From: Marinoscillum sp.
GTDB taxonomy: Bacteria; Bacteroidota; Bacteroidia; Cytophagales; Cyclobacteriaceae
Reading direction: 5' to 3'
Length of the DNA: 38,421 nucleotides
Assembly: GCA_024305105.1 (NCBI GenBank)
Contig: JAMWZA010000039.1
Coordinates: 1-38,421, forward strand
Below the pieces are notes generated by a model. That model made no database searches. It was not told where the DNA came from and saw only the letters and a program-made list of their open reading frames with translations. The position numbers and the translations under genes are program-made. Shown piece by piece: positions 1-38,421 of the stretch (position 1 is its first letter; the number at the start of each line of letters is the position of its first letter).

Positions 1-1
1 G

Positions 2-646
2 GAGTATCATGCCTTTCAGTATACAGACAATTTTGATCCAGCAGATCCAGCAATGGGCAGAATGAAGCCAATAGCACCCAGCTTGCAAATCGATAGCACA
101 TTTAGTTTTTCAGGCGAGATTGAACAAACAGTTATTTATCGTTTCTATTTAGTTCAGGACGATACACTCTCACAGACAGCTATCACGCTTTTGAGTGTGC
201 CAGAGTACTACCCGGAGTTTAGGCGGATAGAAGAGCTTGTTCCACCCCTTACCTACATCACTACTGAGACAGAGATTAAGACACTTAAAGGAAAGATGGG
301 TAAGAGTACGTTTGAAAACTTTTGGGTCAACACGTATGGGTCCAGATTCAGAGCTAAATCAGCGATTAAAAACTTCTATGATCAAGTAGAAAAGGTCAAC
401 GGACTATTCACGGACTACAAGCAAGGTTGGAAAACAGACCGAGGCGTCATTTATTTGATTTTCGGGAAACCTGACCAGGTTTTTAGGTCTGAGCGTGAAG
501 AGGTCTGGAAATATATTAGCGGCGTGGAATTTGAATTCATCAGGATTTCAACTCTCTTTACACCTTCAATGTACACGCTGAAGCGTGATCGCTCCTATGA
601 GCAAACATGGTATAACCGAGTGGGAGAATTAAGAAAGGGAATGTAA
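2..646 (+). CDS. GWxTD domain-containing protein (C-terminal part, cut by window start)
   Basis: The reading frame is already open at base 2, so the gene begins before the window; the ATG at 53 is internal. The name-giving GWKTDRG sequence is followed by VIYLIFGKPDQV, the hallmark of the GWxTD domain, which is found mainly in Bacteroidota and Acidobacteria and has no settled function. Full members are usually secreted or periplasmic proteins of about 400-500 residues, so roughly the last 215 residues are present here. The stop TAA shares one base with the ATG of rlmB (TAATG), so the two are probably translated together. No function beyond family membership can be given. Confidence 0.85.
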   Translation, partial: EYHAFQYTDNFDPADPAMGRMKPIAPSLQIDSTFSFSGEIEQTVIYRFYLVQDDTLSQTAITLLSVPEYYPEFRRIEELVPPLTYITTETEIKTLKGKMGKSTFENFWVNTYGSRFRAKSAIKNFYDQVEKVNGLFTDYKQGWKTDRGVIYLIFGKPDQVFRSEREEVWKYISGVEFEFIRISTLFTPSMYTLKRDRSYEQTWYNRVGELRKGM

Positions 647-1392
647 TGGCTGATAAAAAGTTTGAAAACCTTATTTACGGAATAAGGTCTGTGATTGAAA
701 CGATTCATTCAGGGAAGGATTTGGAGAAGGTTTTTGTCCAAAAAGGTCTGAAAGGAGAGTTGGTCAAGGAACTTCTCGGTTTATTGCACCAACATAAAAT
801 TCCGTTATCAACCGTTCCGGTTGAGAAGATTAATCGGTTTACCAGAAAAAATCATCAGGGAGTTGTCGCTTTTGTCTCTCCAGTTCAGTATCACAATATT
901 GATCACGTGCTGCCAGCCATTTTCGAAAATCGAAAGGTACCACTTATCCTTGTTTTAGATCGAGTGACAGATGTTCGGAATTTTGGAGGCATCGCCAGAA
1001 CTGCTGAATGCATGGGAGTGGACGCCATTCTGATACCAACAAAAAATAGTGCTCAGATTAACGCAGATGCTATTAAAACCTCTGCTGGAGCGCTTAATTT
1101 CATTCCAGTTTGTAGAGAGGCTAATTTCAAACAAGCCCTTCAGTTTTTGAAGGATTCAGGGTTGCAGCTTGTGGCTAGTACGGAGAAGTCCGATGCATTT
1201 TTTCAAGACATTGACTTAATGGGCCCTACGGCTATTTTAATGGGTTCAGAAGATGAAGGAATCTCACCTGCTTATCTGGAGATGACAGATAAGCAAGTAA
1301 GAATCCCGATAACTGGTGAAATAGAGTCGCTTAATGTGGCCGCAGCAACAGCGATGGCACTTTATGAAGTGAACCGTCAGCGCTTTATATAA
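646..1392 (+). CDS. rlmB: 23S rRNA (guanosine-2'-O-)-methyltransferase RlmB (SpoU/TrmH family)
   Basis: This is a 248-aa SpoU-family methyltransferase of normal RlmB length. An N-terminal substrate-binding domain (about 1-75; ENLIYGIRSVIETI) is followed by the knotted SPOUT domain. The three SpoU motifs are visible: LDRVTDVRNFGGIARTAE near residue 105, ILMGSEDEGIS near 198, and IPITGEIESLNVAAATAMAL near 220. RlmB methylates the 2'-OH of G2251 in the 23S rRNA P-loop using SAM; the precise target is inferred from family membership, and another SpoU rRNA 2'-O-methyltransferase is the alternative. The gene starts inside the stop of the preceding GWxTD gene and its last 8 bases overlap the convergent manC. 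Confidence 0.9.
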   Translation: MADKKFENLIYGIRSVIETIHSGKDLEKVFVQKGLKGELVKELLGLLHQHKIPLSTVPVEKINRFTRKNHQGVVAFVSPVQYHNIDHVLPAIFENRKVPLILVLDRVTDVRNFGGIARTAECMGVDAILIPTKNSAQINADAIKTSAGALNFIPVCREANFKQALQFLKDSGLQLVASTEKSDAFFQDIDLMGPTAILMGSEDEGISPAYLEMTDKQVRIPITGEIESLNVAAATAMALYEVNRQRFI

Positions 1393-2455
1393 GCTTGTCT
1401 CCTTTTTGCTCTTTGATGTCGCTTACGAACTCGCGGAATATGCCAGAATCTTCTTTACGACAGATCAGTAGCACATCATCGAAATCAGCAACGAGATAAC
1501 CTTCTAGGCCTTCCGTAACGATAAGCCGTTTACTTTTGCTGAGAACGTAATTATTCCTTGAATTGTAAGACATCACATCGCCTTCGAATACATTCTCGTT
1601 AGTGTCTTTTTCTTTGATTTCATGAAGTGCGTTCCATGACCCCAGATCCGACCACCCAAAATCGCCCAGAACAACGCTGACATGTTCAGCTTTTTCCATG
1701 ATTGCATAATCAATGGAGACGCTTTTGCTGATAGAATAGGCGCTTTTAATAAAAGCTGATTCCTTTTCTGTAAAGTAGTAGTCTTCGCCTTCATCGAAAG
1801 TTTCGGCAAGTTCTGATTGATACTTTTCAAAAGCCGAAATAATGGCTTTTACACTCCAAACAAAAATTCCAGCATTCCAGACAAAGTCTCCACTTTCCAG
1901 GAATTTTTGGGCAAGATCCAATTCTGGTTTCTCAGTGAAAGTTTTAACTTTTTTTAGAGGTTGTTCACTTTCTATGAACTGAATGTATCCATAGCCAGTT
2001 TCAGGACGGTTGGGCTCTATTCCAATGGTAATGAGTTGCTCATCTCCAGCGCCTTCTGCAGCTGTATTGACGACTTCCAGGAACTGCTCCTCTTTAAAAA
2101 TCACATGATCAGAAGGCAGGATGACCATTACAGCATTGGGGTCTTTCTTTTTGATTTTATAGGCAGCATAGGCGATACATGGTGCCGTGTTTCTTTTCGT
2201 GGGCTCCAGGAGGATGTTTTCAGCGTTGAGTTCTGGTAACTGTTCTGCTAAGAGGTCGCTATATATTTCGTTGGAAACAATCCAAATGTTCTCGTTTGGA
2301 ACAGTAGAAGAAAACCGATCGTACGTCATTTGAAGTAATGATCTACCCGTTCCTAACGCATCAATAAATTGTTTCGGTTTAGTGTTTCTGCTATAAGGCC
2401 AGAATCTTGTTCCCGTGCCTCCTGCCATTATCACTACGTGTAAATTCTTGTTCAT
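1385..2455 (-). CDS. manC: Mannose-1-phosphate guanylyltransferase
   Basis: This is a 356-aa nucleotidyltransferase that makes GDP-mannose from mannose-1-phosphate and GTP, for fucose or mannose incorporation into surface glycans. The N-terminal VIMAGGTGTRFWPYSR signature loop, ILPSDHVI, FTEKPE and WNAGIFVW are all present. It lacks the C-terminal phosphomannose isomerase domain of bifunctional enzymes, as is common in Bacteroidota. I take the ATG at 2455 (MNKNLHVVIMAGG) as the start. The frame stays open 35 codons further upstream, but that stretch is unlike the family and runs over a TATATTTG promoter box. The gene is convergent with rlmB (8-nt overlap) and divergent from recQ. Confidence 0.9.
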   Translation of the reverse strand: MNKNLHVVIMAGGTGTRFWPYSRNTKPKQFIDALGTGRSLLQMTYDRFSSTVPNENIWIVSNEIYSDLLAEQLPELNAENILLEPTKRNTAPCIAYAAYKIKKKDPNAVMVILPSDHVIFKEEQFLEVVNTAAEGAGDEQLITIGIEPNRPETGYGYIQFIESEQPLKKVKTFTEKPELDLAQKFLESGDFVWNAGIFVWSVKAIISAFEKYQSELAETFDEGEDYYFTEKESAFIKSAYSISKSVSIDYAIMEKAEHVSVVLGDFGWSDLGSWNALHEIKEKDTNENVFEGDVMSYNSRNNYVLSKSKRLIVTEGLEGYLVADFDDVLLICRKEDSGIFREFVSDIKEQKGDKLI

Positions 2456-2497
2456 AATATTTCTTAAGGAAATCTGCCTCTTGTGATTTATTTTACG

Positions 2498-2505
2498 CAA
2501 ATATA
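2498..2505 (-). promoter_or_regulatory. Candidate Bacteroidota -7 box for manC
   Basis: On the minus strand this reads TATATTTG, an exact match to the Bacteroidota housekeeping -7 consensus TAnnTTTG, 42 nt upstream of the chosen manC ATG. I do not see a TTG at the usual 17-23 nt spacing upstream, so support rests on the -7 element and its position. Confidence 0.35.
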
Positions 2506-2622
2506 GTGATTTCATCAACCTGGCGGCATTGCCAATATCACTTGAAAAAATAGGCTGCAAGCCTGATGGTCTGTTGTTTATTTTATGTAAATTATAGAAA
2601 GGTTTAAGAATTTATTGTGAAG

Positions 2623-4803
2623 ATGGAAATAGGCACTGACAATTTGCTGAAAGGTACCTTGAAAAAAGTGTTTGGATATGATACTTTTAGAGGTACGCAG
2701 GAGCATATTATCCAGCAGGTAATGGATGGCAGAAATACGTTTGTCATTATGCCAACTGGTGCTGGGAAGTCATTATGTTACCAGCTGCCTGCAATCGTTA
2801 AAGATGGTACGGCTATAGTCATTTCACCATTGATTGCTTTGATGAAAAATCAAGTGGATCAAATGAATGCTGTTGGTGTCAATGCTAAGTTTTTGAACAG
2901 CACGCTAAGTAAAGGAGAGATCACAAAAGTCAAAAAGGAAACTTTAGCTGGAGAAGTGAAGCTGCTGTATGTTGCGCCTGAGTCCCTTACTAAAGAGTCA
3001 AATATTGATTTCCTTAGGCAAGCAAACATTTCATTTGTTGCAGTAGATGAAGCCCACTGTATTTCAGAATGGGGACATGATTTCCGGCCAGAGTATAGAC
3101 GTATCAAAAGCATCATCAAAGATTTGGGAGATATTCCGATTGTCGCCCTGACTGCTACAGCCACCCCAAAAGTGCAGCAGGATATCAAGAAAAACCTGGA
3201 AATGGAAGAGGCTGGAGTCCACAAGAGCTCTTTCAATAGAACGAATCTCATATATGAGGTTAAACCCAAAAAACAGGCGAAAAAGCAATTAGTTAAGTTT
3301 GTTAAGGAACACAAAGGCGAGTCAGGTATCGTTTATTGCCTCAGCCGAAAAAAGGTAGAGGAAATTGCAGAATTCCTGAAAGTGAATGGTGTGAATGCGG
3401 CGGCATACCATGCAGGAATGGAAGCCAATGTACGGATGAAAAATCAAGATGGGTTCCTAAATGAAGATATTGACGTGATCGTAGCAACCATTGCATTCGG
3501 AATGGGAATCGATAAGCCTGATGTACGTTTTGTTGTTCATTACGATGCACCTAAATCTATTGAAGGATATTATCAGGAAACCGGGCGAGCTGGAAGAGAC
3601 GGGATCATGAGCAAGGTGATCATGTTCTACAGCTATAATGATATTCTGAAACTAGAGAAGTTTAACAAGGACAAATCCGTTACAGAGCGTGAGAATGCAA
3701 AAGTTTTACTGGAAGAGGTAGCGCTTTATGCTGAATCTGCGGTTTGTCGTCGCAAGCAGCTATTGCACTATTTTGGCGAGGAATGGAAAGTAGAAAACTG
3801 CGAAGCATGTGATAATTGTTTGCACGCTCGTCAGCGATTTGAGAGTACAGACCTTGTCAAAAAAGTAATCGAAGCTGTGCAGCAAACAGAGGAGCGATTT
3901 GATATGAATCACCTGGCCAGCCTTTTGGTTGGTAAGAAAACCGAGCACATCTTGAGCTACAGTCATGATAAATTAGATGCTTTTGGCACTGGGAAGGATC
4001 ATGATGAACATTTTTGGAGGTCCATTATTCGTCAAACCTTATTAAACGAATTCATCAAGAAGGACATAGAAAATCCTGGAGTATTTCACCTCACCCAGAA
4101 AGGAATAAGCTTCTTAGTAGATCCCTTCAAAGTGGAGATGGTGAAGGACCATGAGTATGAAACCGAGGGTGAAGAGGAGGAAATCGAAAAAGAAACCATT
4201 AATACAACAGCCTACGACAAGACGCTATATGACATGATCAAAGGCCTTCGTAAGAAGGTTGCGAAAGAAAAAGACCTACCTCCTTATGTCATTTTTCAGG
4301 AACCATCTATGGAAGAAATGGCTACCCTGTATCCAACCACCATGGATGATTTAATAAAAATTGTTGGTGTCGGAGAAAGTAAGGCGCGTAAGTTCGGTAA
4401 GCCATTCTTAACCATGATCGAGAAATACGTGGATGAGAATGACATCATCACTGCCTCGGACGTTTTGGTGAAATCGGCAGGAGCAAAATCTAAGAATAAA
4501 ATTTTCATCATTCAGCAAATAGACAGACAGATCGATCTGGAAGAAATAGCCGAAACTAAAGACATGAAATATGAAGATCTCATCAAAGAGATTGAGAATA
4601 TTTGTTTTGCCGGCACTAAATTAAATCTTGACTACTACATTGATCACGTACTTGATGATGACCGTCAGGATGACATTATTGATTATTTCATGACGGCAGA
4701 GACGGATAATATTAAAGAGGCCATGGAAGAGCTGGGAGAGTATTATTCAGAAGATGAAGTTCGCTTGATGCGAATTAAATTTATGTCCGAACACGCTCAT
4801 TAA
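2623..4803 (+). CDS. recQ: ATP-dependent DNA helicase RecQ
   Basis: This is a 726-aa SF2 3'-5' DNA helicase acting in recombination and fork repair. The helicase core shows motif 0 (FGYDTFRGTQEHII), Walker A (MPTGAGKSLCYQLP), DEAH with the RecQ aromatic loop (VDEAHCISEWGHDFRPEY), TATAT and motif VI (YYQETGRAGRDG). The RecQ-Ct zinc site is C-x16-C-x2-C-x2-C around residues 375-398, followed by a winged helix. An HRDC domain (about 530-605) lies after an acidic linker, with a further C-terminal helical extension as in other Bacteroidota RecQ. The start may be GTG 2617 or ATG 2623; I chose the ATG. The gene is divergent from manC. Function is well supported by motifs. Confidence 0.95.
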   Translation: MEIGTDNLLKGTLKKVFGYDTFRGTQEHIIQQVMDGRNTFVIMPTGAGKSLCYQLPAIVKDGTAIVISPLIALMKNQVDQMNAVGVNAKFLNSTLSKGEITKVKKETLAGEVKLLYVAPESLTKESNIDFLRQANISFVAVDEAHCISEWGHDFRPEYRRIKSIIKDLGDIPIVALTATATPKVQQDIKKNLEMEEAGVHKSSFNRTNLIYEVKPKKQAKKQLVKFVKEHKGESGIVYCLSRKKVEEIAEFLKVNGVNAAAYHAGMEANVRMKNQDGFLNEDIDVIVATIAFGMGIDKPDVRFVVHYDAPKSIEGYYQETGRAGRDGIMSKVIMFYSYNDILKLEKFNKDKSVTERENAKVLLEEVALYAESAVCRRKQLLHYFGEEWKVENCEACDNCLHARQRFESTDLVKKVIEAVQQTEERFDMNHLASLLVGKKTEHILSYSHDKLDAFGTGKDHDEHFWRSIIRQTLLNEFIKKDIENPGVFHLTQKGISFLVDPFKVEMVKDHEYETEGEEEEIEKETINTTAYDKTLYDMIKGLRKKVAKEKDLPPYVIFQEPSMEEMATLYPTTMDDLIKIVGVGESKARKFGKPFLTMIEKYVDENDIITASDVLVKSAGAKSKNKIFIIQQIDRQIDLEEIAETKDMKYEDLIKEIENICFAGTKLNLDYYIDHVLDDDRQDDIIDYFMTAETDNIKEAMEELGEYYSEDEVRLMRIKFMSEHAH

Positions 4804-4849
4804 TTTCATTTTAATTCTTTCGTTGTAGAGGAGGTGATGAATTACTTTC

Positions 4850-4857
4850 TATTTTTG
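4850..4857 (+). promoter_or_regulatory. Candidate Bacteroidota -7 box for purD
   Basis: TATTTTTG matches TAnnTTTG and lies 34 nt before the purD ATG in the 88-nt gap after recQ. A TTG at 4823-4825 sits 24 nt upstream, one base more than the usual -33/-7 spacing. The position suggests purD is transcribed from its own promoter rather than only from recQ. Confidence 0.45.
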
Positions 4858-4891
4858 AATCTGTTTTTAAATAGGATAGTAAATCATCATC

Positions 4892-6178
4892 ATGAAAATA
4901 CTCGTCATTGGTTCCGGAGGAAGAGAACATGCGCTGAGTTGGAAGCTAGCACAAAGCCCTAAATGTGATCAATTATTCATCGCTCCCGGAAATGGAGGTA
5001 CTGGCGAAATAGCCACAAATCTAGAGATCAATCTCAAAAACCATCAAGAAGTAATTGATGCAGTAGTCGAATACCACATTGATATGGTTGTGGTCGGTCC
5101 GGAGGATCCCCTGGTAAATGGGTTAGTTGATGATCTGAAAGCTCAGGAAAACCTGAAGGATTTACTGATAGTAGGCCCAGGAAAAACCGGAGCTGTACTG
5201 GAAGGTAGTAAGCAGGTAGCTAAAGATTTCATGAAAAAATATGGAGTTCCAACTGCTGCAGCGGAAGTGTTTGATGAAGAAACTATTGAGCAAGGGTATA
5301 AGTTTCTTGAATCTTTGAAACCACCTTATGTGCTGAAAGCGGATGGTCTTGCTGCCGGAAAGGGTGTTTTAATTACTGAAAGTCTTGAGGAGGCAAAGCA
5401 AAATCTTGATGATTTGATTTTGCATAAGAAATTTGGAGACGCTAGTGCCAAAGTTCTCATCGAAGAGTTCCTGAAAGGAATAGAGTTGTCTGTTTTTGTG
5501 CTAACTGATGGCAAGGACTATGTGATACTACCAGAGGCAAAGGATTACAAAAGAATTGGAGATGGAGATACCGGACTGAATACCGGTGGTATGGGAGCCG
5601 TTTCGCCAGTTGTGTTTGCCGATGATGAATTCATGAAAAAGGTGGAGGAGCAGGTTGTTGTTCCTACCGTTAAGGGAATTCAGGAAGAAGGAATGGATTA
5701 CTGTGGGTTTGTTTTTATAGGCTTGATGAACCAAAGTGGGGAACCGTACGTGATCGAGTACAACGTAAGAATGGGTGATCCGGAGACTGAGGTCGTTATT
5801 CCAAGGGTAAAAAATGACCTTGTAGACTTGTTAGCTGCTGCCGCGTCGGGCAAATTAGCCGGACAAAAGCTCGAGGTGGAGCCTTATACCGCAGCTACGG
5901 TAATCCTGGTTTCGGGAGGATATCCGGAAGCCTATGAAAAAGGAAAAGCCATCTTATTTAAGAAGCCTATCAAAACGGTGGTGCCTTTTCATGCAGGCAC
6001 TAAGTTGGAAGATGGTAAGTTATTGACTAATGGTGGTCGTGTGATGGCTATCACAGGTCTCGGAAAGAATATGGGTGAGGCCATTAGCCGATGTTATAAG
6101 GCTGTAGATTTAGTAGAATGGGAAGGCATGAACTACCGCAAGGACATTGGGTTTGATCTGCAAAAACTAGGTCAGTAA
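4892..6178 (+). CDS. purD: Phosphoribosylamine--glycine ligase (GAR synthetase)
   Basis: This 428-aa ATP-grasp enzyme of de novo purine synthesis joins glycine to phosphoribosylamine (step 2). The N-terminal domain opens with VIGSGGREHALSWKLAQSP. The ATP-grasp region has KADGLAAGKGVLI, a glycine-rich GLNTGGMGAVSP loop near residue 230 and EYNVRMGDPETE near 290, which carries the metal-binding Glu/Asn. The C-terminal domain (about 330-425) is complete. Its length is typical of stand-alone PurD. It is flanked by a candidate promoter at 4850 and separated from ricT by a promoter-bearing gap, so it is probably monocistronic. Confidence 0.96.
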   Translation: MKILVIGSGGREHALSWKLAQSPKCDQLFIAPGNGGTGEIATNLEINLKNHQEVIDAVVEYHIDMVVVGPEDPLVNGLVDDLKAQENLKDLLIVGPGKTGAVLEGSKQVAKDFMKKYGVPTAAAEVFDEETIEQGYKFLESLKPPYVLKADGLAAGKGVLITESLEEAKQNLDDLILHKKFGDASAKVLIEEFLKGIELSVFVLTDGKDYVILPEAKDYKRIGDGDTGLNTGGMGAVSPVVFADDEFMKKVEEQVVVPTVKGIQEEGMDYCGFVFIGLMNQSGEPYVIEYNVRMGDPETEVVIPRVKNDLVDLLAAAASGKLAGQKLEVEPYTAATVILVSGGYPEAYEKGKAILFKKPIKTVVPFHAGTKLEDGKLLTNGGRVMAITGLGKNMGEAISRCYKAVDLVEWEGMNYRKDIGFDLQKLGQ

Positions 6179-6200
6179 AATAGATGCCAACACGAATCAA

Positions 6201-6229
6201 TTGAATCTGTATCTTGTTCGTTATATTTG
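6201..6229 (+). promoter_or_regulatory. Candidate Bacteroidota promoter for ricT-gldH
   Basis: A TTG (-33 element) at 6201-6203 is followed after 18 nt by TATATTTG (6222-6229), an exact TAnnTTTG -7 box. Predicted transcription would begin around 6236, about 20 nt before the ricT ATG. Both elements and their spacing fit the Bacteroidota housekeeping sigma consensus, making this one of the best promoter calls in the window. Confidence 0.6.
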
Positions 6230-6256
6230 ATAAGTTAACAACTAAACAATTAATCC

Positions 6257-7435
6257 ATGGGGTGTGCATCGTGTAGTACGGCAGTTGGAGAAGACGGACA
6301 AGTATTAGGTTGTAAAAATAACGGTGGGTGTAGTTCAGGAGGATGCAATAAGATGAATGTGTTTGACTGGCTGTCCGATATGGAGGGACCCGCTCAGCAA
6401 TATTTTGATATAGTAGAAGTTCGCTTCAAAAACGGGCGTAAAGAATTCTTTAGAAATAACAATGACCTTGACTTAACTACTGGAGATGCAGTAGTGGTTG
6501 ACGTGCCAAATGGTCATCATGTGGGCCATGTTTCACTTCAGGGGGAGCTGGTAAGGCTTCAGATGAAGAAGCGGCATGTCAAAGATGATGATGAGATTAA
6601 GGCGGTTTATCGCATAGCGTCGCAAAAAGACCTTGATAAATTCAGAGATGTCAAAAAGCGCGAAATGCCGACTTTATACAGGACTCGGCAGATTATTCAG
6701 GATCTAAAACTTCAAATGAAGTTGACCGATATTGAGTATCAGGCGGATAATACAAAAGCCACTTTCTACTATTCTGCAGACGATCGGGTCGATTTTCGTG
6801 AATTGATCAAGCTTTTAGCGTCAGAATTTAAAATTCGGGTGGAGATGCGTCAGATAAGTCTGAGGCAAGAAGCAGGAAGACTTGGGGGTATTGGCTCATG
6901 TGGTAGAGAACTTTGCTGTTCTACGTGGCTGGGTGAATTTAAAAGTGTAAGTACACAGGCTGCTCGATACCAAAACCTCTCGCTAAATCCTAGCAAGCTT
7001 TCAGGTCAATGTGGTCGATTAAAGTGTTGTCTAAACTATGAGTTGGACACTTACATGGATGCTCTGAAGGATATTCCGGATGTGAATAGACCTCTGGAGA
7101 CTCAGCAGGGATTGGCTAAACTCCAGAAAACGGATATTTTCAGAAAGATCATGTGGTTTGGGTACGACAGTGAAAATACGTGGTATCCATTGGATGTCAA
7201 GCGTGTCCATGAAATCCTGGAGATGAACAAGAAAGGCAATAAACCGGTGACGCTTGCGGAGGATGTGGTAGATGATGTTCAGGAGGACGCTGGCCTTAAC
7301 AGTGACTTGATCGCCATGGATAAGAAATTCTCCAAGGGGCAAAAGAAAAACAAGAAGAAGCGTAACAAACGCAAGTTCAATAAAAACCGCAGAAAAGATC
7401 AGGGCAACCGGCCTAATAATAAGAAGGATAATTAA
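6257..7435 (+). CDS. ricT: PSP1 domain protein, RicT/YaaT-like
   Basis: This is a 392-aa PSP1 (RicT/YaaT) family protein. In Bacillus, RicT with RicA and RicF forms an iron-sulfur complex affecting RNase Y-dependent mRNA maturation and sporulation; the role in Bacteroidota is not established. The N-terminus is cysteine-rich, with CASC, C20, and C25/C30 in a Gly-Ser-rich stretch. The PSP1 core contains the conserved GSCGRELCC and GQCGRLKCC motifs near residues 215 and 254. The C-terminal 40 residues are a Lys/Arg/Asn-rich, probably disordered tail that could bind RNA. It is followed after 4 nt by gldH, a pairing seen in other Bacteroidota, and has a good promoter upstream. Confidence 0.88.
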   Translation: MGCASCSTAVGEDGQVLGCKNNGGCSSGGCNKMNVFDWLSDMEGPAQQYFDIVEVRFKNGRKEFFRNNNDLDLTTGDAVVVDVPNGHHVGHVSLQGELVRLQMKKRHVKDDDEIKAVYRIASQKDLDKFRDVKKREMPTLYRTRQIIQDLKLQMKLTDIEYQADNTKATFYYSADDRVDFRELIKLLASEFKIRVEMRQISLRQEAGRLGGIGSCGRELCCSTWLGEFKSVSTQAARYQNLSLNPSKLSGQCGRLKCCLNYELDTYMDALKDIPDVNRPLETQQGLAKLQKTDIFRKIMWFGYDSENTWYPLDVKRVHEILEMNKKGNKPVTLAEDVVDDVQEDAGLNSDLIAMDKKFSKGQKKNKKKRNKRKFNKNRRKDQGNRPNNKKDN

Positions 7436-7439
7436 GGAG

Positions 7440-7913
7440 ATGAAAGGTTTATCTATTGTAGTTGTTAGTGTTTTACTTCTTGTCGGATGTGATGTCAATC
7501 GCGTTTACGAGGATAATGTGGATTTGGCTAATCGTGTGTGGTTGGAAGGGGATGTGACCGATTTTACTGTGGAGTTGGATGACGCTTCTGTTCCTTATAC
7601 CATTTATGCTAATGTGAGGAATAGCCATAACTATCCCTTTTACAATTTGTATTTGCAGTATGCGATAGTTGATTCCACTGGAAGAGAGGTTAAAAAAGGA
7701 CTGGAAAATCTCATATTGTTTGAGCCGAAAACAGGAGAGCCTTATGGGAGTGGGATTGGTGACGTGTTTGATCATCAGATTCCTTTTTTACAGGAATACT
7801 ATTTTCCTGATCTGGGAGAATACACCATACAACTCCAACAATACATGCGACGGGACACCCTTGAGGAGATTCATTCTGTTGGTGTTCGGGTGGAACGAGC
7901 GTTTAATGAGTAG
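7440..7913 (+). CDS. gldH: Gliding motility lipoprotein GldH
   Basis: This 157-aa lipoprotein begins with a basic/hydrophobic signal peptide ending in a lipobox (LLLVGC, Cys17), so it should be lipidated and exported. Sequence and length match GldH (for example RVWLEGD, the NVRNSHNYPFYNLYL stretch, and the conserved GEYTIQLQQYMR near the C-terminus). GldH is required for gliding in Flavobacterium johnsoniae, though its biochemical role is unknown; here it may serve gliding or simply T9SS/envelope function. It follows ricT by 4 nt with AGGAG just before the ATG. The last 11 bases overlap the tail of the interrupted DUF5995 frame on the other strand. Confidence 0.88.
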   Translation: MKGLSIVVVSVLLLVGCDVNRVYEDNVDLANRVWLEGDVTDFTVELDDASVPYTIYANVRNSHNYPFYNLYLQYAIVDSTGREVKKGLENLILFEPKTGEPYGSGIGDVFDHQIPFLQEYYFPDLGEYTIQLQQYMRRDTLEEIHSVGVRVERAFNE

Positions 7914-8106
7914 GAGCTATTTTCTGTCTGATCATTTCAGATTTCTGATTCAATATTCGAATATTTTCTGCGACATCTTTCTTTTGACCCCACCTGATAA
8001 AGCCGACTATCATGCGCATTATCATTCCCGGATTGACAATTCCTGACCCAAAATTAGTTACCCTTCCATCCAGTTGATTGATGTATTCAGAATGATCACT
8101 CGCAGG
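7903..8106 (-). pseudogene. In-frame C-terminal continuation of the DUF5995 gene beyond a TGA stop
   Basis: After the TGA at 8107-8109 the same frame stays open for 67 more codons, to TAA at 7903-7905. The encoded sequence looks like protein and resembles the usual end of DUF5995 members: a short helix with an LDGRV segment, then G-x-G-I-V-N-P, a hydrophobic run and a K/R-E/N-rich last helix. The upstream gene ends right after the family's ARDGAW motif, which in homologues I recall is followed by an LD-x-x-V...P region of this kind. The simplest reading is a recent nonsense change, or a sequencing error, in a once longer gene. Programmed UGA readthrough is possible but less likely. Confidence 0.55.
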
Positions 8107-8688
8107 TCAATCAGCCAGATCCTGAGCGACTTGCCAGGCGCCATCTCGAGCGATATTCATCGAGAAATCCGAGATCGCCTCATCCAGATTGCCTGAAACC
8201 CAGTCTACTACTTTCATCAAAGGCCAAATTTCAGCGAGCTCATTCTGGACCTGATTTACTAAAGCGGCTAGAACGGTGTTTATTTTGAAAAAGTCATTTT
8301 TTAATTCACGAATATCAGTTCCAGAAGACACTTGAGCAGCTGCGATTCCCAAATCAAGGTTAATGTGCGCATTCATACCTAAGAACAAATGCTGAAGAAC
8401 GATCAGGCGATTATTGGCTCCACCATCAAGTGCTAATTTCCAAGAATTGGTACAGAAAGCTCCTTCCCCAAAATGGTCATAAGCAGTAAGATACCGGTTA
8501 GCGAAGATGACATCCAGCTTTTCCATGCGTGAATTGTCATCAAAGTACCCTTCTTCAATATGATCTTTAACAGATTGAGTCACCTTCCTATACAATGCTG
8601 GGAAATAGCCTAAGCTACTCTTGGAGTCAATGTTTTGTTGGATGATTTCATCCAAACGTTCAAGAACTTCGTCAATGGAATTGCACAT
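8107..8688 (-). CDS. DUF5995 family protein, probably truncated by a nonsense codon
   Basis: This is a 193-aa soluble helical protein. Recognisable DUF5995 features are FPALYRKVTQSVKDHI near residue 28, an FANRYLTAYDHF segment, HLFLGMNAHINLDLGIAAAQ near 105-125 (conserved His/Asn/Asp that look like a possible metal or active site), a DFFKINTVLA helix and FSMNIARDGAWQVA near the end. The family has no known function. It normally extends some 50-70 residues past the ARDGAW motif; here a TGA stops it, and the missing part is readable in the same frame (7903-8106). It lies 36 nt after the large helicase gene, probably in the same transcript. Whether the short product is functional cannot be told. 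Confidence 0.8.
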   Translation of the reverse strand: MCNSIDEVLERLDEIIQQNIDSKSSLGYFPALYRKVTQSVKDHIEEGYFDDNSRMEKLDVIFANRYLTAYDHFGEGAFCTNSWKLALDGGANNRLIVLQHLFLGMNAHINLDLGIAAAQVSSGTDIRELKNDFFKINTVLAALVNQVQNELAEIWPLMKVVDWVSGNLDEAISDFSMNIARDGAWQVAQDLAD

Positions 8689-8724
8689 AGTTAATCAGTT
8701 ACTTGACAAGCTAATAAAAAGTAA

Positions 8725-11700
8725 CTATTCCACTACCCGATGAATAAACTTTTGCAGTTTTTCATTGGCCTGTTCGCGGTTCAGCCAGTACTCTCGACTG
8801 TAGAACTGAATGAACGGCCAGTTTTTATCTATAAAGTGAGTCTGACGATAGCTGTGAGCTTCTTTAGCTGATAGGGTGTCAAAAAACAGTTCATCATCTG
8901 TCAGAATTAACCCCAAGTTCTGGTCGTTTTGAGAAATGGTCAAATCCGCAAAGGGCAAGGTCTTTTTAACATCGACACCAGCTGCTTCTCTATTAAGCAT
9001 GTTGCGCAGATACCAATCCTTACTGTGTGAATTATCTTCCAGGTTGTTGGGTTTCCAACTGCCGTCACTCACAGATTTGGCATACTGCAGATAGGCTTTT
9101 AGCAATTTTGGTCCTGGATTGCTGGTGTTCTCCGTATTGAGTTGATGAGGTAGCAAGCTTGTCACAATGTAGATTTGTTCACGTGCACGCGTGATAGCTA
9201 CGTTCAGTCGGTTTTCTCCTCCAGCCTGATTGAGACTTCCAAATCGCAGTTGTATTTTGCCTTCCTCATCAGGAGCATAAGCCGTACTGAAAATTATGAT
9301 GTCACGTTCGTCTCCCTGTACGTTTTCAATATTCTTGACAAAGAGTGATGGCGGCAAATTGAACTTGCCTGTGTCCAGTCTTTCATCAATCAAGTCAAGA
9401 ATAACTGCCTGCTGAGTAACGTTAAAGGTCACCACTCCAATGGACTTTTCGGGGCTACGATTGGCGATGGTTTCAATCATATGGACCACTATGCCAGCCT
9501 CTTTCTGGTTGCTATTGTTTTCCCAAATCCCATCTGTTTTTAGGTACTCAATGGCCGGCTTTTGTGACTTTTCTTTATGGTATTCTGGCAAAAGTTTGAG
9601 CTTTCCGTCATAGAAATTAACATTTGAAAACTCGATTAGCTCAAGAGCCTTACTACGGTAATGACCTCTTAAGCTTGTTTCAAGCAGCGATTGTTTGGCT
9701 AGCGATAGCAGGGAATCTACTTCTAACTCCGGTGTGTCTTCTTCGTCATCATCCTCCCATCTTACCCGGTATAAATCATTTGGCTGCAGCTGTTTGTCAT
9801 CTCCAGCTATGACTACTTGCTTTCCCCGGTACATTGCCGGGATACCGCGTTCAGCGAAACACTGCGATGCCTCATCAAAAATCACCAGGTCGAACATTTC
9901 TTCCATCGGGAAAATGGCAGAAGCAGACTCAGGTGATGCTAACCAGCAGGGTAATAGCGAAAATATTTCTTCATGAAACTGAGAGACTACTCTCCTGATA
10001 GGCCAGATTTTACGTTTTTTCGTTACCTGATGATGAAGGTCCTTGTAGGTAACTAGATTGTTTAGCCGGTTATACTGAAGATTGGCATAGGTGCGTTCTC
10101 GAGATTTTAGGAGCAGTATTTCATGGCTTACTTCTTTCTTGTCCACTATGGCTTCTTGTAGCTCCTGAGTGAGGTGGTCCAGTCTATGCGATGAAACTGA
10201 TCGGAGACTTGGATATTTTATCTCAATGTGATCGATCCATGCGAGCGCAAGACTGTTTTTAAACATGTCGATAACCTGACCCTTCACATTAGTGCTTTTT
10301 TCAAGTAAGGTGTTGATGATCTTATTGTGGTCATTGGAGAAATCCTTTAGCAGGCCGTGATATTCAACCAGTGAGTCAAAATCACGTGTCAACTCCTTGT
10401 ACATCGAGCTGTATTCCTTTTTGCCAAGTAAGATACTTCGCACTTGCTTTTCGGAAATATACCTACTCCAAACTTGCAGTTGAACAGGAATTTTTTCCAG
10501 GTAGTCAATTAGTTTGTCTAGATGGGCGATGTAATCATTTCGTTCAAAATTCTTAACTGGAAGAATGTCATTTAGCGTACGTATGGATCTGGTAAGCTGA
10601 ATGCTTTTAAGAGCTAGTTTTTGATAAAAGAACCAGTTCTGAATATCGATTTTCCTGTAGGTATTTGGAAAATCAATGAGCCAGTTTGTTGATTCTATTT
10701 GGGAGACAATGTGCTCATAGTTCAGTCGGTTATCTATCCTATTCAGAAGGACTTCAAACCCTTCCTTATTGCTTTTAAGCTCATTAGCAACTAATACTCG
10801 TGTGATAAATATTTTGTCCTCAGAAAAGAGTCTCCACCGAATCCAGCTAAATAATCCTTTTCGTGCTTTGATCGCGTGTTCCAAAGATTCTTGAAATCTC
10901 CCTAACTCTTCGGATTTGAGTGAAATTTCAGCACCAGATCCTTTAAAACATTGAAGCATGGTTCGCTCCAGGTTTGACAGCCATTGTTGGTCCTTGTTAG
11001 GATCATTTTGGCTCATGTGCTGGTAGTAGCGATATACAGAGTCATTGTCCAGATTAGACTTGAGTTGGCTGAGACTCTCAATATTAGTCAGGAAATGAAG
11101 ACACGATTCAAAATCCAACTCTGAAGATGTGAATGTGGATGATTCCTCTCTTAGATCAGTTTCAAAAACAGGAATTTCGGCGAGAACCTCCTTGATCTTG
11201 AGTAAGTCCTGTGTGCTGAAATCAGCAAAAGAGGGCCCCTGGTTCCAAAAACTTTCATTGTTCTCAAAGCGCTCATGGTAATCCAGATATCGACCAAGTT
11301 TGCTGATAAAATCAGGAACATTTTTGTAATGAAATTGCCGATACTCTTGATTCAGTGGAATAGCTGGTTCATCAGGGTTTGATGATAGGTACAGTTCTTT
11401 GATTGATTTACCACATTCGGTTTCATCGTAAAGGGCTGATTTAAATTCCTCAAGTTCCTCCGTTACCTGATCGATTTTTCTACTTGCTTGCTGGAAGCTT
11501 CGCTCCAGGTGTATAGCGTCTAAACCATTGTTTTTTTGCCGGTAGTCATCCAGACTATCTATTTGTCGACCTATCTGCTCAAAGATGCTTTTTCGATCAT
11601 TCTTAAAGTCATGAACCAGCCCGATAAAATCATGGAGTTCTTGTTTTTGTAGTCGCTGATATACAACGTCAAGTGCTGCTCGCTTTTGGCAAATCATGAG

Positions 11701-12723
11701 GACATTTTTCCCTCTGGCGATGTAGTCGCTAATCAGATTGCAGATCAGCTGTGACTTACCAGTACCCGGCGGGCCTTGAATCGTTAATGAGTTTCCTTTC
11801 TTAATTAGGTTTAGTGCAAGCTCTTGCGACGCGTCCATGTCAAAAGGAGTAAAGGTGGTTTCCTCTTTGACTTGATCTGAAAAGCGAATGTTCTGATGTT
11901 CCTCAGGGTTTTCTTTTACCCGGCTAGAAAAGAACTCAGAAATGTCTTTGATGGAATCGTCTTTTAGCAATTTAAGGTAATCAGGCATGAGGTAAGAACC
12001 TGCTTGTGGAAATATGCCTAATACGGCTTCCGGATGAAGCTTTAACACACCATTTTTCTCCACCGATTCAAACTGTGCCTTTTTATAATTACTAAACACC
12101 TGCAGTTTATCCATGAAATTCTGCTGGTTGAAGTTCAGCTCCAGATCACTTCCTTTGAGAATTTCATATAGCTGAGTACGAAATACTGTGCTATCTGAGT
12201 CTAAATCATTTAGCACCGCTTCTATCAGTTCTTCATCTAGTTGGGTGTCGTTGTAGTGGGCGTACCCCAGCAAAAAGGTCTTGTTGAAGGTGATGTTGAC
12301 ATCTCGTCGCTGTGCTAAAAACCAGCTTCCCTTTTCTCTAGTCAGTGATACAGGAAAGAAGATCAGTGGACACCTGACCAGACTTCCATCGCTAAACTTT
12401 CCTCTTATAAATGGCCAGCCAACATAAAGGTCCTTAGCTCCACGTTCTTGAAAAATGAATTCTTCAATTCGCGAAATCTTTCGAAGTTTCTGACTGTTGG
12501 CATTGACAATGCTGTCCCTGGCATCAAACTCATCACATAGCTTGATACGGTCTTTTTTTGCGATAAGCTCTTCGATAATCTGGAAACTAGGCTTACCATC
12601 TGAAAAATCAAGGTCATGCAAATCCAGAAACTGATCTGATATGAGGCGTAGCAATAAAAGCGATCGATTGTTTCCGGAGAGATTTGTTAACCTACGTAAA
12701 TAAGTCTTCAGTATTTTCTCCAT
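8725..12723 (-). CDS. Large SF1 (Upf1-like) helicase with DUF4011-like N-terminus and nuclease-like C-terminus
   Basis: This is a 1332-aa protein. The N-terminus (YLRRLTNLSGNNRSLLLLRL) resembles the DUF4011 motif of bacterial AAA/SF1 helicases. Walker A GPPGTGKS is at 317-324. A roughly 550-residue helical insertion follows before Walker B (LVIFDEASQC, about 945) and motif III (IAGDDKQLQP). SF1 motifs V/VI follow (QGDERDIIIFS, about 1135; NRLNVAITRARE, about 1170). The last 120 residues (ADLTI, LGLILTDDELFF, an R-containing helix, then NWPFIQFYSREYWLNRE) resemble the Vsr/MTES_1575-type restriction-endonuclease fold, but I see no clear ExK. Related helicase-nuclease proteins occur in defence loci, yet here the neighbours are housekeeping genes, so either repair or defence is possible. 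It lies 10 nt after the HhH gene. Confidence 0.8.
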   Translation of the reverse strand: MEKILKTYLRRLTNLSGNNRSLLLLRLISDQFLDLHDLDFSDGKPSFQIIEELIAKKDRIKLCDEFDARDSIVNANSQKLRKISRIEEFIFQERGAKDLYVGWPFIRGKFSDGSLVRCPLIFFPVSLTREKGSWFLAQRRDVNITFNKTFLLGYAHYNDTQLDEELIEAVLNDLDSDSTVFRTQLYEILKGSDLELNFNQQNFMDKLQVFSNYKKAQFESVEKNGVLKLHPEAVLGIFPQAGSYLMPDYLKLLKDDSIKDISEFFSSRVKENPEEHQNIRFSDQVKEETTFTPFDMDASQELALNLIKKGNSLTIQGPPGTGKSQLICNLISDYIARGKNVLMICQKRAALDVVYQRLQKQELHDFIGLVHDFKNDRKSIFEQIGRQIDSLDDYRQKNNGLDAIHLERSFQQASRKIDQVTEELEEFKSALYDETECGKSIKELYLSSNPDEPAIPLNQEYRQFHYKNVPDFISKLGRYLDYHERFENNESFWNQGPSFADFSTQDLLKIKEVLAEIPVFETDLREESSTFTSSELDFESCLHFLTNIESLSQLKSNLDNDSVYRYYQHMSQNDPNKDQQWLSNLERTMLQCFKGSGAEISLKSEELGRFQESLEHAIKARKGLFSWIRWRLFSEDKIFITRVLVANELKSNKEGFEVLLNRIDNRLNYEHIVSQIESTNWLIDFPNTYRKIDIQNWFFYQKLALKSIQLTRSIRTLNDILPVKNFERNDYIAHLDKLIDYLEKIPVQLQVWSRYISEKQVRSILLGKKEYSSMYKELTRDFDSLVEYHGLLKDFSNDHNKIINTLLEKSTNVKGQVIDMFKNSLALAWIDHIEIKYPSLRSVSSHRLDHLTQELQEAIVDKKEVSHEILLLKSRERTYANLQYNRLNNLVTYKDLHHQVTKKRKIWPIRRVVSQFHEEIFSLLPCWLASPESASAIFPMEEMFDLVIFDEASQCFAERGIPAMYRGKQVVIAGDDKQLQPNDLYRVRWEDDDEEDTPELEVDSLLSLAKQSLLETSLRGHYRSKALELIEFSNVNFYDGKLKLLPEYHKEKSQKPAIEYLKTDGIWENNSNQKEAGIVVHMIETIANRSPEKSIGVVTFNVTQQAVILDLIDERLDTGKFNLPPSLFVKNIENVQGDERDIIIFSTAYAPDEEGKIQLRFGSLNQAGGENRLNVAITRAREQIYIVTSLLPHQLNTENTSNPGPKLLKAYLQYAKSVSDGSWKPNNLEDNSHSKDWYLRNMLNREAAGVDVKKTLPFADLTISQNDQNLGLILTDDELFFDTLSAKEAHSYRQTHFIDKNWPFIQFYSREYWLNREQANEKLQKFIHRVVE

Positions 12724-12733
12724 AAGGATACCA

Positions 12734-13660
12734 TCACGGATTCAGGGAAAGATAGGGATATATTTTTTCATATAAGCTGTCACTTAGAATCTTTATGGAC
12801 TTAATCTGTTCAACTGAGTCTAACCGGCCTCTTTGTGTTCGGAAATTATATATGGTCCTTGCTAGTTTGTAGTCTATATAAGGGTGGCTCATCAGGTGAT
12901 TAAGTGAATCGGTGTTGATGTTTACTTTTGACACAGCAGGAGATAGAAAGCTTCGGTCAATGATTTTCGATACAACGCTACTATCTAAACCATACACTTC
13001 TTTCAATTGATTCGGTGAATGAAAGCCACCGAGCAGATCTCGATACTTGACTATTCGGTCTGAGAGGACTGGCCCGATACCTCGAATCTCCATTAACTTT
13101 TCGGCGCTGACCATATTTAGGTCAAATTTTATTTCCTCTTCATGCTTTTCTGACACTTCTTCTTTTGGGGGAGATGGTTTTTGGATGGCCAGTGCTGGCT
13201 TCACCTCAGGAAGGGTAATTAGTTCCCAAACATCATTTAACTGATCTTCCGATATACCGTAGATCTTTTTCAAATCCTTCTTTGAGTGATACGAGCCGCC
13301 TTTACTTCTGTACGATACGATGTTTGAAGCTACCCAATGTGAAAAGCCCAAACGTTTAAGCTCATCTGTAGATGCCGTGTTTGGGTCAAACTGGAATCGT
13401 TCTTTGTGAATAACTGGCTCATTTGCTTCAGGAGCCTTCTTTTCTTTGATTTTGATCGAGGCTTCTAGTTGATTTGTCCAATTTTTCAGACTATCCTGAC
13501 TAATTCCGAAACTTTTGTCTGTAGAATTGGTATTCAATAGGACTATTCGAGGTACCACAAGGGTCACCAGAACAATAAACATAAGTAGTAAGGTGCCGTT
13601 TGCTTCTGATCGCGTAAATCCAAGCGTATCAATTATCCATTGGCGAAGTAATCGGAACAT
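12734..13660 (-). CDS. Membrane-anchored helix-hairpin-helix protein (ComEA-like repeats)
   Basis: This is a 308-aa protein with one N-terminal membrane segment (about 21-43, GTLLLMFIVLVTLVVP). A Ser/Lys-rich linker leads to three ComEA-type HhH repeats of 55-70 residues: FDPNTASTDELKRLGF (about 115), FDLNMVSAEKLMEIRGIGP (about 190) and VNINTDSLNHLMSHPYID (about 250). Each has the (N/D)xN-x-A/S-x4-L start and a GG/RG...F.S...L...YG continuation. HhH domains bind DNA without sequence specificity. The single-pass topology suggests DNA handling at the membrane, such as uptake, but no competence genes are adjacent. It appears to be first in a minus-strand unit with the large helicase and the DUF5995 gene. 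Confidence 0.83.
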   Translation of the reverse strand: MFRLLRQWIIDTLGFTRSEANGTLLLMFIVLVTLVVPRIVLLNTNSTDKSFGISQDSLKNWTNQLEASIKIKEKKAPEANEPVIHKERFQFDPNTASTDELKRLGFSHWVASNIVSYRSKGGSYHSKKDLKKIYGISEDQLNDVWELITLPEVKPALAIQKPSPPKEEVSEKHEEEIKFDLNMVSAEKLMEIRGIGPVLSDRIVKYRDLLGGFHSPNQLKEVYGLDSSVVSKIIDRSFLSPAVSKVNINTDSLNHLMSHPYIDYKLARTIYNFRTQRGRLDSVEQIKSIKILSDSLYEKIYPYLSLNP

Positions 13661-13731
13661 AAACCGCTATTTAGAACGAAAATAAATACATTTTATGATA
13701 AATGTCATGTGGTAGTTAAATTATGCCTGTT

Positions 13732-13739
13732 TATTTTTG
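13732..13739 (+). promoter_or_regulatory. Candidate Bacteroidota -7 box for hemA
   Basis: TATTTTTG matches TAnnTTTG in the 118-nt divergent gap between the HhH gene and hemA, 39 nt before the hemA ATG. No clear TTG at 17-23 nt upstream is visible, so only the -7 element supports it. Confidence 0.4.
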
Positions 13740-13778
13740 CACACTGATTATACTTTAAAGTAAGCAAGGACGGAGTAG

Positions 13779-15041
13779 ATGCACAGTAACTTTCGAGCCA
13801 TAGGAATTTCATACAAGAATACACCACTGAACGTGCGCGAGGCTGTAGCTTTTGACGAAAGTCAAACGAAGCAGTTCCTCAATCAGGTAAAGGAAGTGCT
13901 TGGCGTGGAAGAAGCGCTTGTGTTATCTACATGTAATCGAACAGAAGTCTATTACAGTGCTTCGGAAGATGTCTCGGCTAGATTAGCATCGTTTATTGAT
14001 GTGTATCATGGATTATCTGGAGCGGACGCGTCGGCTTCATATTTCCAGCAGCTTGATTACGATCAGGCGGTAAAGCACTTATTTGGTGTGGCACTGGGAC
14101 TACAATCGATGGTTCTTGGAGATATCCAAATCACCAATCAGGTTAAAAAAGCATATCAATGGTCTGCCGACGAGCAAATGGCCGGCCCTTTCTTGCACCG
14201 ATTGTTGCACACCATTTTTTACACAAATAAGCGAATGGTGCAGGAAACGTCATTTCGGGACGGAAATGCGTCTGTAGCATCAGCGGCAGTGAATGTGGTA
14301 GAGCAGTTTACGAAGACCTTCACTAATCCGAAGATCGCAGTAGTGGGTTTGGGTGAGATTGGCGAGAATGTCGTTGAGAATTTGAAAGGTCTCGATGCTG
14401 AAGTGACTCTGATCAACAGGACGAAGCAAAAAGCAATTGATCTTGCTGAGAATTTTGGGTTTGAGGTTGCGGATTTCGAATCTTTACATCATGTGCTTAA
14501 TGAGTCACATGTGGTAATAAGTGCTGTGCAGGCTCAAGAGCCGATCATAACGAAAGTGATCCTTCAAGACAATGAACATCCTAAGATGCTCGTAGACCTT
14601 GCGGTTCCTAGAAGTATTGAAGGAGATGTAGAAGCTGTCTCAGGAATTATACTTTACAATGTAGATCAGTTGCAGGAAAAGGCTTCCAAAGCTTTGCAGC
14701 AACGTGAAATGGTTATTCCAGAAGTAGAGGCTATTATTGATGATAGCATCAATGAGTTCAATAACTGGTCTCAGGAAATGGAAGTTTCTCCTACAATTAA
14801 GAAACTCAAGCAAGCACTGGAAGACATTCGAAAGCAAGAAATGGCTCGTTATGTTGGGAAGTTAAGCGATAAAGAGTCGCAGGTATTAGATAAGGCCACA
14901 AAAGGGATGATCCAAAAAGTGATCAAACTTCCTGTATTGCAATTGAAGGCTGCGTGTAAGCGTGGTGAGGCAGAAACGTTGGTTGGTGTGCTCAATGACC
15001 TGTTTAATCTAGAAGAAGAAAAATCAGAATCCTCTAAGTAA
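13779..15041 (+). CDS. hemA: Glutamyl-tRNA reductase
   Basis: This 420-aa enzyme makes glutamate-1-semialdehyde from glutamyl-tRNA using NADPH, the first committed step of C5 haem synthesis. The catalytic cysteine is Cys52 in LSTCNRTEVYYS, and the N-terminal ISYKNTPLNVRE is typical. The GLQSMVLGDIQITNQVKKAY segment corresponds to the family signature, with Asp in place of the usual Glu after Gly. An NADPH-binding Rossmann domain starts at VVGLGEIGENV (about 189), and the C-terminal dimerisation helices end near residue 410. The length is normal. The WG-repeat gene follows closely. H-NOX in this window needs haem, but the genes are far apart and no direct link is implied. Confidence 0.95.
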   Translation: MHSNFRAIGISYKNTPLNVREAVAFDESQTKQFLNQVKEVLGVEEALVLSTCNRTEVYYSASEDVSARLASFIDVYHGLSGADASASYFQQLDYDQAVKHLFGVALGLQSMVLGDIQITNQVKKAYQWSADEQMAGPFLHRLLHTIFYTNKRMVQETSFRDGNASVASAAVNVVEQFTKTFTNPKIAVVGLGEIGENVVENLKGLDAEVTLINRTKQKAIDLAENFGFEVADFESLHHVLNESHVVISAVQAQEPIITKVILQDNEHPKMLVDLAVPRSIEGDVEAVSGIILYNVDQLQEKASKALQQREMVIPEVEAIIDDSINEFNNWSQEMEVSPTIKKLKQALEDIRKQEMARYVGKLSDKESQVLDKATKGMIQKVIKLPVLQLKAACKRGEAETLVGVLNDLFNLEEEKSESSK

Positions 15042-15073
15042 TTTTCTTGAAAATTCCCTCTTTATATTTGAGT

Positions 15074-17227
15074 ATGCGATTTAGTGCACTGCTCTTACTT
15101 CTTACATATTCACAGCTTGGGTTATCTGGAGAGCTAAAAGTTTATACTGCTGGTGGTCTTCAGGGAGTTGAAGACGATCAGGGCCGTGTGGTTGTCCCGG
15201 CTATTTATGAAAGGTTGGGCTGGTCCAATGGTAAAAATGACATTATCAATCAGACCATAGGATTCTTTGAAAATGGAAACTGGGGCTTAATCAATATTAA
15301 GTCTAAAAAAGTAGGAAGTGCTCGATTCAAAGTATTAGAACCATTTAATGAATCATTTTTTGAGGCGGGAAAAGTAACTCATTACTCCAATGTGGTTAAA
15401 AGAGGTCTGATCGATGAAAAAGGAGATGTAGTTATTGACTTTAATTATTACACCATTGATGAAGTTGGTGTGGATAGGTATAAGGTTTCCAGGTATACGG
15501 ATGGCGACCTGTTCTTTGGATTGGTCAGTTCTGAGGGTACTCTTATTTCGATTCAGCATGAAAGCTTAAATGCGATAGGCAACCTCGTAGAAGTCTCTAA
15601 CATTGGAATGAAGAAGAGATTGTTTTCCCTTGACGGTCGGTCTTTATTGGACGACTGGGTGGATCATGTGGAGCAATTGAAAAATGGGTATGTGGTTACC
15701 AGCGATGGGTATCAGGGTAAATTAAGTTTAACCGGCGAATTGGTTCTACCTATTTCTTATAAACGAATTACAGCGGATGAAACGGTGGAGTTTCCTGTAT
15801 GGAAAGTAAAGCAACTCGGTCAGTTAGAAGAAGATGTTAAACTGCAGGAGATTTCTTGTGACTCGATTACTCATAAACCGTCACATGATTTATTGATTGC
15901 TCATGTTAACAATGCAGAACATATTCTGGCAGCGAGCAATTTGTTATTTAGTGATCAGCAGAATGCACTGAAGTCGATTCAAAATGGATTTTTGGTTACA
16001 AAAAATCGTAAGCGTCAGGAATGGGGAATTTATAAAACAGATGGTCGTGAGGTTGCGGTTGGATTTGATTCTGTTGCTGTGGATAGCTTATACTTCTTCA
16101 CCAATATGGATGGTGATTGGGATGTATATAACATGTTTGGGCGCAAGGTAAACGAGCGATCATTTCAGCAAGTTTCTCATGCCTCAGGACGAAACGTACC
16201 TGTTAAGCGCAATGGCTATTGGGGATGGCTGGATTTTAGAGGCGATCTAATGCTGAATTATACTTATGAAAAAGTAAGCCGATCATTTCATTCGAAGCAT
16301 TTCATTGCCAAAAATTACGGCAAATGGGGAGTAAGCAAATTTGATGGCGATTGGGTAGTGATGGCTGAGTACGACAGTCTTTATAGCTATAGTCAATTCT
16401 ATGTGGGTTCTAAAGGCGCCGCAACGTATATTTTGGATTCAGAAGGCAAGACATTGCATGCGATTCCATTCAAAACCAAGCCAGATAGATACCTGATGCT
16501 AGTGAGTGGAGAAAGAGTTGGAGCTATTACCTCGGCAGGTCACTACATTCACCCGCAGTATGAGGAAATTTCAGTTCATGGATCATTTTACGAAATGAAG
16601 GATAGTTTGGGTGCTACCTTGGTGCATGAGGGAGGTAGGCGTGTGATAAAAACTGAAGATGAGATTGAGGACGTGCTGGGTTATTCGGAAGGATACTTTC
16701 ACATCATCAAAGACGGGAAGCATGGGTTTGTAGATGAAAATGGTAAACTCAGAGTTGCTAACCGCTATGATTCCGCCCAATACTATAGTGAGGGATTAGC
16801 ACCTGTGATGCTTCTGGGTAAATGGGGTTTTATCGATAAGTATGAGATGTTACAGATTCAGCCTTTTTATCGTTACTCCAGCACATTTAAGAATGACCTG
16901 GCGATAATTCAAACCGGGAAAGATTTTGGGATTATTACACCTACAGGAAAAGAAGTGGTAGAAGTAAGTTGGAAGTCTATCCAACGTTTAAATACGGATA
17001 ACTATAAAATCATTGACTGGGATGGCAAGGTTGGTATTTGTGATGTAAATGGCCGGTTTATTGTAAGGCCAAATTATTCAGCGGTTGAGGATACGGATAA
17101 AGAACTTCTTATTGTAACTCAGAATAGTAAAAAAGGAATAATTGATTACCGCGGGTACAGCAAGCTGCCTTTTGAGTACAATGACATTCAGATAAAAGGT
17201 GAGTATCTTCTGCTCAATAAAAACTAA
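15074..17227 (+). CDS. Secreted WG-repeat protein
   Basis: This is a 717-aa protein from the ATG at 15074, which gives a signal peptide (MRFSALLLLLTYSQLGLSG). A TTG at 15047 would add nine residues and spoil the signal, so I rejected it. Most of the chain consists of roughly a dozen degenerate WG repeats: NGNWGLINIKSK, KRGLIDEKGDVVI, QEWGIYKTDGREV, NGYWGWLDFRGDLML, YGKWGVSKFDGDWVV, DGKHGFVDENGKL, LGKWGFIDKYEML and DGKVGICDVNGRFIV, among others, spaced about 45-60 residues apart. Such repeats form beta-rich solenoid or propeller-like folds; their function is unknown, with binding or scaffolding the usual guess. It begins 32 nt after hemA and its stop almost abuts the convergent M16 gene. Confidence 0.85.
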   Translation: MRFSALLLLLTYSQLGLSGELKVYTAGGLQGVEDDQGRVVVPAIYERLGWSNGKNDIINQTIGFFENGNWGLINIKSKKVGSARFKVLEPFNESFFEAGKVTHYSNVVKRGLIDEKGDVVIDFNYYTIDEVGVDRYKVSRYTDGDLFFGLVSSEGTLISIQHESLNAIGNLVEVSNIGMKKRLFSLDGRSLLDDWVDHVEQLKNGYVVTSDGYQGKLSLTGELVLPISYKRITADETVEFPVWKVKQLGQLEEDVKLQEISCDSITHKPSHDLLIAHVNNAEHILAASNLLFSDQQNALKSIQNGFLVTKNRKRQEWGIYKTDGREVAVGFDSVAVDSLYFFTNMDGDWDVYNMFGRKVNERSFQQVSHASGRNVPVKRNGYWGWLDFRGDLMLNYTYEKVSRSFHSKHFIAKNYGKWGVSKFDGDWVVMAEYDSLYSYSQFYVGSKGAATYILDSEGKTLHAIPFKTKPDRYLMLVSGERVGAITSAGHYIHPQYEEISVHGSFYEMKDSLGATLVHEGGRRVIKTEDEIEDVLGYSEGYFHIIKDGKHGFVDENGKLRVANRYDSAQYYSEGLAPVMLLGKWGFIDKYEMLQIQPFYRYSSTFKNDLAIIQTGKDFGIITPTGKEVVEVSWKSIQRLNTDNYKIIDWDGKVGICDVNGRFIVRPNYSAVEDTDKELLIVTQNSKKGIIDYRGYSKLPFEYNDIQIKGEYLLLNKN

Positions 17228-17228
17228 A

Positions 17229-18482
17229 CTAAGAGACTATTAGCGTAGTAAAAGATTCAGGATTCAGATGTTTGCTGATCATCTCTGAGACTTCCACTGC
17301 TTTCATGCTTTGTAAAGTGTCGTAGTACTGGTACAGGTAGCCTTCATCCAAGCCATCCAGAGCAAGGCTCTTGATGGTGTTGTGTGAACTAAACGGCGAG
17401 TCAAATGACCCCAGAAATTTTCCTTTCATGTAGTTAGTAACCATGTTAAACTCCACTTCTGAAGGTGTTTCGTTACTAAGCCGTTGTACTTCTTTGGTGA
17501 TTTCTGATAAAGCAAGGTCTGTCTTTTCTTGTAAGACTTCTGATCCGATGTACCAGTAAGAGGCGTTTTGTAGGTGCAGGTTTGACGAATGAATACCATA
17601 AGTAAGTCCTTTCTCCTCTCGGATATTTTTCATCAACCTTGACCCAAAAAATCCTCCGAGTAATTCATTCGCAATTTTGAATTTATGAATATCCGGATGT
17701 TGCCGGTTGATCGAGTGTTTTCCTAAACGAATACTTGCCTGAGTACTGCCATCTTTATCAATCCGCTGAGATTCACCTTGAACTATTGCGGTAGACTGAC
17801 TGCTGGTCGGCAGTTGGAAGTCAATCGACTCGAATTGCTTTCTTATGAGGGTCAACTCCTGGTCGGTAACTCTGCCAGTGACAAACAAGACGGGTTTTGT
17901 TAGTAAAGCCTTTTTGAAACCTACGACCTCTTGAAGAGATGTCTGCTGCGCCAAATCTGGAGTCACTCTTCTTCCATACGGGTGTTGATCACCAAACAGG
18001 AGCTCTCGAAACTTCAGACTGGCAAAGACATTGTTTCTAGCCTCTTGCTGATGGATTTGTTGTGTTCGTATATCCTGAAGTATCTCAAATTCACTTTCTG
18101 GGAAGACGCTATCGGTCAACATCTCCATGAGTAGTTCTAATACCTCTGGAAAGAATCGGTTGAGCGCATAGAGCTTAATGCTCACATGATCCAAAGTAGG
18201 TGTTACTTCTAGGTGACTTCCATAGTAGTCAAATGTGGAAGCAATCTCCTCTGAGGAACGTTTGGAAGTGCCCTCAGTCAGCATCTTAAAGAGGTAGTAA
18301 GCGAGACCAGGAGCAGGTTCCTGATATCTGCCTACAGGAATGACCATTTCGAAAAGAATGACCTCTTGCTTTCCTTGATTCAGAATGTGAATATCAAGGT
18401 CTTTTGTTAATGATACTTTGTTTGTTGAAGGAAGATTTGGCCTTGCGATTGCTTCGGCGGCCGGCGCTATTGTTCTATCCAT
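17229..18482 (-). CDS. M16 family peptidase homologue lacking the zinc-binding motif
   Basis: This is a 417-aa insulinase/M16B-type protein with both homologous halves (N-terminal about 25-200, C-terminal about 210-400; NIREEKGLTYGIHSS near 305 is the typical second-half motif). At the place of the catalytic HxxEH (normally GLAHFLEHMLFKGT) it reads GLAYYLFKMLTEGT, so both His and the Glu are lost. It should be a non-catalytic partner, like the inactive subunit of M16 heterodimers; no active partner is in the window. The start ATG 18482 (MDRTIAPA) overlaps the porV stop by 8 nt (ATGGATAG), indicating translational coupling. A role in processing or quality control near T9SS is conjecture. Confidence 0.85.
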   Translation of the reverse strand: MDRTIAPAAEAIARPNLPSTNKVSLTKDLDIHILNQGKQEVILFEMVIPVGRYQEPAPGLAYYLFKMLTEGTSKRSSEEIASTFDYYGSHLEVTPTLDHVSIKLYALNRFFPEVLELLMEMLTDSVFPESEFEILQDIRTQQIHQQEARNNVFASLKFRELLFGDQHPYGRRVTPDLAQQTSLQEVVGFKKALLTKPVLFVTGRVTDQELTLIRKQFESIDFQLPTSSQSTAIVQGESQRIDKDGSTQASIRLGKHSINRQHPDIHKFKIANELLGGFFGSRLMKNIREEKGLTYGIHSSNLHLQNASYWYIGSEVLQEKTDLALSEITKEVQRLSNETPSEVEFNMVTNYMKGKFLGSFDSPFSSHNTIKSLALDGLDEGYLYQYYDTLQSMKAVEVSEMISKHLNPESFTTLIVS

Positions 18483-19695
18483 CAGTAGGGTTTTCATCTT
18501 TTGTGTCAAAGCTAAACACAAATGAAAGCCTTAAAGTGTCTCCCAAAGGATGGTTGTTATCCTGTGGTACGAGATAAGAAAAATCAACCCCGAAGACCTG
18601 ATATTTAAAGCCTAGCCCAGCCGTGAAGTACTTGCGATCGCCTTTGTTTGCGTGCTCATAGAAGTATCCTGCTCTTACTGCGAATACATCTCGGTACTTA
18701 TACTCAAGCCCGCTTGAGATCATGATTTCTTGCATCTCTTCACTGAAACCATTTGGGGCATCAGTAAACGAACCGAAAGCACCACTTAACAATGGCCTGT
18801 TAGGATCTTTACCCTTTAAAATCACCGGGTTTCCATTGGCGTCATTGACTACCTCACCGTTCTCATCCTCCTGATAAACAGGTGGAGTTGGTACTAGTAA
18901 CTTGTTGAAATCCAAAAGTATAGCGATACTGTTGTATGGATCTATGTTGGTTTTAAAGCCTGCACCTAACCTCAGGTTTGTTGGGATGAAATCTTCGTTG
19001 GAGTCGTTGCTATAGGTTACTTTCTGTCCAAAGTTGGACAAATGAGCACCAAGAGATAATTCGGCATTTTTACCGTTGAATATAAGCTCTTTGTTGTAAT
19101 AGAAACCAAGATCGATTGCCACACTTGTTCCTGCTTTGGCATCTGGCGCACCGGTGATGTTTCCAGAGAGGTTTGACCAGATGTAGCGAATAGTCCCTCC
19201 CAGACCAATATTTTCAGACAGTTTTCTGGAATAGGTCACATCGAATGCTGCTTCCCGCGGGTTTTCAAGACCAATGGCATTGGCATTGATATCTGTAAGT
19301 TGAATTTCACCTAAATCGAAATAGCGAACGGAAGCACCGATCGTTTGAATTCGATCAATTTTCTTATAAAAAGTCAGGTAGTTAAGGGACATGTCATCCA
19401 CGATATTTCCTAACCAGGGGGAGTATGAAAAGGAAAATCCCAGGTCATTATCTATAAAGGCTAATTTTCCGTTATTCCAATGAACACTATAGGCGTCAGG
19501 AGCACTTGCCACACCGGCATCTCCCATTGCAGCGCCTCTACTATCTGGAGCAAAGCCGACAAACGGAACTGCTACGGTTATAGGATTGCGATCACTTTCC
19601 TGACCAGACAGGAATTGAGCGTTAGATTGAATTGAAACCAAGAATGGAGCAACGAAAGCTAGAAACCAAAATGACTTCTTCAGATGTACGTTCAT
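18475..19695 (-). CDS. porV: Type IX secretion system outer-membrane protein PorV (LptO)
   Basis: This is a 406-aa FadL-like outer-membrane barrel with an N-terminal signal peptide (LAFVAPFLVSIQSNAQ). The mature N-terminus has the PorV pattern with VPFVGFAPDSRGAAMGDAGV and SVHWNNGKLAFI; later come VRYFDLGEIQLTD, RYIWSNLSG and the C-terminal FGVDFSYLVP. PorV shuttles T9SS substrates from the Sov translocon to the PorU sortase/attachment complex. It lies directly downstream of porU on the same strand, fitting that partnership. A TATCTTTG box just upstream suggests it may also have its own promoter. I chose the ATG at 19695 over the TTG one codon earlier. Confidence 0.93.
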   Translation of the reverse strand: MNVHLKKSFWFLAFVAPFLVSIQSNAQFLSGQESDRNPITVAVPFVGFAPDSRGAAMGDAGVASAPDAYSVHWNNGKLAFIDNDLGFSFSYSPWLGNIVDDMSLNYLTFYKKIDRIQTIGASVRYFDLGEIQLTDINANAIGLENPREAAFDVTYSRKLSENIGLGGTIRYIWSNLSGNITGAPDAKAGTSVAIDLGFYYNKELIFNGKNAELSLGAHLSNFGQKVTYSNDSNEDFIPTNLRLGAGFKTNIDPYNSIAILLDFNKLLVPTPPVYQEDENGEVVNDANGNPVILKGKDPNRPLLSGAFGSFTDAPNGFSEEMQEIMISSGLEYKYRDVFAVRAGYFYEHANKGDRKYFTAGLGFKYQVFGVDFSYLVPQDNNHPLGDTLRLSFVFSFDTKDENPTDG

Positions 19696-19716
19696 CAAGC
19701 AAAAATTTTAAGGTGG

Positions 19717-19724
19717 CAAAGATA
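19717..19724 (-). promoter_or_regulatory. Candidate -7 box for porV
   Basis: The minus strand reads TATCTTTG (TAnnTTTG), 21 nt before the porV ATG in the 30-nt gap after porU. A matching -33 TTG is not clear. It could allow porV to be expressed at a higher level than porU, in keeping with PorV being an abundant shuttle. Confidence 0.38.
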
Positions 19725-19725
19725 G

Positions 19726-22700
19726 TTAATTAATGATTATGAGCCTTTTAACGATTTCGTTTGAAGCTCCATCAATTGTGCTACTAACTTTCAACCGGTA
19801 CAAGTATATTCCTTTTTCTAAATCACTTCCCTGAAAAGTTGACAAACGTAAGGTTAGGTAGTCAATTTTCCTAGGACTACTGTCGATTGTGTAATCCCAT
19901 TGATTAACTAAGCGACCGTAGGTATTATACAACGCGAGAACCACTTCCAATTTCTCATCTTCCCTGTCATGCTCAAAGCTGAAGGTAGTGAGCCTGTTGC
20001 TGCTCACCGGGTTAGGGTAATTCAGTGCATTGTAAATCTTGAGTATCGGTTTATTTGATACATTAAACTCAACTACCGATTCTGTGAAATTATTGTGCGT
20101 GTCTGAGACTTTAAGTTTTGCCGTGTACTTTCCTGGCTCCAGATTCTGTAGTGGAAAAGTGACATAACCTTTTGAGAAATTATCTAATTCTGCAGTGTAG
20201 AATTCATTAACAGCGATGGGCTCTTCATCATTAAGCTGTAAGGTAATCCCCTGGCTGAAGCCATTACTCGAAATATTAATACCGCTCTCATCAGTAAGCT
20301 CGGCTATAAATAAGCTACTCGGCCCTACTACGCTTCCCGACTTAAAGTCAGGTTCATTTAGATAAAGGTTAACCTCAGGAGAAGCATCATCTGCCGATAC
20401 ATTGTCTGCAGTTCCGCCCAGGACAAAGTTTTTTGTGGAACCTTTCGCATCAATAAAATTTGTTGGGTCAGAAGCGTATATGCTCAGCTTGCCTTGTTGG
20501 TATTTGTAAGAGATGTTCTTTGGTAGAATTACTTCGGCGTTGTATTTACCGTTAACTACGGAGAACTCTCCTCTGTATAGTGTGTTTGTCTGTTCGGTAA
20601 ATGTGTATGGGTCACTTTCATCCCCTTTCGTAATTTTCGTCTGTGGGATGTCCCAGATAGTTATGGTTGCTGTACCATTGAAGTTGCTCACAACAGTACT
20701 GCCATTTTTGATTTCTCCAGAAATCGTCACTTTTTCGAGTGCGCTTAAAGTATCCAGTTGTCCAAACTGGTTCAAAGTGATGTCATACTCAGGGTAGTTT
20801 AGTCGGAGCATCGGATCGCCCAGCAATGCAAAATTTCGATTGATGGGTCCGCTGAGGCTTTCGTTTTTGGTGTTTTTAATGACATCTCCAAGTGTGGGAT
20901 ATCGCCCATTAGTTTTGGTGAAAAGATTCTCATGTAGAGCCACATTTACAGGCTCATTGGTGTGAGCGTAAACCGCCCTCGTGGTTGTAAGCAATGCGAT
21001 GGCACCTCCATTGTCGTGAGAAAGCAGCAGCTCCGCTCCAGACTCGCGGAGGGGATTGTCATATTTCCCAAATTCACAGGTGGCAGTAACGAAAAGTGGT
21101 AGTTTATGCCTGTTGCTTAAGTTCCTGATCACATCCTGATCTATTGCCAGTTCATTTAGTGAAGTCAGTTGAAACTCATTGCCATGTCCCATGTAATTAA
21201 ACATAAAAACACCATCTTTAATCGTATTCGTCACATCTTTGGTAACTGGTGAATTCGGTCCGGGATCTACATCCTGGTTGTATCGATCGAGGTAGAGCTT
21301 TTTGGCGCTGTAGTCAAAGAAGTCTTCATCAAGTATGCTGGAGAAGTGTTCAGCTTGACGCATGTGTTCATTTCTGTCACCGTCATCGGCCAGATAAGCT
21401 ACTTTTTGCTTCCAGGTTCCCAATGTTTGTTTGGCTGTCTTATAACGAATGATCTTATCCACCATATTCTTGGCTTCTTCCTTAGTTTTAGCTGTTAGCC
21501 TGCCAATTCCCAATTCTAAAGTATGGTCCGTATAACTGCCCTGTGAAGGACCACCGTCTCCATTAAATGTACCTTCACCCCAATCGCCTTCATCCACTTC
21601 CATAAACCCAAAGAAATCGTCAGAAGAGTGGCTATAAATGTTGTGAGCTGATTCTCTGGACTCGTATATCGGTACGTAATTGGTGTTGTTGGCTTTGTAG
21701 TCTTTGTAATCATAAGAGGCGTCACCAAACAGGAGGCCATATTTAAGATTGCCTCCATTTATGTAGCAATACCTGAAAAAATCTCTTATTGCAGTGATGT
21801 CCTGACTTCCTGAAGAGAATTCATTATAAATTTCCCTTGTCGTGGCAACGGCCACATTCATTTGATCATGGCTTTGATGGAAATCTGCCAGTCGTTTTGC
21901 CTGAGTTAGGAATTTTGGGTGTGTGACGATAATCGCTTCGGCATTTGCGAAAGACTTCAAGTTTTGATTGGCAACACGCTGTGGGGCTGTCGGAAGCGGA
22001 AGGTTCTTGCCATTAAACACGGCAAAGGCAGACTCTGTAGCGGTGTTGATAAAAGATGTTCCATTATTAATTGTTGGAATGCCAATAGCATTGAGCGGGT
22101 CAGTGACATCCCATACTTGCATTGCCGAAGGGAGCTTCCAATTATAGGTATCTCGAGGTGTGATTTTAATGACATGTTGATCTTGTAGAAAAGAAGATTC
22201 GATACCTAAAATGTAATAGTCTAGAAACCCTTTTGAGTTGCCTTCCGAGTTATTAAATCGAAGGCGCAAATCGACTTTTGTGTCACTAATCGTCGTGTTA
22301 AAAAGGCCCTCACCATACTTGTGTTTTCTTGAATAGGTGGCTCCGGAAACTGGATTTATTGGCACGGATCCTACCTCAGAGTTGTTAATGATGATATCGA
22401 AAGAGCTGGGGCCTTCAGAGTCTGAAGCAAATGACGTCCAGATAGTAACAGGGCCGGTTGCGTGAGGTGTTGGGTAGCTGAAATCCATGATGCTGTTGCT
22501 CTTGGTGACCCCATTGCTGAACCACTTTCGTCCAGAAGCTAGCTGATTGTATTCGTCTTTTTCATAAACTATGAGTTTCTGAAAACTGGTTTTGGTCGCT
22601 GCAGCGGCATTCGCTGGGTTTCTATCAGTTACTCGTTTTCCAGATTCCCCTCCATGTGTCAATAGAAAGTGGAGCGTGTCAGAATAAATGTTTTGCTCGT

Positions 22701-23067
22701 ATTCCAAAAGCCCAGCAGTATCAAAAACAAGCTTATGCGGTCCCTGGCTATAAAAAACCAGATAATCTCCTTGATCAAACTTGCCATCTTCGGTGCCAAC
22801 TCCTTTAATTGCTACTTGATTTGGGTCAAAGGATCTTTCCACAGAATTGGCCTGAGGTAGTGCTCCACGAAATCCATGATTGTACAATTTGATCGTTCTT
22901 GGGTCCACAGTTGATGGTACACCGGCCTCTTGAAGGTAATCATAATCGAGCTTATAAAGTCCTTCTGTGGTCGTTCCGAATTTTACCCAGTTGCCTTCAG
23001 AGAGCACACTTTGAGCGGTGATCATTGCTGACCATGATATCAAGGTTAGTGACAGGATGAATCTCAT
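19726..23067 (-). CDS. porU: Type IX secretion system sortase PorU
   Basis: This is a 1113-aa C25 (gingipain-like) cysteine-peptidase-fold protein with the signal peptide MRFILSLTLISWSAMITAQ. The catalytic His lies in FNYMGHGNE (about residue 628) and Cys in FVTATCEFG (about 664). Beta-rich domains follow, and a C-terminal NYPNPVSSNRLTTFSFEH...GIYLYR region of T9SS CTD type ends the protein. PorU cleaves the CTD of T9SS cargo and attaches it to A-LPS with PorV, PorQ and PorZ. The frame extends 20 codons upstream to 23127 into the end of pssA; I prefer the ATG at 23067 because it gives a clean signal peptide. porV follows. Confidence 0.93.
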   Translation of the reverse strand: MRFILSLTLISWSAMITAQSVLSEGNWVKFGTTTEGLYKLDYDYLQEAGVPSTVDPRTIKLYNHGFRGALPQANSVERSFDPNQVAIKGVGTEDGKFDQGDYLVFYSQGPHKLVFDTAGLLEYEQNIYSDTLHFLLTHGGESGKRVTDRNPANAAAATKTSFQKLIVYEKDEYNQLASGRKWFSNGVTKSNSIMDFSYPTPHATGPVTIWTSFASDSEGPSSFDIIINNSEVGSVPINPVSGATYSRKHKYGEGLFNTTISDTKVDLRLRFNNSEGNSKGFLDYYILGIESSFLQDQHVIKITPRDTYNWKLPSAMQVWDVTDPLNAIGIPTINNGTSFINTATESAFAVFNGKNLPLPTAPQRVANQNLKSFANAEAIIVTHPKFLTQAKRLADFHQSHDQMNVAVATTREIYNEFSSGSQDITAIRDFFRYCYINGGNLKYGLLFGDASYDYKDYKANNTNYVPIYESRESAHNIYSHSSDDFFGFMEVDEGDWGEGTFNGDGGPSQGSYTDHTLELGIGRLTAKTKEEAKNMVDKIIRYKTAKQTLGTWKQKVAYLADDGDRNEHMRQAEHFSSILDEDFFDYSAKKLYLDRYNQDVDPGPNSPVTKDVTNTIKDGVFMFNYMGHGNEFQLTSLNELAIDQDVIRNLSNRHKLPLFVTATCEFGKYDNPLRESGAELLLSHDNGGAIALLTTTRAVYAHTNEPVNVALHENLFTKTNGRYPTLGDVIKNTKNESLSGPINRNFALLGDPMLRLNYPEYDITLNQFGQLDTLSALEKVTISGEIKNGSTVVSNFNGTATITIWDIPQTKITKGDESDPYTFTEQTNTLYRGEFSVVNGKYNAEVILPKNISYKYQQGKLSIYASDPTNFIDAKGSTKNFVLGGTADNVSADDASPEVNLYLNEPDFKSGSVVGPSSLFIAELTDESGINISSNGFSQGITLQLNDEEPIAVNEFYTAELDNFSKGYVTFPLQNLEPGKYTAKLKVSDTHNNFTESVVEFNVSNKPILKIYNALNYPNPVSSNRLTTFSFEHDREDEKLEVVLALYNTYGRLVNQWDYTIDSSPRKIDYLTLRLSTFQGSDLEKGIYLYRLKVSSTIDGASNEIVKRLIIIN

Positions 23068-23104
23068 GTAACTCACAAACGATTCTTTCTTTTGATTATT
23101 TTCT

Positions 23105-23779
23105 CTAAACGTGCTTTTTGATAGCATAATTCCCGATCAATGAAAATACAATATATGTTGGGATCAAAAGTGGAAGCGCGTTGATTCGGAAAATGGCCAT
23201 TAAGGTGACCAAAGAGATAATCAACAGATATTTAAGGTAATTTTCTTTCCATGCGACTCCTTTAAATTTTAGTGCGATCATTGGAATATTAGCCACCAGG
23301 AGGAGGCTTGAGATAATCGTGATCGCAATCAAGATAGGAAGCGATAAGGGAAACGAGTCTGGTAAAAAACTCAGTGAGGTAATCAAAATGGTATTGGCAG
23401 GTGTGGGTACCCCTATGAACTGATCAGATTGACTCTCATCAATATTAAACTTTGCTAATCGAAGCGCAGAGAATGCAGCAATCAATAAACCCGCATATGG
23501 TATGTAATCATCCGGTGTGACTTCCGAAAGCATTCGATACATATACAATGATGGAACCAACCCAAAAGACACCATATCTGCCAGGGAGTCGAGCTCTTTC
23601 CCAATTGCCGACTGAACTTTAAGCAACCGCGCTGCAAAACCATCCAAAAAGTCAAACACACCTGAGATAAGCACAAAGTAAATCGCCTGATGAAAATCCC
23701 CGGAAATGATACTAATGCAGGCAATTCCACCTGTAATTAGGTTAAGGCAAGTCAGTGTGTTGGGGATGTGTTTAATCAT
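23105..23779 (-). CDS. pssA: CDP-diacylglycerol--serine O-phosphatidyltransferase
   Basis: This 224-aa integral membrane protein has several hydrophobic segments. The CDP-alcohol phosphotransferase signature D-x2-DG-x2-AR-x8-G-x3-D-x3-D is complete (FDFLDGFAAR...GKELDSLAD, about residues 42-68). It makes phosphatidylserine from CDP-DAG and serine, the precursor of phosphatidylethanolamine. The family subtype (PssA rather than PgsA) is inferred from length and the N-terminal IPNTLTCLNLITGG. Its ATG overlaps the stop of the MBL hydrolase by 4 nt (ATGA), so it is translated with that gene; porU begins 37 nt further on. Confidence 0.9.
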   Translation of the reverse strand: MIKHIPNTLTCLNLITGGIACISIISGDFHQAIYFVLISGVFDFLDGFAARLLKVQSAIGKELDSLADMVSFGLVPSLYMYRMLSEVTPDDYIPYAGLLIAAFSALRLAKFNIDESQSDQFIGVPTPANTILITSLSFLPDSFPLSLPILIAITIISSLLLVANIPMIALKFKGVAWKENYLKYLLIISLVTLMAIFRINALPLLIPTYIVFSLIGNYAIKKHV

Positions 23780-24417
23780 TTGGCACTTACAAATGGGTTG
23801 TACTGTTTTTCATGGCCTATGGTTGTGCTTGGTCCATGTCCTGGAAATACCTCAATATCACCGTTTAGAGGATAAAGCTTATCTTGAATGCTGGTTAACA
23901 ACTGTTGGTGATTGCCACCTGGCAGATCTGTTCTTCCAATGCTTTCTCTAAAAAGCACATCACCACCAATAATTACTTTGTCTTGCTGATGATGAAACAT
24001 CAGGTGTCCTGGAGAGTGACCTGGAACAAAAATGGATTTCAAAGTAGTGTTTCCAAAGGTTATTTCTGCATCGTTTTCCAGCAGAATATCTGGCTCGGCA
24101 TAGGTAAAGTTATTGATTCCCCATTGCGGTGCATAAGCTTCTACAGCCCGATAAACTTCCATTTCCCCGTTTGGCACCCAAAGTGGACACTTATAATATG
24201 ACTTCATTGCATAGTTTCCAAGAACATGGTCTATATGGCAATGCGTGTTAACAATTGCTTTGACTGTTAGCTTTTGATCGCTGACAAATCTTTTGAGCTC
24301 ATCCAACTCATAGGTTTCATAGCATCCCGGGTCAACAATGATTGCTTCCTGAGTTTCATCCCAAAGCACATAGGTGTTTTCATAAAAAGGATTAAATACA
24401 AGAGATTTTATCTTCAT
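23776..24417 (-). CDS. MBL-fold metallo-hydrolase (glyoxalase II-like)
   Basis: This is a 213-aa metallo-beta-lactamase-fold hydrolase. Metal-binding motifs are intact: THCHIDH (HxHxDH, about 60), VPGHSPGHLMFH (His about 135), GGDVLF (Asp about 154) and VFPGHGPSTT with the final His about 195. It is of glyoxalase-II-like short type and could hydrolyse a thioester such as a glutathione or bacillithiol adduct; the substrate is not identifiable from sequence. It looks like the first gene of a minus-strand unit MBL-pssA-porU-porV-M16, overlapping pssA by 4 nt. Confidence 0.88.
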   Translation of the reverse strand: MKIKSLVFNPFYENTYVLWDETQEAIIVDPGCYETYELDELKRFVSDQKLTVKAIVNTHCHIDHVLGNYAMKSYYKCPLWVPNGEMEVYRAVEAYAPQWGINNFTYAEPDILLENDAEITFGNTTLKSIFVPGHSPGHLMFHHQQDKVIIGGDVLFRESIGRTDLPGGNHQQLLTSIQDKLYPLNGDIEVFPGHGPSTTIGHEKQYNPFVSAK

Positions 24418-24474
24418 TTGCTATTGAGTCAATTAATAGTTGTTTCGCAAATTTGTGGAAAATAACTTAAGCCG

Positions 24475-25518
24475 GTGAAGAAAGTAAAATATTTGATTGT
24501 AGGTCAGGGGATTGCAGGGAGTTTGCTGGCTGTAGAGTTGATACGGTCTGGGAGTGAAGTCCATGTAATCAATTACGAAACAGAGAACACCTCCTCCAAC
24601 AAAGCAGCGGGAATATACAATCCCATTACCGGTAGGAAAATGGTTAAAACCTGGTTGGCTGATTCATTATTTCCAAATCTGGAGCCTTATTACAAGCAAT
24701 TAGAACTAGAACTTGAGGCTAAATTTTTACACTCAAAAACAATATACCGCCCATTCTATAGCAATGAAGAGCTGAATGATTGGGCTGGAAAAGCAGCGGA
24801 ACTCAGCTACAAACCTTACATAAAGGAGATTTGCACAAGTCCCTCAGGTATTGTTGGAGTTCAGGATCCATATGGTGGGTTATTCTTGAATTATTCGGGA
24901 TATGTAGATATACCTACTTTAACAATTTCTATTAGAAAGGCATTAATTGATAAGGGCAGCTATACCAATGAGTTGTTTGATTTTGAACAACTGAAGATTA
25001 ATTCTCAGGTTAGCTATAAGGATTTTGGGGCGGATCACGTTTTGTTCTGTGATGGACCCAGAGTTGGTGAAAACCCTTACTGGAATTATTTGCCATTCAG
25101 ACCGGTTAAAGGAGAGATTCTGGAAATAGATACAAGTTTACCTACTGATACGATTGTGAATAGAGGGGTCTTTGTGCTGCCAAAAAAAGGACATTTTAGT
25201 GTGGGGTCTACTTATGATCATGACAACCTGGATTACGTTCCTTCAATGAAGGGAATCAAAAACTTAAAAGATCGGTTACGTAAACTGTATCAGGGAGATT
25301 ATACGGTAGTAAGCGAGAGTGCCGGCGTACGTCCAGCTACATTTGACAGGAGACCGTTTATTGGGTCGCATCCCAATCAACACAGAGTCGGTTTGTTCAA
25401 TGGGTTTGGTACAAAAGGTGTTTCACTGGTGCCGTATTTTGCTGGTCAATACGTAAATTACCTTAAGCGCGGTGGCGAACTTTTAGCTGAAGTAGATGTT
25501 AGTAGAGTGAAAATATGA
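24475..25518 (+). CDS. NAD(P)/FAD-dependent oxidoreductase (DAO family)
   Basis: This is a 347-aa flavoprotein. The N-terminal Rossmann motif is YLIVGQGIAGSLLAVEL (GxGxxG, residues 10-15) with Glu-containing beta-2, and the C-terminal FAD-binding part is SAGVRPATFDRRPFIG...GLFNGFGTKGVSLVP, as in glycine/D-amino-acid oxidase relatives and the MnmC oxidase domain. The substrate is unknown. The start is GTG 24475, since no suitable ATG lies at the N-terminus of the Rossmann fold. The next gene overlaps by 4 nt (ATGA), suggesting cotranslation, although the two functions have no evident link. Confidence 0.85.
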   Translation: MKKVKYLIVGQGIAGSLLAVELIRSGSEVHVINYETENTSSNKAAGIYNPITGRKMVKTWLADSLFPNLEPYYKQLELELEAKFLHSKTIYRPFYSNEELNDWAGKAAELSYKPYIKEICTSPSGIVGVQDPYGGLFLNYSGYVDIPTLTISIRKALIDKGSYTNELFDFEQLKINSQVSYKDFGADHVLFCDGPRVGENPYWNYLPFRPVKGEILEIDTSLPTDTIVNRGVFVLPKKGHFSVGSTYDHDNLDYVPSMKGIKNLKDRLRKLYQGDYTVVSESAGVRPATFDRRPFIGSHPNQHRVGLFNGFGTKGVSLVPYFAGQYVNYLKRGGELLAEVDVSRVKI

Positions 25519-28500
25519 AAAAAGCGATTGTATCCATAATCCTGTTGGTTGTAAGTATTAGTGCTTTTGCACAGTACTACCACACACAATTTGGGCACAA
25601 CCGTATTCAATACAAGCGATTCGACTGGTATTACTATTCCACGAATAACTTTGAGGTGTACTACTATCCGGGAGGCCAGGAATATGCCAAAGAAGCATTG
25701 GAATATCTGGAGGATGAATTTGTTGATCTGACGGACATCCTAGGATACGCACCTTACACCAAAACCAAGATATTTATTTACAATTCCATCCATGATTTGC
25801 AGCAAAGCAACATGGGTATTGGTGGTGATGTCTTTACCATTGGGGGAAAGACGGATTTTGTCAAACTTCAAATAGAGCTAGCATATCCAGGTCAGTCAGA
25901 TCTGTTTAAAAAAGAGATCATGTACAACATGTCAGAGATGTTGATCAATGACATGATGTTTGGTGGTAGTCTGGCTGAGATATTCCAAAACTCCTATTTA
26001 TTGTCTTTGCCCGAATGGTTTATTGAAGGCGCTGCGAGATATCTGGCCTATGGCTGGTCGGGAGAAATGGACGATTACGTCCGTGACTATCTTGATCGTA
26101 GAAAAATAAATAAACTTGTAAAAATTCAGGATGAGGAGGCGGCGATCGTTGGTCAGTCCATCTGGAACTACATTGCTTTACAATATGGTAAGAGCAATAT
26201 TTCCAATGTGCTAAATCTGACCAGAATCATTCGCAATGAGGAAACAAGTATTGCGAATACACTGGGAGTAACGTTCAAAGAATTTCTGACTGATTGGCAA
26301 AATTTTTACCTGTTTCAAAAACAGGAGATTGAGGAGAATTATAAATCGCCTGATTTAAATAATGAAGTAGCGTCTTTTAGGAATAAGGAAGTAACGCTGA
26401 ATCATGTACGGACGAATGCCAATGGCGATAAAGTAGCATATGTCTATCATAAGAATGGCCGGTTCAAGGTCAATGTGATGGATCTTACCTCTGGTAAAGA
26501 GTCCACTGTTGTCAATGGCGGTTATTTAATCAATGAGCAAGAAGTTGATTATCATCTACCACTAATTGACTGGCAAGACAATGAAACGCTTGGTGTGCTG
26601 TTGTACAAACGAGGCTATTTATACCTTAATACTTACAATACCGAGACAAAAGAGAAGCTGCAGAAACCGCTGACCAGATTCAGACAGGTGGAGAGTTTTT
26701 CTTTCAACGACAATGGTAAGTTGGCGGTGATCAGTGGTGATATAGGAGGACAAAATGATCTATACCTTATCTCTATGAGGAGAAATGCGATCAAGCGAAT
26801 TACCGATGATCTTTATGACGATTTGGATCCGGTTTTTATTCCTGGCTCAGCCACCATAGTGTTTAGTTCAAATCGTGTGTCTGATTCTGTAGAACTCGAA
26901 AGGATTAGGATGGATGATGTGCCAGATAGGTACAATTTGTTCTTGTATAATCTGGACACGACCACTGTGAAGTTTGCACGATTGACGAATACATTTAGTG
27001 TGGACAGAAAGCCTTTAGCAAAAAATGGGAATGAAATATACTACCTGAGTGATCAAAAGGGGATTTCAAATCTTTATAAATACACACTTTCAGATTCGAC
27101 GTTCGTACAGCTTTCCAACTACGAATATGGAATCAGTGATTATGACATTGCTTTTAATCCAGATAAATTGAGTTATCTGATGCTGGATGATGGTCGTATG
27201 AAAGTTTTTAATCTGGGGTACGACTTAAATAAGCGGATGTTTACACCACAAACCGCTCGTCAGCGCATGTTTCAAGCACGCTATCTTGCGCAAAGAACTG
27301 CGAATAGAAAGGCTCCTATAGCTGCTACACCAGACAAAGTTCAACCCGTTTCGGAAGTCTTGTCTGATCTGGATTCTGCGATCTTGCCCGATTCATTCAT
27401 TTTTGAAGAGGACAGGGATTCATTAATCGCGGTAGAAGAAGTTGTAGACCCAGTGCGCGAGGAGGAGATTTCTGGTGACTTTATTGATACAGATAATTAC
27501 ACTTTTGAGGACGAAAAACCACAACGTCCACAATCTGAAAAACGTCCTAGTTTCCGTCCCGAATCATTTTTCGCTAATTATCAAAAGTTAGAGAAAGAAA
27601 CGACCATCATAGGTCCAAGAGCATATGAACCCCGATTTAGTTTTAATAACCTCATTACCTCATTTGCCATTGACCCCATAAGAGGATTTAGTTTCTTACT
27701 AGAGACAGAAATCAATGATATGTTGGAAAACCATCGTCTCAATGGGGGTGTTTTGGCTAATACAAATCTGAAATCAGCTAATATTTATGGAGAGTATCAG
27801 TACTTGAAATACTGGATGGATTTTCACTTAAGATTTGAGCGCAACTCCTACCTTATAGACCCTTCTACCTCATTTTTACGTGGTAGATCAGAAGAAAACA
27901 TTATTCAGCGGTATGCCCTAAACCGTGTGGAGCTGGCGGCAGCTTTACCCCTTACCAATACCTTTAGGTTAGAAGTTGCACCTTTTTACACAAGCACTTC
28001 CTTTAGAAATTTACAATGGGAGGCTGTGCGTAATTCTGCTAACCCTAGCATTGCTCTAGCGCCCGATAATGATGTGCAATATGCCGGAGCACGTGCAGCA
28101 CTGGTGCTAGATAACACGATTGAACGTGGGTTTAATATCTATCAGGGGACTAGAGGAATTATTGAGTTCGAGCAGTATTTGGGTGTGTTAAATGCAGGTA
28201 AAAGTTTTAGTAAGTTACGTGTTGATCTTCGTCATTATCAGAAAATTCACCGAGAGTTTACCCTGGCCGGTCGCTTGTTTTATGGAAAATCGATGGGACC
28301 CAACTCCCAGCAATACTTAATTGGAGGGATGCAGAACTGGGTGTTCCAAAGCTTTGAAGATCAAGGACAAGAAGATCCATTGAAAGTGTCGAACTCGCTC
28401 GACAACTCTAATTTATTATTTACAGAATTCGTCACCAATCTTCGCGGGTTTGACTACAATCAAATGTATGGAACCGATGCATTGGTGTTTAACGCAGAGT

Positions 28501-28832
28501 TAAGACTTCCGGTATTTAGATATTTTTCCAGTGCCCCGATCTCATCTGCTTTTCTAAGAAATTTTCAGATTATTGGGTTCTATGATTTGGGAACTGCCTG
28601 GACAGGACGTCCACCTTTTACCCGCGAAAACAGCGCCTTCACGAAGAAATATGTTACTTCGAACTTTACTGCGGAGCTCTCCAACTATCAAAATCCATGG
28701 CTTGCTAGCTATGGTATGGGCCTTCGTACTGTTCTTTTGGGGTACTATTTGAAGTTGGACGTGGCCAAGCCAATTAGAGATTTTGAGGTCGGCGACACAA
28801 GAATTTACCTAACTCTCGGTTTAGATTTCTAA
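25515..28832 (+). CDS. Outer-membrane protein with peptidase_MA-like, TolB-propeller and Omp85-like barrel regions
   Basis: This is a 1105-aa protein with a signal peptide (ending SISAFAQ, about 20). Residues 40-280 resemble the peptidase_MA fold: LPEWFIEGAARYLA (166-177) is its EGxA element, but the HExxH position reads YNMSE (137-141), so it should not be catalytic. Residues 290-590 form a TolB/WD40-like propeller with repeats of the NDLYLIS and DPVFIPGSATIVFSSNRVSD type. After a Pro/Asp/Glu-rich linker (about 595-690), the rest is beta-barrel-like, with LRGFDYNQMYG, NAELRLPVFRYF and a terminal Phe, as in Omp85/BamA-type surface antigens. It probably sits in the outer membrane with a periplasmic propeller. 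Its role is unknown; envelope assembly or transport is inferred. Confidence 0.75.
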   Translation: MKKAIVSIILLVVSISAFAQYYHTQFGHNRIQYKRFDWYYYSTNNFEVYYYPGGQEYAKEALEYLEDEFVDLTDILGYAPYTKTKIFIYNSIHDLQQSNMGIGGDVFTIGGKTDFVKLQIELAYPGQSDLFKKEIMYNMSEMLINDMMFGGSLAEIFQNSYLLSLPEWFIEGAARYLAYGWSGEMDDYVRDYLDRRKINKLVKIQDEEAAIVGQSIWNYIALQYGKSNISNVLNLTRIIRNEETSIANTLGVTFKEFLTDWQNFYLFQKQEIEENYKSPDLNNEVASFRNKEVTLNHVRTNANGDKVAYVYHKNGRFKVNVMDLTSGKESTVVNGGYLINEQEVDYHLPLIDWQDNETLGVLLYKRGYLYLNTYNTETKEKLQKPLTRFRQVESFSFNDNGKLAVISGDIGGQNDLYLISMRRNAIKRITDDLYDDLDPVFIPGSATIVFSSNRVSDSVELERIRMDDVPDRYNLFLYNLDTTTVKFARLTNTFSVDRKPLAKNGNEIYYLSDQKGISNLYKYTLSDSTFVQLSNYEYGISDYDIAFNPDKLSYLMLDDGRMKVFNLGYDLNKRMFTPQTARQRMFQARYLAQRTANRKAPIAATPDKVQPVSEVLSDLDSAILPDSFIFEEDRDSLIAVEEVVDPVREEEISGDFIDTDNYTFEDEKPQRPQSEKRPSFRPESFFANYQKLEKETTIIGPRAYEPRFSFNNLITSFAIDPIRGFSFLLETEINDMLENHRLNGGVLANTNLKSANIYGEYQYLKYWMDFHLRFERNSYLIDPSTSFLRGRSEENIIQRYALNRVELAAALPLTNTFRLEVAPFYTSTSFRNLQWEAVRNSANPSIALAPDNDVQYAGARAALVLDNTIERGFNIYQGTRGIIEFEQYLGVLNAGKSFSKLRVDLRHYQKIHREFTLAGRLFYGKSMGPNSQQYLIGGMQNWVFQSFEDQGQEDPLKVSNSLDNSNLLFTEFVTNLRGFDYNQMYGTDALVFNAELRLPVFRYFSSAPISSAFLRNFQIIGFYDLGTAWTGRPPFTRENSAFTKKYVTSNFTAELSNYQNPWLASYGMGLRTVLLGYYLKLDVAKPIRDFEVGDTRIYLTLGLDF

Positions 28833-28840
28833 ATTTACGG

Positions 28841-29713
28841 ATGCTTCAATCAATGACAGGATTTGGTTCTGCAGAGACAGAGTCATCAGATTACCGTATC
28901 AAAATTGAGATCAAGACCCTTAATAGCAAGTTTCTTGACTTTAGTCCTAAACTTCCTCGTGAGCTTTCAGATCGTGAACTAGAGGTAAAGGGAATTATCA
29001 CCAATCAGTTAAAACGAGGGAAAGTAAACCTCTCAATCGATATCATCCCTCTTGGGCTGGATGAACCTAATATCCACATTAATGAGGGACTTTTTAAATC
29101 TTACTACAAGCAATACGAGAAACTAGCGAGTGAGGTAGAAGCAAATCCAAAGGATTTATTCAGACTTGCCCTACACTCTCCAGATGTGATTGTAGCGGAT
29201 GAGTCCTCGTCTTTTCAGGATTGGGGTATTGTTAAATCGGCTTTGGAATCTGCATTGGAGAAGTGCAATGCATTCAGAGCAGAGGAAGGCGAAACACTTC
29301 AAAAAAATCTGGAAAGCTATATTGATGGTATTGCAGCTGGTCTGAAAGAAGTCACAGCCAGAGACCCAGAACGTATTCGTTTAATCCGAGAGCGTATTAC
29401 CAGTAATATTGATGAAATCCGAGATAAGACACAAGTGGATCAAAACCGTTTTGAACAGGAACTAATCTATTACATCGAGAAATTGGATATCACTGAGGAA
29501 AAAGTACGATTAGCCAGACATTTGGACTACTTCAAAGAAGTAATGGGTGCTAGTGAATCTGAGGGTAAAAAGCTTGGATTCATTTCGCAGGAGATCGGTA
29601 GAGAAATAAATACCATCGGTGCGAAAGCCAATGATGCGGTGATTCAGCGGGCAGTGGTACAAATGAAAGATGATCTGGAAAAGATCAAAGAACAGTCAAT
29701 GAATATTATATAA
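28841..29713 (+). CDS. yicC: YicC family endoribonuclease
   Basis: This is a 290-aa YicC/YloC protein. It has the invariant N-terminal SMTGFGSAE and the LNSKFLD motif of the YicC N-domain (about 1-155), and a C-terminal DUF1732 domain (about 205-290) with GKKLGFISQEIGREINTIGAKAND and MKDDLEKIKEQSMNI. E. coli YicC has been described as an endoribonuclease involved in small-RNA turnover; activity here is inferred from the family. It begins 8 nt after the barrel protein and is closed by the terminator at 29717-29747. The usual final Glu after the Asn-Ile ending is replaced by Ile, a minor variation. Confidence 0.92.
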   Translation: MLQSMTGFGSAETESSDYRIKIEIKTLNSKFLDFSPKLPRELSDRELEVKGIITNQLKRGKVNLSIDIIPLGLDEPNIHINEGLFKSYYKQYEKLASEVEANPKDLFRLALHSPDVIVADESSSFQDWGIVKSALESALEKCNAFRAEEGETLQKNLESYIDGIAAGLKEVTARDPERIRLIRERITSNIDEIRDKTQVDQNRFEQELIYYIEKLDITEEKVRLARHLDYFKEVMGASESEGKKLGFISQEIGREINTIGAKANDAVIQRAVVQMKDDLEKIKEQSMNII

Positions 29714-29716
29714 AGT

Positions 29717-29747
29717 AAAAGGAGGCCAAAGACCTCCTTTTCTATTT
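29717..29747 (+). terminator. Intrinsic terminator, probably bidirectional
   Basis: A perfect 9-bp stem AAAAGGAGG / CCTCCTTTT (29717-29725 and 29733-29741) with a 7-nt loop is followed by a T-rich tract. The A-run on the left makes it work on the minus strand as well. It lies exactly between convergent yicC and the DUF2911 gene, whose stop is at 29747. Confidence 0.85.
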
Positions 29748-30274
29748 TATTTGATATCAAATTTTACAGCCAGATTTTCCCAACTCATACTCACCGTTCC
29801 ACTATCATTTGCATCGATGGTGAATCTTTCATAGAATTTGTCTGACTTTTCTGATTTAGCCGAAATGCGGAGGACGTCTTTCTCACTGTCATAGTCATAG
29901 GCTCCCCACTGATCCCAGGTTTTGTTAAAAATGATAGTCCATTCTTCCTCACCAGGTATGGTAAATAGGCCGTACTTTCCTTTAGGAAGATTTTTGCCAT
30001 TGATGGTTACATCTTTACTTACTTCTATCCAGGAAGCTTCGTTGGCACCTGTTCTCCATACTTTTCCATATGGAACAAGTCCATCCCATACTTTTCGTTC
30101 CTTTACAGCAGGCTGACTATAATCAATAGTGACTGCTGTGCCATCTACTGTAGCCTTGGTCTGTGCTGGTGGACTGGGTCTTTTGCTTTTGTCTTGTGCA
30201 TCTGCAGCTAATACAACCGCCACAATAAAGCTGAGACTGAGTAATGTTTTGAATGCTTTTAGTAGTCTTTTCAT
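29747..30274 (-). CDS. Secreted DUF2911 domain protein
   Basis: This is a 175-aa protein with a signal peptide ending near residue 26 (VVLAADAQ). The remainder is a single DUF2911 domain: VTIDYSQPAVKERKVW, LVPYGKVWRTGANEAS, LPKGKYGLFTIPGEEEWTIIFN and WDQWGAYDY are all typical. The family is common in Bacteroidota and has no known biochemical role. It is monocistronic as far as visible, convergent with yicC through the shared terminator, and divergent from the lipoprotein gene at 30417. Confidence 0.9.
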   Translation of the reverse strand: MKRLLKAFKTLLSLSFIVAVVLAADAQDKSKRPSPPAQTKATVDGTAVTIDYSQPAVKERKVWDGLVPYGKVWRTGANEASWIEVSKDVTINGKNLPKGKYGLFTIPGEEEWTIIFNKTWDQWGAYDYDSEKDVLRISAKSEKSDKFYERFTIDANDSGTVSMSWENLAVKFDIK

Positions 30275-30364
30275 AGGTTTAATTTTTTAATGTTTCACGT
30301 AATGTGGACGAGTTTGTTGTGATTCCTTGCAGGAGGAAAGTTTTCTGGCGGACATTCGCATACC

Positions 30365-30372
30365 TAAATTTG
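30365..30372 (+). promoter_or_regulatory. Candidate -7 box for the lipoprotein-mazG unit
   Basis: TAAATTTG matches TAnnTTTG and lies 44 nt before the chosen ATG at 30417. It also argues against a longer reading frame that starts upstream at a TTG (30327), since the box would then be inside the gene. The -33 region (TTTTC at 30341) is weak. Confidence 0.42.
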
Positions 30373-30416
30373 AGAAAACTAGGAAATCACTATATTGTAC
30401 AAAAAACCAGACAATA

Positions 30417-30986
30417 ATGATCAAGCCAACTTACCTAACGATTTTTGCTTTGATAGTCATGTCCTGTTCATCAGAGGTCAGTAGAGAGAAGAGACCATTG
30501 GTGGATGCAGTTGATAACAAAGTAAGAGACATAGATGCTAACCATAGAGTGAGTATTCGAGAAGATGATTTTCATCAAGGAGATTCGATTTATAAAATTC
30601 GTGGATATTTCATGGATGAAACCCTGCTGAAGCTAGTGGGAGTGCTTCATACCTCGCATATCGACCGAGACGATTACTTCTATTTTGATGAACACGTGCC
30701 GATCTTCAGTGGTCATGTAGTGGTCTCTAAAGACGACAATATCGCTTCCGAATACAAATACTACTATGGTGCTGATGGGTTTGTGGATGAGGCTCTTTAT
30801 TGGGAAGACCATTATACACCTGGTAAGCGATTCCCGGTTGAGCACTTTAATGAGTTTGAACCTGACCGTGATTCCCTTCGTCAGGCAGAGGAGGAGCGAC
30901 TTCTTTTTTTCCTGACCAAGCTAGAGATGGAAGGATTTGAGATACGTCATCTCAATGAAAATTTGGATGCAAACGTGAAACGTTAA
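30417..30986 (+). CDS. Small lipoprotein of unknown function
   Basis: This is a 189-aa protein with a lipoprotein signal (MIKPTYLTIFALIVMSC, lipobox V-M-S-C, Cys17). The mature part is acidic, with DDYFYFDEHVPIFSGHVVVSKDDN and EYKYYYGADGFVDEALYWED, and a charged helical tail (RDSLRQAEEERLLFF). I do not recognise the family. The frame is open upstream to 30327, but the ATG at 30417 gives the lipobox and follows a promoter-like box. Its stop is 1 nt before the mazG-like gene, so it is the first gene of a four-gene tight unit running to 32010. Confidence 0.7.
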   Translation: MIKPTYLTIFALIVMSCSSEVSREKRPLVDAVDNKVRDIDANHRVSIREDDFHQGDSIYKIRGYFMDETLLKLVGVLHTSHIDRDDYFYFDEHVPIFSGHVVVSKDDNIASEYKYYYGADGFVDEALYWEDHYTPGKRFPVEHFNEFEPDRDSLRQAEEERLLFFLTKLEMEGFEIRHLNENLDANVKR

Positions 30987-30987
30987 T

Positions 30988-31314
30988 ATGACAATAGAAG
31001 AAGCTCAGGCCAAGGTAGACGAGTGGATAAATACTGTAGGAGTAAGGTATTTCAATGAGCTAACCAATATGACGATTCTTACTGAAGAAGTAGGAGAGCT
31101 GGCTCGGTTGATGGCTCGAAAATACGGCGAGCAGTCGTTCAAGGAGTCTGACAAAAACCGTGAGCTAGATGATGAGATGGCGGACGTGCTTTGGGTGCTC
31201 ATTTGTTTGGCTAATCAGACGGGAGTAAATTTGACGGACGCTTTGAAGAAGAATTTTGAAAAGAAAAATATCCGGGATGCCACACGGCATCAGGATAACG
31301 AAAAATTGCATTAA
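30988..31314 (+). CDS. MazG-like nucleotide pyrophosphohydrolase
   Basis: This is a 108-aa all-alpha NTP pyrophosphohydrolase of the MazG/dUTPase superfamily. The metal-binding pattern is complete: EEVGELARL (ExxE, about 31-39) and ELDDEMADVLWVL (E..DE..D, about 58-70). Members cleave NTPs or dNTPs, often non-canonical, to NMP and pyrophosphate; the substrate cannot be told. It begins 1 nt after the lipoprotein gene, and its stop overlaps the next ATG by 1 nt (TAATG). Confidence 0.9.
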   Translation: MTIEEAQAKVDEWINTVGVRYFNELTNMTILTEEVGELARLMARKYGEQSFKESDKNRELDDEMADVLWVLICLANQTGVNLTDALKKNFEKKNIRDATRHQDNEKLH

Positions 31315-31721
31315 TGGATGTTACGCTCACAACTCCCGCACTCTTGTTTCCTGCCATTTCACTGCTCTTACTGGCATATACCAATCGTTTTTTGGCGATA
31401 GCTAGCATCATTCGCCAGCTCCATAAGATATACATGGAAAACCCTAAGAGTATAGTGGAAGGGCAGCTACAGAACTTAAGGTTGAGACTATTTCTTATAC
31501 GGGCAATGCAGTTTATGGGAGTGGCTAGTTTGTTTCTGTGTGTGTTGGCAATGTTTTTTATTTATTTAAAAATTGGTCAGTGGGGTAGTTATACCTTTGG
31601 TGTATCACTTGTATTTTTATTACTGAGTTTGTTTATCTCTCTCAGAGAAATACAGCTTTCTACCAAGGCATTGGAGATAGAGCTGAGTGATATGGAGTTT
31701 GGATCTAAATTGAAATTTTAG
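31314..31721 (+). CDS. DUF2721 family membrane protein
   Basis: This is a 135-aa integral membrane protein with an N-terminal hydrophobic helix (TPALLFPAISLLLLAYTNRF), a short basic/polar helix with the family's NRFLAIASIIRQL segment, and a hairpin of two helices (about 66-85 and 93-112). This is the DUF2721 layout; its function is unknown. It overlaps the mazG-like gene by 1 nt and is followed after 1 nt by the YciI gene. Confidence 0.82.
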   Translation: MDVTLTTPALLFPAISLLLLAYTNRFLAIASIIRQLHKIYMENPKSIVEGQLQNLRLRLFLIRAMQFMGVASLFLCVLAMFFIYLKIGQWGSYTFGVSLVFLLLSLFISLREIQLSTKALEIELSDMEFGSKLKF

Positions 31722-31722
31722 G

Positions 31723-32010
31723 ATGCACTATTTAGTAATAGGACGAGATGGTAAAGATGCTGCTGATCGAAGACAAAGTAGCCGACCAGCACATCTGGAA
31801 GGTGTAAAGCAATTGAAAGAGGCCGGCAAGATTCTTTATGCCGTAGCGATGATTGAGCAGGGTAAAATGGTTGGTTCTGTTATGATCATGAACTTTACCT
31901 CTGAAGCAGATCTTGAAAAATGGAAGTCAACTGAACCTTACATTACAGAAAATGTATGGGAAAGTGTGGAGATTACAGAATGTGCCATTCCTCCGCTGTT
32001 TACTAAATAG
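31723..32010 (+). CDS. YciI family protein
   Basis: This is a 95-aa ferredoxin-like alpha/beta protein. It has YLVIGRDGKDAADRR at the N-terminus, the conserved RPAHLEGVKQLKEAG with the family His, GSVMIMNFTSEADLEKW, and the closing DPY-like motif as TEPYITENVWESVEI. YciI proteins are small enzymes or stress-related proteins of mostly unknown substrate. It is the last gene of a four-gene unit and overlaps the convergent comB by 8 nt. Confidence 0.88.
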   Translation: MHYLVIGRDGKDAADRRQSSRPAHLEGVKQLKEAGKILYAVAMIEQGKMVGSVMIMNFTSEADLEKWKSTEPYITENVWESVEITECAIPPLFTK

Positions 32011-32710
32011 CCTCTAACTTTCCGTCTTTAAACTCAGGCAAGACACTATATAAACTCTGATTCATACAGAATTCAATGTCTTTACCAATTCCGAATGTAG
32101 CTAGTCGCTGTGCATGACTGGATTCTTTCGCTATTTCCATTAAGTCATGCGCATTGGCCCGGTAGAGTTGATGAGCTATCAGCGACGGATCACCTTTTCG
32201 CTTATGTGAGGCTTTGATCTCTTCTATCAGCGCGCCAGCGAAAAGGGTGTCTTCAATGTTGACGGTGCCTTTCCATCCTGCACAATGAATTACAACATCC
32301 TTACGAGAGGTGGAAAGGTAATTGGCAACTGATCTTAGGTTTAAAAACGCTCCAATTAAAATTTGATCAGCCGCTAGAGATGCTAAAATAGTGCGCGTTC
32401 CATTGGTGGTAGTTACGACTATGGATTTGTCTTGAAACTCATCTCGCATGTATTCATATGGCGAATTGCCGATGGTAAACTCCTCTAGTTTTTTACCGCC
32501 ACGTTCTCCGGCAGTAATCATGCCCTTTTTTAGACCGAGCTCCAGGCACTCTTCCACAGATCCCACCGGGTGAATAGACTTCACTCCATGGGCCATCCCG
32601 GTGACCATACAGGAGGTCGCTCTGAAAATGTCTACAGCAACGACAATTTTATTTGTTAGATCGAACTGACCAATCAGTTCTGGTGTAAGGCAAACTTCTA
32701 CTTGATTCAT
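32003..32710 (-). CDS. comB: 2-phosphosulfolactate phosphatase
   Basis: This is a 235-aa ComB family protein. It has [20 protein letters not shown] near the N-terminus, [31 protein letters not shown] (about 99-109) and [23 protein letters not shown] (about 140-162), which together define ComB. The archaeal enzyme hydrolyses 2-phosphosulfolactate in coenzyme M synthesis; in bacteria it is usually linked to sulfolactate or capnine-type sulfonolipid precursor metabolism, which would suit this phylum (inference). It overlaps the end of gcvT by 4 nt (ATGA), so it is translated with it. Confidence 0.88.
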
Positions 32711-33789
32711 TTGATAAAGGGAGGCTTGGTTACTTTGGCTTCCAGTTGTTTATTTCTAACCGCGATGAAGATCTTACTTTCAGGTTTATGATGACCTAGC
32801 TGCACATATCCTAAACCAATTCCTTTGTTCAACAGTGGAGACATGGTTCCTGAGGTTACTTTTCCAATTATACTACCAGACTCGTCCACGATTTCATAGT
32901 CGTGTCTAGGAATTCCCTTCTCGACCATTTCAAATCCGACCAGTTTACGGGAAACTCCTTCTTCCTTCTGTGCTTTAAGTGCTTCAGAATTGATGAAGTC
33001 TTTGGTGAATTTAGTAATCCAGCCGAGTCCAGCCTCTAATGGAGAGGTCTCATCTGTGATGTCGTTTCCATACAAACAAAATCCCATTTCTAGTCTGAGT
33101 GTATCTCGGGCACCTAGTCCAATTGGCGCAATTCCAAATTCTTTTCCAGCTTCAAAAAGCTTTGTCCAAACTTCTTCGGCATTTTCTTTATGGACATAAA
33201 GTTCGAATCCGCCTGCTCCAGTATATCCTGTACCTGAGATAATCATTTGCTTTCCGGCCAGTTCACCCTCGGCAAAGTGATAGAATTTAATGCTAGAAAG
33301 ATCCGTGCTGGTTAGCTTCTGAAGTGTCGCATTTGCTTTGGGACCCTGCACTGCAAATAGGACCATCTGCTCAGAAATATCCTCCATCTGCGCGTCGAAG
33401 TTGTTATGAGACTTGACCCAATTCCAATCCTTTTCAATGTTAGAAGCATTCACTACAAGCATGTATTTCTCAGCACTGAACCGGTAAACAATCAAATCAT
33501 CTACAATGCCACCTTTATCGTTTGGAAAGCAAGAATACTGAGCCTGGCCATCAATGATTTTGGAGGCATCATTTGAGGTAACCTTTTGGATAAGGTCAAG
33601 TGCCTCTGGGCCAGTAATCATGAATTCTCCCATGTGCGAGACATCAAAAACACCAACTGCTTCGCGTACTTTCATGTGTTCTTCTTTATCCGAAGAGTAT
33701 CTGACAGGCATCTCATATCCAGCGAAAGGCACCATTTTCCCACCTAGGGAAACATGCACGTCATGAAGGGGTATTCTCTTTGTATCCAT
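32707..33789 (-). CDS. gcvT: Glycine cleavage system aminomethyltransferase (T protein)
   Basis: This 360-aa enzyme transfers the methylene group from aminomethyl-lipoyl H protein to tetrahydrofolate, releasing ammonia. It has [18 protein letters not shown] at the N-terminus, [20 protein letters not shown], the catalytic-site Asp in the [14 protein letters not shown] region, [13 protein letters not shown] (about 183-195) and the C-terminal [21 protein letters not shown]. The length is normal. The other gcv genes are not in the window. A good promoter lies just upstream, and comB follows with a 4-nt overlap. Confidence 0.95.
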
Positions 33790-33811
33790 GGGGTAAGTTT
33801 GTTTATGGGCG

Positions 33812-33842
33812 CAAAAGTAAACTAATCTCAGGTATTCATCAA
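33812..33842 (-). promoter_or_regulatory. Candidate Bacteroidota promoter for gcvT-comB
   Basis: On the minus strand, TTG (33840-33842) is followed after 20 nt by TACTTTTG (33812-33819), both fitting the TTG/TAnnTTTG consensus. Transcription would start around 33805, leaving a leader of about 15 nt before the gcvT ATG. That is too short to hold a glycine riboswitch, and none is seen. Confidence 0.55.
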
Positions 33843-34618
33843 TCGATGGCTAACTGTAAACTAACCGGGCAGTGATCCGAACCAAAATATTCATTGTGAA
33901 TTTCGGCACCTTTTAGTTGGTCCTTTAGTCGCTCACTCGCCAGGAAATAATCGATTCGCCAACCAACATTTCGATCACGTGCTTTGAACTTATAATTCCA
34001 CCAGGAATATTTTACTTCTTCCGGATAAAATTGCCTAAACGTATCGATGAATCCAGCTTCCAGGATGTTGTCCAATCCATCAATTTCAGTTTGAGTGTAA
34101 CCGGATGTTTTATTGTAATTCGGTTTAGGTCTGGCAATATCGATTTCTGTATGAGCCACGTTTAAGTCTCCACACACCACCACAGGCTTTTTTTCATCAA
34201 GTGCCATCAAGTGATCTCTGAAAGCAACATCCCATTCTGCTCGGTAGTCTAGTCGCTTCATCCCAGCTCCAGAGTTAGGGGTATAAACGGTTACCAAAAA
34301 GAATTGATCAAACTCAGTAGTGATGACTCGTCCCTCCTGATCATGTTCTTCAATACCCATGTCGTATATGACTTCCAGGGGCTTTGTCTTTGTAAGAATC
34401 GCAGTACCGGAGTATCCTTTTCTGGCTTTGGAGGAATTGTAGTAAAACTCGTAACCTGGTACTGTTTCAAGTGCTGATTGGACATCCTCAGGCTGGGCCT
34501 TGGTTTCCTGAAGACAAAGGATATCTGGATTCAAGTCTGCGACATCCTTCAAGAAGTCTTTCTTTAAAATAGCACGTATTCCGTTGACGTTCCAGGAGAC
34601 AAGTTTCAATTCTGACAT
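33839..34618 (-). CDS. xth: Exodeoxyribonuclease III
   Basis: This 259-aa exonuclease/AP endonuclease (EEP fold) cuts at abasic sites in base-excision repair. It has [11 protein letters not shown] (metal Asn), [11 protein letters not shown] (metal Glu about 37), the conserved Tyr in [24 protein letters not shown] (Asp/Asn about 147-149), [11 protein letters not shown] and the catalytic GSDHCPVSL at the end. All active-site residues are present and the length is typical of the ExoA/XthA family. It is separated from gcvT by 49 nt that contain the gcvT promoter. Confidence 0.95.
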
Positions 34619-34769
34619 GGGTTATGCTTCGACGTTTATAATTTTGGCTCGAAGTTAATAATTCAGCGCGCAAATCTCTAGGCATGATCATTTGATAACT
34701 GGGGACTAGAACTAAAAGTAATTTGGTTGCTCTCAGAATCTGAGGGTCTAAAGTTCTTTGAATTCTGGT
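34619..34769. other. Intergenic region with no recognised element
   Basis: This is the first half of the 327-nt gap between xth and the SiaC-family gene. It holds a small palindrome CTCAG-AAT-CTGAG (34732-34744), too short to be a convincing terminator or operator. No exact TAnnTTTG box is visible on either strand. The second half (34770-34937) contains a possible small gene, listed separately. Confidence 0.4.
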
Positions 34770-34937
34770 ATGCTTGAGTTGAATTTGGTCGAAGCAATTG
34801 AATCACTTACCGTAAAAGTGGCTGCTGTTTCCGAAAATGTCGGTTTTCTAACGATGACCCTTGATAAAATTGTTACCTTATTACATCAATTTTTAGCAAG
34901 TTGGATGAGCGAAAGTTCTCAATTTGACTTTATGTAG
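34770..34937 (+). CDS. Possible 55-aa small protein upstream of the SiaC-family gene
   Basis: An ATG-started frame of 55 codons ends with TAG 8 nt before the ATG of the DUF1987/SiaC gene, the spacing expected in an operon. The predicted peptide (MLELNLVEAIESLTVKVAAV at its start, ending QFDFM) is rich in Leu/Val/Ser with regularly placed charged residues and reads as one or two amphipathic helices. I recognise no family. It could also be a chance frame in a gap. I include it because it occupies most of an otherwise empty stretch in tight register with the next gene. Confidence 0.3.
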   Translation: MLELNLVEAIESLTVKVAAVSENVGFLTMTLDKIVTLLHQFLASWMSESSQFDFM

Positions 34938-34945
34938 TTACCGCC

Positions 34946-35326
34946 ATGATTGATTTACAGATTGAACCTACCCGAATTTCACCCTTCATTATGTTGGATT
35001 CAGCCAATGGGCTGATTGAATTAAAAGGAAAGAGCACACCTGAAAATTCCATACAGCTTTATCATCCTGTAATTAATAAAATCAAAGAGCTGTTCGCCAA
35101 TGTGCAGGGAGAGATTCAAGTGAATGTCTCCCTGGAGTATTTCAATACCAGTAGTAGTAAATGTATTTTTGACATGCTCAGGACGCTTAAGGGAATGCAA
35201 TCGTCAGAGCGTTCTGTCCACATCAACTGGTATTATGAAGAAGATGATGAGGACATGCTGGAAACGGGAGAAGATTATGAGGACATATTGGGCCTTCCGT
35301 TCAGCTACATTCCGATAGAATACTGA
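34946..35326 (+). CDS. SiaC family regulatory phosphoprotein (DUF1987), copy 1
   Basis: This is a 126-aa single-domain protein of the SiaC family. It has the family N-terminus (IEPTRISPFIMLD...G.IELKGKSTPENS), the phospho-site region LEYFNTSSSKCIFDML with Thr68 matching the position phosphorylated in Pseudomonas aeruginosa SiaC, and the acidic INWYYEEDDEDMLETGEDY signature (about 94-112). In Pseudomonas, SiaB phosphorylates SiaC and the SiaA PP2C phosphatase reverses this, which frees SiaC to activate the diguanylate cyclase SiaD. Here the gene is convergent with the H-NOX gene (2-nt gap). It is probably a substrate of the neighbouring phosphatase (inference). Confidence 0.88.
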   Translation: MIDLQIEPTRISPFIMLDSANGLIELKGKSTPENSIQLYHPVINKIKELFANVQGEIQVNVSLEYFNTSSSKCIFDMLRTLKGMQSSERSVHINWYYEEDDEDMLETGEDYEDILGLPFSYIPIEY

Positions 35327-35328
35327 GG

Positions 35329-35856
35329 TTATTGGAATCCCAATAATAGTGAATTATTACCAACCCGTTCAATTGAAGTTTCGCTATCAAATCTTTTATC
35401 AAGTCCTCTTAGCAACGATTCAAAGAGTTCGAATAATCCTCTTTCTGACTTATAGGTCATCAAAAGCCTTCCATCTTTTTGCCATTCATACGTAAATCTC
35501 GGCGGTTTGGCACCGGGTTTTTTACCGATTACAACCTGATGGATGTGGTCCAGCCCCACCAACATGTCTTTTGTAGATTGTGCTTTTTCGAAAAACTGCG
35601 GATACATTTTAGGTGCATAAGTCAGGCACCAATAGTCTCCAAACTGGTCAAAGAGCGTTTTGAGATCAATATTTAACGTTTCAGCACTCAACTGAAATAA
35701 TTTTATCGAATCTTCCTCATTGATGTCTTGGAGAATCTGTTGCCCGAATGAATGGCTTTTCTTTAAACCAACCGCTTGTTGACATTTCGCCCAGGCAGAA
35801 TCTCCGTAGTTTTCTTTGATGGTTGCTTCAAGGCAGTAATGAATAGTGCCTTTCAT
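35329..35856 (-). CDS. H-NOX haem/nitric-oxide sensor protein
   Basis: This is a 175-aa stand-alone H-NOX (HNOB) domain. The proximal haem ligand is His106 in GLDHIHQVVIG, followed by the usual PGAKPPRF. The haem-propionate motif Y-x-S-x-R is Y135-S137-R139 (TYKSERGL). FGDYWCLTYAPKMYPQFF (about 72-89) is also typical. Such proteins bind NO, and some O2, through ferrous haem and control a partner encoded nearby, commonly a histidine kinase or cyclic-di-GMP enzyme. Here the partner in the same unit is a SpoIIE/PP2C phosphatase, which ends 6 nt upstream. NO sensing controlling SiaC phosphorylation is inferred from this layout. No O2-type distal Tyr can be assigned by eye. Confidence 0.9.
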   Translation of the reverse strand: MKGTIHYCLEATIKENYGDSAWAKCQQAVGLKKSHSFGQQILQDINEEDSIKLFQLSAETLNIDLKTLFDQFGDYWCLTYAPKMYPQFFEKAQSTKDMLVGLDHIHQVVIGKKPGAKPPRFTYEWQKDGRLLMTYKSERGLFELFESLLRGLDKRFDSETSIERVGNNSLLLGFQ

Positions 35857-35862
35857 AAAAAA

Positions 35863-36954
35863 TCATGGTTTTAAATATAAAAAAATGATGTCGTCTGTTT
35901 GTGGAGCTTTACCCTTCCACTTATTTAATGGTATTTCTACGGTTTCTTTGCTTACCTCGTTGTTCCGTTCTCTTATCGGCTGAAGCATCCCTTTTACTTT
36001 CAGTTTTTTCCCGTCATGTCCTTGTTGGTCAGCCAGACCATCAGAACAGGTAAATATTGCATCATTCGAGTTAAGCTGAAGCGATCTTGTCCGAATGTAC
36101 TTGATTACTCGCTCAGGAGCAAATGACGAACTCTTCGTTTTAAATTTCTTGATTTTGTCATTTACCAAATACATGGATAGCCCATTACTGCTGTACTGCA
36201 AGGTCTTGGTTTTTTTGTGGTATTTCATAACCATGATCTCACAACCGATTCCATAGCCAATGTTAATGTCTTGCTCTTGAATATCATTTAGACTACTATG
36301 AAGCGCTTTTATGAGCAAATGAGGGGCAATTTCTGGATCGTAAACCTGATTGAGGATCGACATAACACTTACAGATCCCAGTGCTCCTTCTACAGAATGT
36401 CCGGTACAATCACCGATGATTAACCACTGATAATCTTTTGTAGATTTTGCCCAGTAGAAATCTCCACCAACTACGTCTTTAGGTTGATAGTAGAAGTAAT
36501 TTTCTGAGAAGGATTCCAGTGCTTTTGACATGCTTGGGAAGAGGAGGTTCTGAATTCGTTTTGCAGACTCCAGTTTTTCTTGTTCTTCTGATTTTTGCTT
36601 CAGCTCAGGTTCATTTTCTTCAAACGAGACGTCAATATCTGATAATAGGTACTGAATAAAAAAATGAAGCTTAGCGAAGCTGGTATTGTCGCTCAGAACA
36701 AAAAGCCAAACCTCTTCACTTATTTTGATGTAGTATAGGAACCTATCCTCAGCGTATTGATTGATGAAAAATTTGATTTTCTTATCTGGGTCCATACCCA
36801 AAAAATAAAGCCGCATGACCAGCCCTTCTACGTCCTCAGCGTCCAGGTCTGAACGATGCTGATATGCTTTGATTTCTCCATTGACGATAAATCCAATGTC
36901 CAGGATTTGATCAAAATTGCTTTCTAATTGATTAATGAATTGATTGGGTCTCAT
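35863..36954 (-). CDS. SpoIIE/PP2C-type Ser/Thr phosphatase, SiaA-like, with an N-terminal LC7-like region
   Basis: This is a 363-aa soluble protein. Residues 1-108 form an alpha/beta region with no transmembrane segment (QFINQLESNFDQILDIGFIV ... EEVWLFVLSDN), similar in layout to the neighbouring 121-aa protein and perhaps LC7/roadblock-like. A short charged helix (112-136) leads to the PP2C SpoIIE domain: GGDFYW (Asp165), IIGDCTGHS (Asp182), CSDGLAD (Asp305) and QTDDIIFLYL (Asp354/355). All metal-binding Asp are kept, so it should be active. Unlike Pseudomonas SiaA it lacks a membrane-sensor part, so input may come from the H-NOX protein. The start overlaps the previous gene by 23 nt. Confidence 0.88.
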   Translation of the reverse strand: MRPNQFINQLESNFDQILDIGFIVNGEIKAYQHRSDLDAEDVEGLVMRLYFLGMDPDKKIKFFINQYAEDRFLYYIKISEEVWLFVLSDNTSFAKLHFFIQYLLSDIDVSFEENEPELKQKSEEQEKLESAKRIQNLLFPSMSKALESFSENYFYYQPKDVVGGDFYWAKSTKDYQWLIIGDCTGHSVEGALGSVSVMSILNQVYDPEIAPHLLIKALHSSLNDIQEQDINIGYGIGCEIMVMKYHKKTKTLQYSSNGLSMYLVNDKIKKFKTKSSSFAPERVIKYIRTRSLQLNSNDAIFTCSDGLADQQGHDGKKLKVKGMLQPIRERNNEVSKETVEIPLNKWKGKAPQTDDIIFLYLKP

Positions 36955-37297
36955 AAAGTTTGTCTATCACAGTTTCAAATTCTTCTTTGAAGTTGGCGTA
37001 CATTTTATTGGCTAACTCCTTATTCGGATTATCTCCATCTACAAAAACCGAAATAAAATGAAGGTTTTTTACAAAGAAGATGATGATGGTTCCTTCATCT
37101 GTCACTATGAAGTTAAACGTTGTGTTAAATGCGTCATCAATAGACATCATAGGAATGTCTTTATATCTTTCTAAGGTGTCCGTATGTGCTCCATTTGCTT
37201 TTGTAATAGGCAACTCCATACTATGAAAGGTGACTCCTTGTGCATTGGGGTAGGAAAAAAGGAATTTTTCCAGAAGAATGTCTAATTCGAATTCCAT
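36932..37297 (-). CDS. Small LC7/roadblock-like protein (tentative)
   Basis: This is a 121-aa protein from the ATG at 37297 (MEFELDILLEKF). The frame is open 46 codons further upstream, but that part is hydrophobic/basic and reads as non-coding. Predicted pattern: N-terminal helix, strand (AQGVTFHSME), helix (SIDDAFNTTFNFIV), two strands (TIIIFFVKNLHFISVFVDGD) and a C-terminal amphipathic helix. This is the order of LC7/roadblock (longin-like) domains, which often dimerise and regulate GTPases or phosphatases. The assignment is weak. It overlaps the phosphatase gene by 23 nt and heads the unit LC7-like/phosphatase/H-NOX. Confidence 0.6.
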   Translation of the reverse strand: MEFELDILLEKFLFSYPNAQGVTFHSMELPITKANGAHTDTLERYKDIPMMSIDDAFNTTFNFIVTDEGTIIIFFVKNLHFISVFVDGDNPNKELANKMYANFKEEFETVIDKLYETQSIH

Positions 37298-37473
37298 ATA
37301 AGATTGATTAGTAATGTCAATGATTAATACCTGAAGTGGTAAAAATGTTTTGTTTAATAGAAATAAAAAATATTTAAACAAAAACTTAAAACAATCACAA
37401 AACCTTGACGTTTTACTCATTGCATGTACTAACATGTATTTTTTATTACCAACAACTTAAAGAGTAAGACAAA

Positions 37474-37899
37474 ATGGACCATTTAGGATTTGAGCCGATT
37501 TTTGTGAATGAATATGCAACTGGTTATTCCAGTCCGGAGAAAAAAATAATCGCTTGCGTTTTAAATAAAGATTACATTCCCATTACACGGTTTAAGGAAG
37601 TTTTTGAAATGTTGGGTGATGAAATCAAATCTGGATCGTACGAAAAGTTCGTGTTTGATAAGACGAAACTAAGAACCTTTCACCAACCTTCTATGAAGTG
37701 GTACTTCACCGAATGGAAGACCGAAATGATTAACTATGGAGTGTCCAAACATTTTAAAGTCTTACCTGAGCTTGACTATTTCAAGAAAGCAGTGGAAGCT
37801 GCAAGAAAACCTCTCCTGGCCAAATTTCCAAAAGAGATTCTTTCAAAACTTCGTATCGAGTACTTTGAGACCATAGAGGAAGCTGTAGAAGCTGAGTAA
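37474..37899 (+). CDS. STAS/SpoIIAA-like protein (tentative)
   Basis: This is a 141-aa soluble alpha/beta protein. A strand-rich N-terminal half (FEPIFVNEYATGYSSPEKK, IIACVLNKDYIPI, EKFVFDKTKLRTF) is followed by SMKWYFTEWKTEMINYGVSKHFKVLP, a helix-strand pattern like the core of STAS/SpoIIAA-like (CRAL-TRIO-like) domains seen in Bacteroidota. The conserved phospho-Ser of anti-sigma antagonists is not evident. Its stop shares one base with the ATG of the second SiaC-family gene, and it is divergent from the phosphatase unit, so it is likely a component of the same signalling set. I cannot assign a precise role. Confidence 0.65.
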   Translation: MDHLGFEPIFVNEYATGYSSPEKKIIACVLNKDYIPITRFKEVFEMLGDEIKSGSYEKFVFDKTKLRTFHQPSMKWYFTEWKTEMINYGVSKHFKVLPELDYFKKAVEAARKPLLAKFPKEILSKLRIEYFETIEEAVEAE

Positions 37900-38309
37900 T
37901 GATGATTGACCTATTAGTAGAACCAACCAACAATAGTCCACTAATTCAATTAGAATCAGATGAAGGGAAAATTATTATCAAAGGAAGATCAACTCCTGAG
38001 AGTTCAGTAGACCTTTATTTTCCGATAATTGAGAAAGTCAAGCGGCTCTTTTTTAGATCTAAAAGTATAGAAGTGGAGATTGCCCTTCAATATTTCAATA
38101 CGAGTAGTTCTAAGTGCTTGTTTGATTTGTTTAAAGTGCTCAAGGTATTAAAACGCAGAGGAGCGAACTTACGCATCAACTGGTACTATGACGAGGATGA
38201 TATGGATATGTTAGAAACGGGTGAGGATTATGCGGATATACTAATGTTGCCCTTTCATTTTCATCCGATGCTTGATGAATCGTATGCTGCAGAGGCTATG
38301 GTTTTTTAG
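37899..38309 (+). CDS. SiaC family regulatory phosphoprotein (DUF1987), copy 2
   Basis: This is a 136-aa paralogue of the protein at 34946. It shares the N-terminal MIDL.VEPT..SP, GRSTPESS, LQYFNTSSSKCLFDLF (Thr68 when counted from the first ATG, 37899; Thr67 from the second at 37902) and INWYYDEDDMDMLETGEDYADIL. It differs in a more basic middle (KRRGANLR) and a longer C-terminal tail (HPMLDESYAAEAMVF). It is translated with the STAS-like gene through a TAATG overlap. With the phospho-site intact it is likely a second switch protein for the SpoIIE phosphatase, possibly with a different output partner (inference). Confidence 0.88.
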   Translation: MMIDLLVEPTNNSPLIQLESDEGKIIIKGRSTPESSVDLYFPIIEKVKRLFFRSKSIEVEIALQYFNTSSSKCLFDLFKVLKVLKRRGANLRINWYYDEDDMDMLETGEDYADILMLPFHFHPMLDESYAAEAMVF

Positions 38310-38323
38310 ACATATTTAGGGCC

Positions 38324-38402
38324 TGCTGAAAAACGCTTCTGGTAACGTAACTGCATGACTTTCATCGTGATGATGTATTTAAAAGTGTAATGTTTTTCAG
38401 CA
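38324..38402. repeat. 11-bp perfect inverted repeat at the window edge
   Basis: TGCTGAAAAAC (38324-38334) and its exact reverse complement GTTTTTCAGCA (38392-38402) enclose 57 nt. The left arm lies in TTAGGGCCTGCTGAAAAACGC, which resembles terminal repeats of some IS elements, and an ATG frame (MFFSKCKGFS...) runs off the window from 38391. It could be an IS end, a MITE-like element or a long-loop hairpin after the SiaC gene; the window stops too early to decide. Confidence 0.35.
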
Positions 38403-38421
38403 AGTGCAAGGGTTTTAGCAG

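Follow-up and report, generated by a model that had tools for sequence, protein, structure and literature searches.

The question raised by this locus is whether an H-NOX protein, one of a family of haem proteins that mostly sense nitric oxide, encoded directly behind a SpoIIE-type phosphatase gene, brings a gas signal to a Ser/Thr partner switch, and whether it does so in place of the membrane sensor of SiaA, as the original prediction proposed. The window comprises contig C230 in full (38,421 bases), with no sequence past position 38421, and belongs to an assembly of 5.76 Mb that is 98% complete. The gene set at 34946-38309 consists of SiaC1, H-NOX, a SpoIIE-type PP2C, a small LC7-like protein, a STAS-fold protein, and SiaC2; position 34770, where the locus had been taken to start, is the first base of a 55-amino-acid ORF upstream of SiaC1. 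The features are as follows.

34770..34939, plus strand: ORF of 55 amino acids that ends 6 bases before SiaC1 and may not be a gene.
34946..35326, plus strand: SiaC1, SiaC-family (DUF1987) protein of 126 amino acids with Thr68 in FNTSS (Pfam SiaC, 6.6e-38).
35329..35856, minus strand: stand-alone H-NOX of 175 amino acids (Pfam HNOB, 2e-33).
35863..36954, minus strand: SpoIIE/PP2C phosphatase of 363 amino acids with a small N-terminal domain (Pfam SpoIIE, 3.4e-17).
36932..37297, minus strand: LC7-like protein, 121 amino acids from the ATG at 37297, encoded beside PP2C in all five cassettes described below.
37474..37899, plus strand: STAS-fold protein (predicted fold) of 141 amino acids with Ser73 in FHQP[ST]M.
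37899..38309, plus strand: SiaC2, 136 amino acids with Thr68 in FNTSS (Pfam SiaC, 3e-35).

The Pfam matches for both SiaC proteins, HNOB and SpoIIE are all above cut-off and, together with sequence motifs and the predicted fold of the STAS-like protein, they bear out the gene content first proposed, i.e. an H-NOX, a PP2C with its catalytic aspartates, a STAS-like protein and two SiaC proteins. The LC7-like, PP2C and H-NOX genes form, in this order, a tight run on the minus strand in which the LC7-like gene overlaps the start of PP2C by 23 bases and the PP2C stop is separated from H-NOX by 6 bases. SiaC1 is convergent with H-NOX, and the STAS-like and SiaC2 genes are a plus-strand pair divergent from the LC7-like gene, for which a longer ORF in the same frame begins at 37435. 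Only copies from the window matched the 55-amino-acid ORF among 21,813 ORFs of at least 30 amino acids in the fetched loci, and promoter and terminator scans gave no excess over shuffled sequences.

The phosphatase includes all four aspartate motifs (GGDFYW, GDCTGH, SDG, and TDD), and when it is aligned with three homologues, no residue differs at D165, G181-H186, S304-G306, or T353-D355. Its sole sequence match in the PDB is 6k4e, the SiaA-PP2C phosphatase domain, which is also the best fold match (E 4.5e-14) of a predicted model of moderate confidence (mean pLDDT 70) built from four sequences. The NCBIfam SiaA model scores below its cut-off (63.1 versus 700) and is covered only at positions 412-653 of 658, most of the N-terminal part of SiaA being missing from this protein. 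No membrane segment was visible by eye and Pfam gave no HAMP match. Instead, the N-terminal approximately 105 residues were modelled, with moderate confidence (ten-residue mean pLDDT 57-82 across residues 1-110, four sequences), as a small α/β domain with the order α-β-β-α-β-β-β-α. We take this to be the order of the roadblock/LC7 fold; no roadblock structure was found among the best 50 fold matches of the model.

Thr68 occupies the same place in SiaC1 and SiaC2, and Asn67, Thr68 and Ser69 do not vary among the five SiaC proteins compared, which come from four cassettes. SiaC1 aligns with the Pseudomonas aeruginosa SiaC structure 6kko, the NTSS stretch being kept, and T68 is the residue on which SiaA and SiaB act in that bacterium according to two reports (PMC7647112, PMC8457831). 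The scores of the two proteins with the NCBIfam SiaC equivalog model, 87.5 and 77.7, are below the cut-off of 150. SiaC1, SiaC2 and the SiaC of genome G003, a member of the same genus, form one clade (96/90); SiaC2 is the positional counterpart of the single SiaC of the other cassettes, and SiaC1 has no counterpart at its position in G003.

For the STAS-like protein, Pfam gave nothing above cut-off and no STAS match up to E 1, and a PDB sequence search with its profile returned one chance-level match only. Its predicted model is confident (mean pLDDT 93) and resembles SpoIIAA, RsbS and SiaC at E 0.004-0.04. STAS-type structures are frequent among the best-ranked matches, with modest scores (TM about 0.5-0.7 normalised by target length, E 0.004 or weaker), and the first rank goes to a nuclease, the only match that reaches E 0.001. 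Ser73 is located close to the beginning of helix 2, and FHQP followed by Ser/Thr and Met is present in all 32 STAS-like sequences listed, that of the window included. As for the small protein encoded beside PP2C, no match was found in Pfam, NCBIfam or PDB sequences (the latter searched with a profile), and its profile did not align with that of the PP2C N-terminal domain (four sequences each); LC7-like is a plausible label for it.

The divergent arrangement of SiaC-STAS and LC7-PP2C was found in four other genomes, the phosphatases of which are 41-57% identical to that of the window. A search of 196 family genomes with the LC7-like protein matched eight at E 0.01 or better, four of them strongly (1.9e-18 or better); in these four (the window, G003, G131, and G032) STAS and SiaC always diverge from LC7-PP2C. 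At the level of the order (390 genomes) the LC7-like protein was found only in the window, with one weak match besides (E 4.6e-4). When named genomes were scanned with an alignment of PP2C sequences, 79 loci from 309 relatives were retained; a scan with the single PP2C had been without result. LC7-like matches were found in three of the 79: the contigs of G003 (JAUIAO010000015.1) and G131 (Ekhidna sp. GM202BCY1, JACONI010000070.1), and Ekhidna sp. IRC4_bin_29, whose cassette, the fifth, is new relative to the family search. The named relatives are Ekhidna, and the order is Cytophagales (NCBI taxonomy).

H-NOX is part of only one of the five cassettes, that of the window. None of the 79 PP2C loci has an H-NOX match, and H-NOX is absent from the stretches read of the other four cassettes. 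Those of G003 and G032 were read well past both ends; the G131 stretch stops at the SiaC end, and that of Ekhidna sp. IRC4_bin_29 stops 264 bases behind PP2C, with no H-NOX frame in these 264 bases. In G003 the genes for exonuclease III, GcvT and phosphosulfolactate phosphatase follow 80 bases after PP2C, as they do in the window. Therefore the segment 34619-35862, which includes H-NOX and SiaC1, is either extra in the window or was lost in G003. A role for H-NOX as the cassette's core sensor is ruled out by the four cassettes without it in the stretches read, and H-NOX looks like an add-on to the core.

Within the H-NOX itself, His106, Pro119 and Tyr135-x-Ser137-x-Arg139 are invariant in an alignment of six sequences; we take His106 to be the proximal histidine and, with the YxSxR motif, to represent the haem-ligand residues. 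A leucine is found five residues after the Arg of this motif, presumably the position of the distal tyrosine, the lack of which would point to sensing of NO rather than O2. The window H-NOX belongs to a clade of 13 genes (the window counted once) whose neighbours vary, with no fixed partner and no co-directional kinase seen within 300 bases of any of them; to our knowledge no partner has been known for this clade. One member (G012) has a kinase 157 bases away on the opposite strand, and another (G095) a response-regulator fragment 20 bases upstream that is cut by the contig end and could be part of a larger kinase. In the tree, the window gene falls on a long branch and does not group with its genus-mates G002, G003, G004, and G098. 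In G002, G003 and G004 the relatives of the window H-NOX lie elsewhere in the genome, with no SpoIIE match within about 6 kb in G002 and G004. The G003 gene, on C70, was not counted as a phosphatase pair: about 960 bases separate it from a diverged PP2C-like gene to which Pfam gives no SpoIIE match, and an opposite-strand response-regulator gene stands between them.

To place this neighbourhood among others, H-NOX was searched across three overlapping sets: of 59 relatives 18 were positive, of 390 family genomes 63, and of 395 phylum genomes 27. Neighbourhoods were taken from 101 of the 108 different matches, 7 family matches being left out, and for 82 of these 101 rows the sequence read extended 5 kb or more in both directions. 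Merging rows that share the last 60 residues (G138 with G075, and two G744 copies) gave 99 genes, two truncated copies of the window gene being kept apart. Few seeds went into the kinase, phosphatase and SiaC models, so neighbours may have been missed. Of the 99 H-NOX genes, 64 have a histidine kinase gene on the same strand no more than 300 bases away and two, those of the window and of genome G037, a SpoIIE phosphatase gene; SiaC is found within 5 kb only in the window. As a rough guide, based on the 7 SpoIIE matches of this genome and an assumed total of about 5000 genes, with the same assumed for the other genomes, about 0.14-0.28 adjacent pairs per 99 genes would be expected by chance, versus the two seen. 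The link in the window comes from one genome, a point against coupling.

The family of G037, picked because G037 had the pair, was followed up in 11 genomes. Four of them have H-NOX, and in two, G037 and G894, which are two species of one genus (g33), a SpoIIE phosphatase gene follows after 9 and 8 bases, respectively; the H-NOX genes of G856 and G831 have no SpoIIE match in the stretch read. The H-NOX proteins of G037 and G894 are 57% identical and the phosphatases 47%, and these two are the only ORFs of at least 80 amino acids that match (E 1e-6) between the 20.0 kb (G037) and 19.0 kb (G894) around them. As in the window, H-NOX and a SpoIIE-type PP2C are adjacent on one strand. On the other hand, in g33 H-NOX precedes PP2C and is from another clade, the N-terminus of PP2C is coiled-coil-like by eye, and the stretches read have no SiaC match. 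Since the H-NOX proteins of the window and G037 share only 22.6% identity and fall in separate clades, the two pairings with PP2C look independent. The search of related genomes that had been suggested as a check thus gave a divided answer: homologues of this cassette have no H-NOX in the stretches read, but the H-NOX/PP2C pairing recurs in two species of an unrelated lineage.

Our preferred reading, which we hold tentatively and at somewhat less than even confidence, is that the core of the locus is a SiaABC-like partner switch that exists without H-NOX, and that H-NOX was secondarily coupled to it in the window strain, the coupling being read from gene order. The position of H-NOX together with the separate pairing in g33 makes control of PP2C its most likely single function, short of proof. 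We would extend this only with reserve, as a possibility that we doubt somewhat, to the proposal that H-NOX controls SpoIIE-family Ser/Thr phosphatases in some Cytophagales, gained at least twice independently, and that NO there reaches a SiaC/STAS switch with neither a histidine kinase nor cyclic-di-GMP.

It is also possible, though somewhat less likely, that H-NOX and SiaC1 were inserted by chance between the phosphatase and exonuclease genes and that H-NOX acts elsewhere, for instance on an unlinked kinase, sharing at most a transcript with PP2C. The H-NOX-free cassettes, the varied neighbours of the 13-gene clade and the long branch of the window gene would agree with such an event, but the same-strand position 6 bases behind the PP2C stop, and a pairing that recurs and is kept in g33, speak against it.

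We consider it improbable that H-NOX is a dedicated sensor that takes the place of SiaA's membrane sensor, in a switch that exists to read NO. The gene layout and the missing SiaA N-terminal part fit such a role, but the N-terminal domain of PP2C is kept in three of the four H-NOX-free cassettes (the three aligned), so the switch probably has another input. Four cassettes with no H-NOX in the stretches read and a G003 flank without the H-NOX/SiaC1 segment likewise indicate that H-NOX is no replacement for the SiaA sensor domain. From the original idea of haem-NO sensing that feeds a Ser/Thr partner switch we therefore retain the SiaABC-like switch (6k4e, and Thr68 in two proteins) and an H-NOX within the phosphatase run, and abandon the substitution for SiaA.

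Similarly unlikely is an arrangement in which the STAS-like protein is the main substrate of PP2C and the SiaC proteins belong to a different SiaB/PP2C pair encoded elsewhere: the Ser/Thr conserved at the supposed STAS phospho-site, the six SpoIIE matches in the genome besides the locus PP2C (seven in all) and, at C122, a SiaC gene directly behind a SiaB-type one would suit it, but SiaC adjoins STAS in five of five cassettes and no solved structure is closer to PP2C than that of SiaA.

The locus yielded no SiaB gene; a genome search located DUF6272 (SiaB-type) genes only at C24 and C122, and in G032 one lies a single gene away from the cassette. Under the secondary-coupling reading, the LC7-like, PP2C, STAS-like and SiaC proteins would make up a partner switch in the cytosol, a relative of SiaABC of P. 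aeruginosa, in which PP2C would remove phosphate from Thr68 of SiaC and perhaps also from Ser73 of the STAS-like protein, against SiaB-type kinases probably encoded outside the locus. The phosphorylation state of SiaC would set which partner it binds. Output through a SiaD-like GGDEF enzyme was ruled out, and a GGDEF cyclase is an unlikely partner of SiaC, because no GGDEF match was found in the genome, 98% complete as it is; 8 of 14 control genomes were positive in the same search. The genes for H-NOX and the second SiaC would have been added in the lineage of the window, or lost in its relatives. Placed at the end of the LC7-PP2C run, H-NOX would be co-transcribed with it and, either NO-bound or NO-free, most likely modulates PP2C or its LC7-like partner, in one direction or the other. 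The result would be a gas input onto a switch that works without H-NOX in relatives.

The locus shares with SiaABCD of P. aeruginosa a SiaC with Thr68, a PP2C most like the SiaA phosphatase domain among solved structures and, putatively, the partner-switch logic. It differs by its additional STAS-like and LC7-like proteins, its two SiaC proteins, a kinase outside the locus and a genome with no GGDEF match, and by the small N-terminal domain of PP2C where SiaA has membrane segments and a HAMP domain, as reported for P. aeruginosa (PMC7647112). The targets of H-NOX named in a review are histidine kinases and cyclic-di-GMP enzymes (PMC8738867). Like those systems, the window has a stand-alone H-NOX with haem-ligand residues and an adjacent signalling gene on the same strand, but this neighbour is a Ser/Thr phosphatase. 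In the Vibrio brasiliensis RsbR stressosome, a haem gas sensor is also tied to STAS-protein signalling; there, a globin fused to the STAS protein senses O2, whereas the window has a separate H-NOX beside a phosphatase (PMC4976288). Among the matches listed from the openly licensed literature, no title or abstract opening described an H-NOX wired to a SpoIIE/PP2C phosphatase or a partner switch.

The switch of the window may respond to nitric oxide through the putative sensor gene directly behind its phosphatase gene, in contrast to the copies of the relatives, which have no such sensor in the stretches read. A phosphatase output would be a further route for H-NOX signalling and would supply an input signal to a SiaC-type switch, and the locus provides a testable partner candidate for the 13-gene H-NOX clade.

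The pairing of an H-NOX gene with a SpoIIE phosphatase gene is found in two species of one distant genus, with the phosphatase 9 or 8 bases 3' of the H-NOX gene (L118/L172 and L323, stretches of relatives' DNA). This pairing is retained in both species, while the remaining neighbours are not alike in L118/L172 and L323. Within the 13-gene H-NOX clade of the window gene (window, L066, L067, L068, L069, L070, L073, L077, L085, L087, L092, L123 and L124), the neighbours vary and none is constant; no co-directional histidine kinase was seen within 300 bases of these H-NOX genes. G003, a genome of the window's own genus, has a relative of the window H-NOX in whose vicinity a histidine kinase, a response-regulator/PP2C and a response regulator are encoded, along with a PP2C-like gene whose motif, TDCHIE, is degenerate. 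On the opposite side of this H-NOX gene are genes that, judged by eye, resemble cytochrome oxidase accessory genes.

L118 2934-4478 (L172 identical): H-NOX and SpoIIE phosphatase pair
L323 1498-3038: H-NOX and SpoIIE phosphatase pair
L066 4583-12499: surroundings of the G003 relative of the window H-NOX

The STAS-like protein has relatives in 94 of the 196 family genomes (E 0.01), and its paralogue in the Marinoscillum sp. genome adjoins a flavin-reductase-like gene. Elsewhere in the window are adjacent PorV and C25-peptidase genes, presumably type IX secretion parts, and an inverted repeat near the contig end, possibly the end of a mobile element that broke the assembly.

L167 6455-6901: STAS-like relative, one of several such loci
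Window 18475-23127: PorV and C25-peptidase genes
Window 38324-38402: inverted repeat, TGCTGAAAAAC / GTTTTTCAGCA
L166 10084-10641: coiled-coil-like protein (by eye) of G032, with SiaC on one side and the SiaB-type gene on the other

In P. aeruginosa a helical stalk of SiaD is bound by SiaC, and for this reason the coiled-coil-like protein of G032 is a possible partner of SiaC.
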